From Anseongella ginsenosidimutans (GTDB taxonomy: Bacteria; Bacteroidota; Bacteroidia; Sphingobacteriales; Sphingobacteriaceae): DNA of 64,000 nt. The DNA is taken from contig NZ_CP042432.1 of the NCBI RefSeq assembly GCF_008033235.1, positions 1,798,001-1,862,000 on the forward strand, given 5' to 3'. Positions within the stretch are counted from its first letter, which is position 1. Each line of letters begins with the position of its first letter. Shown piece by piece: positions 1 to 64,000 of this stretch. The notes below the pieces were generated by a model that saw nothing but the letters and a program-made list of their open reading frames with translations, had not been told where the DNA came from and searched no databases. Made by a program: the position numbers and the translations under genes.

Positions 1-803
1 ACTGGGGAGTGGAGGTGTTCAAGTGGAAGTACCTGGTCCGGAAAATTGAGAAGGTTTCACTCTGGAAATCTACCGAATCGCTGCTGGCGGGGCTAACGCT
101 TGCTATTTTTACTCCTAACAGGGTGGGAGAATACGGGGGGCGTATCCTGTACCTGGAACGTGGTAACCGGGTAAAGGGCGCTTTTGCCATGTGGGTGGGC
201 GCTTTCGGCCAGATGCTTGTGACGAATGTGGTTGGGGCGGTGGCTTTTTACTTTTTTGCACTTCGCTTTATTGACCTTAACCAGGCCCTGCAGATTGCCC
301 TGGGGCTTGGCATTCTTATTTTCTGCCTGCTGTTTGTGCTTTTCTATTTTAATGTGCGCTGGCTGTATATGATCCTGTTGTCCTTTCGTTTCCTGAAAAA
401 ATTCCGGCGTTATTTCAAGGTATTGCTGATGTACCGGAAGAAGGAACTCATGGTAAGCCTGCTATATAGCCTGTTGCGCTACGCGATCTTTACTACGCAG
501 CATTTTTTGCTGATCCATTTATTCCTCCCTTCCATTGATTACGTTACTTCCATGATGCTGATCAGCGTGATCCTGATGGTGCAGTCCATTATTCCCACGA
601 TGGCTATGCTTGATGATCTGGGGGTACGGGGCGCTACATCGGCTTATTTTTTCGGCTTCGTGGTCTCCCCGGCGGACGCTTCCTTTGTGCTGGCTTCCGC
701 CTTTGGGGTGTGGATCGTAAATATTATCTTGCCGGCCATTGCCGGGCTGTTTTTTGTGTTCAAGGCAAATTTCTTCGGGGGAAATGGCGGAAACAATCAT
801 TGA
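1..803 (+). CDS. Flippase-like / LPG-synthase-TM family membrane protein, 5'-truncated
   Basis: Integral membrane protein of the lysylphosphatidylglycerol synthase transmembrane (UPF0104, flippase-like) type. The frame is open to the window edge, so the true start lies upstream; the GTG at 9 is only the first start-like codon inside the window. About 265 residues are visible. They hold a polar opening with the conserved-looking stretch FTPNRVGEYGGR, then five or six hydrophobic segments, and end in a short polar tail. The FTP-R-GE-GGR pattern is typical of this family, members of which have been linked to lipid or polyprenol-linked substrate handling; the substrate here cannot be read from sequence. 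The last 20 bases overlap the next gene, a glycosyltransferase, which suggests a two-gene operon in envelope glycan or lipid biosynthesis. Confidence 0.72.
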   Translation, partial: WGVEVFKWKYLVRKIEKVSLWKSTESLLAGLTLAIFTPNRVGEYGGRILYLERGNRVKGAFAMWVGAFGQMLVTNVVGAVAFYFFALRFIDLNQALQIALGLGILIFCLLFVLFYFNVRWLYMILLSFRFLKKFRRYFKVLLMYRKKELMVSLLYSLLRYAIFTTQHFLLIHLFLPSIDYVTSMMLISVILMVQSIIPTMAMLDDLGVRGATSAYFFGFVVSPADASFVLASAFGVWIVNIILPAIAGLFFVFKANFFGGNGGNNH

Positions 804-1929
804 ATTTATTTCTATACTGCTGACGGTAGCCTACCTGGTGATCGTGATCAGCTTTATCCGGGGATGGAACCGCCTTGAAAGGCCGGCGCCGCCTAAAAAA
901 GGATTTTCTACACGGGTAAGCGTGCTTATTGCTGCGCGTGATGAAGAAAAAGCAATCGGGCGGTGCCTGGAAGCCGTTATTGCACAGCATTATCCCCCGG
1001 AATTGCTGGAGGTCATCGTGATCGATGATCATTCTACCGACCGCACCGCGGAGATGGTTCGTTCCTTTCAGCAGCCGGGCCTGCAGCCGGAACTTCGGCT
1101 GATCACCATGAATGAACATAAACCCATTAATTCCTATAAAAAGAAGGCGATTGCGCAAGCCATCCAAGTGGCAAAGGGCGAGCTGATCGTCACGACGGAT
1201 GCTGATTGCTGGATGGGGCCGCAATGGCTGGCTGCTATTGTTTCCGCCTACGAGGAGCATGGGTATAAACTTATTTCCTCGCCCGTAGCGTTTTCGGAAG
1301 AGAATTCGCTTTTCGAACGGCTGCAAAGCCTGGAATTCATGTACCTGATCGGGTTGGGTGCTTCCGCCATCGGGAACGCGTTTCCGAGTACGTGCAACGG
1401 GGCTAACCTGGCCTATACCCGGGAGGTGTTTTTTCAGGTGGAGGGTTTTAAAGGCATTGATGACCTGGCTTCGGGGGATGATGAACTGCTGCTGCACAAG
1501 GTGGCGGCGCTGTATTATAATAAAATTGGTTTTGTAAAGTCGCGGCAGGCCATTGTATATACGCATGCCAAAGCGAACCTGAGGGAATTCCTGGATCAGC
1601 GGAAACGCTGGGCTTCCAAGAGTATCAAATACCGGAACAAGCTCGTGGTGGCGCTGGGGCTCTCGGTATATTTTTTTAATGTGTTCATTCTTTTGAATGC
1701 CTGTTTAACTTTGTTTAATTTTAACTTTGCCGTCCCGCTGCTGGGCATGCTGGGCCTGAAGATCCTGGTGGAAATCGTATTTCTTTATTTCCTGGCCGGG
1801 TTTTTCCGCAGGCTGCCGCTGCTGGTGTGGATGCCTTTGCTGAACCTGCTGCACGTCGTGTACATGTCATACATCGGGCTGGCGGGGCAGCGAAGATCCT
1901 ATCGCTGGAAGGGAAGGCAGGTGAAATAA
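784..1929 (+). CDS. Family 2 glycosyltransferase, membrane-anchored
   Basis: Processive-type GT2 glycosyltransferase, 381 residues from the ATG at 784. An ATG at 739 is in frame but would overlap the preceding gene more deeply, so 784 is preferred. One N-terminal membrane helix (about 5-25) precedes the GT-A domain, which contains [11 protein letters not shown] (45-55), the nucleotide-binding DD at 81-82, the DAD metal-binding motif at 139-141, a GDDE acceptor/catalytic motif at 231-234 and QRKRW at 272-276 (the Q-x-x-RW signature). Two or three membrane helices follow from about 287. The architecture is that of enzymes adding sugars to lipid or polymer acceptors at the inner membrane. It overlaps the flippase-like gene by 20 bp and rnhB follows after 2 bp. 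Donor sugar and acceptor are unknown. Confidence 0.85.
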
Positions 1930-1931
1930 GC

Positions 1932-2537
1932 ATGAATAAACTCCTGGCATACTATAAAAAGGACGTCGTTGAAGCCGGCTGCGACGAGGCGGGACGCGGT
2001 TGCCTGGCTGGCCCGGTGGTTGCGGCGGCTGTTGTTTTGCCCGCTGATTTTGAGCATCCCCTGCTGAACGACTCCAAGCAATTACCAGAAGATACGCGCT
2101 ATCTGCTGAGGGAATATATTCTTGAACATGCCCTTGCCTGGGCGGTGGGCTTTGCCGGCCATGAAGAAATTGATAGTATCAATATCCTGAACGCTTCTTT
2201 CCTGGCGATGCACCGGGCGGTGGAACAGCTTTCCTGCCAGGTGCAGCACCTGATCATTGACGGTAACCGATTTAAAAAATTCAGGGAAGTTCCCCATCAA
2301 TGCATTGTAAAGGGCGATAGCCTTTATTACTCGATTGCCGCCGCCTCTGTACTCGCCAAAACTTATCGTGATGACCATATGCGGGAACTTCACTCAGAGT
2401 GCCCTTACTACCGCTGGGATAGTAATAAGGGGTATCCTACTTCTGCCCACAGGGACGCCATCCGGCAATTCGGCCTGTCTGCCTACCACCGGAGGTCCTT
2501 CCGGCTGCTGCCGGAGCAGCTGGAAATGGAGTTTTAG
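1932..2537 (+). CDS. rnhB: Ribonuclease HII
   Basis: Endonuclease that cuts the RNA strand of RNA-DNA hybrids and removes misincorporated ribonucleotides from DNA. The 201-residue protein has the family signature [12 protein letters not shown] starting at residue 18, with D18 and E19 as metal ligands, the second catalytic Asp in LIIDGNRF, and the [21 protein letters not shown] block that carries a further acidic ligand. Length matches bacterial RNase HII. The ATG at 1932 places the signature at the usual distance from the N terminus; in-frame extensions upstream run back into the glycosyltransferase gene and look non-native. It probably shares a transcript with the two preceding genes. Confidence 0.95.
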
Positions 2538-2612
2538 GGATCAGCAATGGAGACTCGGAACCGCGGAACGAAGCGCTGCGCTGCGGAATATTATTTTGTG
2601 ATCAATTATTTT

Positions 2613-2620
2613 TACCTTTG
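2613..2620 (+). promoter_or_regulatory. Bacteroidota-type -7 box before gcvT
   Basis: TACCTTTG matches the Bacteroidota -7 consensus TAnnTTTG exactly. A TTTG that could be the -33 element lies at 2595-2598, slightly closer than the usual spacing. The gcvT ATG is 34 bp downstream of the box. Confidence 0.6.
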
Positions 2621-2654
2621 ACAACCAAATAATCAACGGTTAACCTGAACGAGT

Positions 2655-3743
2655 ATGAATTTTACAGCCTTTCACCGCCTTCATGAGCAGCTAGGGGCCA
2701 AAATGGTGCCTTTTGCAGGGTTTTCCATGCCGGTGCAATACGAGGGAATCTCCGCCGAACATGAAGCGGTAAGAAAAGGAGTGGGCGTATTCGATGTTTC
2801 CCATATGGGTGAATTTATCTTAAAAGGGGAAGGTGCCCTTGATCTTGTGCAGTACGTGACTTCCAACGATGCTTCGGTCCTTGTTGACGGAAAAGTACAG
2901 TATTCCTGTTTGCCCCAGGAAAACGGCGGGATCGTGGATGACTTACTGGTTTACCGGATTGATGAAAAGACGTATATGCTGGTAGTAAATGCCGCAAACA
3001 TCGGAAAAGATTGGGCCCACCTGTCTAAATATAATCGTTTTGATGTAGAAATGATCGATATTTCCAGCCGGACTTCCCTGCTGGCGGTGCAGGGGCCCCT
3101 GGCGGCTGAGGCCCTTCAGCCCCTGGCGGAAATAGACCTTCGTGCTATGGAGCATTATACGTTTAAAAAGGGAGTATTTGCCGGCATTAGCAATGTACTG
3201 GTCTCTGCAACAGGCTATACCGGTTCAGGAGGCTTCGAAATTTATTTTGAAAAAACGCATTCGGAAGAAATCTGGAAACGTATATTTGAAGCAGGCGCGC
3301 CCTACGGGATAAAACCTGCGGGGCTGGGCGCCCGGGATACGCTGAGACTGGAAATGGGCTTTTGCCTTTATGGCAATGATATTGATGATACAACCTCGCC
3401 CCTGGAAGCAGGGCTGGGCTGGATCACGCGTTTCACAAAAGACTTTGTAAATTCAGCTAACCTGCAGTTGCAGAAGGAGAAAGGAGTAAGCCGGAAGCTG
3501 GTGGGCTTTGAAATGCTCGAAAGGGGCATTCCCCGGCAGGGCTATGAAATAACGGACAAGGAGGGGGCGCTTATCGGGAAGGTTACTTCCGGAACACAGG
3601 CGCCTTCGCTGAGAAAAGGAATTGGAATGGGATATGTACAAAAGGCCTTCGCAAAGGAAGGAACGCTGTTGAATATTCTGATCCGGGGCCAGGCCGTGGG
3701 CGCCCGGGTGGTTAAACCGCCCTTTTATAAAGCCGGCCAGTAG
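2655..3743 (+). CDS. gcvT: Glycine cleavage system T protein (aminomethyltransferase)
   Basis: T protein of the glycine cleavage system: it transfers the methylene group from the aminomethyl-lipoyl arm of the H protein to tetrahydrofolate, releasing ammonia. The 362-residue length is normal. The N terminus has [13 protein letters not shown] and the folate-site block [10 protein letters not shown] (about 47-56); further on come [32 protein letters not shown] and the C-terminal RKGIGMGYV of the family barrel. gcvH and gcvP are not adjacent in this window, as is common in Bacteroidota. A consensus TAnnTTTG box lies upstream, so it is probably transcribed from its own promoter. Confidence 0.95.
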
Positions 3744-3792
3744 CTTTTCCCAAATAATAAAATTAATAGAATCTTAACTAGTACTGAATATT

Positions 3793-4533
3793 GTGCGGAA
3801 ATTAGAGGTTTGTTTTACGCCCGCGCTGCTGCCGCTCTACGACATCCGGGACAGCATTGTAGTGATCATTGACATCTTCCGGGCTTCTTCGTCTATTTGT
3901 TATGGAATAGATAACGGCGCAGAGGGGATCATACCGGTAGCAACGGTGGAGGAATGCCTGCAATATGGAGGAAGTGATTTTCTTCTTGCGGCTGAACGGG
4001 AAGGCAAGGTGGTGGAAGGGTTTGATTTCGGGAATTCTCCTTTTTCGTACACGATTGAAAAGGTGAAAGGGAAACAAATCGTGCTGACGACCACGAACGG
4101 AACACAGGCGCTTCATCAATCGCTCCAGGCGGACAAGATCGTGATCGGGTCCTTCCTGAACAAGACGGCTTTATGCGATTATCTCCAGGGTCAGCAGAAG
4201 AGCGTATTGCTGCTCTGCGCGGGCTGGAAAGGTATGTTTAACCTGGAGGATACACTTTTCGCGGGAGCCGTGGTTAACTGCCTGCGGGAAGATATACAGA
4301 ACGTGGATGATGCCGGTATCGCCGCCGAAGAACTTTACCTGATGGCGAAGGATGATCTCCGGGATTTTCTCCGTAAATCGTCCCATAGCATCCGGCTGGA
4401 AAAACTGAACATCGAAGAAGATATTTGTTTTTGCCTTCAGACCGACATCTGTACATCCGTTCCCATTTTGGAAAATGGCCGGCTCCGGAAAATGACTCCC
4501 ACGACGATTTCACGGGTTCGTCGCGGTTCTTAG
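3793..4533 (+). CDS. comB: 2-phosphosulfolactate phosphatase family protein
   Basis: ComB-family phosphatase of 246 residues. Characterised members hydrolyse 2-phosphosulfolactate to sulfolactate in the coenzyme M route. Visible family features are the DIFRASSSI motif near residue 30, AAEREGKVVEGFDFGNSP, TTTNGTQAL and LLCAGWKGMFNLEDTLFAG. It begins with a GTG at 3793, 49 bp after gcvT. No neighbouring coenzyme M or sulfolactate gene is present, so the physiological substrate in this organism is uncertain; many bacteria outside the methanogens carry a lone copy. The stop codon TAG (4531-4533) is itself the first unit of a heptamer array running downstream. Confidence 0.85.
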   Translation: MRKLEVCFTPALLPLYDIRDSIVVIIDIFRASSSICYGIDNGAEGIIPVATVEECLQYGGSDFLLAAEREGKVVEGFDFGNSPFSYTIEKVKGKQIVLTTTNGTQALHQSLQADKIVIGSFLNKTALCDYLQGQQKSVLLLCAGWKGMFNLEDTLFAGAVVNCLREDIQNVDDAGIAAEELYLMAKDDLRDFLRKSSHSIRLEKLNIEEDICFCLQTDICTSVPILENGRLRKMTPTTISRVRRGS

Positions 4534-4828
4534 TTTTCAGTTTTTAGTCTTAATTTTTTAGTTTCTGGTTTCTAGTTTTTAGTCTTTAGATTCTGGATTT
4601 TAGCTCAAGGTTCCAGGTTTATAGTTCAAGGTTTAAAGTTCCAGGTTTATAGTTCAAGGTTCAAAGTTCCAGGTTCAAAGTTCCAGGTTCAGGGGTTATA
4701 ATTTATAGTTTATAGTCTTTGGTATATAGCTAAAGATTCTAAGTTCAAGGTTCAAGGTTTAAAGTTCACGGTTCCAAATTCTAGGTGCAAGTTCGAGGTT
4801 CCAGGTTTCTGGGTTTTAGTTGGAGGAG
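4531..4828 (+). repeat. Heptamer repeat array downstream of comB (sense orientation)
   Basis: From the stop codon onward the sequence reads as 7-bp units. The first 23 units (4531-4691) stay in phase and then become looser to about 4828. Typical units are TAGTTTT, TAGTCTT, AGGTTCA, AAGTTCC and TAGTTCA; the general form is (T/A)(A/G)GTTYN. Since 7 is not a multiple of 3, TAG-type units put stops into all three frames of the sense strand. There is no coding potential. Confidence 0.85.
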
Positions 4829-4901
4829 ATGGTTTAGGGAGTACGACTGTCGCTATTGATGGGGCGATTGCTGTGCGCGGTTTACAAAGTTCCCGGATTG
4901 C

Positions 4902-5040
4902 GCAAACTAAAGACCTAAAACTACTCAGATCTCAACCTACAAACTAAAAAACTAAAAAACTAAGGACTAAAAACTACAAACTACAAACTAAGGACTACAA
5001 ACTAAAAACCAAAAACTAAAACCTACGAACTAAAAAATTT
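4902..5040 (-). repeat. Heptamer repeat array downstream of the mazG-like gene
   Basis: The same heptamer family, read on the minus strand, follows the mazG-like stop. After a short leader containing CTTCGCAAA, the units are mainly TAGTTTT, TAGTTTG and TAGTCCT. The two arrays therefore converge, each in sense orientation with the gene it follows, and leave about 75 bp of unrelated sequence between them (4829-4901). No gene is seen between 4534 and 5051. Confidence 0.85.
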
Positions 5041-5051
5041 GCGAAGGAAGG

Positions 5052-5378
5052 TCATTTAAGCTTTTCATTATTCCTGTGTCTTTGGGAGTCGCGGGCGGTC
5101 TTCTTTTCGAAATTCTTTTCCAGGGCCGTTGTTAGGTCAACCCCCGTTTGATTGGCGATGCAAAGCAGTACCCATAACACATCGGCCAGTTCATCGGGAA
5201 GTTCTTTGCCGGTGTCGGAGGTTTTGGCTGATTGCTCTCCGTATTTTCTGGCCATGATCCGGGCGACCTCTCCTACTTCTTCGGTGAGGATGGCCATATT
5301 GGTGAGCTCGCTGAAATAGCGGACTCCCGTGGTGTTGATCCATTGGTCTACTTGCTCCTGCGCCTGTTTAATTGTCAT
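5052..5378 (-). CDS. MazG-like nucleotide pyrophosphohydrolase
   Basis: Small all-alpha NTP pyrophosphohydrolase of the MazG/dUTPase-like superfamily, 108 residues from the ATG at 5378 (a TTG two codons upstream is the alternative). The metal-binding signature is visible as EEVGEVARIMARKYGEQ followed by ELPDELADVLWVLLCIANQTG, the E-x-x-E...E-x-x-D pattern of the family. Such single-domain members probably cleave non-canonical or excess NTPs to NMP and pyrophosphate. The start overlaps the 3' end of the upstream GH9/NodB gene by 11 bp, which suggests translational coupling even though the functions look unrelated. Substrate specificity cannot be inferred. Confidence 0.85.
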   Translation of the reverse strand: MTIKQAQEQVDQWINTTGVRYFSELTNMAILTEEVGEVARIMARKYGEQSAKTSDTGKELPDELADVLWVLLCIANQTGVDLTTALEKNFEKKTARDSQRHRNNEKLK

Positions 5379-7967
5379 TTCCAAAACGTTTGAATTGATA
5401 TCCTTTTTCTTTTAACTGCTGAATAAGCTCATCCAGCTTTGAGTAAAATTTGTCTTCCCGCCGCGGATCCGTTCCCAGGTGTACGAGCAGGATATGCCCG
5501 TTGAGGCCGGAGCGGCGCTCTGTTTCCAGAAGGTCATTGAGTATGGCCTGGCTGCCGGTATATTTTTCTCCCAGCTCCGGCCAGGTATAGTCCCGTGCGG
5601 TACCGGTTCCGGGCGTATAATTGACGAGCCGGAGGCCGGCTTCCTTTGTCCACCGGGCAATTTCCTTGTTATACCATTCATAGGGAGGCAGAAAATAAGG
5701 CGCCGCTGACTTTTCAATGCCGAATTTTGCCATTGCGCGGTAATTTTCGCGGAGGTCTTCCCGGAACCTTTCCCGGGTGATGAGGGTGGAGTCGCGTTGA
5801 TCCCAGGGGCATACAGGAGATGTGCGCCGGAATGCGGCCCCAGGTAATGGCCGTCATCCTTTAATCCGCGGATCAGCCGGCGGTTTTGCCTGCTGTTGTA
5901 AAATTCGCCGGTAAAGAAGAAGGAAGCAGGCACATCGTTTTCAGCGAGGCTTTCCCGGATAGCGGTTCCGCCTTCGTTGAAGTCATGAGCGGAAAAGATC
6001 AGGTAGATGTTCTTTTGCGTGCTGTCCATTCGTGTGACGGCCCCGAGCGTCCTTTGCGTATTTTTCAGGGGCGTTTTTTCAAGCCCTTTTGATCCGAGGG
6101 CAGCCAGGTAATAGGTGAGGCAGGCCGTTCCGTCCATGGTGGGTTCATTGGTGGAATAATCACCGTAGTCGTCATGGTAGACCACGAGCCGGGACTGGAA
6201 GGGAGCGTACTCGTCTCCGCCGGCCAGGTGGATGCCTTTCAGGCTTGCGAAAATGCTGCCGTAAACAGGTCCGTCTACCAGCCCGCCGTCAATGGGGAAA
6301 TTATGCAGGGCCGTAAAGGCCGAATGGGGGTCAACGGGTGTGTCGCCGTTCCCGGGAAGGCCGACGATCATGCTGGTTCCCCAGGGATTGGATCCGAAAA
6401 GCCAATCGCGCAGGGAAGCTTCCATGTGTAGAAAAGCCGTATCGCCGCTCGCTTTCCTGTACAGGGCCGACTGGCTCAGCAGGGCGGTGGTAAGGTTATT
6501 GGAACACCAGATAAAGGGGATTCCGTTCAGAAAGGGATTGTCTTCCCCGCGGCGCAGTACTGCTTCCAGTCCGTCCCGGTAATAATTACGGAAGGTATCC
6601 GATATTTCCGGGGAGTTTTTCTGGGCAGCCAGGAAGTAATGTCCGGCATTGAAAAATGGGTACCATTGATAATGCCTGGCGGTGTCTGCTCCCATCCAGG
6701 GAGTTTTGGGTTCCTTCCGGCCGAAGGCCGCGGCCTGCTGCAGATATTCTTTTTTCCCGGTGAGCCGGAACAGCTGTGCCGCGGCGAGTTCCATATCGTC
6801 GGTCCAGTTATCTTCTTCGTAAAAATAGGGGGCTCTGCAGGGAGCCGTTTGGCAGGCGCCGGTATCACTCAGGCCGAATTCATAGGCTTCAACGGCCTTT
6901 TTGTCGATCAGCTGGCTGAATTCCGGGTAATGCTTTTCCAGCAACATGGCTCCCAGCGCAAATGCGGAGGCATATTTACCGGCGGTGGAAGCGACGCCGG
7001 TGGTACGGTTCTGGTATTTATACAGACCCTGTGGCTTCCCGTTCACGAAATAGACCGGCCGCTTAAGCCCCTTCCCATAAGAGATCGTGTCTTCGGTTGG
7101 AAGCCGGAAGCCGCCGTGGTCCCGGTCATCCGCGATCTGGTTGAACATCATGCCGGGAGCCGGGTTCATGCGTACGAGCCAGTCCAGTCCCCATTTTGCT
7201 TCGTCCAGGATATCGGGTATGCCGTTTTTGCCAGGCTCGCCGGAAGCATTGTAAGCATCCCCGAAGGCGGCGGGATAATGCTCGTAGGCCAGCAGCATCT
7301 GGAAGACGGCATTGGCCGAAGTGGCGACGTATTGCAGGTAGTCCGAGGCATCGTGCCAGCCCCCGGTAACGTTTATATGGGTTGAATCAAGCGTTGGGTG
7401 ATAGATAATATAACCATCCTGCACATGGCAGGAGTCCTTTAGGTAAGGATTGTACCCGCAGCGCTGCTGCCGCATGTATTTCAGCAGGAAGTCAGCCGCA
7501 CCCTGATAGGCATCATGGGCGATCCTGAAAACCGGCGACCGCAGCTTTTCCGCCGTAATATAATAGGCTCCCGGTGTCTTGAATTCCGAAAAATCAAGCC
7601 GGAATGAATTGCTGAAGGCGGCATATTCTCCGAAAGAGGCTGCTTCCCCGGACTGGTACACCACCTCGTTGGTGAGCGCATCCCGCAGCTCAAACTTCTT
7701 CAGCGGGAAATCTTTTTCCTTGCGAAGTAAGACGGCCGTTTTAATGCTTTCAGGCAAATATCCCATCTGGTTCACCCGTATCCAGCTACTCTCCGCGGCC
7801 GAATCCGCCGCCTCGCTGTTATTCTCCGGCGCATCCAGGTTTCCCCGTGCCGCATCCGGCGCGTCGCTGTTATTCTCCGGCGCTGCCAAATTCCCCGCCG
7901 CCGCGGCGACAAGAAGGAAAAAGAACGAAAAAAAGAAAAGCGAAAACAAGTGCCCTGACTTTTTCAT
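5368..7967 (-). pseudogene. GH9 cellulase with C-terminal NodB-like domain, frameshifted
   Basis: Secreted glycoside hydrolase family 9 protein, about 866 residues if the frame is restored. A signal peptide (MKKSGHLFSLFFFS, then a hydrophobic run) is followed by a short linker with two copies of an APENNS-containing repeat. Next comes a CelD_N-type Ig-like domain (IRVNQMGYLPESIKTAVLL), then the GH9 barrel with GGWHDASDYLQY, carrying the catalytic base, and YSTNEPTMDGTA, carrying the catalytic acid Glu. From about residue 650 a polysaccharide-deacetylase-like domain begins (IYLIFSAHDFNEGG, ASFFFTGEFY, HYLGPHSGAHLLYA). The frame is lost at 5805-5809: one C is missing from a C run in the sense strand. 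The rest of the domain continues in the next frame to 5368 (PYFLPPYEWYN, ILLVHLGTDPRREDKFYSKL). The intact downstream frame makes a sequencing error possible. It should act on beta-glucans in the periplasm or outside the cell. Confidence 0.82.
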
Positions 7968-8080
7968 GATGCTTTGCAGTTTGAATTGATCCGTAGCCGC
8001 CAGGGCGCGAGCCCCGGCGTGACACCTCTCCGGCGTTTGAAGCGGCCCGCGACCGTTCTACCGGCGTCCGGGCAAATAAA

Positions 8081-8533
8081 TCACTCTTTGTTCTTTGTAT
8101 CAATAAAAATAGTAACCGGCCCGTCGTTAAGCAAGTTTACTTTCATATAAGCGCCAAACTCGCCGGTTTGGACCTTTTTGCCAAGCTGGGTTTCCAGTAA
8201 GGCGATGAACCTTTCATATAAGGGGATGGCCTTTTCCGGGCGCGCGGCGCGGATAAAAGAGGGCCGGTTGCCTTTTTTGATCTGGGCGTGGAGAGTAAAC
8301 TGGCTTACCAGGAGTATGTCGCCATTAACGGCTTGCACGCTGAGGTTCATCAGGCCATCGGCGTCGCCGAAGATCCGCATGTTCACGATCTTTGCAGCCA
8401 GCCATGCCGCATCTTCCTCCGAATCACCTTCTTCGATCCCCAGCAATACCAGGAGGCCGGGGCCGATGCTTCCCTTTACCTGGTCTGCTATTTCTACTGA
8501 AGCCTGCGTAACTCTTTGAATGATCGTGCGCAT
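8081..8533 (-). CDS. dtd: D-aminoacyl-tRNA deacylase
   Basis: Proofreading hydrolase that removes D-amino acids (and glycine from mischarged tRNA-Ala) from tRNA, keeping translation L-specific. The 150 residues match the family length. It begins MRTIIQRVTQASVEI and has the SQFTL active-site motif at 77-81 and the NRPSF segment at 89-93, the equivalent of the family's cross-subunit Gly-Pro region; the C terminus MKVNLLNDGPVTIFIDT is also typical. The gene lies 113 bp upstream of the GH9 gene and 32 bp after rsgA on the same strand. Confidence 0.95.
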   Translation of the reverse strand: MRTIIQRVTQASVEIADQVKGSIGPGLLVLLGIEEGDSEEDAAWLAAKIVNMRIFGDADGLMNLSVQAVNGDILLVSQFTLHAQIKKGNRPSFIRAARPEKAIPLYERFIALLETQLGKKVQTGEFGAYMKVNLLNDGPVTIFIDTKNKE

Positions 8534-8565
8534 CTGGGTATAAATATCAGGCCTGAACTTCCGAA

Positions 8566-9492
8566 TCAGGCGCGGTTATCGAAGCCTTCGTACATGCTCA
8601 GGTAACTTTCGTAGCGGCTGAGCGCGATCTCGCCGTTTTCAACAGCCCGGATAATGGCGCATCCGGGTTCGTTGATATGCCGGCAGTTATCGAATTTGCA
8701 CTGGTTAAAACGTTCCCGCATTTCCACGAAGTAATGAGAGATCTCTTCCCGTTTTATGTCGAAAATACCAAATTCCCGGATCCCGGGAGTGTCGATCAGG
8801 TATCCCGCCGCTGTACCGCCGCTTTCGCCTGGAAGCGCGAACATTTCTGCAAAGGTGGTGGTATGGATACCTTTCCCGGAAAAGTCGGAAATGGATGCGG
8901 TTTTAAGATCAAGATCAGGAATAAGCTTGTTGATGAGCGTGGATTTGCCGGCCCCGGAATGCCCGGCGAACAAGCTGGTTTTAATTAAAAGGGTTTTTCT
9001 GAGATCATCCAGGTTGATGTTTTCCAGCGCGGAAACTTCCAGGCAGGGATAGCCGATGGAGGTATATATATCTTTTATTTCTGTTAGCAGCTCCTTTCCT
9101 TCGGCGGTGTAAATGTCTATTTTATTGAATACTAGTACCGCGGGAATGCTGTAGGCTTCAGCCGTTACCAGGAAACGGTCAATAAAGCCCATGGAGGTCC
9201 TTGGCCGGGCAAGGGTCACGATCAGCAAGGCCTGATCTATATTGGCTGCAATTATATGCGCCTGCTTTGAAAGATTGGTGGCCCGCCGTATTATGTAGTT
9301 CCTGCGCTCGTAAAGCTGTTCAATTGCCCCGGTTCCGGGGTCAAATTCCACCCGGTCTCCGACGGCAAGTGGGTTGGTGGTGGAAATTCCCCTGATCCGG
9401 AATTTTCCCTTGATGCGGCATTCATGAAAATTACCTGCCTCATCCCTGAGGATGTACCAGCTTCCCGTGGATTTGGTAACGATTCCCTGCAA
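8566..9492 (-). CDS. rsgA: Small ribosomal subunit biogenesis GTPase RsgA
   Basis: Circularly permuted GTPase that acts late in 30S subunit maturation. The 308 residues hold an N-terminal OB fold (1-65), then G motifs in permuted order: the G4 motif NKID (in VLVFNKIDIY), the P-loop GHSGAGKSTLI and the G3 motif DTPGIREFG. A C-terminal zinc domain follows with C-x5-C-x-H...C ligands in CKFDNCRHINEPGC. The start is TTG at 9490-9492: the next in-frame stop upstream leaves no ATG, and MQGIVTKSTGSWY aligns with the usual family N terminus. The gene sits between metF and dtd on the minus strand. Confidence 0.95.
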   Translation of the reverse strand: MQGIVTKSTGSWYILRDEAGNFHECRIKGKFRIRGISTTNPLAVGDRVEFDPGTGAIEQLYERRNYIIRRATNLSKQAHIIAANIDQALLIVTLARPRTSMGFIDRFLVTAEAYSIPAVLVFNKIDIYTAEGKELLTEIKDIYTSIGYPCLEVSALENINLDDLRKTLLIKTSLFAGHSGAGKSTLINKLIPDLDLKTASISDFSGKGIHTTTFAEMFALPGESGGTAAGYLIDTPGIREFGIFDIKREEISHYFVEMRERFNQCKFDNCRHINEPGCAIIRAVENGEIALSRYESYLSMYEGFDNRA

Positions 9493-9559
9493 AACGTTGG
9501 TTTTCTGCGAAGTTACTTTTTCCCGGCTTTAAAACAAGCCGCCGCGCGGACGATTCCCT

Positions 9560-10513
9560 TTAAAATAGTGCCTCCGCTATTTGCCGGGTAGGCTCCGACC
9601 GGCCCATTGTGTAAAAGTGAAGACACGGAACGCCGTAGTCAATCAATTCCTTACATTGCGCGATCATCCATTCCGTTCCCACCTGACAGACGTCCGCATT
9701 AGTCTTGCAATTAATCACTTCTTCACTCAGCTCTTCGGGAATATCAATATAAAAGACCTTGGGCAGGGTGCTTAGTTGTTTAAGGGTGGTAATGGGCTTT
9801 AATCCCGGAATGATTGGCACATTAATGCCAAAATCCCGGCAAGCTTTTACAAATTCGAAGTATTTCTTGTTGTCGAAAAACATTTGAGTGACAATGTAAT
9901 CGGCGCCTTTATCTACCTTTTGCTTCAGGTATCTTAGATCGGTTTTTAAGTTGGGAGCCTCAAAATGTTTTTCCGGATACCCCGCGACCCCTATGCAGAA
10001 ATCCGAAGGATGTGCATTTAACAGCTCGTCATCAAGGTATTTTCCTTTGTTCATACAGACAATCTGCTCAACCAATTCGCATCCGTAGGCGTGCCCTTTG
10101 GGTTCGGGAACGAATTCCCCGGTTACTTTATCTCCGTCGCCCCGCAAGGCTAATACGTTTTCGATACCGAGGAAATTGAGATCAATAAGAGCGTTTTCCG
10201 TATCCTCCTTTGAAAATCCGCCGCAGATCAGGTGCGGTACCGCATCGACCTTATATTTGTTCATAATCGCGGCACAGATACTGATCGTGCTGGGCCTTTT
10301 CCGATAGGCTACCTTTTCCAGCAGACCGTTTTCCCGCTTCTTATAAATAAATTCTTCACGGAGATAGGTAACATCGATAAAAGCAGGTTTGAATTCCATC
10401 AAAGGATCAATGGCGTCATAGATGGATTGAATGCTCTTCCCTTTAACAGGCGGCAGAATTTCTATCGTGAACAGCGTCTTCTTCGCATTCTTCAGGTGGT
10501 CAGTTACTTTCAT
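9560..10513 (-). CDS. metF: 5,10-methylenetetrahydrofolate reductase
   Basis: Flavoenzyme that reduces methylene-THF to 5-methyl-THF, the methyl donor for MetH. The 317-residue barrel contains TIEILPPVKG near the N terminus, VTYLREEF, ALRGDGDK, CIGVAGYPEKHFEAPN, DYIVTQMFFDN and PIIPGLKPI, all characteristic of the family. It lies directly downstream of metH. The 71-bp gap is almost entirely heptamer repeats and no ribosome-binding site is recognisable. Co-transcription with metH would put it under the SAM riboswitch. Confidence 0.95.
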   Translation of the reverse strand: MKVTDHLKNAKKTLFTIEILPPVKGKSIQSIYDAIDPLMEFKPAFIDVTYLREEFIYKKRENGLLEKVAYRKRPSTISICAAIMNKYKVDAVPHLICGGFSKEDTENALIDLNFLGIENVLALRGDGDKVTGEFVPEPKGHAYGCELVEQIVCMNKGKYLDDELLNAHPSDFCIGVAGYPEKHFEAPNLKTDLRYLKQKVDKGADYIVTQMFFDNKKYFEFVKACRDFGINVPIIPGLKPITTLKQLSTLPKVFYIDIPEELSEEVINCKTNADVCQVGTEWMIAQCKELIDYGVPCLHFYTMGRSEPTRQIAEALF

Positions 10514-10584
10514 AGAAAACTATAAACTGGAAACTAAAAACTAAAAACTTTAAACTTTAAACCTTGAACTTTAAACCTTGAACT
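10514..10584 (-). repeat. Heptamer repeat array between metH and metF
   Basis: On the minus strand, about ten in-phase 7-bp units (TTTAAAG, TTCAAGG, TTTTTAG and similar) fill the whole gap from the metH stop to the metF ATG. Orientation is sense relative to metH, as in the other arrays of this window. Confidence 0.85.
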
Positions 10585-13500
10585 TTAAACCCTGGAAGCC
10601 GGTTCATAAGCCAAATTCGGAGCAAGCCAGCGTTCAACTTCTTCCACCCCCATGCCCTTGCGGGTGGCGTATTCTTCAATCTGGTCTTTTTCTATTTTTC
10701 CCAGGCCAAAATACTTCGAGGCGGGATGGGAGAAATAGAACCCGCTCACCGCAGAAGCCGGGTACATGGCATAGCTATCCGTTAGTTCTATGCCGGCATT
10801 CTTTTCGGCCTGAAGCAGGTTGAAAAGCGTGCGTTTCTCGGTATGATCCGGACAGGCGGGATAACCGGGGGCGGGGCGAATGCCTGCATATTTTTCGCTG
10901 ATCAGCTCCTCGTTGCTGAGGTGTTCGCCTTGGGCGTAGCCCCAGTATTCTTTGCGTACCTTTTCATGCATGCACTCGGCAAAGGCTTCTGCCAGGCGGT
11001 CAGCCAGGGATTTTAACAGGATGCTGTTAAAATCGTCCATATTCTTCCGGAAGTCTTCCAGGTGTTGCTCAATCCCAATGCCGGAAGTGACCGCGAAGCC
11101 TCCCCAGTAATCGGCAATGCCGGTTTCTTTAGGCGCAATGAAGTCCGACAGGGCGTGGTAAGGAAGCCCCTTTGCCTTTTCGCCCTGCTGGCGTAGTGTA
11201 TGAATGGTAGCCAGGACTTCGCTCCGGCTTTCGTCCGTGTACAGTTCAATGTCGTCTCCCACGCTGTTGGCCGGCCAGAATCCGATCACTCCGCTGGCGG
11301 TAAGCATCTTTTCCCGGATGACCCGTTTGAGCAGGGCCTGGCCGTCCTCGAAAAGTTTTGCCGCTTCGGTGCCCACTAATTTGTCCTGAAAGATGTCCGG
11401 GAACTTTCCGTGCAGCTGCCAGGTCTGGAAAAAGGGGGTCCAGTCGATGAAATTCTCCAGCTCCGAAAGATTCATGTCTTTAAATACCTTCACTCCCAGG
11501 AACCGGGGCCGGGTAATGGCTGTCGCCGCCCAGTCAATGGGGGTGCGATGCTCCCGGGCATGCTGCAGGCTCACGTAGGTTTTGATGCTGCGCTTGCTGA
11601 GGTGCTGTTCCCGGGCCTTGCGGTATTCTTCGGCTATTTTGCGTATATATTCGCCGCGCGTTTCGGTATTCATCAGGTTGCTGGCAACGTTCACGCTTCG
11701 AGAGGCATCCAGGACATGTACCGTAGGCCCTGAATAGCCCGGGCTTATTTTCACGGAGGTGTGGATACGGGAGGTTGTGGCTCCTCCGATCAGCAGGGGT
11801 ATATCAAAGCCTTCCCGTTCCATTTCCCTGGCTACGTGCATCATTTCATCCAGGGAAGGAGTAATGAGCCCGCTGAGCCCGATCATATCCACTTTTTCTT
11901 CCCGGGCGGTTTGCAGTATCTTTTGGGCGGGAACCATGACCCCGAGGTCAATTACTTCAAAATTATTACAGGCAAGAACCACGCCTACGATGTTTTTTCC
12001 GATATCGTGAACATCCCCTTTGACGGTGGCCATGAGTATTTTTCCGGCCGATGAGCTGCTGCCAGGCTGCGCCGCTTTTTCTTTTTCAATGAAGGGCAGG
12101 AGATAAGCTACTGCCTTTTTCATCACACGCGCGCTTTTTACCACTTGCGGCAGGAACATTTTTCCGGAACCGAAAAGATCCCCTACGATGTTCATCCCGT
12201 CCATCAGCGGTCCTTCGATCACTTCCAGGGGTTTAGGGTATTTTTGCCGGGCTTCTTCCACATCTTCGTCCAGGTAGTCGATGATGCCTTTTACCAGGGA
12301 ATGAGCCAGCCGCTCTTCCACGGTGCCTGTTCTCCATGCGTCATCCTTTACCAGGGTCTTGCCGGCGGATTTTACCGATTCGGCATAGGTAATGAGTCGT
12401 TCGGTAGCGTCTTCCCGGCGGTTCAGGATCACGTCTTCCACCATTTCCAGCAGATCTTTGGGTATTTCATCGTACACTTCTATCATGCCGGCATTCACAA
12501 TGCCCATATCCAGGCCCGCTTTAATGGCATGATACAGAAAGGCTGAATGAATGGCTTCCCGGACATGGTTATTACCGCGGAAAGAAAAGGATAGATTGCT
12601 CACGCCCCCGCTTACTTTGGCCAGTGGCAGGTTTTCCTTGATCCAGCGGGTGGCTTTAATGAAGTCTACCGCATAGTTATTATGCTCTTCCAGGCCGGTG
12701 GCGACCGTGAGTATGTTAGGGTCGAAGATAATATCCTGTGGAGGGAAGCCCACTTCCTGGGTAAGGATATCGTAGGAGCGTTTGCAGATCTCTTTCCGGC
12801 GTTCGAAATTATCGGCCTGGCCCTGCTCGTCAAAGGCCATTACTACTACGGCGGCCCCGTAAAGGCGTACTTTCTTTGCCTGTTCAATGAATTTTTCTTC
12901 TCCTTCTTTCAGGGAAATGGAATTGACCACGGCTTTGCCCTGCAGGCAGCGCAGGCCGGCCTCTATAATGTCCCATTTGGAGGAATCCACCATAATGGGC
13001 AGCTTGGCGATATCGGGCTCCGCCGAAAGCAGGTTCAGGAATTTAGTCATGGCTTCCACGCCGTCCAGCATGCCTTCATCCATGTTCACATCTATGATCT
13101 GGGCGCCGCCTTCCACCTGCTGGCGCGCGATAGCCAGTGCGCTTTCATAATCCCCGGAAAGGATGAGTTTTGAAAACTTCGGGGACCCGGTCACATTGGT
13201 TCGTTCCCCGATATTCACAAAATTGGATTCGGGGGTTACCGTAAGGGCTTCCAGTCCGCTCAGGCGCAGGTGCGGCTCAACAACCGGCAGCTCCCTTGGT
13301 GGAACGCCTTCCACCAGCGCGGCTATTTCCCGGATATGATCAGGGGTTGTGCCGCAGCAGCCTCCCACCATATTTACAAACCGGTGGGCAATAAAATCTT
13401 TCAGCACGGCAGCCATCTGGTTAGGCGTTTCATCGTACTCGCCGAATTCGTTCGGAAGGCCGGCATTAGGATAGGCATGGACGAATGCTGTGGACTTATT

Positions 13501-14271
13501 GGCCAGTTCTTCCACATAGGGCCGCATTTCCTTTGCGCCCAGCGCGCAGTTCAGCCCGATGCAAAGCAGGTCCGCATGGGAGACGGAATTCAGGAAGGCC
13601 TCTACGGTTTGCCCCGAAAGGGTACGTCCGCTGGCATCGGTAATGGTGCCGGATACCATGAGCGGCAGCTTTTTCCCTTTTTCAGCGAATAATTCGTTAG
13701 CGGCATAGAGGGCTACCTTGCAATTCAACGTATCAAATACGGTTTCAATCAAAATTATATCCGCCCCGCCGTCAATCAGTCCTGAGATCTGTTCGGAATA
13801 GGCCTGGTACAATTGCTCCCAGGTAATGGCACGGTAGCCCGGGTCGTTCACGTCTGGTGAAAGCGAAAGCGTGCGGTTGGTCGGGCCTACGGCCCCCGCT
13901 ACAAAACGCGGCTTGTCCGGGTTCAGGCGGGTGAATTCTGCCGCCGCTTCCCGGGCAATGCGCGCCGATTCAAAATTCAGCTCGTAACTCAGGCTTTCCA
14001 TGCTGTAGTCGGCCATGGAAATAGTGTTGGAGCTGAAGGTATTGGTTTCAATAATATCCGCCCCGGCATCCAGGTAGGCCTTGTGAATATCTTTGATAAT
14101 ATCCGGCCGGGTCAGGGACAGCAGGTCATTGTTGCCCTTCACCTCTTTCGGATGGTCGTGAAAGCGTTCTCCCCGGAAGTCTTCTTCGGAAAGCTTGTAA
14201 CGCTGTATCATGGTGCCCATTGCGCCGTCCAGCACCACGATCCGCTGTCTGAGAATCTCTTCTATGCTCAT
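10585..14271 (-). CDS. metH: Cobalamin-dependent methionine synthase
   Basis: Full-length four-module MetH, 1228 residues, transferring a methyl group from methyl-THF via cobalamin to homocysteine. The homocysteine domain begins with [12 protein letters not shown] and has zinc-ligand cysteines C242 (GLNCALGA) and C305/C306 (GGCCGTTP). The pterin domain starts at [14 protein letters not shown]. The B12 domain has the base-off histidine motif DVHDIGKN at about residue 755, with GLSGLITPS and IGGATTS after it. The C-terminal reactivation (AdoMet) domain ends with [15 protein letters not shown] and a final alpha/beta segment. No truncation or frameshift is seen. It is preceded by a SAM-I riboswitch and followed by metF, so methyl supply and methyl transfer are controlled together. 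Confidence 0.97.
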
Positions 14272-14305
14272 TGCTCTGATCTTTAACCCGGTCTTGTAAC
14301 CCTTC

Positions 14306-14319
14306 GGGCCTCGCGGCCC
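14306..14319 (-). other. GNRA-capped hairpin in the metH leader
   Basis: Minus-strand GGGCC-GCGA-GGCCC forms a 5-bp stem with a GCGA tetraloop, 35 nt before the metH start and after the SAM aptamer. No U run follows, so it is not an obvious intrinsic terminator. It could be part of a translational expression platform. Confidence 0.4.
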
Positions 14320-14372
14320 TGATCTCCAACTTATCTTTTGCTTATTTGAAAATCCGGTGACTGTCCGAATCC

Positions 14373-14471
14373 GCTTATCTGCTCCGCCTTTCGCGGATAG
14401 AATTTAGCACCTTGTTGGCACAGGTTGCTAAGACTTCGCAGGGTCTACTCCCTCCGTCTTTCGTTATAAGC
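14373..14471 (-). promoter_or_regulatory. SAM-I (S-box) riboswitch upstream of metH
   Basis: The minus-strand leader matches the SAM-I aptamer. P1 is formed by GCTTAT at 14466-14471 and ATAAGC at 14373-14378. The P2/kink-turn strand has ACGGAGGGA, followed by GAAGTCTTAGCAACC and the core motif GGTGCTAAATTC. P4 is CCGC-GAAA-GGCGG with a GAAA loop, closing with AGATAAGC. Order and spacing of all conserved blocks agree with the family. SAM binding should lower expression of metH and probably metF. About 100 nt separate the aptamer from the ATG and no clear terminator follows, so control may be at translation. Confidence 0.93.
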
Positions 14472-14535
14472 AGGACAAATGTAGGGGTTTTAATTGAGAT
14501 AACCTAACGGGATTTCGCTTTAAGGCGGCTTTTGA

Positions 14536-14888
14536 CTATCCCTCAGACTTTTCGCGTATTTCGCGTATTTTCTCCAGCTCCATAACATCTATCTGGTCTT
14601 TCGGCCGGTTGGTCTTTTTCTTGTTTTCTATAAGATGGTTAATATGTAAAAAAGGAATGTTAATGCCTTCCAGATTAGCGATGGATGCTAGGCCCAGACA
14701 TTCGACAAATGACAGATTTTCCAGACCTTTCATTTCTGTAACTATATCTAATTCAATTCCGCCGTCGATATAAAAACTAGTCCAGCCGGGAATAAACTGT
14801 ATGGTTTCCATGACTTCGAAATCACCGTATTCCAGTTCTCTAGATGCTTTTTCCAGAATTTAAGAAGTTCTTCATTTAGAATGTCCAT
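14536..14888 (-). pseudogene. Decayed nucleotidyltransferase-like protein (internal deletion plus frameshift)
   Basis: Remnant of a small Bacteroidota protein family resembling nucleotidyltransferase-fold proteins of the AbiEii/MNT kind. The 5' end from ATG at 14888 gives MDILNEELLKFW. The reading then has to jump frame at about 14850 into LEKASRELEYGDFEV-METIQF, after which the C-terminal part is intact (IPGWTSFYIDGGIELDIVTE, GLENLSFVECLGLASIANLE, LHINHLIENKKKTNRPKDQI). By comparison with the family as I remember it, about 65 residues carrying the GG...D-x-D nucleotidyltransferase motif are missing between the two parts. The gene should therefore be catalytically dead. An ATG at 14811 could still make a 91-residue C-terminal fragment. 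A 59-residue partner gene lies 6 bp upstream. Confidence 0.65.
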
Positions 14889-14894
14889 TAAACT

Positions 14895-15074
14895 TTATTT
14901 ATGGGTAACAATCGCTTTTTTGAACAAGGCATTTGTGCGCAGCATGCGGATAAAAAGGTTAAATTTTTCCTCGTCAGAACGAAAGATATCTCTGCGAAGC
15001 CGTTTTGTTTCCTGGTCGAAGCGGGAATGGTCAGATCCGGGCAAGTTGCTGTCAACCTTTTTTTTATCTTCCAT
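14895..15074 (-). CDS. Small conserved-type protein paired with the decayed nucleotidyltransferase
   Basis: A 59-residue frame starting MEDKKKVDSNLPGSDHSRFD and ending LRTNALFKKAIVTHK. It is highly charged, has no signal peptide or membrane segment, and contains SDEEKFNLFIRMLR, a pattern I associate with small proteins encoded just upstream of this nucleotidyltransferase-like family in other Bacteroidota. The stop lies 6 bp before the start of the next gene, as in an operon. Function is unknown; by analogy with MNT/HEPN-type pairs it might be the partner of a toxin-antitoxin-like module, but that is inference from arrangement only. Confidence 0.6.
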   Translation of the reverse strand: MEDKKKVDSNLPGSDHSRFDQETKRLRRDIFRSDEEKFNLFIRMLRTNALFKKAIVTHK

Positions 15075-15212
15075 GCTATCTCTTTTCAGATGTTCACCTC
15101 ATGCAAATTACGAAAAATCCTTTGATATTTTGAGCCCGGATCAGGGTTAACAGGCCCGAACGGTGTGTTGATAAATTGAAAATCCGGACTAAAATTATCC
15201 GGAAGATTTAGA

Positions 15213-15256
15213 TTAATTGGTAATTAACATTAACTTAACATTGGATTAACAAATTA
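15213..15256 (+). promoter_or_regulatory. Pho box: four 11-bp direct repeats upstream of pstS
   Basis: Four consecutive 11-bp units start at 15213, 15224, 15235 and 15246. Their first six bases are TTAATT, TTAACA, TTAACA and TTAACA. The 11-bp pitch and the TTAACA core are those of PhoB/PhoP-type Pho boxes. The last unit ends 15 bp before a perfect TAnnTTTG box, in the place of a -33 element, as expected for an activator site. Confidence 0.8.
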
Positions 15257-15271
15257 CTAACTGCGTGTGAA

Positions 15272-15279
15272 TACCTTTG
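15272..15279 (+). promoter_or_regulatory. -7 promoter box of the pst operon
   Basis: TACCTTTG fits TAnnTTTG exactly. Transcription would begin at about 15285, leaving a leader of roughly 15 nt. This also argues that the in-frame GTG at 15267 is not the pstS start, since it lies upstream of the expected transcript. Confidence 0.65.
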
Positions 15280-15299
15280 CTCGCAAATACAAACCAGTT

Positions 15300-16358
15300 A
15301 TGAAGAAGATTCAGTTGCTTTTCTATGTATCTTTTGCCCTGGCCGTGTCGGCTTGCGGGGGAAACCGGTCATCTAAAGGCCTGACAGGAGAGATTACTGT
15401 TGACGGTTCCAGTACTGTGTATCCCATTACTGAGGCGGTTGCGGAAGAATTCCGGGCAGTAGGCCCTGATGTGCGGGTGACGGTAGGTGTTTCCGGGACA
15501 GGCGGTGGTTTCAAGAAATTTGGTCGGGGGGAGACAGATATTAGCAATGCTTCCAGGCCCATCACTGCCAGCGAAGTGGCGCTTTGCGAGGAAAACGGGG
15601 TGGAATTTATCGAATTGCCGGTAGCTTATGATGGTCTTGCGGTGGTAGTTAATCCGGCAAATGACTTTGTGGATTACCTGACTGTGGAAGAACTCAAAAA
15701 AATATGGGAACCTGCTGCGCAGGGTAATATCAACAGGTGGAGCCAGGTACGCGAAGGCTGGCCGGACGAACCTATCAACCTGTACGGGGCGGGAGTAGCT
15801 TCAGGGACGTATGATTATTTTACGGAAGCGATCGTCGGGAAAGCGAAGTCTTCAAGAGGTGATTACACGGCCAGCGAAGATGATAACGTGCTTGTGCAGG
15901 GAGTAGCGAATGATAAAAACGGGCTTGGCTATTTTGGACTGGCTTATTATCAGGAAAATGCCGGAAAGCTCAAGCTGGTGCCAATTGAGGATGGAAATGA
16001 TGAAAACGGAGCCGGGCCCATTGCGCCTTCGCTGGAAACGGTGAGCAATGGTACCTATCAGCCGCTGGCACGTCCGGAGTTTATTTATATTAACGCTGAA
16101 TCGGCACAGCGGGAAGAAATGAAAGCTTTTGTGAATTTTTACCTGGAGAATGCGCCGCAACTGGTGGAAGAAGTTGATTATGTCCCCCTGGAGACGGAGG
16201 CCTACGAACTGGCCGCTCAAAAATTTGAGCGCGGTGTAACGGGTACCATTTTCGGGCAAGGTACTTCCATTGTTGGAGTGAGCATGATTGACTTGCTGAA
16301 GCAACAGGTTTCCGCGGATACGGTTTCCGGGGAAAAGGACAGCATTTCAGTGCAGTAA
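15300..16358 (+). CDS. pstS: Phosphate ABC transporter substrate-binding lipoprotein
   Basis: High-affinity phosphate-binding protein of the Pst transporter. The start at 15300 gives [20 protein letters not shown], a lipoprotein signal peptide with the lipobox LAVSAC, so it should be anchored to a membrane on the periplasmic side. The mature protein (352 residues in total) begins with the phosphate-site motif [20 protein letters not shown], followed by [25 protein letters not shown] and the [16 protein letters not shown] segment that contributes the second half of the anion site. It is first in pstS-pstC-pstA-pstB-phoU and lies behind a Pho box, so phosphate starvation should induce it. Confidence 0.95.
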
Positions 16359-16359
16359 G

Positions 16360-17235
16360 ATGCGGATCCGCGAAAAGATCATTGAATGGCTTCTGTTTTT
16401 ATGCAGTGCGGTTACTGTATTGACTACCTTTGGAATACTTTTCGTCCTGCTTTCGGAATCTGTTAAGTTCTTCAGTGAGATCTCCATTATTGAATTTCTG
16501 ACGGATAAGGAGTGGACGCCGCTGTTTGCGGACAAGCAGTTCGGTATTATGCCCCTGGTTTCCGGAACCCTGTTGACCACTTTCATTGCTATTCTCGTTG
16601 CCCTGCCGCTGGGCCTTACGATTGCGGTATACCTGAATGAGTACGCCAGCCGTCGTTTTACGGAGGTGGTTAAACCAATACTGGAAATACTGGCTTCCGT
16701 ACCTACGGTGGTCTATGGCTTTTTTGCCCTGCTCTTTGTGACTCCCTTGCTGCAGCAATTGTTTCCGACCATGTCAGGTTTTAATGCTTTATCAGCGGGC
16801 CTGGTCATGGGGGTCATGATCCTGCCTTATGTCTCTTCCCTTAGTGAAGATGCCCTGAGGGCGGTTCCCCAGTCCCTGCGGGAAGCAGCCTACGGAATGG
16901 GGTCTACCAGGTTCCAGACTGCTTTCAGGGTGATGATCCCAGCTGCTTCCTCGGGAATTATCGTTTCTATTATCCTGGCGATATCCAGGGCAATAGGAGA
17001 AACGATGATCGTGGCTATTGCGGCGGGCCAGGAGCCTAAGCTGACGTTAAACCCCCTGCAGTCGGTGGAAACCATTACCACCTATATTGTGCAGGTGAGC
17101 ATGGGCGACGTGCCGCGGGATTCTCTTGAATACCGGACGATTTTTGCAGCGGGTATTACCCTCTTCGTTTTTACGTTCGCTCTTAATAATGTCAGCGTCT
17201 GGATCAGGAAAAAATACCAGCAGAAATATGAATAG
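16360..17235 (+). CDS. pstC: Phosphate ABC transporter permease PstC
   Basis: One of the two inner-membrane permease subunits of the Pst transporter, 291 residues. It has an N-terminal helix, a periplasmic loop ([20 protein letters not shown]) and five further helices. The cytoplasmic EAA-type loop [21 protein letters not shown] contacts the ATPase, and [17 protein letters not shown] lies in the next helix. It begins one base after the pstS stop and overlaps pstA by 8 bp, indicating tight coupling. Confidence 0.95.
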
Positions 17236-18085
17236 CTCGCAGATTAACCGAATAAAGGACCAGCTTTTCAAGTTCTTTGCCATCATTTGCACGGCGGTGG
17301 GCATCCTGGTTTTACTGGTGCTGCTGTTCGATGTGTTCTCAAAGGGGCTGGGCCGGTTAAGCTGGGATTTCCTTACCAACCTTCCCTCGCGTTTTGCCGA
17401 GAGGTCTGGTATTTATACTGCCTTGCACGGGATGATATGGATGCTCATACTGACCATTCTGATCTCTTTCCCGATTGGCATCGGCGCTGGGGTTTACCTG
17501 GAGGAATACGGAACAAAAAACCGGCTGTCGCGTTTTATTGAAGTGAATATAGCCAACCTCGCCGGTGTGCCCTCAGTGATCTACGGCATACTCGGACTGC
17601 AGGTCTTTAACCGCATGCTTCAGCTTGGAAACAGCCTGCTCACGGGCGCCCTGACGCTTGCGCTGCTGATCCTGCCAATCATTATCGTATCCACGCGGGA
17701 GGCCGTCAAGGCGGTTCCGAAGTCCCTGCGGGAAGCCTCGCTGGCACTTGGAGCTACCAAATGGCAAACGATCCGGAGGGTGGTGCTGCCCTCTTCCTTC
17801 GGGGGAATTATCACCGGGCTGATCCTTTCCGTATCACGGGCAATTGGTGAAACAGCGCCGCTGATCGTAATCGGCGCCCTGGTGTATGTTCCGTTCGTTC
17901 CCCGCGGACCCATGGACGAATTTACGGTATTGCCTATCCAGATATTTAACTGGACTACCCGACCCCAACAGGGTTTTGTGACCAATGCGGCTGCGGCTAT
18001 CATTGTATTGCTTATCTTTACCTTTTTCCTTAACGGCATTGCTGTGTATCTCCGCAACCGGTGGTACAGGAAAATCAAATCGTAG
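17228..18085 (+). CDS. pstA: Phosphate ABC transporter permease PstA
   Basis: Second permease subunit of the Pst transporter, 285 residues from the ATG at 17228; longer in-frame starts lie deep inside pstC. It has six predicted helices, [20 protein letters not shown] before the conserved [15 protein letters not shown] helix, the coupling loop [21 protein letters not shown], and [16 protein letters not shown]. It overlaps pstC by 8 bp and ends 7 bp before pstB. Confidence 0.95.
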
Positions 18086-18092
18086 TATTCAA

Positions 18093-18845
18093 ATGTTTAA
18101 GCTGGAAGCCAAAAATCTGGACCTGTATTACGGAAGCAAGCAGGCGCTTAAGAATATAAGCATGGGGATCAAGCCCAATACCGTGACGGCCTTTATCGGG
18201 CCTTCGGGCTGCGGCAAATCCACGCTTCTGCGTTGCTTTAACCGCATGAATGACCTCATTGACAATGTGCGCATCGAAGGGGAGGTTTTGATCGACGGCC
18301 GCGACATTTATCATTCCCGGATCAACCTGGATGACCATCGCAAAAAGATCGGAATGGTCTTCCAGAAACCAAACCCTTTTCCTAAAAGCATCTTTGAGAA
18401 TGTGGCCTACGGCCTGCGCATAAACGGGGTGAAACACAAGAAATTCATTGTTGAAACGGTAGAGCGTTCGCTCCGGCAGGCGGCATTATGGGACGAGGTG
18501 AAGGATAATCTAAACAAGTCGGCCCTGGCGCTGTCCGGGGGGCAACAGCAGCGGCTGTGCATTGCCCGGGCGCTTGCCGTGGAGCCTTCGGTAGTATTGA
18601 TGGATGAGCCTGCTTCTGCCCTCGATCCTATTTCAACCTCAAAGATCGAAGAATTGGTGCATGCGCTGAAAAGCAAATACACGATCGTGATTGTTACTCA
18701 TAATATGCAGCAGGCCGCCCGCATCAGTGATAAAACGGCGTTTTTTTATATCGGGGAACTGATTGAATATGACGATACCAGCAAGATATTCACCAACCCC
18801 AGCCATGAAAAAACCCAAAACTATGTAACCGGCCGCTTCGGCTGA
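18093..18845 (+). CDS. pstB: Phosphate ABC transporter ATP-binding protein
   Basis: ATPase of the Pst transporter, 250 residues from the ATG at 18093. Walker A is GPSGCGKST (about 33-41), the Q-loop segment is [20 protein letters not shown], the signature is [15 protein letters not shown], and Walker B is [13 protein letters not shown] followed by the H-loop TIVIVTHNM. The [10 protein letters not shown] stretch is specific to PstB within ABC ATPases. An in-frame start at 17985 would lie within pstA and adds non-conserved sequence, so it was not used. Confidence 0.97.
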
Positions 18846-18859
18846 TAATACAGATTGTT

Positions 18860-19528
18860 ATGAAACATCTTGAAGAAGATCTTCAGCGGCTGAAATCCAA
18901 TATGGTTGACATGTCCAACCTGGTGATCAGCCAGATACACAAAGGCATCACCGCGCTTATCAACAACGACAAGGCGATGGCCCGCGAGGTGATTTTCAAT
19001 GAAAAGCGCGTAAATGCCTACGAACTGAGAATCGACAAAGACTGTGAGAATATAATTACCCTCCAGAACCCCATGGCGCATGATATGCGTTTCGTGTTTG
19101 CGACGCTCAAGATCAACTCGAACATGGAACGGATAGGCGACAATGCCGAAGGTATTGCCAAATACGCCATGGACGTTGAAAAAGACCTGGACAATGCCCT
19201 TATAGAAAAAACACGCCTGCTGGAAATGACCGACACGGTAAAGCTAATGATCGCTAACGCGGCCGAAGCTTACCTGAACAATAACGGGAACCTTGGACGT
19301 GCCATCTTTAACCAGGATATGATCCTGGACGAGATCAACGCACAGGCCACCGGTATCATCGCCGATTACGTAAAACATAACCCGGACAATATTATCCAGG
19401 CCCTTTATCTCTTGTCCATTATCAGAAAACTGGAACGGGTAGGGGATCATATTACCAATATTGCCGAAGAAGTGATCTTTTACCTGGAGGCGAAGATATT
19501 GAAGCATGGGAAGAAAGATGAAGACTAG
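18860..19528 (+). CDS. phoU: Phosphate signalling complex protein PhoU
   Basis: Negative regulator that links the Pst transporter to the PhoR/PhoB two-component system. The 222 residues form the duplicated three-helix-bundle fold. Each half has the metal-binding pattern: RIDKDCENIITLQNPMAHDM with MERIGDNAEGIAKYA in the first, and LYLLSIIRKLERVGDHITNI in the second. It is the last gene of the operon, 14 bp after pstB. The kinase and regulator genes are not in the window. A structured repeat element starts 28 bp after the stop. Confidence 0.95.
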   Translation: MKHLEEDLQRLKSNMVDMSNLVISQIHKGITALINNDKAMAREVIFNEKRVNAYELRIDKDCENIITLQNPMAHDMRFVFATLKINSNMERIGDNAEGIAKYAMDVEKDLDNALIEKTRLLEMTDTVKLMIANAAEAYLNNNGNLGRAIFNQDMILDEINAQATGIIADYVKHNPDNIIQALYLLSIIRKLERVGDHITNIAEEVIFYLEAKILKHGKKDED

Positions 19529-19556
19529 CTCGCTTGGGCTTTCGGGCTTCGAAGGA

Positions 19557-19664
19557 CGCAGATTTTGGCGGGCCTGCGTCGCTCCGCTGATTTTTGGGGC
19601 CCCGGTTGCTTCGCACCCGCCCAAAAATCAAAGTCGCTCCTTCAGGCCCGCACAAAATCTGCTT
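19557..19664 (-). repeat. Double-stem palindromic element, copy A
   Basis: An imperfect palindrome of about 108 bp. The outer arms are CGCAGATTTTGGCGGGCCTG (19558-19577) and its near-complement in 19643-19662. The inner arms are TGATTTTTGGGGC (19588-19600) and GCCCAAAAATCA (19619-19630), with an apical module between them that includes TTGCTTCGCAC. An AGCGAC/GAGCGA-like asymmetric segment separates the stems. It is 28 bp downstream of phoU. Confidence 0.75.
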
Positions 19665-19704
19665 CTATTCGAAAGCCTGTAGCCCGCGCTCACCATTTTC
19701 AATA

Positions 19705-20395
19705 TTGGTTTGCCTTCGCTTTGCTCGGCAGTTGAGGAGTTGAATTGCCTTCGCTTCGCTCGGCAGTTGAGGAGTGTTTGCCTTCGCTTCGCTCGGCAGT
19801 TGAGGAGTTGAATTGCCTTCGCTTCGCTCGGCAGTTGATCAGTTGAGTGAGATTGCCTTTGCTTCGCGGTTGTTGAGTTGGTTGAATGCCTTCGCTTCGC
19901 TCGGCAGTTGATGAATTGAATCTTTCATTCATCTCCGGTTCATCATAACTAGGCTGACAGACACACACAGACGTAGTGGCACTGATTGGGGTTGGATGGC
20001 CTTTGCTTCGCCAGGCGGTTGGCGGGTGCTTGGTTTGCCTTCGCTTCGCTCGGCAGTTGAGGAGTTGGGTGAGATTGCGTTTGCTTCGCCCTGTCGTTGG
20101 CGGAGCGACTTGCCTTCGCTCGGAGTCTGATAACTTGAGTGAGATTGAATTGTTTTGCCTTGTGGTTGATGAGTTGGGCTGAATGTCTTGCCTTGTGGTT
20201 GAGTTGGGTTGGATTGCCTTTGCTTTGCTTGGCGGTTGTTGAGTTGGGCTGAATTGTCTTGCCTTGTGGTTGATGAGTTGGGTTGGATTGCCTTTGCTTT
20301 GCCTGGCGGTTGTTGAGTTGAATGTCTTGGCTTGATTGGGTTGAATTAATTGGTTTGAGTTGAATGTCTTGGCTTGAGGGGGCTTTGCGACGTGG
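19705..20395 (+). repeat. G/T-rich degenerate tandem array
   Basis: Around 15-18 units of about 30-40 bp. The best-conserved core is TGCCTTCGCTTCGCTCGGCA followed by GTTGAGGAGTTGAA. The units are close to identical at 19709-19835, less so later, and become a loose run of TTGAGTTGG and CCTTGTGGTTGA motifs after 20100. The core has GCC at one end and GGC at the other and could form a short hairpin. The plus strand is strongly G/T-rich. A non-repeat insert with a CACACACAGAC stretch lies at about 19925-19980. There is no credible coding sequence. Confidence 0.8.
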
Positions 20396-20456
20396 AACTG
20401 GGGATTTAAATCTTCAATTTGAAATGGGGGAGGGGACGGATGTCGTGGGCTGGCCA

Positions 20457-20565
20457 GCGGAATTTTGCGTTGTCCGCAGCGAGCGACTTTTGATTTTTAG
20501 GGCGGGCGCGTAGCGGCCGGGATCCTAAAAATCAGCCTGAGCGAGACCGGACAACCAAAATCCGC
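20457..20565 (+). repeat. Double-stem palindromic element, copy B
   Basis: A 109-bp palindrome of the same family as copy A, in opposite orientation. Outer arms: GCGGAATTTTGCGTTGTCCG (20457-20476) with CGGACAACCAAAATCCGC (20548-20565). Inner arms: TGATTTTTAGG (20491-20501) with CCTAAAAATCA (20524-20534). Conserved unpaired-looking segments are CAGCGAGCGACTT and GCCTGAGCGAGAC. The apical module contains GGCGGGCGCGTAGCGGCCGG. Confidence 0.8.
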
Positions 20566-20598
20566 GCCGTGCAGGAGGCCAATACCACCACCCACCAT

Positions 20599-20658
20599 TA
20601 AAACTCTAAACTTTAAACTCTAAACCTTAAACCATAAACTTTAAACTTCAAACTAAAA
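20599..20658 (-). repeat. Heptamer repeat array downstream of the 189-residue gene
   Basis: Minus-strand reading after the stop codon: a short leader GGCTTCGCAATCG and then eight 7-bp units such as TTTGAAG, TTTAAAG, TTTAGAG and TTTAAGG. Same family and same relative orientation as the arrays at 4.5, 10.5, 37.5 and 39.7 kb. Confidence 0.8.
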
Positions 20659-20671
20659 CGATTGCGAAGCC

Positions 20672-21241
20672 CTAGGCCGAAAGCCGGCGGCTTAAAACGT
20701 ATTCTACCTTTTGGAAGACTTGCTGAGGCTGGAGAGTGCGCCAGTTCAGGGTGTCGAGTTCGCCGCCGAAGTTGACGTAGTAGTCGATATTCTGGGAGCG
20801 GAATTCTTCGATTACGTGTTCGCGGAAGTTTATGAAAGCTATCCAGCCGTCTTCGATTTCCTGGAACCATTCTTCGTAGTAGCAATCGTCGGAAACATGG
20901 AAGTTCAGGATGTTCTCGCCGATGAGTATGAACTTATTGATGCCATGCTGCATCAGCCATTCCGCTACGTACCGCTTCAGGAACATGATGTCGTTATTGA
21001 TGCAGTCATTCCATTCGCCGATTAGTTCGATAATGCAGTAATTGTTATCGTAATCGGCAAAGAGGATTTTCAGGTAAAGTGTCTGGGAGCCGAAGTAGTC
21101 CCACTGGGGATGGATATAGTAGTTGTAGATCTGCTTATCAAACAGGAATTCGCTGTATTGCTGTTTGTAAAAGGGTGATTTACTGTCTTCGGAGGCGATA
21201 TAATCATCCCGCCATTTATAGAATGGTTCCAGCTCGTGCAT
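20672..21241 (-). CDS. Protein of unknown function (189 aa)
   Basis: I do not recognise this family with certainty. The 189-residue product is soluble-looking, acidic and unusually rich in aromatic residues (for instance YEEWFQEIEDGWIAFINF and IYNYYIHPQWDYFG), with no signal peptide, membrane helix or obvious catalytic motif. Composition and codon use look like those of a normal gene, and both ends are well defined (MHELEPFYKWRDDYI to YVLSRRLSA). It lies 36 bp downstream of murQ on the same strand, so it may be co-transcribed with that gene. It is followed by a heptamer array and palindromic copy B. Confidence 0.7.
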   Translation of the reverse strand: MHELEPFYKWRDDYIASEDSKSPFYKQQYSEFLFDKQIYNYYIHPQWDYFGSQTLYLKILFADYDNNYCIIELIGEWNDCINNDIMFLKRYVAEWLMQHGINKFILIGENILNFHVSDDCYYEEWFQEIEDGWIAFINFREHVIEEFRSQNIDYYVNFGGELDTLNWRTLQPQQVFQKVEYVLSRRLSA

Positions 21242-21277
21242 AACATTTTTGATTGCCGGTTGCCAGAATTCCGGGTT

Positions 21278-22087
21278 TCAGACTTTCTGGTTTCCGTCGA
21301 TTGCTTTTCTAACGCTGCCGAATTCTTTCAATAATTTTTCAGCGGTTTCCTGGTCGGTTTTCAGCGCGTTCATGATCATTCTTATGCCCCGGTCTACAAG
21401 CTTCGTGTTGCTCAGCTGCATGTCGACCATTTTATTCCCTTTCACGCGGCCAAGTTTTATCATGACCGAGGTGCTGATCATATTCAACACCAGTTTCTGG
21501 GCGGTTCCCGCTTTCATTCTTGTAGAACCGGTCACAAATTCCGGGCCTACCACTACTTCAACAGGATGCCGCGCGGAACGGGCTACGGGGCTGCCTTCAT
21601 TGCATACGATGCAACCGGTCTCCAGGCCATTCCTGTTGGCTTCTTCCAGGCCGCCGATCACGTATGGCGTTGTTCCGGAAGCGGCAATGCCTACTACCAC
21701 ATCGTTTTTACCGATGTTATAGCTTAACAAATCTTTCCACGCCTGGGTTTTATTGTCCTCAGCAAATTCCACTGCTTTGCGAATAGCCTTATCCCCGCCG
21801 GCGATGAGGCCGATAACGGTATTATGATCCACCCCGAATGTGGGAGGGCACTCCGATGCGTCCAATATGCCCAGCCGCCCGCTTGTCCCGGCCCCGATAT
21901 AGAATAACCTTCCCCCTGCTTTCATTTTGTTAATGATCACGTCCACCAGCTTTTCGATTGCCGGTATGGCTTTTGCTACTGCCAAGGGTACTGTTTGGTC
22001 TTCTTTATTGATACTGGACAGGATCTCACCGGTCTCCATGTTTTCGAGATTGTCGTAGGAGGAGTCAGATTCCGTTATTCTTTTCAT
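21278..22087 (-). CDS. murQ: N-acetylmuramic acid 6-phosphate etherase
   Basis: Cleaves the lactyl ether of MurNAc-6-phosphate to give GlcNAc-6-phosphate and lactate during peptidoglycan recycling. The start at 22087 gives MKRITESDSSYDNLENMETG, the standard N terminus, and a protein of 269 residues. The SIS domain shows FYIGAGTSGRLGILDASECP, the catalytic Glu region and VGIAASGTTPYVIGGLEEAN. NEGSPVARSARHPVEVVVGPE and GSTRMKAGTAQKLVLNM follow. A longer start at 22126 adds residues not seen in the family. It is divergent from the S41 protease gene (68 bp between starts). Confidence 0.95.
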   Translation of the reverse strand: MKRITESDSSYDNLENMETGEILSSINKEDQTVPLAVAKAIPAIEKLVDVIINKMKAGGRLFYIGAGTSGRLGILDASECPPTFGVDHNTVIGLIAGGDKAIRKAVEFAEDNKTQAWKDLLSYNIGKNDVVVGIAASGTTPYVIGGLEEANRNGLETGCIVCNEGSPVARSARHPVEVVVGPEFVTGSTRMKAGTAQKLVLNMISTSVMIKLGRVKGNKMVDMQLSNTKLVDRGIRMIMNALKTDQETAEKLLKEFGSVRKAIDGNQKV

Positions 22088-22155
22088 GCTGTATGTAATG
22101 GATATAAATTTCCTGATTGCTGCCAAAATTCATAAAAATTTTTATAATTAGCGGT

Positions 22156-23787
22156 ATGAACGGGCGACAAAGAAGAAGAACTATGTATAATTTGCGCCTG
22201 GCAATGGCTGGGGCGCTTATCATGGTGCTTGGAATGTACTTTGGCAGCAAGATGAATGACAATAGCGGGCTGCGGAGTGCATTCGATTTTCCCTTCAACT
22301 TCCGGAAGTCAGATAAACTCGAGGAGATCATGGAACTTATCGAGGAACGTTACGTTGATTCCATTGATTTTGCCAGGCTGGAGCGGAATGCCCTGGAAGA
22401 GATCCTCAAGCACCTGGACCCTCACTCCAGCTATATTCCTGCCTCTGAATTCAAGCGCATGAACGCGAAGCTGAAGGGCCGGTTTGACGGGATCGGCGTC
22501 GAATTCAGGATGATGAATGACACGGTACTGGCTGTTACCGTGGAGCGGGACGGACCGGCGGAACAGGCCGGGATCAGGCCGGGAGACAAGATCATTACTG
22601 TGGATGGGACAACTGTTTCGGGTGAAGGAATGACGAACGGAAGCATCGTGAACCTTATCCGCGGGCCGGAAGGTACTTCGGTTCGCCTTGAAGTGAAAAG
22701 ATACAAGACGCCGGATATCCTGGAGTTTGACGTAAAACGCGGTAAGATCCCTATCAATAGTGTGGAAGTGAGCTTTATGCTCAATGAAGAAACAGGCTAT
22801 ATCAAGGTGAACCGTTTCGCGGCCAGTACGCATAGCGAATTTGTGCTGGCAGCAGGCGAGTTGAAAGACCTTGGGATGATAAATATGGTGCTTGACCTCA
22901 GGAACAACGGCGGCGGGTACCTTTCCCAGGCGATTGCCCTTGCGGATGAATTTCTTACCAGGCGCCAGCTGATCGTTTATACCGAAGGCTATAATTACCC
23001 GAAAGAAGAATATTTTGCTACCTCCAACGGGCTTTTTGAGGAAGGAAAGCTGGTGGTGCTTATTAACGAAGGAACGGCTTCGGCCAGCGAGGTGCTTTCG
23101 GGGGCGCTGCAGGACCTGGACCGGGCAACGCTGATAGGCCGCCGTTCTTTCGGCAAGGGGCTGGTGCAGCGGCAAACTACCTTTCCCGACGGTTCGGCGC
23201 TGCGCCTTACCATTGCCCGTTACTACACGCCGCTCGGGCGTTCCATCCAGAAACCTTACAGCCAGGGAACGGACGTGTATTTCCAGGAACTGAGCCGGCG
23301 TCTTGAAAGAGGAGAGCTTTACTCCCTGGATAGCATGGAAGCCGCTTTTCCGGATTCGCTGAAAGTGGTTACCGCAGCCGGCAAAGTGTTATACGGCGGC
23401 GGCGGCATATTGCCGGATATTTTTGTACCAGTTGATACTGTTGGGGTTACGGCTTTTTACCGGGAACTGTACGCCAATGACGTAGTGTATGATTTTACGT
23501 ACCGGTATATAGACCGGCAGATGGCCTCGCTTTCGGCTTATGAAAGCCTTGACGATTTCGCGGCATCCTTCTCGCTGGCTGATTCGAGTTTTGCCCGCCT
23601 GGTGAGCCTGGCTGCGGAAGAAGAAGTAAGGGCGCCGGAGCCGGAAGTCAGCGCTTCGGAGGCCTTGCTGAAGAACCAGGTTAAGGCTTTGATTGCAAGG
23701 CGGTTCTGGGGATACGCGGGTTTCTATAAGGTTACCCTGACGCGTGACGAGGCCATTAACCAGGCGCTGCAGGTAATTAGTGAATAA
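22156..23787 (+). CDS. S41 family C-terminal processing peptidase
   Basis: Serine protease of the CtpA/Tsp type, 543 residues from ATG 22156 (alternatives at 22117 and 22183). An N-terminal signal anchor (MYNLRLAMAGALIMVLGMYFG) places it in the periplasm. A helical region contains EEILKHLDPHSSYIP, and a PDZ domain covers about residues 85-170 (GIGVEFRMMNDTVLAVTVER, AGIRPGDKIITVDG). The protease core has RNNGGGYL, the nucleophile Ser in NEGTASASEVLSGALQD and the Lys in RRSFGKGLVQ, forming the Ser-Lys dyad. A C-terminal extension of about 120 residues is helical. Substrates are unknown; such enzymes process or degrade periplasmic proteins from their C termini. Confidence 0.92.
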   Translation: MNGRQRRRTMYNLRLAMAGALIMVLGMYFGSKMNDNSGLRSAFDFPFNFRKSDKLEEIMELIEERYVDSIDFARLERNALEEILKHLDPHSSYIPASEFKRMNAKLKGRFDGIGVEFRMMNDTVLAVTVERDGPAEQAGIRPGDKIITVDGTTVSGEGMTNGSIVNLIRGPEGTSVRLEVKRYKTPDILEFDVKRGKIPINSVEVSFMLNEETGYIKVNRFAASTHSEFVLAAGELKDLGMINMVLDLRNNGGGYLSQAIALADEFLTRRQLIVYTEGYNYPKEEYFATSNGLFEEGKLVVLINEGTASASEVLSGALQDLDRATLIGRRSFGKGLVQRQTTFPDGSALRLTIARYYTPLGRSIQKPYSQGTDVYFQELSRRLERGELYSLDSMEAAFPDSLKVVTAAGKVLYGGGGILPDIFVPVDTVGVTAFYRELYANDVVYDFTYRYIDRQMASLSAYESLDDFAASFSLADSSFARLVSLAAEEEVRAPEPEVSASEALLKNQVKALIARRFWGYAGFYKVTLTRDEAINQALQVISE

Positions 23788-23820
23788 GCTACAAGTAATT
23801 AGTGAATAATAAGAAAGGAC

Positions 23821-23856
23821 AAAAAAAAGTCCTGGTAGTGGTACCAGGACTTTTTT
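23821..23856. terminator. Bidirectional intrinsic terminator
   Basis: Perfect hairpin GTCCTGGTA-GTGG-TACCAGGAC (23829-23850) flanked by an A run on the left and a T run on the right, so it can terminate both the S41 protease gene (+) and the convergent small lipoprotein gene (-). Confidence 0.92.
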
Positions 23857-23885
23857 CTTCCGGAATACGCCTTCAGGCGTTGGAA

Positions 23886-24083
23886 TTACAGAGAGTCAGC
23901 GCTAACTGAATCTGCAGATTCTTCAGCAGCAGCCTGTTCAGCGGCAGCAATAGAATCTGCCTGGGCAGCCATTTCGAGGGAATCCTGAAGAGCTTTTTCT
24001 TCTGACTCCTGGCTTGCCTGGGGATTACATGCTACAGCTGCAAACATTCCGGCGCTTAATAATAATGCAAATACTTTTTTCAT
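23886..24083 (-). CDS. Small Ala/Glu/Ser-rich lipoprotein
   Basis: A 65-residue predicted lipoprotein. The signal peptide MKKVFALLLSAGMFAAVAC has the lipobox AAVAC, and the mature part (about 46 residues) is acidic and made almost entirely of A, E, S, D and Q with no cysteine beyond the lipidated one. It may be helical. A consensus TAnnTTTG box lies 26 bp upstream and a strong terminator lies downstream, so it is a well-bounded single-gene unit. Small lipoproteins of this kind are often very abundant in Bacteroidota; no specific role can be given. Confidence 0.8.
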   Translation of the reverse strand: MKKVFALLLSAGMFAAVACNPQASQESEEKALQDSLEMAAQADSIAAAEQAAAEESADSVSADSL

Positions 24084-24109
24084 TTTGATACTAGGGTTTA
24101 AAACTGGGG

Positions 24110-24117
24110 CAAAGATA
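24110..24117 (-). promoter_or_regulatory. -7 promoter box of the small lipoprotein gene
   Basis: The minus strand reads TATCTTTG, a perfect TAnnTTTG match, giving a leader of about 20 nt before the ATG at 24083. Confidence 0.55.
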
Positions 24118-24156
24118 AAGCATTTTTTTAATTTGCATCTTTTCCGACTATAAATT

Positions 24157-25461
24157 TTATTTCTGGCGGAAGTAAATACTTACCGGAACTCCGCTGAAGT
24201 CAAAATTTTCTCTGAGTTTATTTTCAAGGAAGCGTTTATAGGGATCCTTTATGTACTGGGGCAGGTTACAGAAGAAGGCAAAAGCCGGCGACGCGCTTTT
24301 TAACTGCGTGATATACTTGATCTTAATGTACTTTCCTTTCAGGGAAGGGGGCGGAGTCTGGTTGATGACTTCCAGCATGACATCATTAAGTTTTGAGGTG
24401 GGGATATGTTTCTCCCGGTTCTTAAATACCTTGAACGCGGTCTCTATCACTTTCAGAATACGCTGTTTCTCCGGAACAGACGTGAAAAGTATAGGGACAT
24501 CGGTAAACGGGGCTATCTTTTCCCGGATCTGCTTTTCGTAATGCCGGGTGCTTGCCTGGTCTTTTTCTATGAGGTCCCACTTGTTGACCACGATGACCAC
24601 GCCTTTCCGTTTCTTTTCTGCAAGGTGGAAGATATTTACGTCCTGTGATTCAAACTCACTGCCGGCATCGATCATTAAAATGCAGATATCGGCTTGTTCT
24701 ACCGCCTTAATGGTTCGCATCACGGAATAGAACTCGATGTTTTCCTTCACCTTTGTTTTCTTCCTTAGCCCGGCGGTATCGATAAGCCTGAATTCGTACC
24801 CGAACTGGTTGTACGTTGTTTCAATGGCGTCACGGGTAGTTCCCGCGACAGTGGTTACAATGTTCCGGTCCTTGCCCAGCAAGGCGTTGATCAGAGAAGA
24901 TTTGCCCACGTTCGGCCGTCCTACGATGGCAAAACCCGGAAGTTTTTCTTTATCCGTCTCTGCATCCGGATTCAGGTGGCTTACAACCGCGTCGAGTAAT
25001 TCGCCTGTGCCGCTGCCACTGTTGGCGGCGATGCCAAATATTTCTCCGAGCCCTAACGAATGGAACTCATGAATATCGGGTAGTTGTTTATTATTGTCCA
25101 CCTTATTGGCGACCACCAATACCGGTTTATTGCTGCGCCGTAAGAGAGCGGCGATATGATCGTCCATATCGGTTACGCCGGTGGTTACGTCTACCACGAA
25201 AAGCAGCACCGTAGCTTCTTCAATGGCAATGTGTACCTGCTCCCGGATGGCCTTCTCAAATACATCTTCGGAATGCGCGACGAATCCGCCCGTATCAATG
25301 ACCGTAAAAGGCCTTCCCGTCCATTCGGCGAAGCCGTAGTGCCTGTCCCTGGTTACCCCGCTGACATTGTCAACGATGGCCTGCCTGGTTTCCGTAAGCC
25401 GGTTAAACAGGGTGGATTTTCCTACGTTGGGCCTTCCAACGATTGCTACTATATTGCTCAT
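24157..25461 (-). CDS. der: Ribosome biogenesis GTPase Der (EngA)
   Basis: Essential GTPase with two tandem G domains that acts in 50S subunit assembly. 434 residues: G domain 1 starts at [16 protein letters not shown] (P-loop near residue 8) with DTGG and NKVD. G domain 2 starts at [16 protein letters not shown] with DTAGLRKK and NKWD. A KH-like C-terminal domain follows, with [20 protein letters not shown] and the FCNLP segment typical of the family. The ATG overlaps the era stop codon (ATGA), so translation of the two GTPases is probably coupled. Confidence 0.97.
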
Positions 25462-26333
25462 TCGTATCCAAATTGTTTGAGGTAATTTTCCCGGTTCCGC
25501 CAGTCTTTGATTACTTTTACATGTACTTCCAGGAAAACTTTTTTCTGCAGGAACTCTTCCATTTCCAGCCTTGAGGCGGTAGCGATTTTTTTCAAAAGCT
25601 CGCCGTTCTTGCCGATAATGATCCCTTTTTGAGTATCCCTTTCCGTAATGATCTCCGCGCTGATGCGGTTGATGCCGGGTTCCTCTTTAAAGGAATTGAT
25701 CACCACTTCTGTGCTGTAGGGGATTTCCTTCCGGCAATGCTCGAAGATCTTTCCCCTGATTATCTCTGACACGAAAAAACGTTCATTCCTGTCGGTGAGT
25801 TCGTCTTCTCCGTAAAAAGGCGGGTGTTCCGGCAGGTTTTCCTTGATGAATTCATAGACCGCCTGCACGTTATAGCCTTCCCGGGCGGAGATGACAAATA
25901 CGGCCTTAGGCTGCAGCGTCTGCTCCCAGTAAAGCACCTTTTCCTTCAGGGTGGCTTCATCCGAGGTGTCGGCTTTGTTGATCAGTACGGCCACGGGGGC
26001 TTCCAGGCGCTTTAATTTTTCTACCATCCTGCTTTCATCATGACGCTCGTTGACATCGGTCACTAATAATACCACGTCCGCATCTGTCAGCGACTCGTTA
26101 ACGCTGCTCATCATGGATTTCTGCAGGCCGTATTTGGGCTCGATCATTCCCGGCGTATCTGAAAACACCATTTGCATGTCCGGTTCATTCACGATCCCGA
26201 TGATGCGGTGGCGCGTGGTTTGCGCCTTTGATGTGATCACCGACATCTTCTCTCCGACCATGGCATTCATGAGCGTAGATTTACCCGCGTTAGGTTTTCC
26301 AATGATACTTACGAAGCCTGCCTTATGCGTCAT
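25458..26333 (-). CDS. era: GTPase Era
   Basis: GTPase that binds 16S rRNA and assists 30S maturation. 291 residues, with the P-loop [15 protein letters not shown] at about 11-25, switch and G3 region SDTPGM, G4 NKAD, and a C-terminal KH domain with the RNA-binding [10 protein letters not shown] loop. The start [20 protein letters not shown] matches the family. A perfect TACCTTTG box ends 4 nt before the ATG, so the transcript may be leaderless. era and der form an overlapping pair. Confidence 0.97.
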
Positions 26334-26337
26334 GGGG

Positions 26338-26345
26338 CAAAGGTA
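26338..26345 (-). promoter_or_regulatory. -7 promoter box directly before era
   Basis: The minus strand reads TACCTTTG followed by CCCC and the era ATG. With the normal -7 position, transcription would start at or next to the A of the ATG. Confidence 0.55.
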
Positions 26346-26392
26346 CGCAATTTGGCGATTGAAAATGTACGTGTTTCCGAGAGAAGATCGGC

Positions 26393-26575
26393 CTACAGGT
26401 TGACAAACCGATCAATGAACGCTTCGGCAAAGTCCGACGCCATTACAGTGTTGTTCAGTTTGGAACGCAGGTGATTTTGAAAGGCTATTACCGGAATCCT
26501 TTTGCTTACCTGCGAAAGTCCCCGCTTTGGAGCGGCTTTCCTACTCAAATCCGGATTTGCGCAGTATTCAGGCAC
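26393..26575 (-). other. Uncertain 60-residue reading frame
   Basis: A GTG-initiated frame (MPEYCANPDLSRKAAPKRGL at the N terminus, SDFAEAFIDRFVNL at the C terminus) that overlaps the stop of the AraC-type gene by a few bases. The composition of its second half looks protein-like and could be the tail of a lost gene, but I recognise no family. It is the only candidate in the 234 bp between era and the AraC-type gene. Confidence 0.25.
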
Positions 26576-27711
26576 GCTTCTTTTCGTGAAGAGAAAGGAA
26601 TTCCTTTGGCGTCATGTTCTCCGACGCCTTGAATGCACGCTGGAAGGTAGCGAGGGAATTGAATCCCGCGTCGAAGGCCAGGGCGGCAATGGTTAGCTTC
26701 CGGCTTTCCGGCTTCAGCATGCTCGTTTTTACGGTACTGACCCGGTAGCTATTCACAAACTCGTTAAAGCTTTTGTCAATATGCTGGTTCAGGACGGCCG
26801 AAATGGTTTTCTGCGGAATGCCGGTGTGCGCTGAAAGCCGCTGAAGGCTGAAGGAGCGATCAAGGAACAGTTTATCTTCCTCCATTGCTTTCTGAAGCTG
26901 CCTGATGCTCTGAGCGACGATCTCTCCGGACAGGGACTGGGAAGGGCTTCCTTTTGCCGGCGGGCGGGAAGCAAGCCGGTAAGACATGGAGTATCCTTTT
27001 ATGCCCAGCCAGTAAATCAAAAGCGCCAGGGGCACGTAGATAGGGTACCAGTCAAAAGTATCCAGCATGAAGTCGGTATAGCGGGGGATCACGTAGGGAA
27101 TCAGGTAGAGGAGCCAGATGAGCTGGAAAACGAGGAAAATGCGTACGAAGTGCCGCAGCCATTTAACGTCTGTATACTGCTGCCCATCGTTCTTCGTTTT
27201 TAATCCGGAAAGGAACCTTTCAGAAAGCCAGAGATAAACCGTGACCGATATCCAGCGGGGAATATCGGAATAGACATTATACTGGTCGATAAAATTTCCC
27301 CATGGCCGTGGATTATCTTTCAGTAAGCCCCAAAGAACGCCTAACAAGAAAATAATTGCTGCCAGTTGGGGGACGATGTCGATGATCACGGGTAAAAATG
27401 CCTCCGTTGCCGGCGGCTCAGTGCAAAGCCCGGATCCAGGTATGCCTTGACATAAAAAAGATCAGCGGCCCGAACGGCATAATAATGATCAGCGGGATAA
27501 GATAAGACAGGAACTCAAGAAGCGGATAGCCAAACCAGCTATTGAACGATGCGTACAGGCAGAAGCTGGCCAGCGCCATCAGAAAAAGCAGTACACCCAG
27601 TAAGCGGTTCGGCAGCCGGGGTTCCTTCCGCACGAAAAGCAGGATGCTTACAATGAATCCCTGGGTGGCGCCCAAAAGGATGATCGTTTCGAAAATAGTC
27701 GTCCAGGCCAT
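26568..27711 (-). pseudogene. Membrane-anchored AraC-type regulator, interrupted by two frameshifts
   Basis: Transcriptional regulator of a class common in Bacteroidota: an N-terminal block of about seven membrane helices with a C-terminal AraC-type helix-turn-helix pair (LQRLSAHTGIPQKTISAVLN and TIAALAFDAGFNSLATFQRA, ending MTPKEFLSLHEKKRA). The reading frame is broken twice. One base is missing from the A6 run at 27454-27459 and another from the GGG at 27390-27392 (plus-strand coordinates). The 60 bp between them still encode, in the third frame, the family-typical YVKAYLDPGFALSRRQRRHF. With both bases restored the protein would be about 381 residues. The pieces visible as separate frames are 27418-27711 and 26568-27389. 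Either a sequencing artefact or recent inactivation; target genes are unknown. Confidence 0.72.
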
Positions 27712-27733
27712 ATTCCCGATCGCATTTGAAATT

Positions 27734-29164
27734 TTACCCGAACAATATATCCATTTTCAGATCATGCTGGATAAGGCCGGCGTACTTTTGCGGATTTTTT
27801 ATTCCAAAGGTTGTCACCATGGTGAGGAAGAGTGTTTTGCGTGTGCGGGTTTGATTCCGGAAGGCGGCAACCTTGCTTTCGAGTTCAGCGGCATAGCTTT
27901 TCGTGATCTCAAATGCTGCTGTTGAAAATTTGAGTTCACAAATATTGATACATTGATCCTGCCGGTCGATCAGCAGATCTATTTGAACTCCCTTTTCTTC
28001 GTTTCGGGGCCTTGAGTGCCATACGGAGATTTCTGCATAAACATTTTCAATTCCCAGCGCCCTTTTCAGTCTGGAAGCGTGTTTCATGCAGATGTTTTCG
28101 AATGCGATCCCGCTCCAACTCTTCCAGGATGTTCCGTTGGAAAAACGTATCCATGACCCCTTGCCACGTGAGCGGCTGTTTTCTATAAATTTCAGGTAAA
28201 ACCGGGAATATTCATCGGTCAGTTTGTAAATACTGTCCTTGGAGGTCCTGTTAAACGGAATGTAGGCGGTAATAAAGCCCGATTCAGTTAGCTCATCCAG
28301 CAACCTGGTCATGCCGCCTCCGGATGTTAGTTTGCTAAATTTTATGATCTCGTTCCTGCTGAGGCCTGAATTTTTTCTTGCCAGGGCCCGGATGATTTCC
28401 ATGTGAGAGCTGGCATTGTCAAATAAGGAATAATAAAGGTTCTTGAATTCGTCATGAAGTAAGCCATCCTTGGTAAAACAGGTCCTGTCAATGGCCTGAG
28501 TGGCGCTTTCACCAATTTTTACCTCTTTTAAATAGTGGGGAATCCCACCCATTGCCATATAAAGTTGCAGGATTTGATAATGATCAAGATTGATTTTTCT
28601 TGCTTTCAGAAAGTCGGCTGTTTCTCCCAGCGTGAAGGGCATTAGCCTGATCCGTCTGGTAACGCGGTTGTGCAAACCTCCCCGGTTATTGATAACTTTC
28701 TGTATCATCCAGGAGGCGGCCGATCCGCATATGACAACTACCAGATTTTGTTGACGGGAGGCCCAGCCGTTCCAGAAATTTTCGAATGCCTTTAGAAAGC
28801 CGGAACGGGGAGTATTTATCCAGGGGAATTCATCAAAAAAAATTACTTTTCGTTGTTTTTTAATAAGGGGAGTCAGGTAGTCAATCAATAAGGAAAATGC
28901 GTTTATCCAGTTAGGGGGCGTAGCCAGCGGCAGGCTTTTTGATGCCCTCGTCAATGCCAGGCTAAAGTTTTCCAGTTGCTCATTTAATGTCGCGTGATGT
29001 GTGCCTGTAAATTCAAAAGCTAACTTTTCATTAAAAACGCTCAGTATTAAAAAAGTCTTTCCCACCCGCCTTCTTCCATAAACGGCAACGAGTTCCGGCT
29101 CCCCGGACGTTTCGATCTCCAAAAGGAGCGCTTTTTCGTCTTGCCGGCCAGTCACATTTTTCAT
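27734..29164 (-). CDS. AAA ATPase with C-terminal DUF234 (ATPase_2 family)
   Basis: 476-residue P-loop ATPase of the kind often annotated as ATP-binding protein or DUF234. Walker A is VYGRRRVGKTFLI (about 28-40), Walker B is KVIFFDEFPWI, and sensor 1 lies in VVICGSAASWM. A winged-helix region follows (RNEIIKFSKLTSGGGMTRLL). The C-terminal DUF234 region has SGIAFENICMKHA, QIDLLIDRQDQ and NICELKFS, an E...D...E-x-K pattern resembling the PD-(D/E)xK nuclease fold. The cellular role of this widely distributed and often horizontally spread family is not established. Directly upstream are two copies of a 38-bp palindromic repeat that look like an operator. Confidence 0.88.
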   Translation of the reverse strand: MKNVTGRQDEKALLLEIETSGEPELVAVYGRRRVGKTFLILSVFNEKLAFEFTGTHHATLNEQLENFSLALTRASKSLPLATPPNWINAFSLLIDYLTPLIKKQRKVIFFDEFPWINTPRSGFLKAFENFWNGWASRQQNLVVVICGSAASWMIQKVINNRGGLHNRVTRRIRLMPFTLGETADFLKARKINLDHYQILQLYMAMGGIPHYLKEVKIGESATQAIDRTCFTKDGLLHDEFKNLYYSLFDNASSHMEIIRALARKNSGLSRNEIIKFSKLTSGGGMTRLLDELTESGFITAYIPFNRTSKDSIYKLTDEYSRFYLKFIENSRSRGKGSWIRFSNGTSWKSWSGIAFENICMKHASRLKRALGIENVYAEISVWHSRPRNEEKGVQIDLLIDRQDQCINICELKFSTAAFEITKSYAAELESKVAAFRNQTRTRKTLFLTMVTTFGIKNPQKYAGLIQHDLKMDILFG

Positions 29165-29173
29165 TTCGGTTTA

Positions 29174-29211
29174 TTTTGGCCAATTATGTTAATTTATATC
29201 TGGCCAAAACT
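29174..29211. promoter_or_regulatory. Palindromic repeat 1 upstream of the DUF234 ATPase
   Basis: A 38-bp unit with inverted ends TTTTGGCCA and TGGCCAAAA around an A/T-only centre, starting 10 bp upstream of the ATPase ATG. An almost identical second copy lies 53 bp away. Confidence 0.65.
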
Positions 29212-29226
29212 ACAAAAAAAAGTGAG

Positions 29227-29264
29227 TTTTGGCCAATTATATGAATTTATATCTGGCCAAAACT
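29227..29264. promoter_or_regulatory. Palindromic repeat 2 upstream of the DUF234 ATPase
   Basis: Second copy of the 38-bp unit with the same TTTTGGCCA/TGGCCAAAA ends and only a few differences from copy 1, all in the centre. The pair fills the gap between the DACNV-type gene and the ATPase gene and probably forms a double operator or promoter region. Confidence 0.65.
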
Positions 29265-29274
29265 TAAGCGAAGT

Positions 29275-30414
29275 TTATAATAACAATACATCAATCCGGT
29301 GGGCGTGGACCATGCTGAGCTTCTCCGACCAGACGAATACGGTAAAGCGGCCATCCTGGGAGGCAACAAGCGCTATGGAGTCACGCTGGTCATGGACAAA
29401 TTGGGCAGCTGCAAGGTGGCGGGTGCCGCCTATTTTCGCAGGGTGAACGATCCGGGCTTCCGAGCCGGAGACTGGTTCGGTCATCATTACCTGTTCTGCC
29501 GGGTCGCTCATGGCTGCTCTGGCAACTTTAGCCCCAAAAGCCAGGAGGCTGTGCTGCTGTGTTAAAATGGTGGCGCCATCAACCGCGGTGAAGCCGCCGA
29601 CGATATCCACGGCACGTAAAAAGGATTCCTGCCATTCCGGCGTGCCCCGCTGATGTTCGTCCATTTGCAGAAGGTCGGCCAGGGCTTCATAAGCAGGGAT
29701 TACGGGATAGCTAATAGGATGGATGACCGATTCGCGCCATTTTTGAGTTCCGGGAGGGACTACTAGTACCAGCGCGCCTTTGCCATGCGAGCGGATGGAC
29801 GCCGCCAGCTCTACCAGGACATTTACCGCTTCACCTGTTCGCAGCGACATAGGGTGTCCCAGCAGCGACGTGAGTAAGGAAGGGGACGTATCCGAAGCAA
29901 TGCTGTTTTTATCTACTATCTTGATCTGGTCGCCTTTCAAAATAGCTACGTTCACAAATTTTCCAAATCCGCCGATTTGTTTGTGTTTCACCACCAGCAA
30001 TCCCGGTTCAACCACCTCCAGGACAAAGCAAAATTCCGGGATGAAATGGGTGCTGCCCCATATATACAGATCATTATCTTCATGCCAGACGCCAAGGTGA
30101 ATACCCGGCTGTGTGACGGCGGGGGAGAGTTTTACAAGATTATAAGGGGTTAATCTTACTTTCTGGCCAAAAATAAGCGGCTTCCCTGCCTGCGCAGGTT
30201 TAAGAAAGGCAAGTGAGATCTTGGGGGAATATCCTTCTTCGCGCTGCAGGCTTGCCCAAAAAGCAGCATCGATAATCGCTTCGATATAGGCGGCGGGCGG
30301 AAGTTGCTTTTCCTCCTTTTTGCCGAAGCAGCCCGCATCCCAATGTTCTGTGAAATGTGCTTCCAGCGTGGAGGAAACCATCCGGGCGGCAAGGTATGTA
30401 GGTTCAGAGATCAT
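29275..30414 (-). CDS. DACNV-type protein with diadenylate-cyclase-like domain
   Basis: 379-residue soluble protein that resembles those annotated as 'putative sensor domain DACNV-containing'. The N-terminal 200 residues (LAFLKPAQAGKPLIFGQKVR, IHLGVWHEDNDLYIWG) would be the sensor part. The C-terminal third resembles the DisA_N diadenylate cyclase fold. It keeps a DGA motif (GGFTAVDGATILTQQHSLLA) and a TRH motif (IGGTRHLAAAQFVHDQRDS), the two nucleotide-site motifs of c-di-AMP synthases (DGA and RHR types), followed by SIALVASQDGRFTVFVW. The third RHR position is Leu instead of Arg, so activity is uncertain. I infer a role in nucleotide second-messenger synthesis or sensing. It lies 20 bp downstream of the fatty acid hydroxylase-family gene. 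Confidence 0.7.
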   Translation of the reverse strand: MISEPTYLAARMVSSTLEAHFTEHWDAGCFGKKEEKQLPPAAYIEAIIDAAFWASLQREEGYSPKISLAFLKPAQAGKPLIFGQKVRLTPYNLVKLSPAVTQPGIHLGVWHEDNDLYIWGSTHFIPEFCFVLEVVEPGLLVVKHKQIGGFGKFVNVAILKGDQIKIVDKNSIASDTSPSLLTSLLGHPMSLRTGEAVNVLVELAASIRSHGKGALVLVVPPGTQKWRESVIHPISYPVIPAYEALADLLQMDEHQRGTPEWQESFLRAVDIVGGFTAVDGATILTQQHSLLAFGAKVARAAMSDPAEQVMMTEPVSGSEARIVHPAKIGGTRHLAAAQFVHDQRDSIALVASQDGRFTVFVWSEKLSMVHAHRIDVLLL

Positions 30415-30434
30415 TCAGGCAGCTCGCAGGGTAT

Positions 30435-31400
30435 TTATCCTTCTTGTTGCACCTCTTTTTTGACGGCAGGCGTGTTTCTGATGGCTGCTTCTTCAGCAAC
30501 TGCTGAATCGGCGGTTGCCATCGCATCCGTTACCGGCTCGTTCGGCGCTATTTCTTCACGGGGAGGGCTGAACAGGATCCTGAATCCTTCCTTAAAATTT
30601 CGCGCTTTTTTCATGTCCCGGACGATATCTGCCCATTCATGGAATACCAGGTAAATGGGATTATAGGATTTAACCGGCTTGGTGATCCCGTAATGCGGCC
30701 TTTCATCTTCTTCCATGAACGTCCCGAAAATGCGGTCCCAGATAATGAACGTGGAACCGTAATTTTTGTCCAGGTATTTTTTGTCGCTGGCATGGTGTAC
30801 CCGGTGGTGGGAAGGTGTCGTGAATATGTATTCGATGGGCGCCGGAAGCTTTTTAATATATTCGGTATGGATCCAGAACTGGTAAAGCACCGCTACCTGG
30901 TGGCAGATAAAGAAGACAAAAGGATCAAAGCCCACCATTACTACCGGCACGAAAAAGATAAATTTTATATGCTGAGTCCAGCTAAGGCGAAAGGATACGG
31001 AAAAATTATACTTCTGTGAATTATGATGCGTTACATGTGTCGCCCACCAGAAGCGTTGTTCATGGGCGACCCGGTGCGCCCAGTACCTGGCAAGGTCAAG
31101 CAAGATAAAACAGGGGATAAATGACCACCACGTGGCCGGTATTTTCCACGGTACCAGGTTCCAGAAGAAGAGGACGGCGCCAAAGACAATAACTTTTAAC
31201 AGGGCGCTGATGCCGACATTTACCAGGCCGATAGTTGCAGCGGCCAGGAAATCCTTTTTGTCATAGACGTCTTTATTTTGATAAATGCTTAATCCCCATT
31301 CTGCAAAAACCAGGATAAACATCACGGGCGCCGCCCACAAAATCACATTTGGCCAATCTGCTGCACCAATCTCTTCCAGGGATATATAATTATCAAACAT
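30435..31400 (-). CDS. Sterol desaturase / fatty acid hydroxylase family protein
   Basis: Membrane-bound di-iron oxygenase family protein, 321 residues from the ATG at 31400 (an in-frame start at 31448 would overlap modC). It has four or more hydrophobic segments and the family's histidine clusters HRVAHE, HVTHHNS and HRVHHASDKKYLDKNYG, which bind the two irons. Such enzymes hydroxylate or desaturate lipid acyl chains or similar hydrophobic substrates; here the substrate is unknown. The last 50 residues (from about NEPVTDAMATADSAV) are a low-complexity, Ala-rich extension not needed for the fold. The gene is in line with modC upstream and the DACNV-type gene downstream. Confidence 0.85.
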   Translation of the reverse strand: MFDNYISLEEIGAADWPNVILWAAPVMFILVFAEWGLSIYQNKDVYDKKDFLAAATIGLVNVGISALLKVIVFGAVLFFWNLVPWKIPATWWSFIPCFILLDLARYWAHRVAHEQRFWWATHVTHHNSQKYNFSVSFRLSWTQHIKFIFFVPVVMVGFDPFVFFICHQVAVLYQFWIHTEYIKKLPAPIEYIFTTPSHHRVHHASDKKYLDKNYGSTFIIWDRIFGTFMEEDERPHYGITKPVKSYNPIYLVFHEWADIVRDMKKARNFKEGFRILFSPPREEIAPNEPVTDAMATADSAVAEEAAIRNTPAVKKEVQQEG

Positions 31401-31417
31401 AGTTGACAAGGTAGGGA

Positions 31418-32139
31418 TTACAACGATAAAACAAAAGGGCAGGGACAAGGATTCCCATTTAAATTTCGGGGAGTGAAGACCGCCGAAGGCGGATCCTGCC
31501 TTGTAACCTTGCCGTTATCCAGTACAATTACCTCATCGGCGATCTTTAAAATTTCCGCCGTATCATGGCTAACAATGATGGTACTGAGGTGATACTGCTG
31601 ATGTACCTGCAATATATATGCCTGAAGTTTTTCCCTGGTTTCGCTGTCCAGCGCGGAAAAAGGTTCGTCCAGAAGTAAGAGGTCCGGTTTGCACACCAGC
31701 GCCCGGGCCAGCGCTACTCGTTGTTTCTGCCCCCGGAGAGTTTTTGGGGGCGGCAGTTCTCCAGCTGGCCCAGTTCAGTAATCCCGATCAGTTCGTCTAT
31801 AATTTTTTTATCCTGCCCCCTGTTAAGGGCAAATGCCAGGTTTTCCTTTACGGTCATATTGGGAAAAAGGGAGGGTTCCTGGAATACGAAGCCGGTTTTC
31901 CTTTTCCGGGCCGGCAGGTTGATCTTTTTCGAGGTGTTCAGCCAGGGAAAACCGTTAACGATTATCCGTCCGGAATCAGGCCTGAGCAAGCCGGCCAGCA
32001 TCCTTAACAAGGAGGTTTTGCCGGCTCCGGACTTACCGTAAAGGACCACAAGGCGTTCGCTTTCAATTTCGGCCTGCACCCGGAGCAGCATTTCCCCGTA
32101 AGGAGACCGTAGTTTTTTTGACACATCCAGTTCAATCAT
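31418..32139 (-). pseudogene. modC: Molybdate ABC transporter ATPase, frameshifted
   Basis: ATP-binding subunit of the molybdate transporter. The 5' part (32139 to about 31730) has Walker A GKSGAGKTSLL and the Q-loop FVFQEPSLFPNMTVKENLAF, and reaches the signature LSGG. The frame then breaks at 31730-31734, where five G are present in the sense strand and six are needed to read LSGGQKQRVALARAL. The other frame continues with CKPDLLLLDEPFSALD (Walker B), VSHDTAEILKIADEVIVLDN and ends at 31418. About 240 residues if repaired. The ModC C-terminal regulatory (MOP) domain is absent, so this is a short ModC type. It overlaps modB by 8 bp. A missing base in the assembly is as likely as a real null allele. 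Confidence 0.8.
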
Positions 32140-32812
32140 TCCATCCGCTCTTAAATAAATATCCGCCCCTGACCAGATACACGATCAGCAGGATAAAAAA
32201 GGAAACGGCAAGCAGGACCAGGGAGTATTTATTCGCTGTTCCGTAACTGAGCGCTTCCACTTCGTTATAAATGGCAATGGAAGCAACCCGCGTCCTGCCT
32301 GGAATATTTCCCCCGATCATAAGCACTACTCCGAATTCACCCAGCGTATGGGCAAAGGTCAGCACGATGCCGGTTAGCAGGGCGGGTTTTATATTTGGAA
32401 GAAGCACTTTAAAAAGCGTCGTTGTTTTTGATTTTCCCAGCACATGCGCGGCTTCAGCCAGGGAGGGCGAAATGCCGGATAAGCCTGACTGAATGGGCTG
32501 TACCATGAACGGCAGGCTGTAAATGACAGAAGCCAGCACCAGGCCTTCAAAAGAAAATACAAGACGCAGGCCTATCCATTGATCCAGCCAGCTTCCGAAA
32601 GCGCCGGCAGGACTGAAGGCGATCAGTAAATAGAAACCCAATACGGTTGGCGGAAGCACCAGCGGCAAACTTATCAGCGCCTCAATCAGCGGCTTTATCC
32701 GGGTGCGGGTACAGGCCAGCCAGTATGCCAGCGGAACCGATAGCGCCAGCAGCAGCAGCGTGGTGATGAATGCCAGCTTAAAACTAAGTACCAGTGGTTC
32801 CCAGTTAATCAT
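32132..32812 (-). CDS. modB: Molybdate ABC transporter permease
   Basis: Inner-membrane permease of the molybdate transporter, 226 residues with five predicted helices. The family features are LPLVLPPTVLGFYLLIAF, the coupling loop EAAHVLGKSKTTTLFKVLLP and the conserved TFAHTLGEFGVVLMIGGNIP segment, which distinguishes ModB from related permeases. It overlaps modA by 8 bp and modC by 8 bp, as expected for a tightly coupled modABC operon. Confidence 0.95.
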   Translation of the reverse strand: MINWEPLVLSFKLAFITTLLLLALSVPLAYWLACTRTRIKPLIEALISLPLVLPPTVLGFYLLIAFSPAGAFGSWLDQWIGLRLVFSFEGLVLASVIYSLPFMVQPIQSGLSGISPSLAEAAHVLGKSKTTTLFKVLLPNIKPALLTGIVLTFAHTLGEFGVVLMIGGNIPGRTRVASIAIYNEVEALSYGTANKYSLVLLAVSFFILLIVYLVRGGYLFKSGWND

Positions 32813-33554
32813 TTTGGTTTACCTTATAGCCGAATTCACGTAAGATCTGTTTCCCTTTATGGCTAAGCAAAAAGTCATAAAACCTTTGCGCCTGCGGTCT
32901 TCTTTTGCTTCTTTTTAGAAGAACAGCTCCCTGCGTTAGCCTGGAATAGCTCGCGGTATCAATCAGGATCCACTGTCCTTTGCCTTTCATTTCCCCGGCC
33001 ATCACCGAAGAAAGGGAAGTGAACCCCATTTCAGCAGTCCCTGAAATAATAAAGTGATTTACTTCGGAAATGCTTTCACCATAGACCAGCTTGGATTCAA
33101 CGGCTTTATACAGGGCAAAACTTTTTAACGCTTCGACAGCGGCTTGCCCGTAGGGGGCCGTGCGCGGGTTTGCCAGGGCGATATGATTTACGTTTTTTCC
33201 TGCCAGGAGACGAGATGTATCACTGCTCCACAAGACCAGCTTTCCGTAAGCGTACAAGCGGGGAGGCTTTTTGCTGAAGCCCTCCCGGAACAACTTTTCC
33301 GGGTAGTTCATATCCGCAGCGATAAACACGTCGAAAGGGGCGCCCTGGCGGATCTGGACAGTTAATTTCCCTGAAGAAGCAAAAATTGTTTCGCACATGA
33401 TGCCCGTTTCCCTGCTAAAGGCGGCCACCAGTTCCTCCATAGCGAAGCGGGTATTGGCAGCAGCAGCAATAACCAGGTTCTCAGAATTTTCCGGACGGCA
33501 GCCTGCTGGCAGTAAACAGCTGAGAACAAGGAAAATTGTGCGTGCCTTCTTCAT
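32805..33554 (-). CDS. modA: Molybdate ABC transporter substrate-binding protein
   Basis: Periplasmic oxyanion-binding protein of 249 residues. The N-terminal signal MKKARTIFLVLSCLLPAGC ends in a plausible lipobox (LPAGC). The binding protein then starts with NLVIAAAANTRFAMEELVAA and has the anion-site motifs FASSGKLTVQIRQGAPFDVF and IAADMNYPEKL, plus SISEVNHFIISGTAEMGFTS. The order modA-modB-modC and the 8-bp overlaps support the molybdate assignment over tungstate or sulfate. The promoter region has two similar palindromes, and the -7-like box ends 4 nt before the ATG. Confidence 0.92.
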   Translation of the reverse strand: MKKARTIFLVLSCLLPAGCRPENSENLVIAAAANTRFAMEELVAAFSRETGIMCETIFASSGKLTVQIRQGAPFDVFIAADMNYPEKLFREGFSKKPPRLYAYGKLVLWSSDTSRLLAGKNVNHIALANPRTAPYGQAAVEALKSFALYKAVESKLVYGESISEVNHFIISGTAEMGFTSLSSVMAGEMKGKGQWILIDTASYSRLTQGAVLLKRSKRRPQAQRFYDFLLSHKGKQILREFGYKVNQND

Positions 33555-33558
33555 CCGG

Positions 33559-33566
33559 TAAAGATA
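33559..33566 (-). promoter_or_regulatory. -7-like box directly before modA
   Basis: The minus strand reads TATCTTTA, one base from TAnnTTTG, followed by four bases and the modA ATG: the same spacing as at era, implying a leaderless or near-leaderless transcript. Confidence 0.45.
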
Positions 33567-33577
33567 ATGAATCTAAT

Positions 33578-33624
33578 GAAACTACGTATTTTTACTTATG
33601 TTTATTTAAAAACTACGTAGTTTT
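33578..33624. promoter_or_regulatory. Pair of ACTACGTAGT-type palindromes upstream of modA
   Basis: A perfect 16-bp palindrome AAAACTACGTAGTTTT lies at 33609-33624, and a copy with one mismatch (AAACTACGTATTTT) at 33579-33592. The centres are 31 bp apart, about three helical turns. The nearer copy sits where a -33 element would be for the -7-like box at 33559-33566. This is a good candidate operator for a dimeric repressor of the mod operon; the sequence does not resemble the E. coli ModE site. Confidence 0.55.
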
Positions 33625-33632
33625 AGCCGGCC

Positions 33633-34463
33633 TCACCCCGCCGTTCGCCGTAAGAATGCATCGATATGTATTAAGGCTTCCTTTGAACTAGCTGAGTCAA
33701 TATCTGCCAATAACCATACGTGTCCCTGATTTGTATACTCTCTCATTTCGCAGTTGGCCTGCAGGATTCTGATCTTTTCGTAGAATATTCTTGAATCATC
33801 AAACAATATTTCATCGCTGCCCACCAGGATAAATAGTGGAGGAAAGCGCTCAAAGTTTAACCGCGCAGGGTCCGCCTCTTCCCAGTTTCCGTTTGCGTAA
33901 TAGCCGGCATATTCAAGTAGCAGTTCTTTTGTTAGCACCTTGTCCATATCTTTCCTGGTTATATGTGATCCGGTATCACAGTAAAGGTTGATCCAGGGTG
34001 AAATCAAGACCACACATGACGGCAACGCAATTTGCTCCGATGCAGCCTTGTGTATGAATGATGCGGCAAGCCCGCCTCCGGCGCTGTCTCCGATGAGCGA
34101 AATCTTTTCTTTAGGGGATCTCAGTATAAGTTGCTGATACACGCTAAAAACATCGTTTACCGCGTTTGGGAATGGCTTTTCGGGTGCCAGGGAATATTCA
34201 ACAAACAGAATTTTCGAGGTAAGCGCTGACGCCAAATGGCTGACCATGGCCCGGTGGGATTGAATGGAACCCAGACCGAATGAGCCCCCGTGGAGATACA
34301 CAATGAGCCTCTCCTCCTCAACCTGCGACGGGGTAAACCAATAACAGGAAACTCCTGCGATATGTTCCTGCGTTATGCCAACACGTTTATCGGCCGGGTA
34401 GATTGTTCCTAAATCGTTAAAGAAAGCCCTGTCTGCATTTATTTTATTTGCTATACTGTCCAT
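33633..34463 (-). CDS. Alpha/beta hydrolase (HSL-type esterase)
   Basis: Carboxylesterase-like hydrolase of the hormone-sensitive-lipase family, 276 residues. The oxyanion-hole motif is YLHGGSFGLGS (HGG), the nucleophile elbow GDSAGGGLAASF, the catalytic Asp lies in FILVGSDEILFDDS and the catalytic His in YTNQGHVWLLADI. No signal peptide is seen, so it should be cytosolic. It lies 36 bp downstream of the NmrA-like gene on the same strand, suggesting a two-gene unit possibly controlled by the divergent HxlR regulator. The natural ester is unknown. Confidence 0.85.
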   Translation of the reverse strand: MDSIANKINADRAFFNDLGTIYPADKRVGITQEHIAGVSCYWFTPSQVEEERLIVYLHGGSFGLGSIQSHRAMVSHLASALTSKILFVEYSLAPEKPFPNAVNDVFSVYQQLILRSPKEKISLIGDSAGGGLAASFIHKAASEQIALPSCVVLISPWINLYCDTGSHITRKDMDKVLTKELLLEYAGYYANGNWEEADPARLNFERFPPLFILVGSDEILFDDSRIFYEKIRILQANCEMREYTNQGHVWLLADIDSASSKEALIHIDAFLRRTAG

Positions 34464-34499
34464 ATGGTTATATGATTAACGCCGATATTTTCTCCGCTT

Positions 34500-35363
34500 T
34501 TAAAAATTGTAAACCTCTTTAAGCCCGTCCTTCAATGAAGCGGGTTCCCGCGCAAGCACGATTTCCAAATCCCTGCTTACAGATTCGTATTGTCCATTGG
34601 AAACATCTGCTGAAAAGCCATTAACCACGAACACCACGATTTCGGGAATACCCAACCCCTTTAACGTATCTGAGAACGTCCCGGGGTCCGCAGCGGTGTA
34701 AGTAATGTCCTTTCCTGATAGCTCCGAAAGTACCCGGGCAACGTCTTCGTAGGAATATAAACGACTTCCTGTGAAGATATACGTCTTGTTTTCGTGTCCG
34801 GTTTGAAGTAACACATTAGCCGCTGCTTCGCCCATTTCCCTTCTGAGAGCGAACGCGACCCTGCCATGTCCTGCCGGAAGGAAAATGCCGGTCCGGAACA
34901 CATTCTCGCCTGCGAACAAGGCAATGCCGTCAGTGTAAAGTGTATTCCGCAGAATGGTGTATATCATCCCGCTTTCCCTGAGTTCGTCTTCGAAGTTAAA
35001 CAGGTCTTCCATAAACGGTTTGATAACCGATGTGCGGATATCATTCGTCGCCATGCCGGTAAACGCGATGTGCTTTACACCGGCCTTTTTTGCCGCATTT
35101 AGCACATTTCGGTGCCGCTGCAGACGGCCGTTGGGGTCGGGCGCCGAAACCAGCAATATCTTTTCGACGTCGCGCATTGCACGAACCAGTGATTCCGTAT
35201 CATCATAGGCTCCAAAGCGGACTTTGACACCTGTTTCTTTCCAATGCTTTGCTTTACGCTCATCTCTTGCGAATGCGACGATACTTTCGGGCGACACATG
35301 TTTCAGCAGATGTTCTATCGTTGCTGATCCTAACCGACCCGTTGCTCCTGTTACTAAAATCAT
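34500..35363 (-). CDS. NmrA-like NAD(P)-dependent oxidoreductase
   Basis: Atypical short-chain dehydrogenase of the NmrA/QorB type, 287 residues. The N-terminal Rossmann motif is ILVTGATGRLGSATIEHLL (GATGRLG), followed by FARDERKAKHW, and the substrate-side segments VKHIAFTGMATNDIR and YTILRNTLYTDG. Such proteins act as quinone reductases or redox sensors. The gene is divergent from an HxlR-type regulator, with several GGTAAC motifs between the two, a frequent arrangement in which the regulator controls a reductase in response to electrophiles. The specific substrate is not known. Confidence 0.85.
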   Translation of the reverse strand: MILVTGATGRLGSATIEHLLKHVSPESIVAFARDERKAKHWKETGVKVRFGAYDDTESLVRAMRDVEKILLVSAPDPNGRLQRHRNVLNAAKKAGVKHIAFTGMATNDIRTSVIKPFMEDLFNFEDELRESGMIYTILRNTLYTDGIALFAGENVFRTGIFLPAGHGRVAFALRREMGEAAANVLLQTGHENKTYIFTGSRLYSYEDVARVLSELSGKDITYTAADPGTFSDTLKGLGIPEIVVFVVNGFSADVSNGQYESVSRDLEIVLAREPASLKDGLKEVYNF

Positions 35364-35436
35364 GTTTTTGTGGTTTTGAATGAACTAGTTATATTTGTTT
35401 CGCAAAGAAACTAATAATGGTTTTAAAAAGTAACTT

Positions 35437-35480
35437 GTTACCTTTTGGTAACAATGAAAATGTGGTAACGAACGGGTAAC
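35437..35480. promoter_or_regulatory. GGTAAC operator cluster between the NmrA-like gene and HxlR regulator
   Basis: A perfect inverted repeat GTTACCTTTTGGTAAC at 35437-35452 is followed by two direct GGTAAC copies at 35464-35469 and 35475-35480, just before the HxlR-type start at 35485. Probably the binding region of the HxlR-type protein. Confidence 0.6.
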
Positions 35481-35484
35481 TATC

Positions 35485-35817
35485 ATGGTGGAAGAAAAAC
35501 AAAATTTTGAATGTCCGATAACGGCGATGCTGGAATTGATTGGCGGAAAGTGGAAGCCGATCATCCTGTATAACCTGACCTTCGGAACCAGGCGATTTGG
35601 CGAACTTGCCTTCCGCATTTCAGGTATTTCAAGAAAAGTATTAACCGAACAATTGAAGGAATTAGAGAAAGACGGATTGATTTCGCGAAAGCAATACCAG
35701 GAGATCCCGCCCCGTGTGGAATATTCTCTTACAGGCCTTGGGAATAGCCTTGTCCCGGTATTTAAGGAAATGGCGGGGTGGAGTTATGAGCATGTCCTGG
35801 GAAAAGGATCCTGCTAA
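35485..35817 (+). CDS. HxlR family winged-helix transcriptional regulator
   Basis: 110-residue MarR-like dimeric regulator of the HxlR/YodB group. It opens with the family pattern CPITAMLELIGGKWKPIILYNL (Cys at residue 10, then the GGKW motif), the recognition helix region SRKVLTEQLKELEKDGLISR, and the wing VEYSLTGLG. The N-terminal Cys is the redox- or electrophile-sensing residue in characterised relatives. It is divergent from the NmrA-like gene and probably controls it and itself through the GGTAAC sites. A strong bidirectional terminator follows. Confidence 0.9.
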   Translation: MVEEKQNFECPITAMLELIGGKWKPIILYNLTFGTRRFGELAFRISGISRKVLTEQLKELEKDGLISRKQYQEIPPRVEYSLTGLGNSLVPVFKEMAGWSYEHVLGKGSC

Positions 35818-35894
35818 CCGGTTGGCCGTCGCTCGGCCGCCGGCGGAGGCACCACTGTTTATACTCAGTGTATTAAAAACAAAAAAGTGTATTA

Positions 35895-35940
35895 TAATAA
35901 AAAAGGCGACTAACTTTTGTTAATCGCCTTTTTTATTATT
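35895..35940. terminator. Bidirectional intrinsic terminator
   Basis: A long hairpin: the left arm AATAATAAAAAAGGCGA pairs with TCGCCTTTTTTATTATT across a TAAC-TTTT-GTTA tip. A and T runs flank the GC core on both sides, so it can serve the HxlR-type gene (+) and the tRNA gene (-). Confidence 0.9.
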
Positions 35941-35942
35941 AG

Positions 35943-36015
<73 letters not shown>

Positions 36016-36064
36016 ATGTTTTGTGGACTGCAAAGATAGGATTTTCAATTTACTTATCCAAAGT

Positions 36065-37282
36065 TTATGCGAAAGAATTTTCCGGGAGTGATCGTTCTAT
36101 CCCCATTTCCAGCCCGCGCAGCTCCGCGAGTCCGCGCAGCCTGCCAATGGCTGAATAACCGGGATTGGTTTGTTTGTGGAGATCGTCCAGCATTTGATGC
36201 CCGTGATCGGGGCGCATAGGGATATTGTGATCCGCCCGGCCCTGTTGCCGGCGGTTTTGCTGCTCTTTCACCAGGGCCTTTACTACGGCAAACATATCCA
36301 CGTTGCCTTCCAGGTGATTAGCTTCATAAAAACTCCCGTCTGCTTCGCGCTGCGTGCTTCGCAGATGAACGAAATGGATCCGGGAGCCCAGACGTTCAGC
36401 CATTGCGGCCAGGTCGTTATCCGGCCGTACCCCATATGATCCGGTGCAAAAACAAAGCCCGTTGGCGGGATCGTCTACAGCATCAAGCACCTGCCGGGCA
36501 TCTGCTTCCGTGCTGACTACGCGCGGAAGGCCCAGGATGGGGTAGGGAGGATCATCCGGATGGATAGCCATGCGAACGCCTTCTTCCGCAGCCACTGGGA
36601 TGATCGCCTTCAGGAATTCTTTCAGATTTTCCCTGAGTTCAGCGGCTCCGGTTTCCCGGTAGGTATCAAGCATGGCCTGGAATTGTGCAAGGCTATAGCT
36701 TGCTTCGGAACCCGGCAGGCCGGCAATAATATTCCTGATCAGCAGCTCTTTTTCTTCGACCGTGGCAGAGGATATGAATGCCTGCGCTTTTTCTGTCATT
36801 TCCGGGCCGTAAACTGCTTCGGCCCCAGGGCGTTTCAGTAAGAATAATTCAAAAGCCGCGAAATGCACGGCGTCAAAACGCAAGGCCCTGGATCCATCCG
36901 CAACCTCCCAGGCAAGATCAGTACGCGTCCAGTCAAGTACCGGCATGAAGTTATAGCAAATGACCTTAATTCCACATTTACCTACATTGCGAATGCTTTG
37001 CTTATAATGCTCAATATAGGTTTTGTAATTGCCAGAACGAATCTTAATATCCTCATGGACAGGGATACTCTCCACTACCGACCAGCGCAGATCCCTTTCG
37101 CGGCTATTCTTCAGGTCAAGGCGGATATCCTGTTTCCGCTTTTCAATTTCTTCCACCGTCCATATTTCCCCGTTGGGGACATGGTGCAAGGCGGTAACAA
37201 TACCGCTTGCCCCCGCCTGCATAACGTCCGCAAGGCTTACCGGGTCTCCCGGCCCGTACCATCTCCAGGTTTGCTCCATCAT
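36065..37282 (-). CDS. uxuA: Mannonate dehydratase
   Basis: Converts D-mannonate to 2-keto-3-deoxygluconate (KDG) in glucuronate degradation. 405 residues beginning [19 protein letters not shown], then [52 protein letters not shown] and the metal-binding region [17 protein letters not shown] with [10 protein letters not shown], and [17 protein letters not shown] near the C terminus. All the UxuA hallmarks are present. It is the last gene of the hexuronate operon; its product feeds KdgK and KdgA. Confidence 0.97.
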
Positions 37283-37311
37283 CGTATATGCTTGTTAGGC
37301 TTCATGCTTTG

Positions 37312-37436
37312 GGCGGTAGATGGGCCGTTTTAGCGTACCCGCCGTCGCTCAGGCTTATTTTCAGTACCCCAGGCGTTTCGAACCCGCCCCTGAAAATCAA
37401 CCATTGCTCCCTTCGGCCCCGCCAAAACCTACCGCC
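37312..37436 (-). repeat. Double-stem palindromic element, copy C
   Basis: A third long copy of the palindrome family, between uxuA and the MFS gene. The outermost arms are GGCGGTAG (37312-37319) and CTACCGCC (37429-37436), extended by TTTTAG/CAAAACC. The inner arms are TTATTTTCAG (37355-37364) and CTGAAAATCAA (37390-37400). The conserved GTCGCTCAGG segment and an apical GGCGTTTCGAACCCGCCC module are present. Confidence 0.7.
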
Positions 37437-37442
37437 ATCACC

Positions 37443-37659
37443 CCTCCGTAAACAATCTTAAACCTTGAACTTCAAAACTTTGCGCTTTAAACTACAAACT
37501 TCAAACCCTGAACTTGAACTTTAAACTTTAAACCTTGAACCTTCAAACCTTGAACCATGAAACCTTGAACCATGAAACCTTGAACCTTGAAACCTTGAAC
37601 CTTGAAACCTTGAACCATGAAACCTTGAACCTGAAACTATAAACTTGAAGGATTCAAGT
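37443..37659 (-). repeat. Heptamer repeat array downstream of the hexuronate MFS gene
   Basis: On the minus strand, units such as AGGTTCA, AGGTTTCA and AAGTTTA follow one another for over 200 bp. Part of it (about 37535-37630) has a regular 15-bp (7+8) rhythm with GGTTCAAGGTTTCA(T/A). Sense orientation relative to the MFS gene. Together with palindromic copy C it fills the 377-bp gap; there is no gene. Confidence 0.85.
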
Positions 37660-37664
37660 TTATA
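37638..37664. terminator. Hairpin overlapping the MFS stop codon
   Basis: TATAAACTTGAA and TTCAAGTTTATA form a perfect 12-bp stem with a 3-nt loop (GGA on the plus strand), and the MFS stop codon (37660-37662) lies inside it. It is A/T-rich and lacks a clean U run, so termination is possible but not certain. Confidence 0.45.
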
Positions 37665-38979
37665 ATTTGGCCCGTTCCAATTTCGGCGCAAGCAAGTGAA
37701 TCAACAGCAAAGCGATCAGGTAAGCACAGCTGGCATAGATAAATATAGGCAGGTATCCTGCCGCATTTACAATATAGCCGGTCGCCGCGGTTAAAATGGT
37801 TCCCCCGATAGCCCCCCAAACGCCGCCTATACCTACCACGGAAGCTACGGCTTTCTTGGGGAACATGTCCGACACGAGGCTGAAAAGGTTGCAGGAAAAT
37901 CCCTGGTGGGCGGAAGTAGCAATGGCAATGAGCGCGATGGCCACAACCAGGCTATCCGTCATGGAGGCAAAGAAAATGGGAATAACTGTAATTCCGCAGA
38001 TCAGCATGGTTACTTTCCGGGCCTTGTTGACGGTCCATCCTTTTTCAATGAAGCGGGTGGCCAGCCAGCCGTAAAAAATACTTCCCACGTCTGATACCAG
38101 GTAGATCAGGATAAAGGGCAGGCCGATGCTTTTTAAATCCAGGTTCTGGTCCAGCGACTGGCTGTCCTGGAAAAAGGACGGCAGCCAGAAAAGGAACATC
38201 CACCATACGCAATCGGTCATGAACTTACCGGCTGCGAAAGCCCAGGTTTGCCGGTATTTGAATAATCTGGCCCAGGGAACTTTTGTTACGTCGGCATTGT
38301 CTTTTTCATCCGCGTCGCTATTGATCAGTTCCAGTTCTTCCTTTGAAATGTTTTCATGTTCTTCGGGCCGCTTATACATTTTTAGCCAGAAGTAAAGCAG
38401 GACAAACCCGACAAGGCCGGTGATAATAAAGGAATATTCCCAGCCCCAGCTCAGAATGATCCATGGGACAAAAAGAGCAGTGAGAATAACGCCTACATTG
38501 GTGCCCGCGTTAAAGATCCCGGTAGCAAAAGATCGCTCTCTTTTCGGAAACCATTCGGCAACGGTTTTGATACTCGCCGGGAAATTTCCCGCTTCACCGA
38601 AGCCCAACAGGAAACGCAGGCTCAGGAGCCCTCCTATGGAACCGACGAATCCTGTACCTATTGCTGCAAATCCCCAAATAGTCATGGCAGAAGCAAAACC
38701 TTTCCGGGTGCCTATGCGGTCAACAAACCAGCCCACCAGGATGAATCCTAGTGCATAGGCAATTTTAAAGGAGGCATCGATCCAGCCTTTCACTTCATTG
38801 AATTCAGCATGGTGTTCCTCGGTGATCGCGTCTCCTTCGGGTATGTTCATAATGGCCCGCTGGAATTCCTCATCGATAACGGTAAAGGAAATCACCTGGC
38901 GATCAATATAATTGACCGTGGTGATGAAGAATAATAAGGCAAGGATTCTCCAGCGATAGCCTTTCAGAAATCTGTTCAT
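37660..38979 (-). CDS. MFS transporter, probable hexuronate (ExuT-type)
   Basis: Major facilitator of the anion:cation symporter (ACS) type, 439 residues with about 12 helices. Family features are YIDRQVISFTVIDEEFQ near the N terminus, DRIGTRKGFASAMTIWGFAA, LLGFGEAGNFPASIKTVAEW (a GEAGNFPA motif shared by ExuT-like transporters) and FPKRERSFATGIFNAGTNVG. It lies between kdgA and uxuA in the hexuronate operon, so glucuronate or galacturonate (or a close relative) is the likely substrate. It probably works with an outer-membrane route that is not encoded here. Confidence 0.9.
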   Translation of the reverse strand: MNRFLKGYRWRILALLFFITTVNYIDRQVISFTVIDEEFQRAIMNIPEGDAITEEHHAEFNEVKGWIDASFKIAYALGFILVGWFVDRIGTRKGFASAMTIWGFAAIGTGFVGSIGGLLSLRFLLGFGEAGNFPASIKTVAEWFPKRERSFATGIFNAGTNVGVILTALFVPWIILSWGWEYSFIITGLVGFVLLYFWLKMYKRPEEHENISKEELELINSDADEKDNADVTKVPWARLFKYRQTWAFAAGKFMTDCVWWMFLFWLPSFFQDSQSLDQNLDLKSIGLPFILIYLVSDVGSIFYGWLATRFIEKGWTVNKARKVTMLICGITVIPIFFASMTDSLVVAIALIAIATSAHQGFSCNLFSLVSDMFPKKAVASVVGIGGVWGAIGGTILTAATGYIVNAAGYLPIFIYASCAYLIALLLIHLLAPKLERAKL

Positions 38980-39005
38980 GATATTGGGTTAGATTAGTTT
39001 GCGAT

Positions 39006-39671
39006 TTATTTAATGGATTGTATTATTTCAAGCGCAGAGCGGGCCGTATCTTCCAGCTGGTCCCAGTCCTTGTTGCGGATAAGTTCTTTCGGGAAAAGGC
39101 TTGAACCCATTCCAACGCAGGCGGCGCCGGCCTTAAACCACTTTGTCAGGTTTTCACGGGTGGGCTCCACGCCTCCGGTGACCAGGATGCTGGTCCAGGG
39201 CATGGGGCCTTTCAGGGCTTTTATAAAATCAGGGCCCAGGATATTTGCCGGGAATAATTTAACCACTTCGGCACCCAGCTCTTCTGCCGAAGAAATCTCT
39301 GTCATCGTGGAAGCGCCCGGCATCCAGGCAATTTTCCGCCGGTTGCACAAAAGGGCGACATCGCTCTTTATAACGGGCGCTACAATGAAATCGGCTCCCA
39401 TTTGTATATACAATGCCGCAGTAGGGGCGTCCATAATGGTACCCGCGCCAAAAACAAGATCGGGCAGTTCTTTTTTTACAAACCGCGAAAGCTCCGCGAA
39501 TATTTCATGGGCGAAATCCCCCCTGTTCGTATATTCAATTACCCGGACCCCGCCACGGTAACACGCCCTGAATACTTCTTTACAAGTTTCGGGATCTTCA
39601 TTATAAAACAGGGGAACAAACTTCGTCGCATGTAACGCCCCATATACTTCCAATCTGCTGAACCGTGCCAT
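39006..39671 (-). CDS. kdgA: KDPG aldolase (2-dehydro-3-deoxyphosphogluconate aldolase)
   Basis: Class I aldolase that splits KDPG to pyruvate and glyceraldehyde 3-phosphate, the last step of hexuronate breakdown. 221 residues from ATG 39671 (a TTG one codon earlier is less likely). The barrel has the catalytic Glu in VRVIEYTNRGD, FGAGTIMDAPTAALYIQMGA, the Schiff-base Lys in FIVAPVIKSDVALLCNRRKI, and phosphate-binding VVKLFPANILGPDFIKAL and TGGVEPTRENL. It follows kdgK; the gap contains a heptamer array. Confidence 0.93.
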   Translation of the reverse strand: MARFSRLEVYGALHATKFVPLFYNEDPETCKEVFRACYRGGVRVIEYTNRGDFAHEIFAELSRFVKKELPDLVFGAGTIMDAPTAALYIQMGADFIVAPVIKSDVALLCNRRKIAWMPGASTMTEISSAEELGAEVVKLFPANILGPDFIKALKGPMPWTSILVTGGVEPTRENLTKWFKAGAACVGMGSSLFPKELIRNKDWDQLEDTARSALEIIQSIK

Positions 39672-39725
39672 CAAAACTAAAAACTAAAAACCTTAAACTT
39701 TGAACCTTGAACTATAAACTTCAAC
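39672..39725 (-). repeat. Heptamer repeat array between kdgK and kdgA
   Basis: After the kdgK stop the minus strand has a small hairpin GTTGC-TTC-GCAAC and then 7-bp units (TTGAAGT, TTATAGT, TCAAGGT, TTTTAGT types) up to the kdgA ATG. Same family and relative orientation as the other arrays; it also leaves kdgA without a visible Shine-Dalgarno site. Confidence 0.8.
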
Positions 39726-39742
39726 CGTTGCGAAGCAACAAA

Positions 39743-40777
39743 CTACCGGCTAACACGCCCTGAAGCATCCCCGGACATTAACTTTTCGACTTCCGCTACT
39801 GTTACCCTGTTATAATCTCCCTGAATAGTATGTTTCAGACAGGAAGCCGCCGTAGCGAAATTAAGCGCCTTTTGGTCATCCCCTTCATAGGTGACGAGTC
39901 CATAGATCAGTCCTCCCATAAAAGAATCGCCCCCGCCAACGCGGTCAACGATATGGGTGATCTGGTAAGTAGGAGCTGTAAAAAGCTTATTCCCGTCAAA
40001 CAGGACCCCGGACCAGGAATTATGGTTCGCATTGATGGAACCCCGGAGCGTGATGATCGCCTTTTTCGCCCTTGTAAACCTTTGCATCAACTGACGGCAA
40101 ACCGATTCATAGCCGGCAGCTTCTACATGGCCGCTGGTGACGTCGGCTCCTTCGGGATGGATCCCGAAAACCTTTTCGGCATCTTCTTCGTTTCCAAGTA
40201 TGACATCGCATCCTGCTACCAGTTCCGGCATTACTTCTGAAGCGGTTTTCCCGTATTTCCATAGGTTTTTGCGGAAGTTAAGGTCGCAGGAAACAGTGAT
40301 CCCTTTCTCGTTCGCCTTCCTGATCCCTTCCAGGCAAACATCCGCAGCGCCCTGTGAAATGGCGGGTGTGATCCCCGTCCAGTGGAACCAGCGGACGCCT
40401 TCAAATACCTTGTCCCAGTCTACCATTCCTGGTGCGATGCTGGAAATGGAAGAATGGGCCCGGTCATAGATCACTTTGCTGGAACGGCTTACGCTGCCGG
40501 TTTCCAGAAAGTAAATGCCCAGCCGCTCGCCGCCCCTGAGGATGCTGCCGGTATCAACCTGCAAGCCCCTGAGTTCGCTTATGAGGGCATCCGAGAGATC
40601 ATTGTCCGGAAGACGGGTCACGAAACGCGCCGGCAGGCCGTAATTCGCGAGCGATACCGCGACATTGGCCTCCCCTCCGCCGAACGAGGCCTCGAATTGT
40701 TTTGCCTGCTGAAAGCGCTGGTAACCAGGAGTGGCTAAGCGAAGCATGACTTCGCCGAATGTGACGATTGATTTCAT
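39743..40777 (-). CDS. kdgK: 2-dehydro-3-deoxygluconokinase (PfkB family sugar kinase)
   Basis: Phosphorylates KDG to KDPG. 344 residues with the PfkB fold: N-terminal IVTFGEVMLRLATPGYQRFQ and FEASFGGGEANVAVSLANYG (substrate-site GGGEANVA), the dimer-lid region, and the C-terminal ATP/anion-hole motif VDRVGGGDSFMGGLIYGL with the catalytic Asp in GGGDSF. It is followed by kdgA and preceded by uxaC (23 bp), so the order of genes follows the order of steps in the pathway. Confidence 0.92.
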   Translation of the reverse strand: MKSIVTFGEVMLRLATPGYQRFQQAKQFEASFGGGEANVAVSLANYGLPARFVTRLPDNDLSDALISELRGLQVDTGSILRGGERLGIYFLETGSVSRSSKVIYDRAHSSISSIAPGMVDWDKVFEGVRWFHWTGITPAISQGAADVCLEGIRKANEKGITVSCDLNFRKNLWKYGKTASEVMPELVAGCDVILGNEEDAEKVFGIHPEGADVTSGHVEAAGYESVCRQLMQRFTRAKKAIITLRGSINANHNSWSGVLFDGNKLFTAPTYQITHIVDRVGGGDSFMGGLIYGLVTYEGDDQKALNFATAASCLKHTIQGDYNRVTVAEVEKLMSGDASGRVSR

Positions 40778-40800
40778 TGTAATATAATGGTTTGACTCCC

Positions 40801-42204
40801 TTAGGGTAAAAAGCTAAAATACGTTTTTGCGTTATAGTAACAAATATTTTGTATCATCTGGCCGAGCCATTTGGTGTCGTTTGGCAGCTCTCCGTTTTCC
40901 ACATCCCTGCCGATAAGATTGCAGAGGATCCGCCGGAAATATTCGTGCCTTGGAAAGGATACAAAACTCCGTGAATCGGTAAGCATGCCAATAAAACGGC
41001 TCAGCAAACCGATATTGGAGAGGGTGTTCAGCTGCTTCTCCATACCGTCCTTCTGGTCAAGGTACCACCAGCCCGACCCGAACTGCATTTTGCCGGGAAT
41101 GCTGCTATCCTGGTAATTGCCCATCATGGTCGCGAAGATCTCGTTATCGGCCGGGTTGAGGTTGTAAACGATGGTTCTCGCCAGTTTTTCTTCCCTGTCG
41201 AGCCGGTCGAAAAAGCGCATCATCCTGCGTGCATGAACAAGATCGTCGATGGAATCCACCCCGGCATCAGCGCCCAGTTTTGAGAGCAGCCTGCTGTTGG
41301 CGTTTCGCAATGCGCCTACATGAAATTGCTGCACCCAACCTTTTTCATAGTCCATGACCGCGAGAAAATAAAGCAGAGCGGATTTGAATTTGGCAGTCTC
41401 CGCCGGGCTGGGGACAGTACCTTCCCGTACCTTCAGGAAGATCAGCAGGACTTCTTCATCGGTATACTCTTCTGAATAAAAGGTATCCAGGCCATGGTCG
41501 GATACCCTGCAGCCTGCCTGGTGAAAAAAATCGTGACGGGCTTTCAACGCTTCCAGAAGAGAGGAATAGTTGCTGATATCTATGTCTGCCGCTTCACTCA
41601 GCCGGTCCATATACTGGTTGAATGCCTCCGGGTTTTCAATTGCCAGCGCTTTGTCGGCACGAAAAGCGGGCAGGACGCGGACGCCAAAGGGATCCCGGGC
41701 AATTGCCAGGTGATGTTCCAGCGAGTCACAGGGGTCATCCGTGGTACACAGCGCTTCTACCCGGTAATGACGGAGCAGCGAGCGGGCGCTGAAGGTTTCC
41801 TGCAACTGCCGGTTACATTCTCGATAAATAGCTCCGGCGCTTTGGCTGTTAAGGATGTCGGTAATACCAAACGGATTCCGAAGTTCCATATGCGTCCAGT
41901 GGTAAAGCGGGTTCCGCATTGTATAAGGAACGGTTTCGGCCCATTTTATAAATTTGGTTTCATCATCGGCATCACCGGTAATATACCGCTCCTCCACACC
42001 ATTGGCCCGCATTGCCCTCCATTTATAGTGGTCGCCGTGCAGCCATAGCTGCGTCATGTTCTCATACCGCCGGTCCGCCGCAATTTCCGCGGGAGGGAGG
42101 TGATTATGATAGTCAATAACGGGCATGCCCGCAGCGTAGTCATGATATAACAGGCGGGCTGATTCGGTTTGAAGCAGGAAATGTTCTGAAAGAAATGATT
42201 CCAT
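40801..42204 (-). CDS. uxaC: Glucuronate/galacturonate isomerase
   Basis: Uronate isomerase of the amidohydrolase superfamily, 467 residues; converts D-glucuronate to D-fructuronate and D-galacturonate to D-tagaturonate. The metal-site motif is MPVIDYHNHLPPAEIAADRR near residue 28, followed by LWLHGDHYKWRAMRANGVEE, LCTTDDPCDSLEHH, VSDHGLDTFY, GWVQQFHVGALRNANSRLL and FGSGWWYLDQKDGMEKQL. No deviation from the family is seen. It begins 4 bp after uxaB. Confidence 0.97.
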   Translation of the reverse strand: MESFLSEHFLLQTESARLLYHDYAAGMPVIDYHNHLPPAEIAADRRYENMTQLWLHGDHYKWRAMRANGVEERYITGDADDETKFIKWAETVPYTMRNPLYHWTHMELRNPFGITDILNSQSAGAIYRECNRQLQETFSARSLLRHYRVEALCTTDDPCDSLEHHLAIARDPFGVRVLPAFRADKALAIENPEAFNQYMDRLSEAADIDISNYSSLLEALKARHDFFHQAGCRVSDHGLDTFYSEEYTDEEVLLIFLKVREGTVPSPAETAKFKSALLYFLAVMDYEKGWVQQFHVGALRNANSRLLSKLGADAGVDSIDDLVHARRMMRFFDRLDREEKLARTIVYNLNPADNEIFATMMGNYQDSSIPGKMQFGSGWWYLDQKDGMEKQLNTLSNIGLLSRFIGMLTDSRSFVSFPRHEYFRRILCNLIGRDVENGELPNDTKWLGQMIQNICYYNAKTYFSFLP

Positions 42205-42208
42205 GTGA

Positions 42209-43678
42209 TCAGGGTCTTGCTGGGGTGGTGTTTAAAAATTGTTCCAATACCTCCCGTGCGGGGGTTTGCAGTAACTGCTCCAGGAAAGAAAGAACAGCGG
42301 CGGCGAACAAGGCGGTTTGTTCCGCATCTTTGGTAAGGGCTAATTTCTCCAAAGTGGCGTTCACCACCTTTCCGGGAGAATTTCCCGCCCAGAGTTCCTT
42401 GAACCAAACTGCCATGTCGTCCTCTACGGCCAGATCCGCGGCATTTTTCATGAAAAGCAGGTAAGCAGCCAAGCCCAGGGCCATATGCCGCGGCGCTTTC
42501 CCCTCCAGTTTAAAATAGCGCTGGATGGTAGCAGCATTGCGCAGCTTCATCTTGGTACTTTGCTGGAACATGATGTTGATCAGCTTATGTACGATGTGCG
42601 GATTCTGAAAACGCTCGAATACTTGCCTGGCATAGGAAGAAGGACGGGGCGAAATGCCTTCCAGCGTAGGGGCAATTTCAACCTGCATGAGCTGCTGCAT
42701 GAACCGCGACACCAGCGGGTCGTTGACCGCCTGGTACACCGTTTCCTGCCCGCAAAGAAAGGCAAGAGGTACTGAAAAGGTATGTGTGCCGTTCAGCAGC
42801 CTTAATTTTTGTTCTCTGTAAGGCTCGATATCATCCGTGATAATCACGCGGTCGTCTGCTTTCGCAAATTCCAGTACGTCTTTCACCCGTTGGCCTCCTT
42901 CAATAGCCCACAGCAGGTAGGATTCGCATTCAAGCAGGAGCTGATCTGTATAACCAAGGCGGGCAAAGGTTTCCTGTTGCTGCCCGGGATCGGGTTTGCC
43001 GGGGATGATCCGGTCAACGATGGTATTGCAAAAATGGTTGGCATCGTTCAGCCATTTGATGAATTCCGGTTCAAAGTTGTTCTTCCCGGCCAGTTTTACC
43101 ACCATTTCCTGCAGGACCTTTCCATTGTTCACTACCAGTTCGCAAGGCAGGATCACGAGCCCGCTTTCGGGGCTGCCGCCTGAGGCTTTAAAACGCTCGT
43201 GAAGAACAACCGCCACTTTCCCCGGAAAAGAGGCGGGCGTTTTCCCCGTGGAAAGGTCCTCTTCCAGGTACTGGAGGCCGGCTTCCGTGGTGTTGGAAAT
43301 CAGGAGCTGAAGGGAAGGGCTTTGAGCCGCTTCCAGCACAAGTTCCCATTGGTCGGTCGCGCTGACCACCCGGTTGAGGGCGGCGGCCAGCACGAACTCG
43401 TTTATTTCTTTATCTTTAATATTAACGGTATATAAATTATCCTGCCTGGCGAAATTGCCCGGCTGCCCGGGAGTTGATTTCACCACCAGGATGCTTCCGT
43501 TAAAAAGCTGCTGTTTATTAGCTTTGTCTACCAGGTAATCGGTAAAGCCCCGGAGAAAGCCTCCGGTACCGAATTGAAGAATCTTTTCCGGCAAGTCGAA
43601 GCGAATGCCCTTTGAAAGTTCCTTAATTTCCTGTTTTTCAGTAGTTTCTACTAGTTTACGGCTTAAAATCTCGTCCAT
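42209..43678 (-). CDS. uxaB: Tagaturonate reductase (mannitol dehydrogenase superfamily)
   Basis: NAD-dependent altronate oxidoreductase (tagaturonate reductase), 489 residues. The N-terminal Rossmann part has KILQFGTGGFLRGFTDYLVD, the middle NANHFCNTIVDRIIPGKPDP (family motif around N-F-C-N-T-I-V-D-R-I), and the C-terminal domain KLRLLNGTHTFSVPLAFLCG with the catalytic Lys region. It is the first gene of the hexuronate operon. The operon lacks a UxaA altronate dehydratase and an obvious UxuB fructuronate reductase but does contain UxuA, so this reductase may work on fructuronate here, or the missing genes lie elsewhere. A LacI-type operator candidate lies 48 bp upstream. Confidence 0.9.
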   Translation of the reverse strand: MDEILSRKLVETTEKQEIKELSKGIRFDLPEKILQFGTGGFLRGFTDYLVDKANKQQLFNGSILVVKSTPGQPGNFARQDNLYTVNIKDKEINEFVLAAALNRVVSATDQWELVLEAAQSPSLQLLISNTTEAGLQYLEEDLSTGKTPASFPGKVAVVLHERFKASGGSPESGLVILPCELVVNNGKVLQEMVVKLAGKNNFEPEFIKWLNDANHFCNTIVDRIIPGKPDPGQQQETFARLGYTDQLLLECESYLLWAIEGGQRVKDVLEFAKADDRVIITDDIEPYREQKLRLLNGTHTFSVPLAFLCGQETVYQAVNDPLVSRFMQQLMQVEIAPTLEGISPRPSSYARQVFERFQNPHIVHKLINIMFQQSTKMKLRNAATIQRYFKLEGKAPRHMALGLAAYLLFMKNAADLAVEDDMAVWFKELWAGNSPGKVVNATLEKLALTKDAEQTALFAAAVLSFLEQLLQTPAREVLEQFLNTTPARP

Positions 43679-43725
43679 AAATCACTGGCTCTATCAGGTC
43701 AACAGGTGGCTAATATAAATAAAAT

Positions 43726-43735
43726 CAATCGATTG
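43726..43735. promoter_or_regulatory. LacI-type operator candidate upstream of uxaB
   Basis: CAATCGATTG is a perfect palindrome with the central CG and the AAnCGnTT pattern used by many LacI-family repressors. It is 48 bp upstream of the hexuronate operon start. No regulator gene is in the cluster. Confidence 0.4.
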
Positions 43736-43754
43736 CGTAACTTTTTATTTTCTT

Positions 43755-46700
43755 CTAACGGTGAATAATGAATTTCCCGGCGAAGGATTCCCCGTTGATG
43801 CTCAGGGATAAGGCATATATTCCCGGAGAAAGGTGTTCCAGGATAAGCGGGATGGTATTTTTGCCGCTTTGGAGCCGCGGTTTTTCCCGGTAAAGGATTT
43901 TTCCTTGCATATCCACGACTCTTACTTCGGCATCGTCCTGTTCCCTGGCGTAGAATTCAATGGTCAGGGGAGTTTCGCGGTTGGCTGTTCCGGGGTTGGG
44001 ATAGATGATTAAGCCATGGTTTTCCAGGCCCGAGATAAGGTCATCCAGCGTAGTAAACGAATAAGGCTCCGAAAAGACGATGCAATTTCCAAGGCTTGTG
44101 GTTACCTGGTAGGTTCCTGATACTTTTGCCTGAAGCCGTGCGCCGGTTTCATCTTCCAGCGGCTCTCCGTTCAGGTACCATTGCAGTTCAGTTCCGCGGC
44201 TGCTGAAGAGGGTGTCCCCCACCTGCGTGATCCCCGGGGCTTCCAGCGGCGTTCCCTGCACCGCGGTCCGGGGTCCGGGGCAGCCGAGGGCGCTGACGCT
44301 CATGCCATAAAAATAATAATAGTTGTTTTCCGCCTCCTGGCTTGCGGTGGTACCCGTAATGGACATTATCCCCGGAATACTGTAAGGATAGTCCGGGCTG
44401 CTGGTACTTCTGAAAATACTGGCGTCCGTGCCTTCGTAATCTACTGTGATCAGGTAATTGCCGGGCCGGGGAATGCGCAGGTCCAGGTAATACGTTCTTC
44501 CGGTGTCCAGGGGATCGTCTGGGAGGGGGCCGGGAGCAGCTGTACTTCTGCTTGCGCCAACGTGTTGTACGCTTCTTGCGATCTCTGTTCCGCCGTTGTC
44601 ATATACAGTAAAGGATATTTTCCCGGGGTTCCCGGTGTACATCCGGGCGCTTTCAATGACGAGCGGCACCTTTGTTTCTATCATTACCGAAGGTGTGTAC
44701 TGATGATAAGCATCTCCCTGGGTTACAGGCGGCAGATCGGACTTGGTCGCCGGCCCCAGCCGGCCGCTGAACTCGTTGATGGCGCCGTAAAATGTGGTAT
44801 TGCTTCCTGTAAACGCCGTGGTCACCGTATCTCCGGCGCCTATTAAATTACCGCCCTGCAACTGATCATACCAATAGACAGTTTCCTGCTCCTCATCTAT
44901 CAGAACAGCCTTTTGCCCGTCTTCACAGATAAGCGCGCGGATGCCGGCCGGGCTATCTGCGGCAGTATTGCTCTGCCTAACGGCCTCAAGGGAGTTGTTG
45001 GCAATAACCTGGTCGTCGTCCGGTCCTGCATGGACGGTAAAGGTGTACCGGGTAGCGGGAGCGGCAGCGATGAAATAAGGGAAGGTGTAAACAGCGGTGT
45101 CCCCGGGCTGGAGGATACCGTTGAAGGTCTCCTGAAGACTGGCAATGACAGACGCGCCCTCGCGTATTTCCGCGTTGAGGGGGAACCCTTCCAGGGCCTC
45201 CGTTCCGCGGTTCCGGAGCAGGATGCTTAGCAGGTTTCTTCCGCCCGGGCAGAAGCCGGAAGCTGAAGGGCTGATCAGCGCCTCGACAGAAAGGTCCCTG
45301 GCGGGTTTTATGATCTCAATACTGGTGTCCAGGGTTTCTCCCTTCTGGTAGGCGCCGCAGGGGCTGACTTCCGCAGCGCTGGATGTGCTGACTGCCACTA
45401 TGCGCAGCCTGATAAAGGCGCCGGCGGAAAGCGAGGAGGGTATATGGATGTTCCCTTCGAATGTGCTGTTCCCCGTTAATACAGCGGATACTGCCAGCAA
45501 TTCGCCTTCGCCTGTAAAATCCCCGTCGTTATTCCAGTCTCCGAATACCTTTATGGTATGGCTGCCGCTGCTTCCGCACGACCCGGTCTGTATAGAAAAT
45601 GGCACGATGGCTCCGGGCCTCGCCTGAATGTATTCGCCCAGCAGGTTGGTATAGGTAGTGCATTCTTCTCCGGCGGTATAGTTTAACGTTCCCGCCTGGA
45701 TGCTGCTTATTGACAGGCCGGTGTTTTCCTGCGCCCCGGAGCTGCAATAGGAGGTTCCTCCCGCTCCGCTGATAATCAGCGAGTAGGGCTGGGGACCGCG
45801 CTTCAGGGCCGCCTTATGGGAAATGGTGACCACGTACCTCCTTCCGTGAACCGGTGCGGGAATAACAAGTTTCTCTACGTTATCCAGTACATTATCTCCT
45901 TTTTCGGCAGCGGCGGCAGGCTGGGAGGGGTTTAGGATCCAGGGATAAAAGCGTTCATTATTTCCCGGAGAACCGGCGCGTACGTCCAGGTCATTGACCA
46001 GCCGCGGAGATGGATTGTCCAGCGCCTGCTCTTCCGAAATGGTGTCCGCTTCCGGGTCGGTCCAGCAAATGGTCACTTCCAGCGGCGCATACCCGGAGGC
46101 GAGCAGTTCATAGCTATCCTGTGTTCCCTGTTCAAGGCTTGCTTCCAGAATGCGGTGGCTTCCGGAAGTATTAAGGATTACTTCAGCGGCTTTTCCCGCG
46201 TTTAGCACGCCCCAGCCAAAGCGATAATCCGGACCGGGCGATGCTCCCGCTTCTCCGGCTGTGTGAATGGCAAGCCCTCTTAATGTGGCAGACCGCATGA
46301 ATTCTCCTTCATGGAGGTTGGAATAGAGCTCCTGAAGCAGGAATAAAGTCCCTGCCACATTGGGAGAAGACATAGAGGTGCCCGAAAGTATCGTATAGCC
46401 ATCGTCGGAGGCCGAAGAGGTGGAAAGTACGCCCACGCCGTTTCCCATAATGTCCGGTTTGATGCGCCCGTCATCGGTGGGTCCCCAGCCGCTGAACGAT
46501 GCCATGACGACGTCGGAGGCTTCGCTATATCCGGCAGGAATGGGATTTACAGCCCCTACCAACAGGATATTCTTGGCATTGGCATACAGGGGAAGGATAT
46601 CGTATCCGTCATTGGCGGAAGGGAAAGGCGCATCCCCGGGTGCGGGCGCCATCACTCCTTCTTTATTATACCGGTAATATGCCGAACCTTCCGCCGGCCC

Positions 46701-47507
46701 GTTGACATTCCGGTTATTGCCGGCTGATTTTACGATAAGATAATAAGGAGCGTTCCATGCGATCTCATCCCATTCCCTGGCGGTAATGTCATAATAACCG
46801 AATTTATAATCTTCGTTTGTCCCGCTTTCTCCGTACCATTCCCACCGGTTCTGCCCTTCGTTGAATCGCCAGCCCGCCAGGGCGCCGTAAGAATGGTTGG
46901 AGACCAGGAGCATGGGCGCTTCCCTGGCCATTTCCGCATTGTCATTGAGAAAATCGTACGCGATCAGGTTGGATGCGCCGAATGCCATCCCCCTTGCGGG
47001 CCGGTTGATCCCTGCAGCGACGAGGGTGCCGGCAACATGTGTGGCGTGTTGGTTTGCCGGTAAGGCCCGGTCCTTCTGCACGATACGGCCGCCGAATTCC
47101 TGGTGAGAGGCAAGAGTGGCCCCGCCGTCCCATATTCCGAGCCTTGAAAGCAACAGGGGAGAAGCTCCCCGAAGGTTGAGGCCGCTGCTGCCACCGGGCC
47201 AGAGCAGATCGGTGCCGGTGGTTGCTGCCGACCGGATATTATTACTTGTAAGTGTGTACACTGGAAGGCCCAGCTTATCTATTCGTTCCAGCCGGATAAC
47301 GCCGCCTCCGGGTAATTGCTGGAAAACCGGCCAGTTTTTTTCCCTGGCCAGGCGAAGGGCAATATCAGACCGGAGGTCGCCGACGGCTTTGTATTTTCCC
47401 GCAAGCCGTACGAGGGGTGCGCGGTTGCTCAAAGGAACACCGCTTTCCTGTCCCCGGGCTGGAAAGATGCTGGCTAAGGTCAGAATGAGAAACAAGTAAG
47501 GCTTCAT
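43755..47507 (-). CDS. Secreted S8 subtilase with type IX secretion sorting domain
   Basis: 1250-residue exported protease. Signal peptide MKPYLFLILTLASIFPARGQ; a propeptide-like region to about residue 115; then a subtilisin domain with D127 (LGIWDGGATLASHQEF), H154 (QHATHVAGTL) and the nucleophile in LSGTSMSSPNVAGTLFLLQ. A proprotein-convertase-like beta domain follows. A GEVED-like module (FGDWNNDGDFTGEGELLAVS), a CARDB-like segment (VEALISPSASGFCPGGRNLL) and further Ig-like stretches come next. The C terminus is a type A sorting domain (LIIYPNPGTANRETPLTIEF to LSPGIYALSLSINGESFAGK, KFIIHR), which directs export through the type IX system and cell-surface attachment or release. Likely role: extracellular protein degradation. 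The neighbouring genes are not obviously related. Confidence 0.93.
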   Translation of the reverse strand: MKPYLFLILTLASIFPARGQESGVPLSNRAPLVRLAGKYKAVGDLRSDIALRLAREKNWPVFQQLPGGGVIRLERIDKLGLPVYTLTSNNIRSAATTGTDLLWPGGSSGLNLRGASPLLLSRLGIWDGGATLASHQEFGGRIVQKDRALPANQHATHVAGTLVAAGINRPARGMAFGASNLIAYDFLNDNAEMAREAPMLLVSNHSYGALAGWRFNEGQNRWEWYGESGTNEDYKFGYYDITAREWDEIAWNAPYYLIVKSAGNNRNVNGPAEGSAYYRYNKEGVMAPAPGDAPFPSANDGYDILPLYANAKNILLVGAVNPIPAGYSEASDVVMASFSGWGPTDDGRIKPDIMGNGVGVLSTSSASDDGYTILSGTSMSSPNVAGTLFLLQELYSNLHEGEFMRSATLRGLAIHTAGEAGASPGPDYRFGWGVLNAGKAAEVILNTSGSHRILEASLEQGTQDSYELLASGYAPLEVTICWTDPEADTISEEQALDNPSPRLVNDLDVRAGSPGNNERFYPWILNPSQPAAAAEKGDNVLDNVEKLVIPAPVHGRRYVVTISHKAALKRGPQPYSLIISGAGGTSYCSSGAQENTGLSISSIQAGTLNYTAGEECTTYTNLLGEYIQARPGAIVPFSIQTGSCGSSGSHTIKVFGDWNNDGDFTGEGELLAVSAVLTGNSTFEGNIHIPSSLSAGAFIRLRIVAVSTSSAAEVSPCGAYQKGETLDTSIEIIKPARDLSVEALISPSASGFCPGGRNLLSILLRNRGTEALEGFPLNAEIREGASVIASLQETFNGILQPGDTAVYTFPYFIAAAPATRYTFTVHAGPDDDQVIANNSLEAVRQSNTAADSPAGIRALICEDGQKAVLIDEEQETVYWYDQLQGGNLIGAGDTVTTAFTGSNTTFYGAINEFSGRLGPATKSDLPPVTQGDAYHQYTPSVMIETKVPLVIESARMYTGNPGKISFTVYDNGGTEIARSVQHVGASRSTAAPGPLPDDPLDTGRTYYLDLRIPRPGNYLITVDYEGTDASIFRSTSSPDYPYSIPGIMSITGTTASQEAENNYYYFYGMSVSALGCPGPRTAVQGTPLEAPGITQVGDTLFSSRGTELQWYLNGEPLEDETGARLQAKVSGTYQVTTSLGNCIVFSEPYSFTTLDDLISGLENHGLIIYPNPGTANRETPLTIEFYAREQDDAEVRVVDMQGKILYREKPRLQSGKNTIPLILEHLSPGIYALSLSINGESFAGKFIIHR

Positions 47508-47663
47508 TCAATACGGCTTCCTCATGATATTAATGTAAATGTACAGTTTTTCGCCTTGGTTTTTTTCTTTTAAAATCTTAATTTGGGGTTCCCTATTTCT
47601 ACCGGGAAAAACAATTTAAACACATATCCTATGTTCACTTTAACAACTATCTTATGCACGCTT

Positions 47664-48965
47664 ATGCGGGATACCAGGTATCTGGCGGCTGCCTTTTTAT
47701 TGATTTCCATGTTATATGCTTCATGCGGCAGACAACTTCCGGAGCCGAAGCCGGGGATGGCCGCATCCGGTGAACAGCGAAAGCCTGCAACACCCGCCGA
47801 GCGGGAACTTGTGAAGAAGATCCGGGAGGTGGCCGCGGTATTGAATTCGATTTATCATGACCCATCGGTAGTGGCGGAGGTGAATGCTGCTATTGCTTCG
47901 GGCTTTTACGAAGACGAACGCGTGTTGCTTGCCGATCTGCTATACCCGGAAGAAAGCGCTTTATATAGCTTCATGCATGAAAGGAAAACAGAAGCCGGGG
48001 AAGCAATTTCATGGGGCAGTTTTTCAAGAAAATTCCGGGAGGCTGCCCCGGAAATATTAAACCCCGAACGGGCAGCGGGGATCATTGCCTTGGTTAAGCG
48101 GTCGGAGCCCGGATTACGCCGAATGGAAACAGCGAATGAAAACCAAGGGCTTTCCGGGACTGCGCTGAGCATTTATTATCCGTATTCGGAAGATTTTCCG
48201 CCGGGACAGCATCCTCTTGCTGTTCCCGCTACGGTAGAGGCGGACTGGGTGGACGTGGCGGATCCGGCTTGCGGAAAAGCGCATGAACACCGTGCGACCG
48301 ACTGCGATAAGATCAGGATTGACGAAAATTATGTCCGGGAAAACCCCGTCCATATTATTGGCTCAGGGGCGGAACCGGCAGCGGTCGCCAGGGAGAATGC
48401 CCTTCTTTCCGGCGGACAGGATTTTTCGCCGGCGCTTATTTACCTGGGAAAGGTAAAATGTACCCGCCAATATGACCGGCTCATTAGTTTTACAGGCAAT
48501 GGAGGCGGTTCGGAACTGAAATTCATCCGGGGAGAAGCATACATTACCCTGAATAACGACCAGCAGGTGGTAAATACCGAGTTTGACGTTATTTCCGTGC
48601 ATTTCCGAAGGAAGGACATACGAAAGGAAAGGGAAAAAGCTGTGTATGCCATATGGGACCCGAACTGGGACACTGCAAGAGTGGAGCAGGTTTTCGGTAT
48701 CTACGAAGCGGACACGCGGGGAGAACGGGAATTCAGCGGCGCTGTTGATACGGAAATAGAACATCCCGGCGGGGAAACCACGATAACACCAGTAAGTTAT
48801 TCGTACACTGTCAGCACCCAGGATAATATTATCAGGCAGATCAACTGGGCAAGAGCCAGCTTTTTCCGCTATAATCGCAGCGGCCTGGCCGGCTGTGGCC
48901 TGCGGAACGGCTACACCTGGTACGATTGCCGCCTTCCGGTATCCTATTCGCTCCCGGAACTTTGA
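47664..48965 (+). CDS. Predicted lipoprotein of unknown function
   Basis: I do not recognise a family. From ATG 47664 the product is 433 residues and starts MRDTRYLAAAFLLISMLYAS followed by Cys, a good lipoprotein signal (lipobox LYASC); starts at 47631 and 47583 would add an improbable N-terminal extension. The mature protein has a helical N-terminal third rich in Ala and Glu (ERELVKKIREVAAVLNSIYH) and a beta-rich C-terminal half with several paired cysteines (DPACGKAHEHRATDC, CGLRNGYTWYDC). No catalytic motif is apparent. It is divergent from the subtilase gene and is followed 126 bp later by another small predicted lipoprotein. Confidence 0.7.
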   Translation: MRDTRYLAAAFLLISMLYASCGRQLPEPKPGMAASGEQRKPATPAERELVKKIREVAAVLNSIYHDPSVVAEVNAAIASGFYEDERVLLADLLYPEESALYSFMHERKTEAGEAISWGSFSRKFREAAPEILNPERAAGIIALVKRSEPGLRRMETANENQGLSGTALSIYYPYSEDFPPGQHPLAVPATVEADWVDVADPACGKAHEHRATDCDKIRIDENYVRENPVHIIGSGAEPAAVARENALLSGGQDFSPALIYLGKVKCTRQYDRLISFTGNGGGSELKFIRGEAYITLNNDQQVVNTEFDVISVHFRRKDIRKEREKAVYAIWDPNWDTARVEQVFGIYEADTRGEREFSGAVDTEIEHPGGETTITPVSYSYTVSTQDNIIRQINWARASFFRYNRSGLAGCGLRNGYTWYDCRLPVSYSLPEL

Positions 48966-49091
48966 GAAGTTAACTTATGTCACCATTGCTTTGCTGGCTG
49001 TATACCGGCCGGAGCCGGAGCTGAAAGAAACACCTTCGGCTCCGGCTTACCGGGATTGTGAATTTGCGAAGAAATATTATTAATATTGTTT

Positions 49092-49550
49092 ATGCGAAAC
49101 CTGGCAATTCATACGACATTATGCGGCTTTTTCCTGCTCCTTCTCACCGGCCAGACCACACCCGGATGTCAGTCACAGCAGGGCATTGAAGGAAAGATCG
49201 TATTCGAAAGCGGTAACCAGATGCCGGGCCCCGGCGTTCAAAGGGAACCGGCAAAAGGCGTAAAACGGGAACTGCTTATTTACCCGCTTTTGAAAGCCAC
49301 CGAACTGGAAGCCGAAGGAAACGGCTTCTATAGCGAACCCGCTCAGCCGCCCGTCAAAACCGTTACCAGCAATGACGACGGCAGCTTCCGCGTACAGCTC
49401 CCACCCGGAAATTACTCACTACTGGTACGGGAAAAAGAAAAACTCTACGCAAACCTATCCGACGGAGCCGGCCACATCCACCCCGTAGAAGTAAAACCCA
49501 ACGAAATGCTCCAAATTGAGTTCAAGATCACCTACGCCGCACATTACTAA
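49092..49550 (+). CDS. Lipoprotein with carboxypeptidase-regulatory-like (transthyretin-type) domain
   Basis: 152 residues from ATG 49092. The N terminus MRNLAIHTTLCGFFLLLLTG is a signal peptide with a cysteine at about residue 26 (TTPGC) that could be lipidated. The rest is a single beta-sandwich resembling the carboxypeptidase regulatory-like domains common in Bacteroidota surface proteins: IEGKIVFESGNQMPGPGV, then TVTSNDDGSFRVQLPPGNYS and a C-terminal strand VEVKPNEMLQIEFKITY. Such domains are structural or binding modules; no enzyme function is implied. Likely in a transcription unit with the preceding lipoprotein gene. Confidence 0.7.
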   Translation: MRNLAIHTTLCGFFLLLLTGQTTPGCQSQQGIEGKIVFESGNQMPGPGVQREPAKGVKRELLIYPLLKATELEAEGNGFYSEPAQPPVKTVTSNDDGSFRVQLPPGNYSLLVREKEKLYANLSDGAGHIHPVEVKPNEMLQIEFKITYAAHY

Positions 49551-49626
49551 ACCGGCCGCTTTCGCAATATCATCAGACCCGTGGAGAGCATCCAAGCCAA
49601 TCAGGGTTCAACAACGGTAAGAAAAG

Positions 49627-50310
49627 CGCCCCTTCCCTCCGCACGGCGCGGGATTTGCTTTACCCGGACTCGCTCAGGCGATTCTTGCGCCGTCGCGCAA
49701 GAATCAACATCGCTCGCTGCGGGCAAAGCAAACTTCCGCTGCCCACCGCACATAACCAGAACTTTTGCCTTTGAAGCAATGCAAACGATGGCGGGCGCGC
49801 TTCCCGCTACGTTCGACACGCCGCGAACGATCCGTGATCATTTCTTATTGCAAGGAAAAGTGGATGGGAAAAGTGGGCCGGGAGGCGCCCCGGGCTGGCC
49901 AGTGCCCCCTTCCGCACGTCGCGGGATTTGCTTTACCCGGACTCGCTCAGGCGATTCTTGCGCCGTCGCGCAAGAATCAACATCGCTCGCTGCGGGCAAA
50001 GCAAACTTCCGCTGTCCCACGCACATAACCAGAACTTTTGCCTTTGAAGCAATGCAAACGATGGCGGGCGCGCTTCCCGCTACGTTCGACACGCCGCGAA
50101 CGATCCGTGATCATTTCTTATTGCAAGGAAAAGTGGGTTGGAAAAGTGGGCCGGGAGGCGCCCCGGGCGGGCCAGTGCCCCTTCCGCACGTCGCGGGATT
50201 TGCTTTACCCGGACTCGCTCAGGCGATTCTTGCGCCGTCGCGCAAGAATCAACATCGCTCGCTGCGGGCAAAGCAAACTTCCGCTGCCCCACGCACATAA
50301 CCAGAACTTT
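49627..50310. repeat. Three tandem copies of a ~272-bp repeat
   Basis: The marker GCGGGATTTGCTTTACCC occurs at 49648, 49921 and 50193, giving pitches of 273 and 272 bp. Each unit contains a palindromic element (copies D1-D3), then a shared segment with CACATAACCAGAACTTTTGC, GGCGGGCGCGCTTCCCGC and GATCATTTCTTATTGCAAGG, then GGGAGGCGCCCCGGGC. Copies are nearly identical except for single-base changes and small indels. The third copy diverges after about 50310, and a partial fourth piece is recognisable at 50394-50440. The open frames that run through the array on both strands reflect its base composition and are not genes. Confidence 0.9.
49648..49738 (-). repeat. Palindromic element, copy D1 (D2 and D3 in the next two repeat units)
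   Basis: Outer arms GCGGGATTTGCTTTACCC (49648-49665) and GGGCAAAGCAAACTTCCGC; inner arms CGATTCTTGCGC and GCGCAAGAATC with a CGTC tip. The conserved internal segments are ACTCGCTCAGG and CATCGCTCGCTGC, the complements of those in copy B. Identical arms recur in the units at 49921 and 50193. Short variant without the apical GGGCGGG module. Confidence 0.8.
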
Positions 50311-50439
50311 TGCCTTATGAAGCAATCAGACGATGGAGAGGAGCGCACCCGCGCTAATCTGCAAGCCGCGACAATTTAGAATTTCTTAGATAGAAAAGTG
50401 GATGGGCAAAGTGGGCTGGGAGGCGCCCCGGGCGCTGGC

Positions 50440-50605
50440 CTGCCCGCAGCGAGCGATGTTGATTCTCCGGAATGGAGAATCGCCTGAGCGAGACCGGGCG
50501 GGCCAGTGCCCCCGGCGCCGCGCGCGAATGCCGCGAGGCGATGTTGATTCTCCGAACGGCGAGACCGGGCGGGCCAATGCCCCGGCGCCGCGCGCGAATG
50601 CCGCG
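50440..50605 (+). repeat. Palindromic elements E1 and E2 with a short tandem GC-rich unit
   Basis: E1 (50442-50503) has CCCGCAGCGAGCGATGTT, an inner hairpin GATTCTCC-GGAAT-GGAGAATC, and GCCTGAGCGAGACCGGG. A shortened copy E2 follows at about 50538-50565, and GCCGCGCGCGAATGCCGCG occurs after each. Orientation is opposite to D1-D3. The 1094-bp gap between 49551 and 50644 is filled almost completely by these repeats; there is no gene. Confidence 0.75.
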
Positions 50606-50644
50606 CCGTACGAACATCCGGACTCGGCTAACGACCTCCAATCG

Positions 50645-51949
50645 CTAAAAAGCCCCCGAAAGCTCCTTAAGCGCTATTTCCGCCAGCTTCGCCTGGTACT
50701 TGGCATCAATAAACCTGTTCTCAGCAAGCAAAAGATTCTGCTGCGCTTCCCGCAGCTCCAGTTGCGTTATATTCCCTAAGCGAAACATTTCCAGGGTGAT
50801 ATCCAGGTTTTGCCGTGCTACTTCGCGGTTCTCCTCTTCCAGCTGCATCAGCACTTTGCTGTTTTCGTAATTGCTGAAGGCGATCGTTAAGTCGGATTCG
50901 ACCGTCTGCAGCAGCTGATCATACACCAGCTGTTGGTTTTCGACGACTATTTGGGCGCTTCGTTCCTGCTTTTTTTGGAGAAAACCGCTGAATATATTCA
51001 TGCTCGCGGTAATGCCGTAATTGAGGCCGTAGGACTGGTTGGAAAGCAGCTGTCCGGATTCGGAGTCCGATTTTACAAAGTTGTAACTGCTGTTTACCGA
51101 TACGGTGGGGTAGCGGTTGGCCCGGATTTCCTTGTATTCAAGTTCCGCCACTTTTTTCCTCGCCTGGGCGATGGCCAGCTGGGGGTTTTCTTCTATGAGC
51201 CGGGTTCTCAGGTCTTCGTACCGGAGGTCCATATCTATTATAATGGTATCGGCTACGTCAAACGTGGTGGACAGGTCCCGGGCAAGGATCTCGTTCAGCC
51301 TGGTTTTCGCGGTTTTCACCGCTTCCTGCTGGCTTACAAAACTGGAGGTGTCTTCGTTAAAATCTACCCTTGAATTCAGGAGTTCAAGCTTTGAGCCGGT
51401 TCCTACGAAGTAGCGGTCGTCCGCCTGGTTTACACGAAGGCGGGAAATGTCCAGGGCTTCGGCAATGGATTTCAATTCCTGTTTGAGGCGAACAATATCA
51501 TAATAGGTGCTGACGATATCGGAGACGGTGTTCAGGACGGTCAGCCGGGCGTTTAAGGAACCGATGCTTTTTAGCTCCTCGTATTTATCAATACTGGCAA
51601 ACATGCCGAAGCCGTCAAAGATGGTCCAGTCAAGAGCCAGGGCCGCATTGTAAGAACTTGATTGGGCATTCTTCCGGCTTTGGACTCTTCCGTCAAAGAA
51701 GGTCAGATCGGAGTTAGTGCTTCTGCCGTCGGCGCCGCCTGTCAGTTCAAGACTGGGGAATAAGGCGGATTTCGCCATTCCCAGGTTCGTGGCGGCGATT
51801 TCTTCGTCTCCTGCGCTGATTTTTATGGAGTAATTATTTTCAAGGCCGGTGCGAACCGCGTCTTCCAGCGTGAAAATATCCTGGGAGGAAGCTCCCGTAA
51901 AAATGATGCTAGTTCCTATGGTGAGAAAAATTCTTACTGTTTTTTTCAT
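50645..51949 (-). CDS. TolC family outer membrane efflux protein
   Basis: Outer-membrane channel component of a tripartite efflux pump, 434 residues. Signal peptide MKKTVRIFLTIGTSIIFTGA, then two repeats of the outer-membrane-factor fold: TLEDAVRTGLENNYSIKISA opens the first and LIEENPQLAIAQARKKVAEL the second, with long amphipathic helices (for example LDISRLRVNQADDRYFVGTG and LDITLEMFRLGNITQLELRE) that form the periplasmic tunnel. It is the last gene of the adaptor-pump-channel operon, 15 bp after the RND gene. Confidence 0.93.
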   Translation of the reverse strand: MKKTVRIFLTIGTSIIFTGASSQDIFTLEDAVRTGLENNYSIKISAGDEEIAATNLGMAKSALFPSLELTGGADGRSTNSDLTFFDGRVQSRKNAQSSSYNAALALDWTIFDGFGMFASIDKYEELKSIGSLNARLTVLNTVSDIVSTYYDIVRLKQELKSIAEALDISRLRVNQADDRYFVGTGSKLELLNSRVDFNEDTSSFVSQQEAVKTAKTRLNEILARDLSTTFDVADTIIIDMDLRYEDLRTRLIEENPQLAIAQARKKVAELEYKEIRANRYPTVSVNSSYNFVKSDSESGQLLSNQSYGLNYGITASMNIFSGFLQKKQERSAQIVVENQQLVYDQLLQTVESDLTIAFSNYENSKVLMQLEEENREVARQNLDITLEMFRLGNITQLELREAQQNLLLAENRFIDAKYQAKLAEIALKELSGAF

Positions 51950-51964
51950 GTGATGATCAAGGGC

Positions 51965-54900
51965 TTAAGTTATGCTAGCCAGTTCTTTCACTTCTTTTTC
52001 AGGCGCCGTTTCCTCTTCTTCTTCGGCAAATGAAAGATTGCTGCCTTCCTTGGACCAGTAAGAATACATGGCCGGGATAACGTACAGGGTAAGGACAAGA
52101 GAAAATAAGGTTCCTCCGATAATGACCACCCCCATACCGATACGGCTGGTGGCTGCCGCGCCGAGGGCCAGGGCAATAGGCAGGGCTCCGATGGCGATGG
52201 CAAGGCTGGTCATGAGGATGGGACGCAGACGGGAAACCGCGCCGCGCCGGATAGCCTCGGCCTTGGACAAGCCTTGTTCTTTCAGCTGGTTGGCGAATTC
52301 TACGATAAGGATGCCGTTCTTGGTCACCAGGCCAATGAGCATAATGGTCCCGATCTGGCTGAAAATATTCCAGCTTTGGCCAAATAGCCAAAGGGAAAGG
52401 AAAGCGCCTGCCACGGCCAGGGGAACGGTAAGGATAATAATGAACGGATCGATAAAGCTTTCGAACTGCGCGGCCAGGATCAGGTAGATCAGGATCAGCG
52501 CCATGATAAAGGCGAAAAAGGTATTGGAAGAACTTTCCGTATAGTCCCTGGCCTCCCCGGAGAGCGCAGTAGAAAAGGTATCATCCAGCACCCGGTCAGC
52601 AATGCCGTCCATTGCCTCAATCCCGTCCCCGATGGTATAACCGGGAGCCAGGCCCGCAGAGACAGTAGCCGACATAAAGCGGTTGTAATGATATAATTGA
52701 GGCGGGCTGCTGGTTTCCTCGATCTTCACCAGGTTGTCCATCTGGATAATCTCTCCCTGGTTATTGCGTACGAACAGGGAGGTAAGGTCCAGGGGCTCAT
52801 TCCGGTTGGCATCAGGGAACTGGCCGATCACGGAGTATTGCCGGCCGTTCATGGTGAAATACCCGAAGCGTCCGCCGCTGAATGCCAGCTGCAGGGTTTG
52901 CGCAATATCCATGACGGAAACGCCCAGGCTGCTGGCCTTCCCGCGGTCAATCATGATCGACAATTCCGGTTTGTTGAATTTTAGATCCACATCCGTGATG
53001 GTAAACGTAGGGTCTTTATTTACCTCGGCCATGAATTCGGGAAGATGCGCTTCCAGCTTTTCAAAATTAGGCGCCTGTAACACATATTGAATAGGCAGGC
53101 CTCCCCGGCGCCCTACGGAAATGGTGGGTTGCTGGGTGACAAATACCCTTCCGGCAGTATAGTTTTTCGTCAGCTGGTTAATCTTATTGGCGATTTCTTC
53201 CTGGGAACGCTCCCTGTCGCCGGCGGGTTTCAGCCGGATAAACCCAAAACCGGTATTGGCCGCTCCCGACCCGGAAAACCCCGGCGAGGTAACGGTCAGG
53301 AGAATATTCTTTTCGGGGATGGAATCATTGATCAGCTCAATGAGATTCATCATATAGGCGTCCGTATATTCGTAGGAAGCCCCTTCCTGCATGCTCATGG
53401 ACAGCCGCAGCGCGCCCCTGTCTTCGTAGGGAGCGGTTTCTTTCGGCAGGAGTACCCAGAAAAGCGCGATCATACCCAGGCATAACGCAAGGATGGGAAG
53501 GGCTAGCCAGCGCCGGTTCAGGAAGTTATTCAGCGAACCGGCATAACCTGCGTTCATCTTTTCGAAGAGCGGTTCGGTCCTTTCGTAAAAACGAGTGTGC
53601 TTATGCCCCCTTTTTTTCAGGAGAAAAGCGTTCAGCATCGGGGTCAGGGAAAGCGACACGAAGGCCGAGATAAGCACCGCCGCCGCTATGACCACGCCGA
53701 ATTCCCGGAACAGCCGGCCCACGAAACCTTCCAGGAAAATAATGGGAAGAAATACGGCCGCAAGAGTAACGGAGATGGAGATTACTGCGAAAAAGATCTC
53801 ATTGGCGCCTTTAATGGCAGCCTGAATGGGTGATTCGCCTTCTTCCAGCTTCTTGAAGATATTTTCCGTTACGACAATCCCGTCATCCACGACCAAACCG
53901 GTGGCCAGCACGATGGCAAGCAGGGTAAGAATGTTGACGGAGAAGCCCAGCAGGTACATAATAAAGAACGTGCCGATGAGCGATACCGGGATATCTATCA
54001 GCGGACGGAAGGCAATGCTCCAGTCGCGGAAGAAAATAAAGATGATAAGAATTACGAGTGCAAGGGCAATGAGGATGGTTTCCGCTACTTCTGTAACGGA
54101 TTGTTTTATAAAAAGGGTATCGTCAAACGCGATATTGATCTTGTAGTCGGGCGGAAGCTCGCTTTTCAACTGCTCAAAGCGTTCGTAGAATTCTTCGGCG
54201 ATGTCCAGGTAGTTAGCCCCGGGCTGCGGCACTATTGCCAGCCCGATCATTGTTTTCCCCGATTCCCTTAAATTAGTTTCAAGATTCTCCGGCTCAAGGC
54301 TTGCCTTGCCCACATCACGGAGCCTCAGAAGGTTGGCCCCGTCATTGAGCAGCACCATGTTATTGAATTCTTCCTCGGTGGTCAGGTTGCCGGCCGTCCG
54401 TATCAGTAATTCCGTATTGCTTCCCACGAGTTTGCCCGAAGGAAGTTCAATATTCTCCCGGTTCAGCGCGTTCCGGACATCCAGCGGGGTCAGGCCGTAA
54501 GAAGCTAGTTTGCCCGGGTCCAGCCACAAGCGCATGGCATACCTCTTTTCTCCCCACACCTGTACCCGGCTTACCCCGGCTATTGTCTGAAGCCGCTGGG
54601 CGACATAATTTTCCGCATAGTCCGAAATTTCCAGGTGCGTCCGGATATCGCTCTGGAGCGTCATGGCAATAATGGAAGAGGCATTGGCATCCGCTTTGGA
54701 AACCACCGGGAGCCCGTCAATATCTTCGGGCAGGTTCCGGACTGCCCTGGATACCTTGTCACGCACGTCATTGGCCGCGCCTTCCAGGTCCCGGTCAAGA
54801 TTGAATTCAATGGTAATGGAACTGGAGCCCTGGTTGCTGGCCGAAGAAATATTCTTGATCCCCTCGATACTGTTTATCTCTTTTTCGAGCGGCTCGGTGA

Positions 54901-55087
54901 TCTGCGATTCGATTACCTCGGCATCCGCGCCGGTATAGGTAGTGCGTACGGAAACGATGGGCGGATCAATGGAGGGGTATTCCCTGACCCCCAGGAAAGT
55001 ATAACCCAGGACGCCGAACAGGATGATGATCAGGTTCATCACGATGGCCAGTACGGGTCGCTTGATACTGGTGGTTGACAGGCTCAT
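51965..55087 (-). CDS. RND multidrug efflux permease (HAE1-type)
   Basis: Inner-membrane proton-driven pump of 1040 residues with the usual 12 helices and two large periplasmic domains. It starts MSLSTTSIKRPVLAIVMNLI, has the pore-domain motif REYPSIDPPIVSVRTTYTGA, and the family motif GLVVDDGIVVTENIFKKLEE in TM4, with the two central Asp of the proton relay. LTPMLNAFLL and MLIGLVTKNGILIVEFANQL follow in the second half. It belongs with the AcrB/MexB group; the substrate range cannot be predicted. Its start overlaps the adaptor stop, indicating coupling. Confidence 0.95.
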   Translation of the reverse strand: MSLSTTSIKRPVLAIVMNLIIILFGVLGYTFLGVREYPSIDPPIVSVRTTYTGADAEVIESQITEPLEKEINSIEGIKNISSASNQGSSSITIEFNLDRDLEGAANDVRDKVSRAVRNLPEDIDGLPVVSKADANASSIIAMTLQSDIRTHLEISDYAENYVAQRLQTIAGVSRVQVWGEKRYAMRLWLDPGKLASYGLTPLDVRNALNRENIELPSGKLVGSNTELLIRTAGNLTTEEEFNNMVLLNDGANLLRLRDVGKASLEPENLETNLRESGKTMIGLAIVPQPGANYLDIAEEFYERFEQLKSELPPDYKINIAFDDTLFIKQSVTEVAETILIALALVILIIFIFFRDWSIAFRPLIDIPVSLIGTFFIMYLLGFSVNILTLLAIVLATGLVVDDGIVVTENIFKKLEEGESPIQAAIKGANEIFFAVISISVTLAAVFLPIIFLEGFVGRLFREFGVVIAAAVLISAFVSLSLTPMLNAFLLKKRGHKHTRFYERTEPLFEKMNAGYAGSLNNFLNRRWLALPILALCLGMIALFWVLLPKETAPYEDRGALRLSMSMQEGASYEYTDAYMMNLIELINDSIPEKNILLTVTSPGFSGSGAANTGFGFIRLKPAGDRERSQEEIANKINQLTKNYTAGRVFVTQQPTISVGRRGGLPIQYVLQAPNFEKLEAHLPEFMAEVNKDPTFTITDVDLKFNKPELSIMIDRGKASSLGVSVMDIAQTLQLAFSGGRFGYFTMNGRQYSVIGQFPDANRNEPLDLTSLFVRNNQGEIIQMDNLVKIEETSSPPQLYHYNRFMSATVSAGLAPGYTIGDGIEAMDGIADRVLDDTFSTALSGEARDYTESSSNTFFAFIMALILIYLILAAQFESFIDPFIIILTVPLAVAGAFLSLWLFGQSWNIFSQIGTIMLIGLVTKNGILIVEFANQLKEQGLSKAEAIRRGAVSRLRPILMTSLAIAIGALPIALALGAAATSRIGMGVVIIGGTLFSLVLTLYVIPAMYSYWSKEGSNLSFAEEEEETAPEKEVKELASIT

Positions 55088-56145
55088 TATTGTATCGTTT
55101 TTAATTGCACGGGCACGCCGGGGGTGAGTGTCATGATACCGGTGGTGATGATGGTATCACCGGCTTTCAGCCCCGAAGTAATATGTACCATGGAGTCATT
55201 CCGGATACCGGTCTCTACCATGACTTCCTCCGCCTTTCCGTTCCGGGTAACATAGGCTTTTTGCCCGTTCATTACCGGGATGATTGATTCGGTTGGTACC
55301 AGCAACGCGTTATTGGTTTGGGTAAGGACCAGTTCAACTTCGGCAAAGGACCCGGGTATCAGCAGGTTGTCATCATTGGGGACCATGGCCTTTAATTCCA
55401 GGGTACGGGTGCCCACGTTAATATTCGCTCCGCGGGCATATACGTTGGCGGTAAATTTTTTGTCGATCCCTTTTACGGTAAAATTGATGGTCGCATTATC
55501 AGGGATGTTATTGGCGTATTGCTCGGGTGCGGAAAAGACAATTTTTGCCGGGTTATTGTCCACTAAGCTGGTAATGACGGTGGAAGGATCCACATAATCC
55601 CCAAGGGATACTTCGCGAAGCCCTATTTTTCCGCTGAAAGGAGCCCTGATCTCGGTTTGTTCGATCTGTGCTTCTATAAGCCGGGTTTCCGCTTTAAGCG
55701 AGTTCAACTCTGCCAGGATGGCATCGTAATCTTGTTTACTCACTCCGCCTTTTTCAAGGAGCTGGCGTTGCCTGTACTCCTTTTCCGCGGCGAGTTTCTG
55801 CATGGTAAGCGCTTTGGAAAGCTGCGCCTGCAACTCGCTGTCATTGATCTTCAGCAACAGGGCGCCCTTTGATACAGGCTTTCCTTCCTGGAAATGAATT
55901 CCGGTAATGATGCCTGCGGCTTCCGGTCGGATGTTCACTTCTTCATTCGCCTGGATAGAACCGGTAATAATTATCTTGTCGCTGATGCTTCCCGGCTTTA
56001 CTACATAGGCATTTACACTCATTGTCTGCATGCCAGCCCCTTGTCCTCCCGCCGTGGCATTTCCCGCCGAAGCGGAGATTCTTCTATACACCAAAAATCC
56101 CACCACAAGGATAATGAGGGCGTAAACAACGTGCTTGAACTTCAT
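55087..56145 (-). CDS. RND efflux periplasmic adaptor (membrane fusion protein)
   Basis: Links the RND pump to the TolC channel. 352 residues: an N-terminal membrane anchor (KHVVYALIILVVGFLVYRRI), a barrel-sandwich hybrid domain split by a helical hairpin (NIRPEAAGIITGIHFQEGKP and IRAPFSGKIGLREVSLGDYV flanking LSKALTMQKLAAEKEYRQRQ), a beta-barrel domain and a C-terminal membrane-proximal domain (VPTESIIPVMNGQKAYVTRN). First gene of the operon; the stop and the next start share bases at 55087. Confidence 0.94.
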   Translation of the reverse strand: MKFKHVVYALIILVVGFLVYRRISASAGNATAGGQGAGMQTMSVNAYVVKPGSISDKIIITGSIQANEEVNIRPEAAGIITGIHFQEGKPVSKGALLLKINDSELQAQLSKALTMQKLAAEKEYRQRQLLEKGGVSKQDYDAILAELNSLKAETRLIEAQIEQTEIRAPFSGKIGLREVSLGDYVDPSTVITSLVDNNPAKIVFSAPEQYANNIPDNATINFTVKGIDKKFTANVYARGANINVGTRTLELKAMVPNDDNLLIPGSFAEVELVLTQTNNALLVPTESIIPVMNGQKAYVTRNGKAEEVMVETGIRNDSMVHITSGLKAGDTIITTGIMTLTPGVPVQLKTIQ

Positions 56146-56355
56146 CTCTCCGAATTCAAAGTAAAATTTTTATATGCAATTGTAACAACAAAATTTAAAG
56201 GAATCTTGAACAAATTTACCTTTCTTTGAACGAAGCCAATTTTTGTATCAAGTTTTTTACCTCACTGCCGGTTGACTGGGCATCAGGGGGGAAGCCGGTT
56301 TTTTTAAAAATGACCAGGGCTTTGTATTATTGCCAATGTACTTTAAAATGCTGTT

Positions 56356-58155
56356 ATGAAGTTAAGAAAAAAAAGTCTGGTGGCGGGTGTTGCCGCTATA
56401 TTTTCAGTAATGACTACTTCCCTTGCAAAGGGAGATGATCTGAACCTGTCTTATGAATTGTCTTTTGAAGAACCCTATACGCATTATGCGGAAGTTTCAA
56501 TGACCGTTTCGGGCCTGGACCGGGAATACGTGGACCTCAAAATGGCCGTGTGGGCTCCAGGCTCTTACCTGATCCGCGAATTTTCAAAAAACGTGGAAGC
56601 ATTCAAGGCGGAATCCTCCGGGAAGGAGCTGAATTCCGGCAAGATCAGTAAGAATACCTGGAGGGTGTTTACCGGGGGAGCGGCTGAGATCACGGTAAAC
56701 TACCGGGTATATGCCTTTGAAATGTCGGTGCGCACTAGTTTTATTGATTCGGATCACGCGTATCTGAATGGCACCAGTATTTTCATGTACGTGGACGGCG
56801 CACAGGAGCTGCCGGCTACCATCAAAATAAATCCTTACCGGGAATGGAAACAGATATCCACGGGGCTCGAAGCGGACGCTGCCGACCCTTTCCTGCTTTC
56901 CTCTCCGAATTACGATATCCTGGCAGATTCTCCCATTGAGATAGGCAACCAGGATATTATTGAGTTTGAAGCCGCCGGCTTGCCGCATGAAGTGGCAATC
57001 TATGGAGGTGGCGATTACGACAGGGAAAAAGTGATTGCTGATTTCACCAAAATTATCGAGGAACAGACGGCTATTTTCGGTGACCATCCCTGTGAGCGTT
57101 ACGTGTTTATTGTGCATTTCCTTGCCTCCGGGGGAGGCGGCCTGGAACACCTGAATTCCACCACCCTCCAATTCCCGCGCCAGGCGGTGGAGTCGGCGCA
57201 GGGCTGGGCTTCTTTCCTGGGACTGGTGGCGCATGAGTATTTTCACTTATGGAATGTTAAGCGCCTCCGGCCGGCCGCCCTGGGGCCTTTTAATTACGAG
57301 GCGGAGAATTACACGCACATGCTTTGGGTCTCCGAAGGTTTTACTGCGTATTATGATGACTGGACCGTGCGGAGGACGGGTTTTTACAGCCCCGAAGAAT
57401 ACCTTGAGAAGATTGCCGGTGTGATCGGTACGGTGGAAAATACGCCGGGCAACCGCGTACAACCGGTCACCGAAGCCAGTTTTGATGCCTGGATAAAATA
57501 CTACCGGCCGAATGAGAATTCTTACAATACGACTATTTCCTATTATAGCAAAGGCGCTATCCTGGGTATGCTCATTGACATGTCTATCAGGGAGAACAGC
57601 AAGGGGAAACATTCTCTTGATGATTTGATGCGGTACATGTATGACAGGTATTATAAGGAACTGGACCGGGGCTTTGAAGACGCGGAATTCAAGGAAGCAG
57701 TAGAAAAATTCGCCGGCGATATGGATGATTTCTTTGAAAATTACGTTTGGGGCACAGAAGAGATCCCCTACAATGAATTCTTTGATGCAGTAGGCCTTAA
57801 GCTGGTGGAGTCCCAGCCGCGTACCGGTGAAGCTTACCTGGGCGCCAGTTTTGAGCAGACGGGCAATGGCCTGGTAGTGAGCAGGGTGGTTCGCGGGACG
57901 GCCGCTTATACGTCCGGTATTAACGTGAACGACCTCCTTCTTTCTGTCAATGGAAAGGCCGTGGCGGATGTGGAAAGCCTGCTTGAAGGCCGCAAGCCCG
58001 GCGACGAACTTTCGCTGAAATTACTGCGAAACGGCATGGTGCGTACGATAGGCGTGGTATTGGGCGGGAATGAGAATTCTTCGTTCAGATTTGAAAAGAT
58101 CAGCAATCCCGGCGCGCAGCAGCAGGAAAATTACAAGGCATGGATGGGATTGTAA
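56356..58155 (+). CDS. M61 family metallopeptidase (glycyl aminopeptidase type) with PDZ domain
   Basis: Zinc peptidase of 599 residues, exported (signal peptide MKLRKKSLVAGVAAIFSVMT). An N-terminal beta domain (about 30-210) is followed by the catalytic domain with HEYFH at 293-297 within VAHEYFHLWNVKRLRP, and the third zinc ligand Glu in WVSEGFTAYYDD (about residue 325). A C-terminal PDZ domain (about 490-580: LGASFEQTGNGLVVSRVVRG, INVNDLLLSVNGKAV) completes the normal M61 layout. Characterised relatives remove N-terminal Gly or Ala from peptides. The gene starts a plus-strand run with the acyl-CoA ligase and GGT genes. Confidence 0.93.
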   Translation: MKLRKKSLVAGVAAIFSVMTTSLAKGDDLNLSYELSFEEPYTHYAEVSMTVSGLDREYVDLKMAVWAPGSYLIREFSKNVEAFKAESSGKELNSGKISKNTWRVFTGGAAEITVNYRVYAFEMSVRTSFIDSDHAYLNGTSIFMYVDGAQELPATIKINPYREWKQISTGLEADAADPFLLSSPNYDILADSPIEIGNQDIIEFEAAGLPHEVAIYGGGDYDREKVIADFTKIIEEQTAIFGDHPCERYVFIVHFLASGGGGLEHLNSTTLQFPRQAVESAQGWASFLGLVAHEYFHLWNVKRLRPAALGPFNYEAENYTHMLWVSEGFTAYYDDWTVRRTGFYSPEEYLEKIAGVIGTVENTPGNRVQPVTEASFDAWIKYYRPNENSYNTTISYYSKGAILGMLIDMSIRENSKGKHSLDDLMRYMYDRYYKELDRGFEDAEFKEAVEKFAGDMDDFFENYVWGTEEIPYNEFFDAVGLKLVESQPRTGEAYLGASFEQTGNGLVVSRVVRGTAAYTSGINVNDLLLSVNGKAVADVESLLEGRKPGDELSLKLLRNGMVRTIGVVLGGNENSSFRFEKISNPGAQQQENYKAWMGL

Positions 58156-58195
58156 TTTTTTCGTAACTTGATGCACCGGAGGGAGGCCGGGAAAA

Positions 58196-59953
58196 ATGAG
58201 CATTACAAGAGTTTCGGACTTACTGGGCCTCTACATGAATCGTTATCGCAAGGCCGACGTGTTTGCCGCCCGGCGGGAAGGACAATGGACATGTTGTTCA
58301 AGCGACGATTTTGTCCGGTTTGCCAATGAAATAAGCCTGGGGCTTCTTGCTTTGGGGGTACGAAAAGGGGATAAGCTGGGGATCATGTCCCCGAACCGGC
58401 CTGAATGGAATTTCGTAGACTTCGGGGCTATGCAGATCGGCGCTGTTACAGTGCCTTTGTATCCAACAATGTCAGCCCATGACCTGGAATACGTATTAAA
58501 GGATGCGGAAATAAAAGTCCTTTTTATCGGCGGAGCGGAATTGTACGAAAAGACCAATTCCCTGCAGGACGCTGTGCCCGGTATTTCGCTGTTTAGTTTT
58601 GAACAGGTCGAAGGAGTCCGTTCCTGGGAAGATGTAAAGAATATGGGTAAAGGGAAGGACGCCGCTGCTATTGAACCTATCCGCCTGGCCCAGCAGCCCG
58701 ATGACCTGCTGACATTGATCTATACCTCGGGAACCACCGGTAATCCCAAAGGGGTTATGCTTACGCACAGGAATATTATCAGCAATATGCTTTCCTGCGA
58801 ACCGCTGTTGCCGGAGAGTCTCCGGAAAGCGTTGAGCTTTCTCCCGCTTTGCCACATCTTTGAACGGATGGTCAGCTACCTGTATCTGTACAAGGGAATT
58901 TCTATCTATTATGCAGAGAGTATAGAAAGTATTGCTTCCGATATAAAAGAGGTCCAGCCCGACGTTTTCACGACCGTCCCCCGGCTTCTTGAAAAAGTCT
59001 ATGATAAAATAGTGGCCAAAGGAGGCGACCTTTCCGGCATAAAAAAAGTCCTTTTTTATTGGGCGCTTGGGTTGGGCCTTCAATACGATCCCGGAAAGGC
59101 CGGGAATGCCTGGTACAGGCTGCGATTGCGGCTGGCCAACCGCCTGATCTTCTCCAAATGGCGCGCGGCGTTAGGTGGGAACATAAAGGTAATCGTCTCT
59201 GGCGGCGCGGCTCTTCAGCCGCGGCTGACACGCGTGTTCAATGCGGCAAATATCCCGGTAGTGCAAGGCTACGGATTAACGGAAACCTCGCCGGTGATCG
59301 CGGTTAATTTCCTTGGAAGAGGAAATCATAAGCTGGGGTCTGTGGGCAGGCCGGTAGAAGGAACGGAGGTGAAAATAGCCCCTGACGGGGAAATCCTTTG
59401 CCGGGGGGAGAATGTAATGATGGGCTATTTCAAGCGGCCGGACGCTACTGCGAGTGAAATTGATGAAGATGGCTGGTTCCATACCGGGGATATCGGCCGC
59501 CTTGACGGGGACGGATTTTTGTTTATTACCGGGCGAAAGAAGGAACTCTTTAAAACGGCTGGCGGCAAGTATGTTTCCCCTCCCGTCATTGAAAATAAAT
59601 TCAAGGAATCTCCTTTTATTGAATACATGGTGGTGGTGGGAGAGAACCGCCGTTTTCCCGCTGCGCTTATTGTCCCTTCCTTCACTTTTCTCCGGGAATG
59701 GTGCGTCAGGAAAGAAATTCCCTGGAGCAGCAATGAGGAAATGATGAAGCATCCCCAGGTACTGGAGCGCTACCGCCAGGAAACTGAGAAGTTCAATCAA
59801 TTATTCGGGCAGTGGGAACAGGTGAAAAGAATTGCCCTGATCCCGAAGGAATGGTCGGTGGACAGCGGCGAACTAACGCCCAAGCTGGATGTGAAGCGCA
59901 AGGTGGTGCTGGAAAAACATGCGAAAGAAATTGAGGAACTGTATGAGATATAG
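58196..59953 (+). CDS. AMP-dependent long-chain fatty acid--CoA ligase
   Basis: Acyl-CoA synthetase of the adenylate-forming superfamily, 585 residues. Motif A3 (P-loop-like) is LIYTSGTTGNPKGVMLTHRN; A5 is VQGYGLTETSPVIAVNF; A7/A8 is DGWFHTGDIGRLDGDGFLFI and TGRKKELFKTAGGKYVSP. SFLPLCHIFERMV is typical of long-chain enzymes of the FadD15/AAS-like group. It activates fatty acids for beta-oxidation or lipid synthesis; a FadJ-like gene two positions downstream supports the first. The end overlaps the GGT start by 11 bp. Confidence 0.93.
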   Translation: MSITRVSDLLGLYMNRYRKADVFAARREGQWTCCSSDDFVRFANEISLGLLALGVRKGDKLGIMSPNRPEWNFVDFGAMQIGAVTVPLYPTMSAHDLEYVLKDAEIKVLFIGGAELYEKTNSLQDAVPGISLFSFEQVEGVRSWEDVKNMGKGKDAAAIEPIRLAQQPDDLLTLIYTSGTTGNPKGVMLTHRNIISNMLSCEPLLPESLRKALSFLPLCHIFERMVSYLYLYKGISIYYAESIESIASDIKEVQPDVFTTVPRLLEKVYDKIVAKGGDLSGIKKVLFYWALGLGLQYDPGKAGNAWYRLRLRLANRLIFSKWRAALGGNIKVIVSGGAALQPRLTRVFNAANIPVVQGYGLTETSPVIAVNFLGRGNHKLGSVGRPVEGTEVKIAPDGEILCRGENVMMGYFKRPDATASEIDEDGWFHTGDIGRLDGDGFLFITGRKKELFKTAGGKYVSPPVIENKFKESPFIEYMVVVGENRRFPAALIVPSFTFLREWCVRKEIPWSSNEEMMKHPQVLERYRQETEKFNQLFGQWEQVKRIALIPKEWSVDSGELTPKLDVKRKVVLEKHAKEIEELYEI

Positions 59954-61616
59954 GATAAGCTATTTATTGTTATTCCTTCTTGCCTGCTCCGGACAACTGG
60001 CGGGGCAGGGCTATGAGAACGGGCTGGTAGTAAGCGCCCATCCGGAAGCATCGCAGGTAGGCCTGGAAATCCTGCAGGATGGGGGAAATGCTGTAGATGC
60101 CTCCGTTGCTGTGCAGTTTGCTCTTGCTGTCGTGTACCCCAGCGCGGGTAACCTGGGTGGTGGCGGTTTCATGGTTTTCCGGCAGGCGGACGGCGCCACG
60201 GCCTCGCTCGACTTCCGCGAAAGGGCGCCGGGAAAAGCGCACCGCGACCTCTACCTGAATGAAAAGGGAGAGGTGGTCCCCGGCCTTAGCATTCGGGGGC
60301 ACCTGGCGGCCGGTGTACCCGGCACGGTAGCAGGAATGGTTGAAGCCCATGAAAAATACGGAAAGCTGTCCTGGAATGAAGTGCTTAGGCCCGCCATCCG
60401 GCTGGCACTCGGCGGGTTTCCTATAACAGGGGCACAGGCCGCGGGGCTGAACGGGCACCAGGATTTATTTAGAAAATACAATCCCGGTTCTGCCTATTTT
60501 TTAAAGGAAAAATGGAAGGCCGGGGATACGCTGGTGCAGGAAGACCTGGGCCATACCCTGGAACGCATTCGCGATAAAGGAATAGCGGGGTTTTATAAAG
60601 GCAGAACGGCCCGCCTGATCGTGAGGGAAATGAAGGAGGGTGGAGGTATTATCAGCAGAAGCGACCTGAAAAACTACAAAGCAGTCTGGCGTGAGCCGGT
60701 AACCGGCATGTATAAGGATTATAAAGTGATTTCCATGCCGCCCCCTTCCAGCGGAGGTGTTGCCTTGCTGCAAATGCTGAAAATGGCTGCCCCTTATGAG
60801 CCCGGGGCGTTTCATAACGCTCCGCAGGTTCATCTCCTGGCGGAAATTGAACGCCGGGTATTTGCCGACCGGGCTGCTTACCTGGGAGATCCGGATTTTT
60901 ACGAGGTGCCGGTTGAGAAACTGCTGGATGAGGATTATCTCCGCCAGCGCATGGAATCGTTCGAAGCCGGGAAAGCCAGCCCGAGTTCGGAAATAACAGC
61001 CGGCAAGCTGGCCGCGGCGAATGCGCTCCAAGCCGAGAGTATGGAAACAACACACTTTTCCATTGTGGATAAGGAGGGCAATGCCGTGGCGCTTACCACT
61101 ACATTAAACGGAAGCTATGGCTGCCAGGTAGTAGTGGACGGGGCAGGCTTTTTGCTGAACAATGAAATGGATGATTTCAGCGCCAAGCCGGGCGTGCCGA
61201 ATATGTTCGGGCTGGTGGGCGGGGAGGCGAATGCCATTGAGCCGGGTAAGCGTATGCTAAGTTCCATGACTCCTACGATCCTGGAAAAAGGCGGGAGGCT
61301 GTTTATGATGGTTGGAAGCCCCGGAGGTTCTACCATTATCACCACGGTGTTCCAAACCATTTTAAACGTTGTAGATTACGGGATGACAATCAGTGAGGCG
61401 GTAGATGCAAAACGTTTTCACCACCAATGGCTGCCGGACCAGATCCTTGCCGAACGGGATGCTTTTGACGAGGCGGTAATGCAGGGCCTTGAAAAGAAAG
61501 GCCATCAGCTGAAATTTACCGGTTCCATTGGCCGCTGCGATGCGATCCTTGTGAAAGATGGAAAATATTACGGAGGGGCCGACCGGCGCGGCGATGATAC
61601 GGCGGCCGGGTATTAG
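59943..61616 (+). CDS. ggt: Gamma-glutamyltransferase
   Basis: Periplasmic enzyme that hydrolyses or transfers the gamma-glutamyl group of glutathione and related compounds; matures by self-cleavage into two subunits. 557 residues from ATG 59943, which overlaps the ligase stop; the start gives the signal peptide MRYRISYLLLFLLACSGQLA. The large subunit begins GLVVSAHPEASQVGLEILQD and has GNLGGGGFMV and LDFRERAPGKAH. The autoprocessing and catalytic Thr is the second T of METTHFSIVD, followed by LTTTLNGSYG, and MLSSMTPTIL, VGSPGGSTI lie in the small subunit. The frame is complete and length is normal. Confidence 0.94.
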   Translation: MRYRISYLLLFLLACSGQLAGQGYENGLVVSAHPEASQVGLEILQDGGNAVDASVAVQFALAVVYPSAGNLGGGGFMVFRQADGATASLDFRERAPGKAHRDLYLNEKGEVVPGLSIRGHLAAGVPGTVAGMVEAHEKYGKLSWNEVLRPAIRLALGGFPITGAQAAGLNGHQDLFRKYNPGSAYFLKEKWKAGDTLVQEDLGHTLERIRDKGIAGFYKGRTARLIVREMKEGGGIISRSDLKNYKAVWREPVTGMYKDYKVISMPPPSSGGVALLQMLKMAAPYEPGAFHNAPQVHLLAEIERRVFADRAAYLGDPDFYEVPVEKLLDEDYLRQRMESFEAGKASPSSEITAGKLAAANALQAESMETTHFSIVDKEGNAVALTTTLNGSYGCQVVVDGAGFLLNNEMDDFSAKPGVPNMFGLVGGEANAIEPGKRMLSSMTPTILEKGGRLFMMVGSPGGSTIITTVFQTILNVVDYGMTISEAVDAKRFHHQWLPDQILAERDAFDEAVMQGLEKKGHQLKFTGSIGRCDAILVKDGKYYGGADRRGDDTAAGY

Positions 61617-61672
61617 TGCTGCGTTAAGCGTGACATAGTGCCGAAAGCCGCCGGCAGGGAAAAATATTAAGT

Positions 61673-64000
61673 ATGAAAAGGGCAATTAAAAAAGTGGCTG
61701 TGTTGGGTTCGGGGATCATGGGGTCCCGGATAGCTTGTCATTTTGCCAATATTGGCGTAGAAGTTCTTCTGCTGGACCTGACCCCGGAGACCGCTGACAA
61801 GGCGCTGGAAACAGCCGTGAAAAGCAAGCCGTCCCCACTTTATACGTCGGCGGCACTACGGCTGATCCGTACAGGCGGCTTTGAAGACGATCTTCCCGCC
61901 ATCGCTTCGGCAGACTGGATACTGGAAGCCGTAGTGGAAAACCTGGAGGTTAAACGGGAACTCCTGGAAAAGGTCGCCGGTTATCGCGCAGCGGGCAGCC
62001 TGGTCACTTCCAATACTTCCGGCATTCCGCTGCACCTGCTGGCCGAAGGCATGCCGGAGGATCTCCAGGCAAATTTCTGCGGGAGCCATTTTTTTAACCC
62101 GCCCCGTTACCTTCCCCTGCTGGAGGTAATTCCTGCCCCCGCACCAGCCCGGAAGCAGTAGATTTCCTCCTGGATTACGGGGACCGCTACCTGGGCAAAA
62201 CGACCGTGCTTTGCAAGGATACGCCGGCTTTTATCGCCAATCGCGTAGGCGTTTATTCGATTTCGCAGCTATTCCATTATGTGGCGGAAAAAGGCCTTAG
62301 CGTGGAAGAAGTTGACAAATACACCGGACCGGTACTGGGCCGGCCAAAATCGGCCACTTTCCGGACCGCAGATGTCGTGGGGCTGGACACCCTGGCGCGC
62401 GTGGCCCGGGGGCTTTACGAGCATTGCCCGGAGGATGAAGAACGCGAACTTTTCCGCCTTCCGGCCTTCGTGGAAAAAATGCTGGCAAATAACCGGCTCG
62501 GGGCCAAGACGGGCGAAGGCTTTTATAAAAAAGTTAAAAAGGAGGATGGCAGCACGGAAATTTTATCGCTCCGGCTGGATAGCCTGGAATATGGCCCGCA
62601 GGCGAAAGTGGCCTCGCCCGCCCTGGATGCAGCCCGTTCCCTGGACAGCCTGGAAGAACGGCTGAAATTCTTTGCCACCGGAACCGGCGAGCCTGCCGGC
62701 TTATTCAGAGCGAATAGCTTCGGCCTTTTTAGTTATTGCTCCAGGCGAATCCCCGAAATAGCTGACGAGCTTTACCGCATTGATGACGCCATGAGGGCCG
62801 GTTTCGGTTGGGAAAAAGGGCCATTTGAATTATGGGACCTATTGGGGGTTGCCGGAACGCTGGAAGCCATGGAAAAGGCCGGTAATCAGGCGGCAGCATG
62901 GGTGAAGGAGATGCTGGCGGCAGGCTGCTCTTCTTTCTACAGGCTGAAGGAAGGCCGCAAGGAATACTACGATCTTTCTTCGAAGGCCTACCGCGAGGTG
63001 CCCGGCAGCGGATCCTACCTGTCGCCAGGCCTGCTGAAGCGCCAGGGAACGGTTTGGAAAAACGCGGGGGTGACGCTTGCCGATATGGGAGAAGGTATTT
63101 TAAACTGCGAATTCCATACGAAGATGAATACGATGGGGAGCGAAGTAATCGAAGGCCTGAATAAAGCCATTGCTATCGCCGAAAAAGACTTCCGGGGAAT
63201 GGTCATTGCCAATGAAGGGCAGGATTTTTCCGCGGGGGCCAATCTTGCCCTTGTACTGATGTATGCCGCGGAACAGGAATGGGAGGAGATAGACCTGCTG
63301 GTGCGTGCCTTCCAGGATACAATGATGCGCATGCGTTACTCCGCCGTACCGGTCGTGGCGGCGCCTCATAACAGGGCCCTGGGAGGTGGTTGCGAGCTAT
63401 GCCTGCATGCTGACCACGTACACGCGCATGCGGAACTTTATATGGGCCTGGTAGAATTCGGGGTGGGTATTATCCCGGCGGGGGGCGGCACCAAGGAATT
63501 TGCCCGGAGGGCGGCGGAAGAACGGGTAGCGGGAGGGATAGACGACCTGGAGATCCTGAAAAACAGGTATATGACCATTGCGATGGCAAAAGTATCCACG
63601 TCGGCTGCTGAAGCCTTTGAGCTGGGCTACCTTGACCGAGGAAGCGCTTCGGTAAGTATTAACCGTAAACGGCAATTAAGCGCCGCAAAGAAGAAAGCGA
63701 TAGAAATTGCCCGGGGCGGTTACGTGCAGCCGGTGCCGCGGAATGATATCCGGGTGCTGGGGCGCCAGGGACTGGGAATGTTCACCGTGGGCGGCTCAAA
63801 CATGTTTTCGGGAAATTATATTTCGGCGCATGACCGGAAGATCTCCGAAAAACTGGCCTGGGTCATCTGCGGGGGCGATCTTTCCGCGCCGGCGGAAGTG
63901 AGCGAGCGTTACCTGCTGGACCTGGAACGGGAAGCTTTTCTTTCCCTTTGCGGGGAAAGGAAAACCCTGGAGCGGATGCAGTCAATACTTAGCGGCGGAA
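61673..64000 (+). pseudogene. FadJ-like 3-hydroxyacyl-CoA dehydrogenase/enoyl-CoA hydratase, frameshifted and cut by window end
   Basis: Bifunctional beta-oxidation enzyme. The N-terminal NAD-binding part has VAVLGSGIMGSRIACHFANI and SNTSGIPLHLLAEGMPED, then GSHFFNPPRYLPLLEVIPAP. The frame is then lost at about 62136-62142: a G seems to be missing after CCCCC, giving a stop at 62159-62161. The next frame continues without interruption to the end of the window: DTPAFIANRVGVYSISQLFH, a second dehydrogenase C-terminal domain (GWEKGPFELWDLLGVAG), and an enoyl-CoA hydratase domain with GQDFSAGANLALVLM and GGGCELCLHADHV (oxyanion-hole regions) and GLVEFGVGIIPAGGGTKEFA. About 776 residues are visible out of an expected 800 or so. 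With the acyl-CoA ligase upstream this suggests fatty acid degradation. Confidence 0.8.

Follow-up and report, generated by a model that had tools for sequence, protein, structure and literature searches.

A dispersed palindromic repeat of the genus Anseongella with covarying arms, probably renewed at the level of DNA

The genome of Anseongella ginsenosidimutans harbours a family of long dispersed palindromes, seven of which lie in the window, i.e., the whole 64-kb stretch of DNA analysed, where the fold is conserved and the sequence of the arms is largely free, the conserved part being a tandem-G.A module on one strand. By the tests made, the repeat belongs to no named family and in its behaviour is closest to a dispersing palindrome of the REP type with arms renewed at the DNA level; taken as a whole, this explanation, in which the repeat is a genus-restricted, dispersed palindromic DNA element of ~90-115 bp with REP/MITE-like behaviour, is considered probable. 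Covariation is commonly read as proof of a functional RNA, but here it is extreme in the absence of the G.U signature of RNA and is accompanied by DNA-like behaviour. As such, the repeat provides a natural test case separating RNA selection from replicative copying of arms, as well as a caution for covariation-based RNA discovery.

The orientation of a copy is defined by the strand carrying AGCGAGCGA/TGAGCGAG, so that copies A, C and D are the reverse complements of copies B and E. Copy A (19557-19666, minus strand) comprises an outer stem, the tandem-G.A module, the inner stem TGATTTTTGGG and the apical GGGCGGGTGCGAAGCAACCGGGG (78.0 bits with R1), and copy B (20454-20567, plus strand, i.e., the canonical orientation; 104 bits) exhibits the inner stem TGATTTTTAGG together with the apical module common to A and C. 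Copy C (37322-37436, minus strand; 81.4 bits) sits between two tandem genes, namely an MFS transporter gene and uxuA, and the orthologous site in the sister species is empty. With the short inner hairpin GATTCTTGCGC, copies D1 (49647-49742), D2 (49920-50015) and D3 (50192-50287), all on the minus strand, are near-identical tandem duplicates with a unit of ~272 bp and are thus counted once as evidence. Copy E (50424-50514, plus strand), with the inner hairpin GATTCTCC and an orientation opposite to D, adjoins the 3' end of a convergent gene and has a broken tandem remnant, E' (GCGAGGCGATGTTGATTCTCCGAACGGCGAGACCGGGC..., 50533-50583, plus strand). All seven copies named in a preliminary description of this DNA are present, its outer and inner stems and the arms it quoted are correct, and the apical module it attributed to A, B and C is indeed common to them. 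The genes neighbouring the tested copies are ordinary, encoding PhoU, UxuA, MFS, OEP, amidohydrolase, TamB and topoisomerase IB. Degenerate repeats of the TTGCCTTCGCTTCGCTCGGCAGTTGAGGAG type extend over ~700 bp from copy A to copy B (19690-20380) and resemble a low-complexity stretch at another locus (GGCTCGCTTCGCATCGCTGGCGGGG; L083, ~3150-3400), and simple-repeat arrays of the TTTAAACTTTAAACC / TTGAACCTTGAAACC kind adjoin copies B (20598-20660) and C (37450-37640), the latter array being missing in the sister species. The window further contains a SAM-I riboswitch (RF00162, 68.8 bits; 14372-14472, minus strand) and a tRNA (35943-36015).

On the canonical strand, the first half of the element reads as an outer arm of ~20 nt, CAG-[CGAGCGA]-nTT, an inner arm beginning with TGATT and, in the long type, an apical hairpin, while the second half consists of the complementary inner arm, GCCT-[GAGCGAG]-nCC and the complementary outer arm; letters flanking the module vary, as does the G that precedes the left bracket. 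The two conserved segments had been viewed as spacers separating the stems. Instead, CGAGCGA set opposite GAGCGAG gives C-G, G.A, A.G, G-C, C-G, G.A and A.G, i.e., a helix in which Watson-Crick pairs close two tandem G.A steps and themselves covary. In 48 copies, the closing pair of the G.A helix is C-G in 28, A-T in 6, T-A in 5 and G-C in 2, the central pairs of the module covary in isolated copies (A-T in L093:3087 and L118, T-A in L095), and the G.A and A.G steps are retained in 40-46 copies. Sheared G.A steps in tandem are known to be stable when they follow a pyrimidine. Since the complementary strand shows C/T mismatches at the G.A places, the element is polar; in folding with DNA parameters, the preference for one strand amounts to a trend (p=0.07).

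As for the arms, they were described from the outset as changing together between copies, and covariation indeed lies far above shuffles in two alignments. In a genome-wide alignment of 50 copies, changes occur on both sides in 32 of 33 pairs, the double-changed cells number 429 against 130.2 +- 8.7 in shuffles and the covariation score is 0.657 against 0.178 (0/500 shuffles in each case), while sliding the register by one base lowers the paired cells from 90% to 39-46%. This alignment was fitted to the structure, and a MAFFT alignment of 13 hand-chosen copies agrees with it, with double changes in 64 cells compared with 22.9 +- 3.6 in shuffles (0/500). Pairing is independent of the divergence of an arm from the consensus (rho -0.13), with 93% Watson-Crick even in the third that is least conserved, and in some copies (L091:3080, L118 and L082) the arms are unrelated in sequence yet fully paired. 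Between nearest-neighbour copies, double changes from one Watson-Crick pair to another outnumber one-sided differences in the outer stem (36 versus 23) as well as in the inner stem (56 versus 20), making 92 paired versus 43 one-sided differences in total. Such a pattern is consistent with that expected of a palindrome maintained by template switching, where paired changes would arise simultaneously without one-sided intermediates.

Whether RNA or DNA is the level of upkeep can be approached from the mismatches. RNA stems accept G.U and reject A.C; respective to the strands, a G.T on the canonical strand corresponds to a G.U in one transcript and an A.C to a G.U in the other. Among 1252 cells of the repeat stems, 1156 are Watson-Crick, 36 G.T and 30 A.C (binomial p 0.54), i.e., the excess of G.U expected of a structured or cis-regulatory RNA is absent, and a second method with an independent alignment gave 1512 Watson-Crick, 26 G.T and 24 A.C. 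By comparison, in 15 tRNAs from the same DNA, 291 of the 317 drawn pairs are Watson-Crick and 26 are G.U, with zero A.C in the vertical stems. As G.T and A.C are about equally frequent in the repeat, unlike in the tRNAs, the residual mismatches resemble fresh, strand-symmetric transitions and upkeep at the DNA level is favoured over RNA selection. Compensatory change had been ascribed either to selection on the structure or to a mechanism of copying that preserves it; it was right to allow for the second option, which the mismatch spectrum places above RNA selection.

A structured RNA or an RNA 3'-end element, such as a terminator or an mRNA stabiliser, under ordinary compensatory selection on transcripts would suit the strong hairpins, the RNA folding energies slightly favouring the canonical strand and the location of assignable copies -3 to 131 nt past the upstream stop codon with a preferred orientation. 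Such an explanation is nonetheless improbable, as G.U does not exceed A.C on either strand, a terminator T-run is found next to 3 of 48 hairpins only, the preferred transcript would bear the complement and hence not the G.A module, at one locus (L099) the element is placed beyond a terminator that the sister species also conserves, and Rfam has no match inside the copies. Considering the candidates listed in the preliminary description, a REP/MITE-like element and a position near the 3' ends of genes stand, whereas a structured RNA and a 3' terminator lose ground.

Building a covariance model and searching genomes with it, as had been proposed, was done first with a model from 13 copies and then with a second one from 50 matches, and revealed ~48 copies, including the seven of the window, in the complete 4.32-Mb genome. 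Two loci (L117 and L118), each of them an array, were found in a sister species of the same genus. Among 201 genomes sampled from the family, matches were restricted to these two genomes, and phages, plasmids and viral contigs contained zero relatives of the repeat; together with the lack of an Rfam match, this agrees with the earlier statement that no named element corresponds to it. A pattern scan of the whole collection returned 11 single matches in unrelated phyla, none with the outer arms or the extended inner stem, which were judged to be chance. A weak model match in another genus (G042, L119:3063-3140), a long hairpin between convergent genes, was rejected for want of the G.A module.

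Where both flanks could be found in the sister species, 13 of 14 orthologous sites are empty, some of which could be losses in that species. At L098, for instance, two genes lie 5 bp apart in the sister versus ~520 bp here, and at L090 a 306-bp stretch of 72% GC interrupts otherwise alignable sequence, this clean insertion being larger than the element and displaying no visible direct repeat (target-site duplication). One locus is shared (L097/L117), and its right outer arm is not the same in the two species, CGGATCCGCCAAAAACC versus CGGCTGCCCCAAAAACC. An outer arm of sequence GCAAGGCTTTGATTGCCCG, slightly varied in some copies, recurs in eight places at unlinked loci with at least four different types of inner hairpin, so that the inner hairpins act as exchangeable modules. 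In the same expanded intergenic region as one family copy, there is also a different perfect palindrome, GACCTTGGGGTATTCGC-gatga-GCGAATACCCCAAGGTC (L110, ~2770-2815).

Copies lie just downstream of genes and mostly between convergent genes: 17 of 36 intergenic regions with a copy are convergent, compared with 13 of 138 regions without one (p=1.3e-6). An upstream gene could be assigned to 38 copies, of which 28 are antisense to that gene and 10 are not (p=0.005); because genes were called with our own scoring of ORFs, individual assignments may be erroneous. This orientation bias is moderate and a selected role at 3' ends would predict the same bias; no orientation linked to the replichore is apparent. 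When two oppositely oriented copies occupy one region, their order is always minus then plus, and in convergent regions one copy lies near each gene end. The view of such pairs as one composite element was rejected, the spacers between paired copies sharing no sequence. A rival explanation likens the repeat to the BIMEs of E. coli, i.e., a selected DNA site, cruciform or bound by a protein, that would handle supercoiling or transcription collisions between convergent genes, selection on the DNA hairpin yielding the compensation. The eightfold enrichment in convergent regions, the constant minus-plus order with one copy beside each gene and a tolerance for Watson-Crick pairs only, which suits a DNA structure, speak for it. 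We regard it as unlikely, given that the need cannot be general when 13 of 14 sister sites lack the element and that in L082, L091 and L118 selection alone would need to reconstruct entire arms of unrelated sequence.

Respective to known systems, REPs, REPINs and BIMEs associated with a RAYT are likewise intergenic, dispersed and palindromic, occur as inverted pairs and tandem clusters, and form subfamilies with complementary stem changes (PMC3733652, PMC3116915). The present repeat differs in its size of ~110 bp (90-115) with two or three nested stems, REPs being 20-40 bp long, in the tandem-G.A module standing in place of a GTAG/CGTC foot, in nearly free arm sequence, in having no preference for G.T, and in the lack of a Y1 transposase in the two members of the genus searched. 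As such, membership of the REPs fails on the tag, the size and the transposase. A GTAG or CGTC tetranucleotide lies near the hairpin foot in at most 4 of 48 copies, and the Y1 tyrosine transposase (PF01797), present in 13 of 21 genomes searched, numbers 0 in both this genome and the sister; the RAYT-like partner gene suggested earlier was thus looked for in these two genomes and is absent. A REP family mobilised by a RAYT (TnpA-REP) since lost from the genome would explain why tens of palindromes lie between genes, in part as inverted pairs and tandem clusters, and why their stems and loops form mosaics, as in known REPs (PMC3733652), and Y1 transposases do exist in the relative set. It is very improbable, however, considering the missing foot, an element three to five times the usual length, the missing Y1_Tnp and the G.T pairs, which are not enriched here, unlike in GTAG REPs (PMC3733652).

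Like the attC sites of integrons (PMC2727003), which are recognised as folded single-stranded DNA, the repeat forms imperfect hairpins with poorly conserved sequence and strand polarity, but it is dispersed singly or in pairs rather than in a cassette array, and RYYYAAC/GTTRRRY boxes are present in the arms of 0 of 48 copies (2.4 expected by chance). With MITEs and other bacterial stem-loop repeat families (PMC2267715), it shares being a short, non-coding, dispersed repeat able to fold; it differs by having no shared terminal sequence, its terminal arms being the most variable part; the outer arms are inverted repeats but not the conserved terminal inverted repeats of a MITE. Membership fails for attC on the boxes, for structured RNAs on the G.U test and for intrinsic terminators on the T-run. 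Correction of quasipalindromes by template switching (PMC8794818, PMC7202029) accounts for instantaneous paired changes and for perfect stems without G.U intermediates, but it is known from sporadic mutations, whereas in the present case an entire dispersed family would be subject to it. Overall, the earlier interpretation is partly supported: the structural family with compensatory arms, its REP/MITE-like character and its location near 3' ends stand, the spacers and the suggested RAYT partner do not, and the structured-RNA and 3'-terminator candidates are weakened.

In the favoured explanation, i.e., a REP-type palindrome renewed at the DNA level, each copy would fold on one strand into the outer stem, the tandem-G.A helix, the inner stem and, in the long type, the apical hairpin. 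New copies would arise by insertion, and a putative enzyme, for which no candidate was found, would probably recognise the polar single strand in its folded form. From the pattern of changes, one arm may be rewritten from the other during replication, through template switching or hairpin-templated repair, and paired changes would then arise at once without G.T intermediates; template switching has a published precedent as a cause of immediate compensatory change (PMC8794818). The bias to 3' ends and convergent regions may combine a target preference with the removal of insertions elsewhere, with a possible secondary role in supercoiling or transcription collision at convergent regions. More speculatively, the repeat might be a mobile single-stranded DNA element defined by its shape, where a genus-specific putative enzyme would recognise, within a long hairpin, the module of tandem sheared G.A steps and fold-back synthesis would let the arms rewrite themselves, the palindrome even extending into the end of the neighbouring gene; this we put forward as tentative. 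Should the polar G.A module be the recognition site of an enzyme, it would represent an undescribed route for moving palindromes without RAYT transposases.

Some copies also exhibit a third, outermost helix. Flanks beyond the outer stem are complementary above chance, with a mean score of 9.03 versus 7.47 +- 0.25 in permutations (maximum 8.49 over 5000) and 14 of 48 copies at p<0.05. For copy A, the left arm (19536-19553), just after the phoU stop, pairs with the right arm (19668-19685) with 72% complementarity (p=0.027). The stop codon of an adjacent gene is often included in the arms of the third helix (L106, L105, L114 and L083). The sister species conserves the gene end at L114 and L084 and lacks the inverted copy there, and at L106 it already has part of the repeat. 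A third helix arising in every case as a fresh inverted duplicate of a gene end fits L114 and L084, and L106 not clearly. Palindromes may lengthen outward by copying, or the element may insert into hairpins that were already there; some REPs have been reported inside larger palindromes (PMC3733652). Group II introns were also considered as carrier or partner and rejected, no copy of the repeat being near any of them. Five such introns of ~1.93 kb, near-identical (99.7-99.9%) and with a reverse transcriptase (L183-L187), are located in the genome (G000) at 807100, 1488524, 1989696, 3898706 and 3983983, and two of them directly adjoin tRNA genes.
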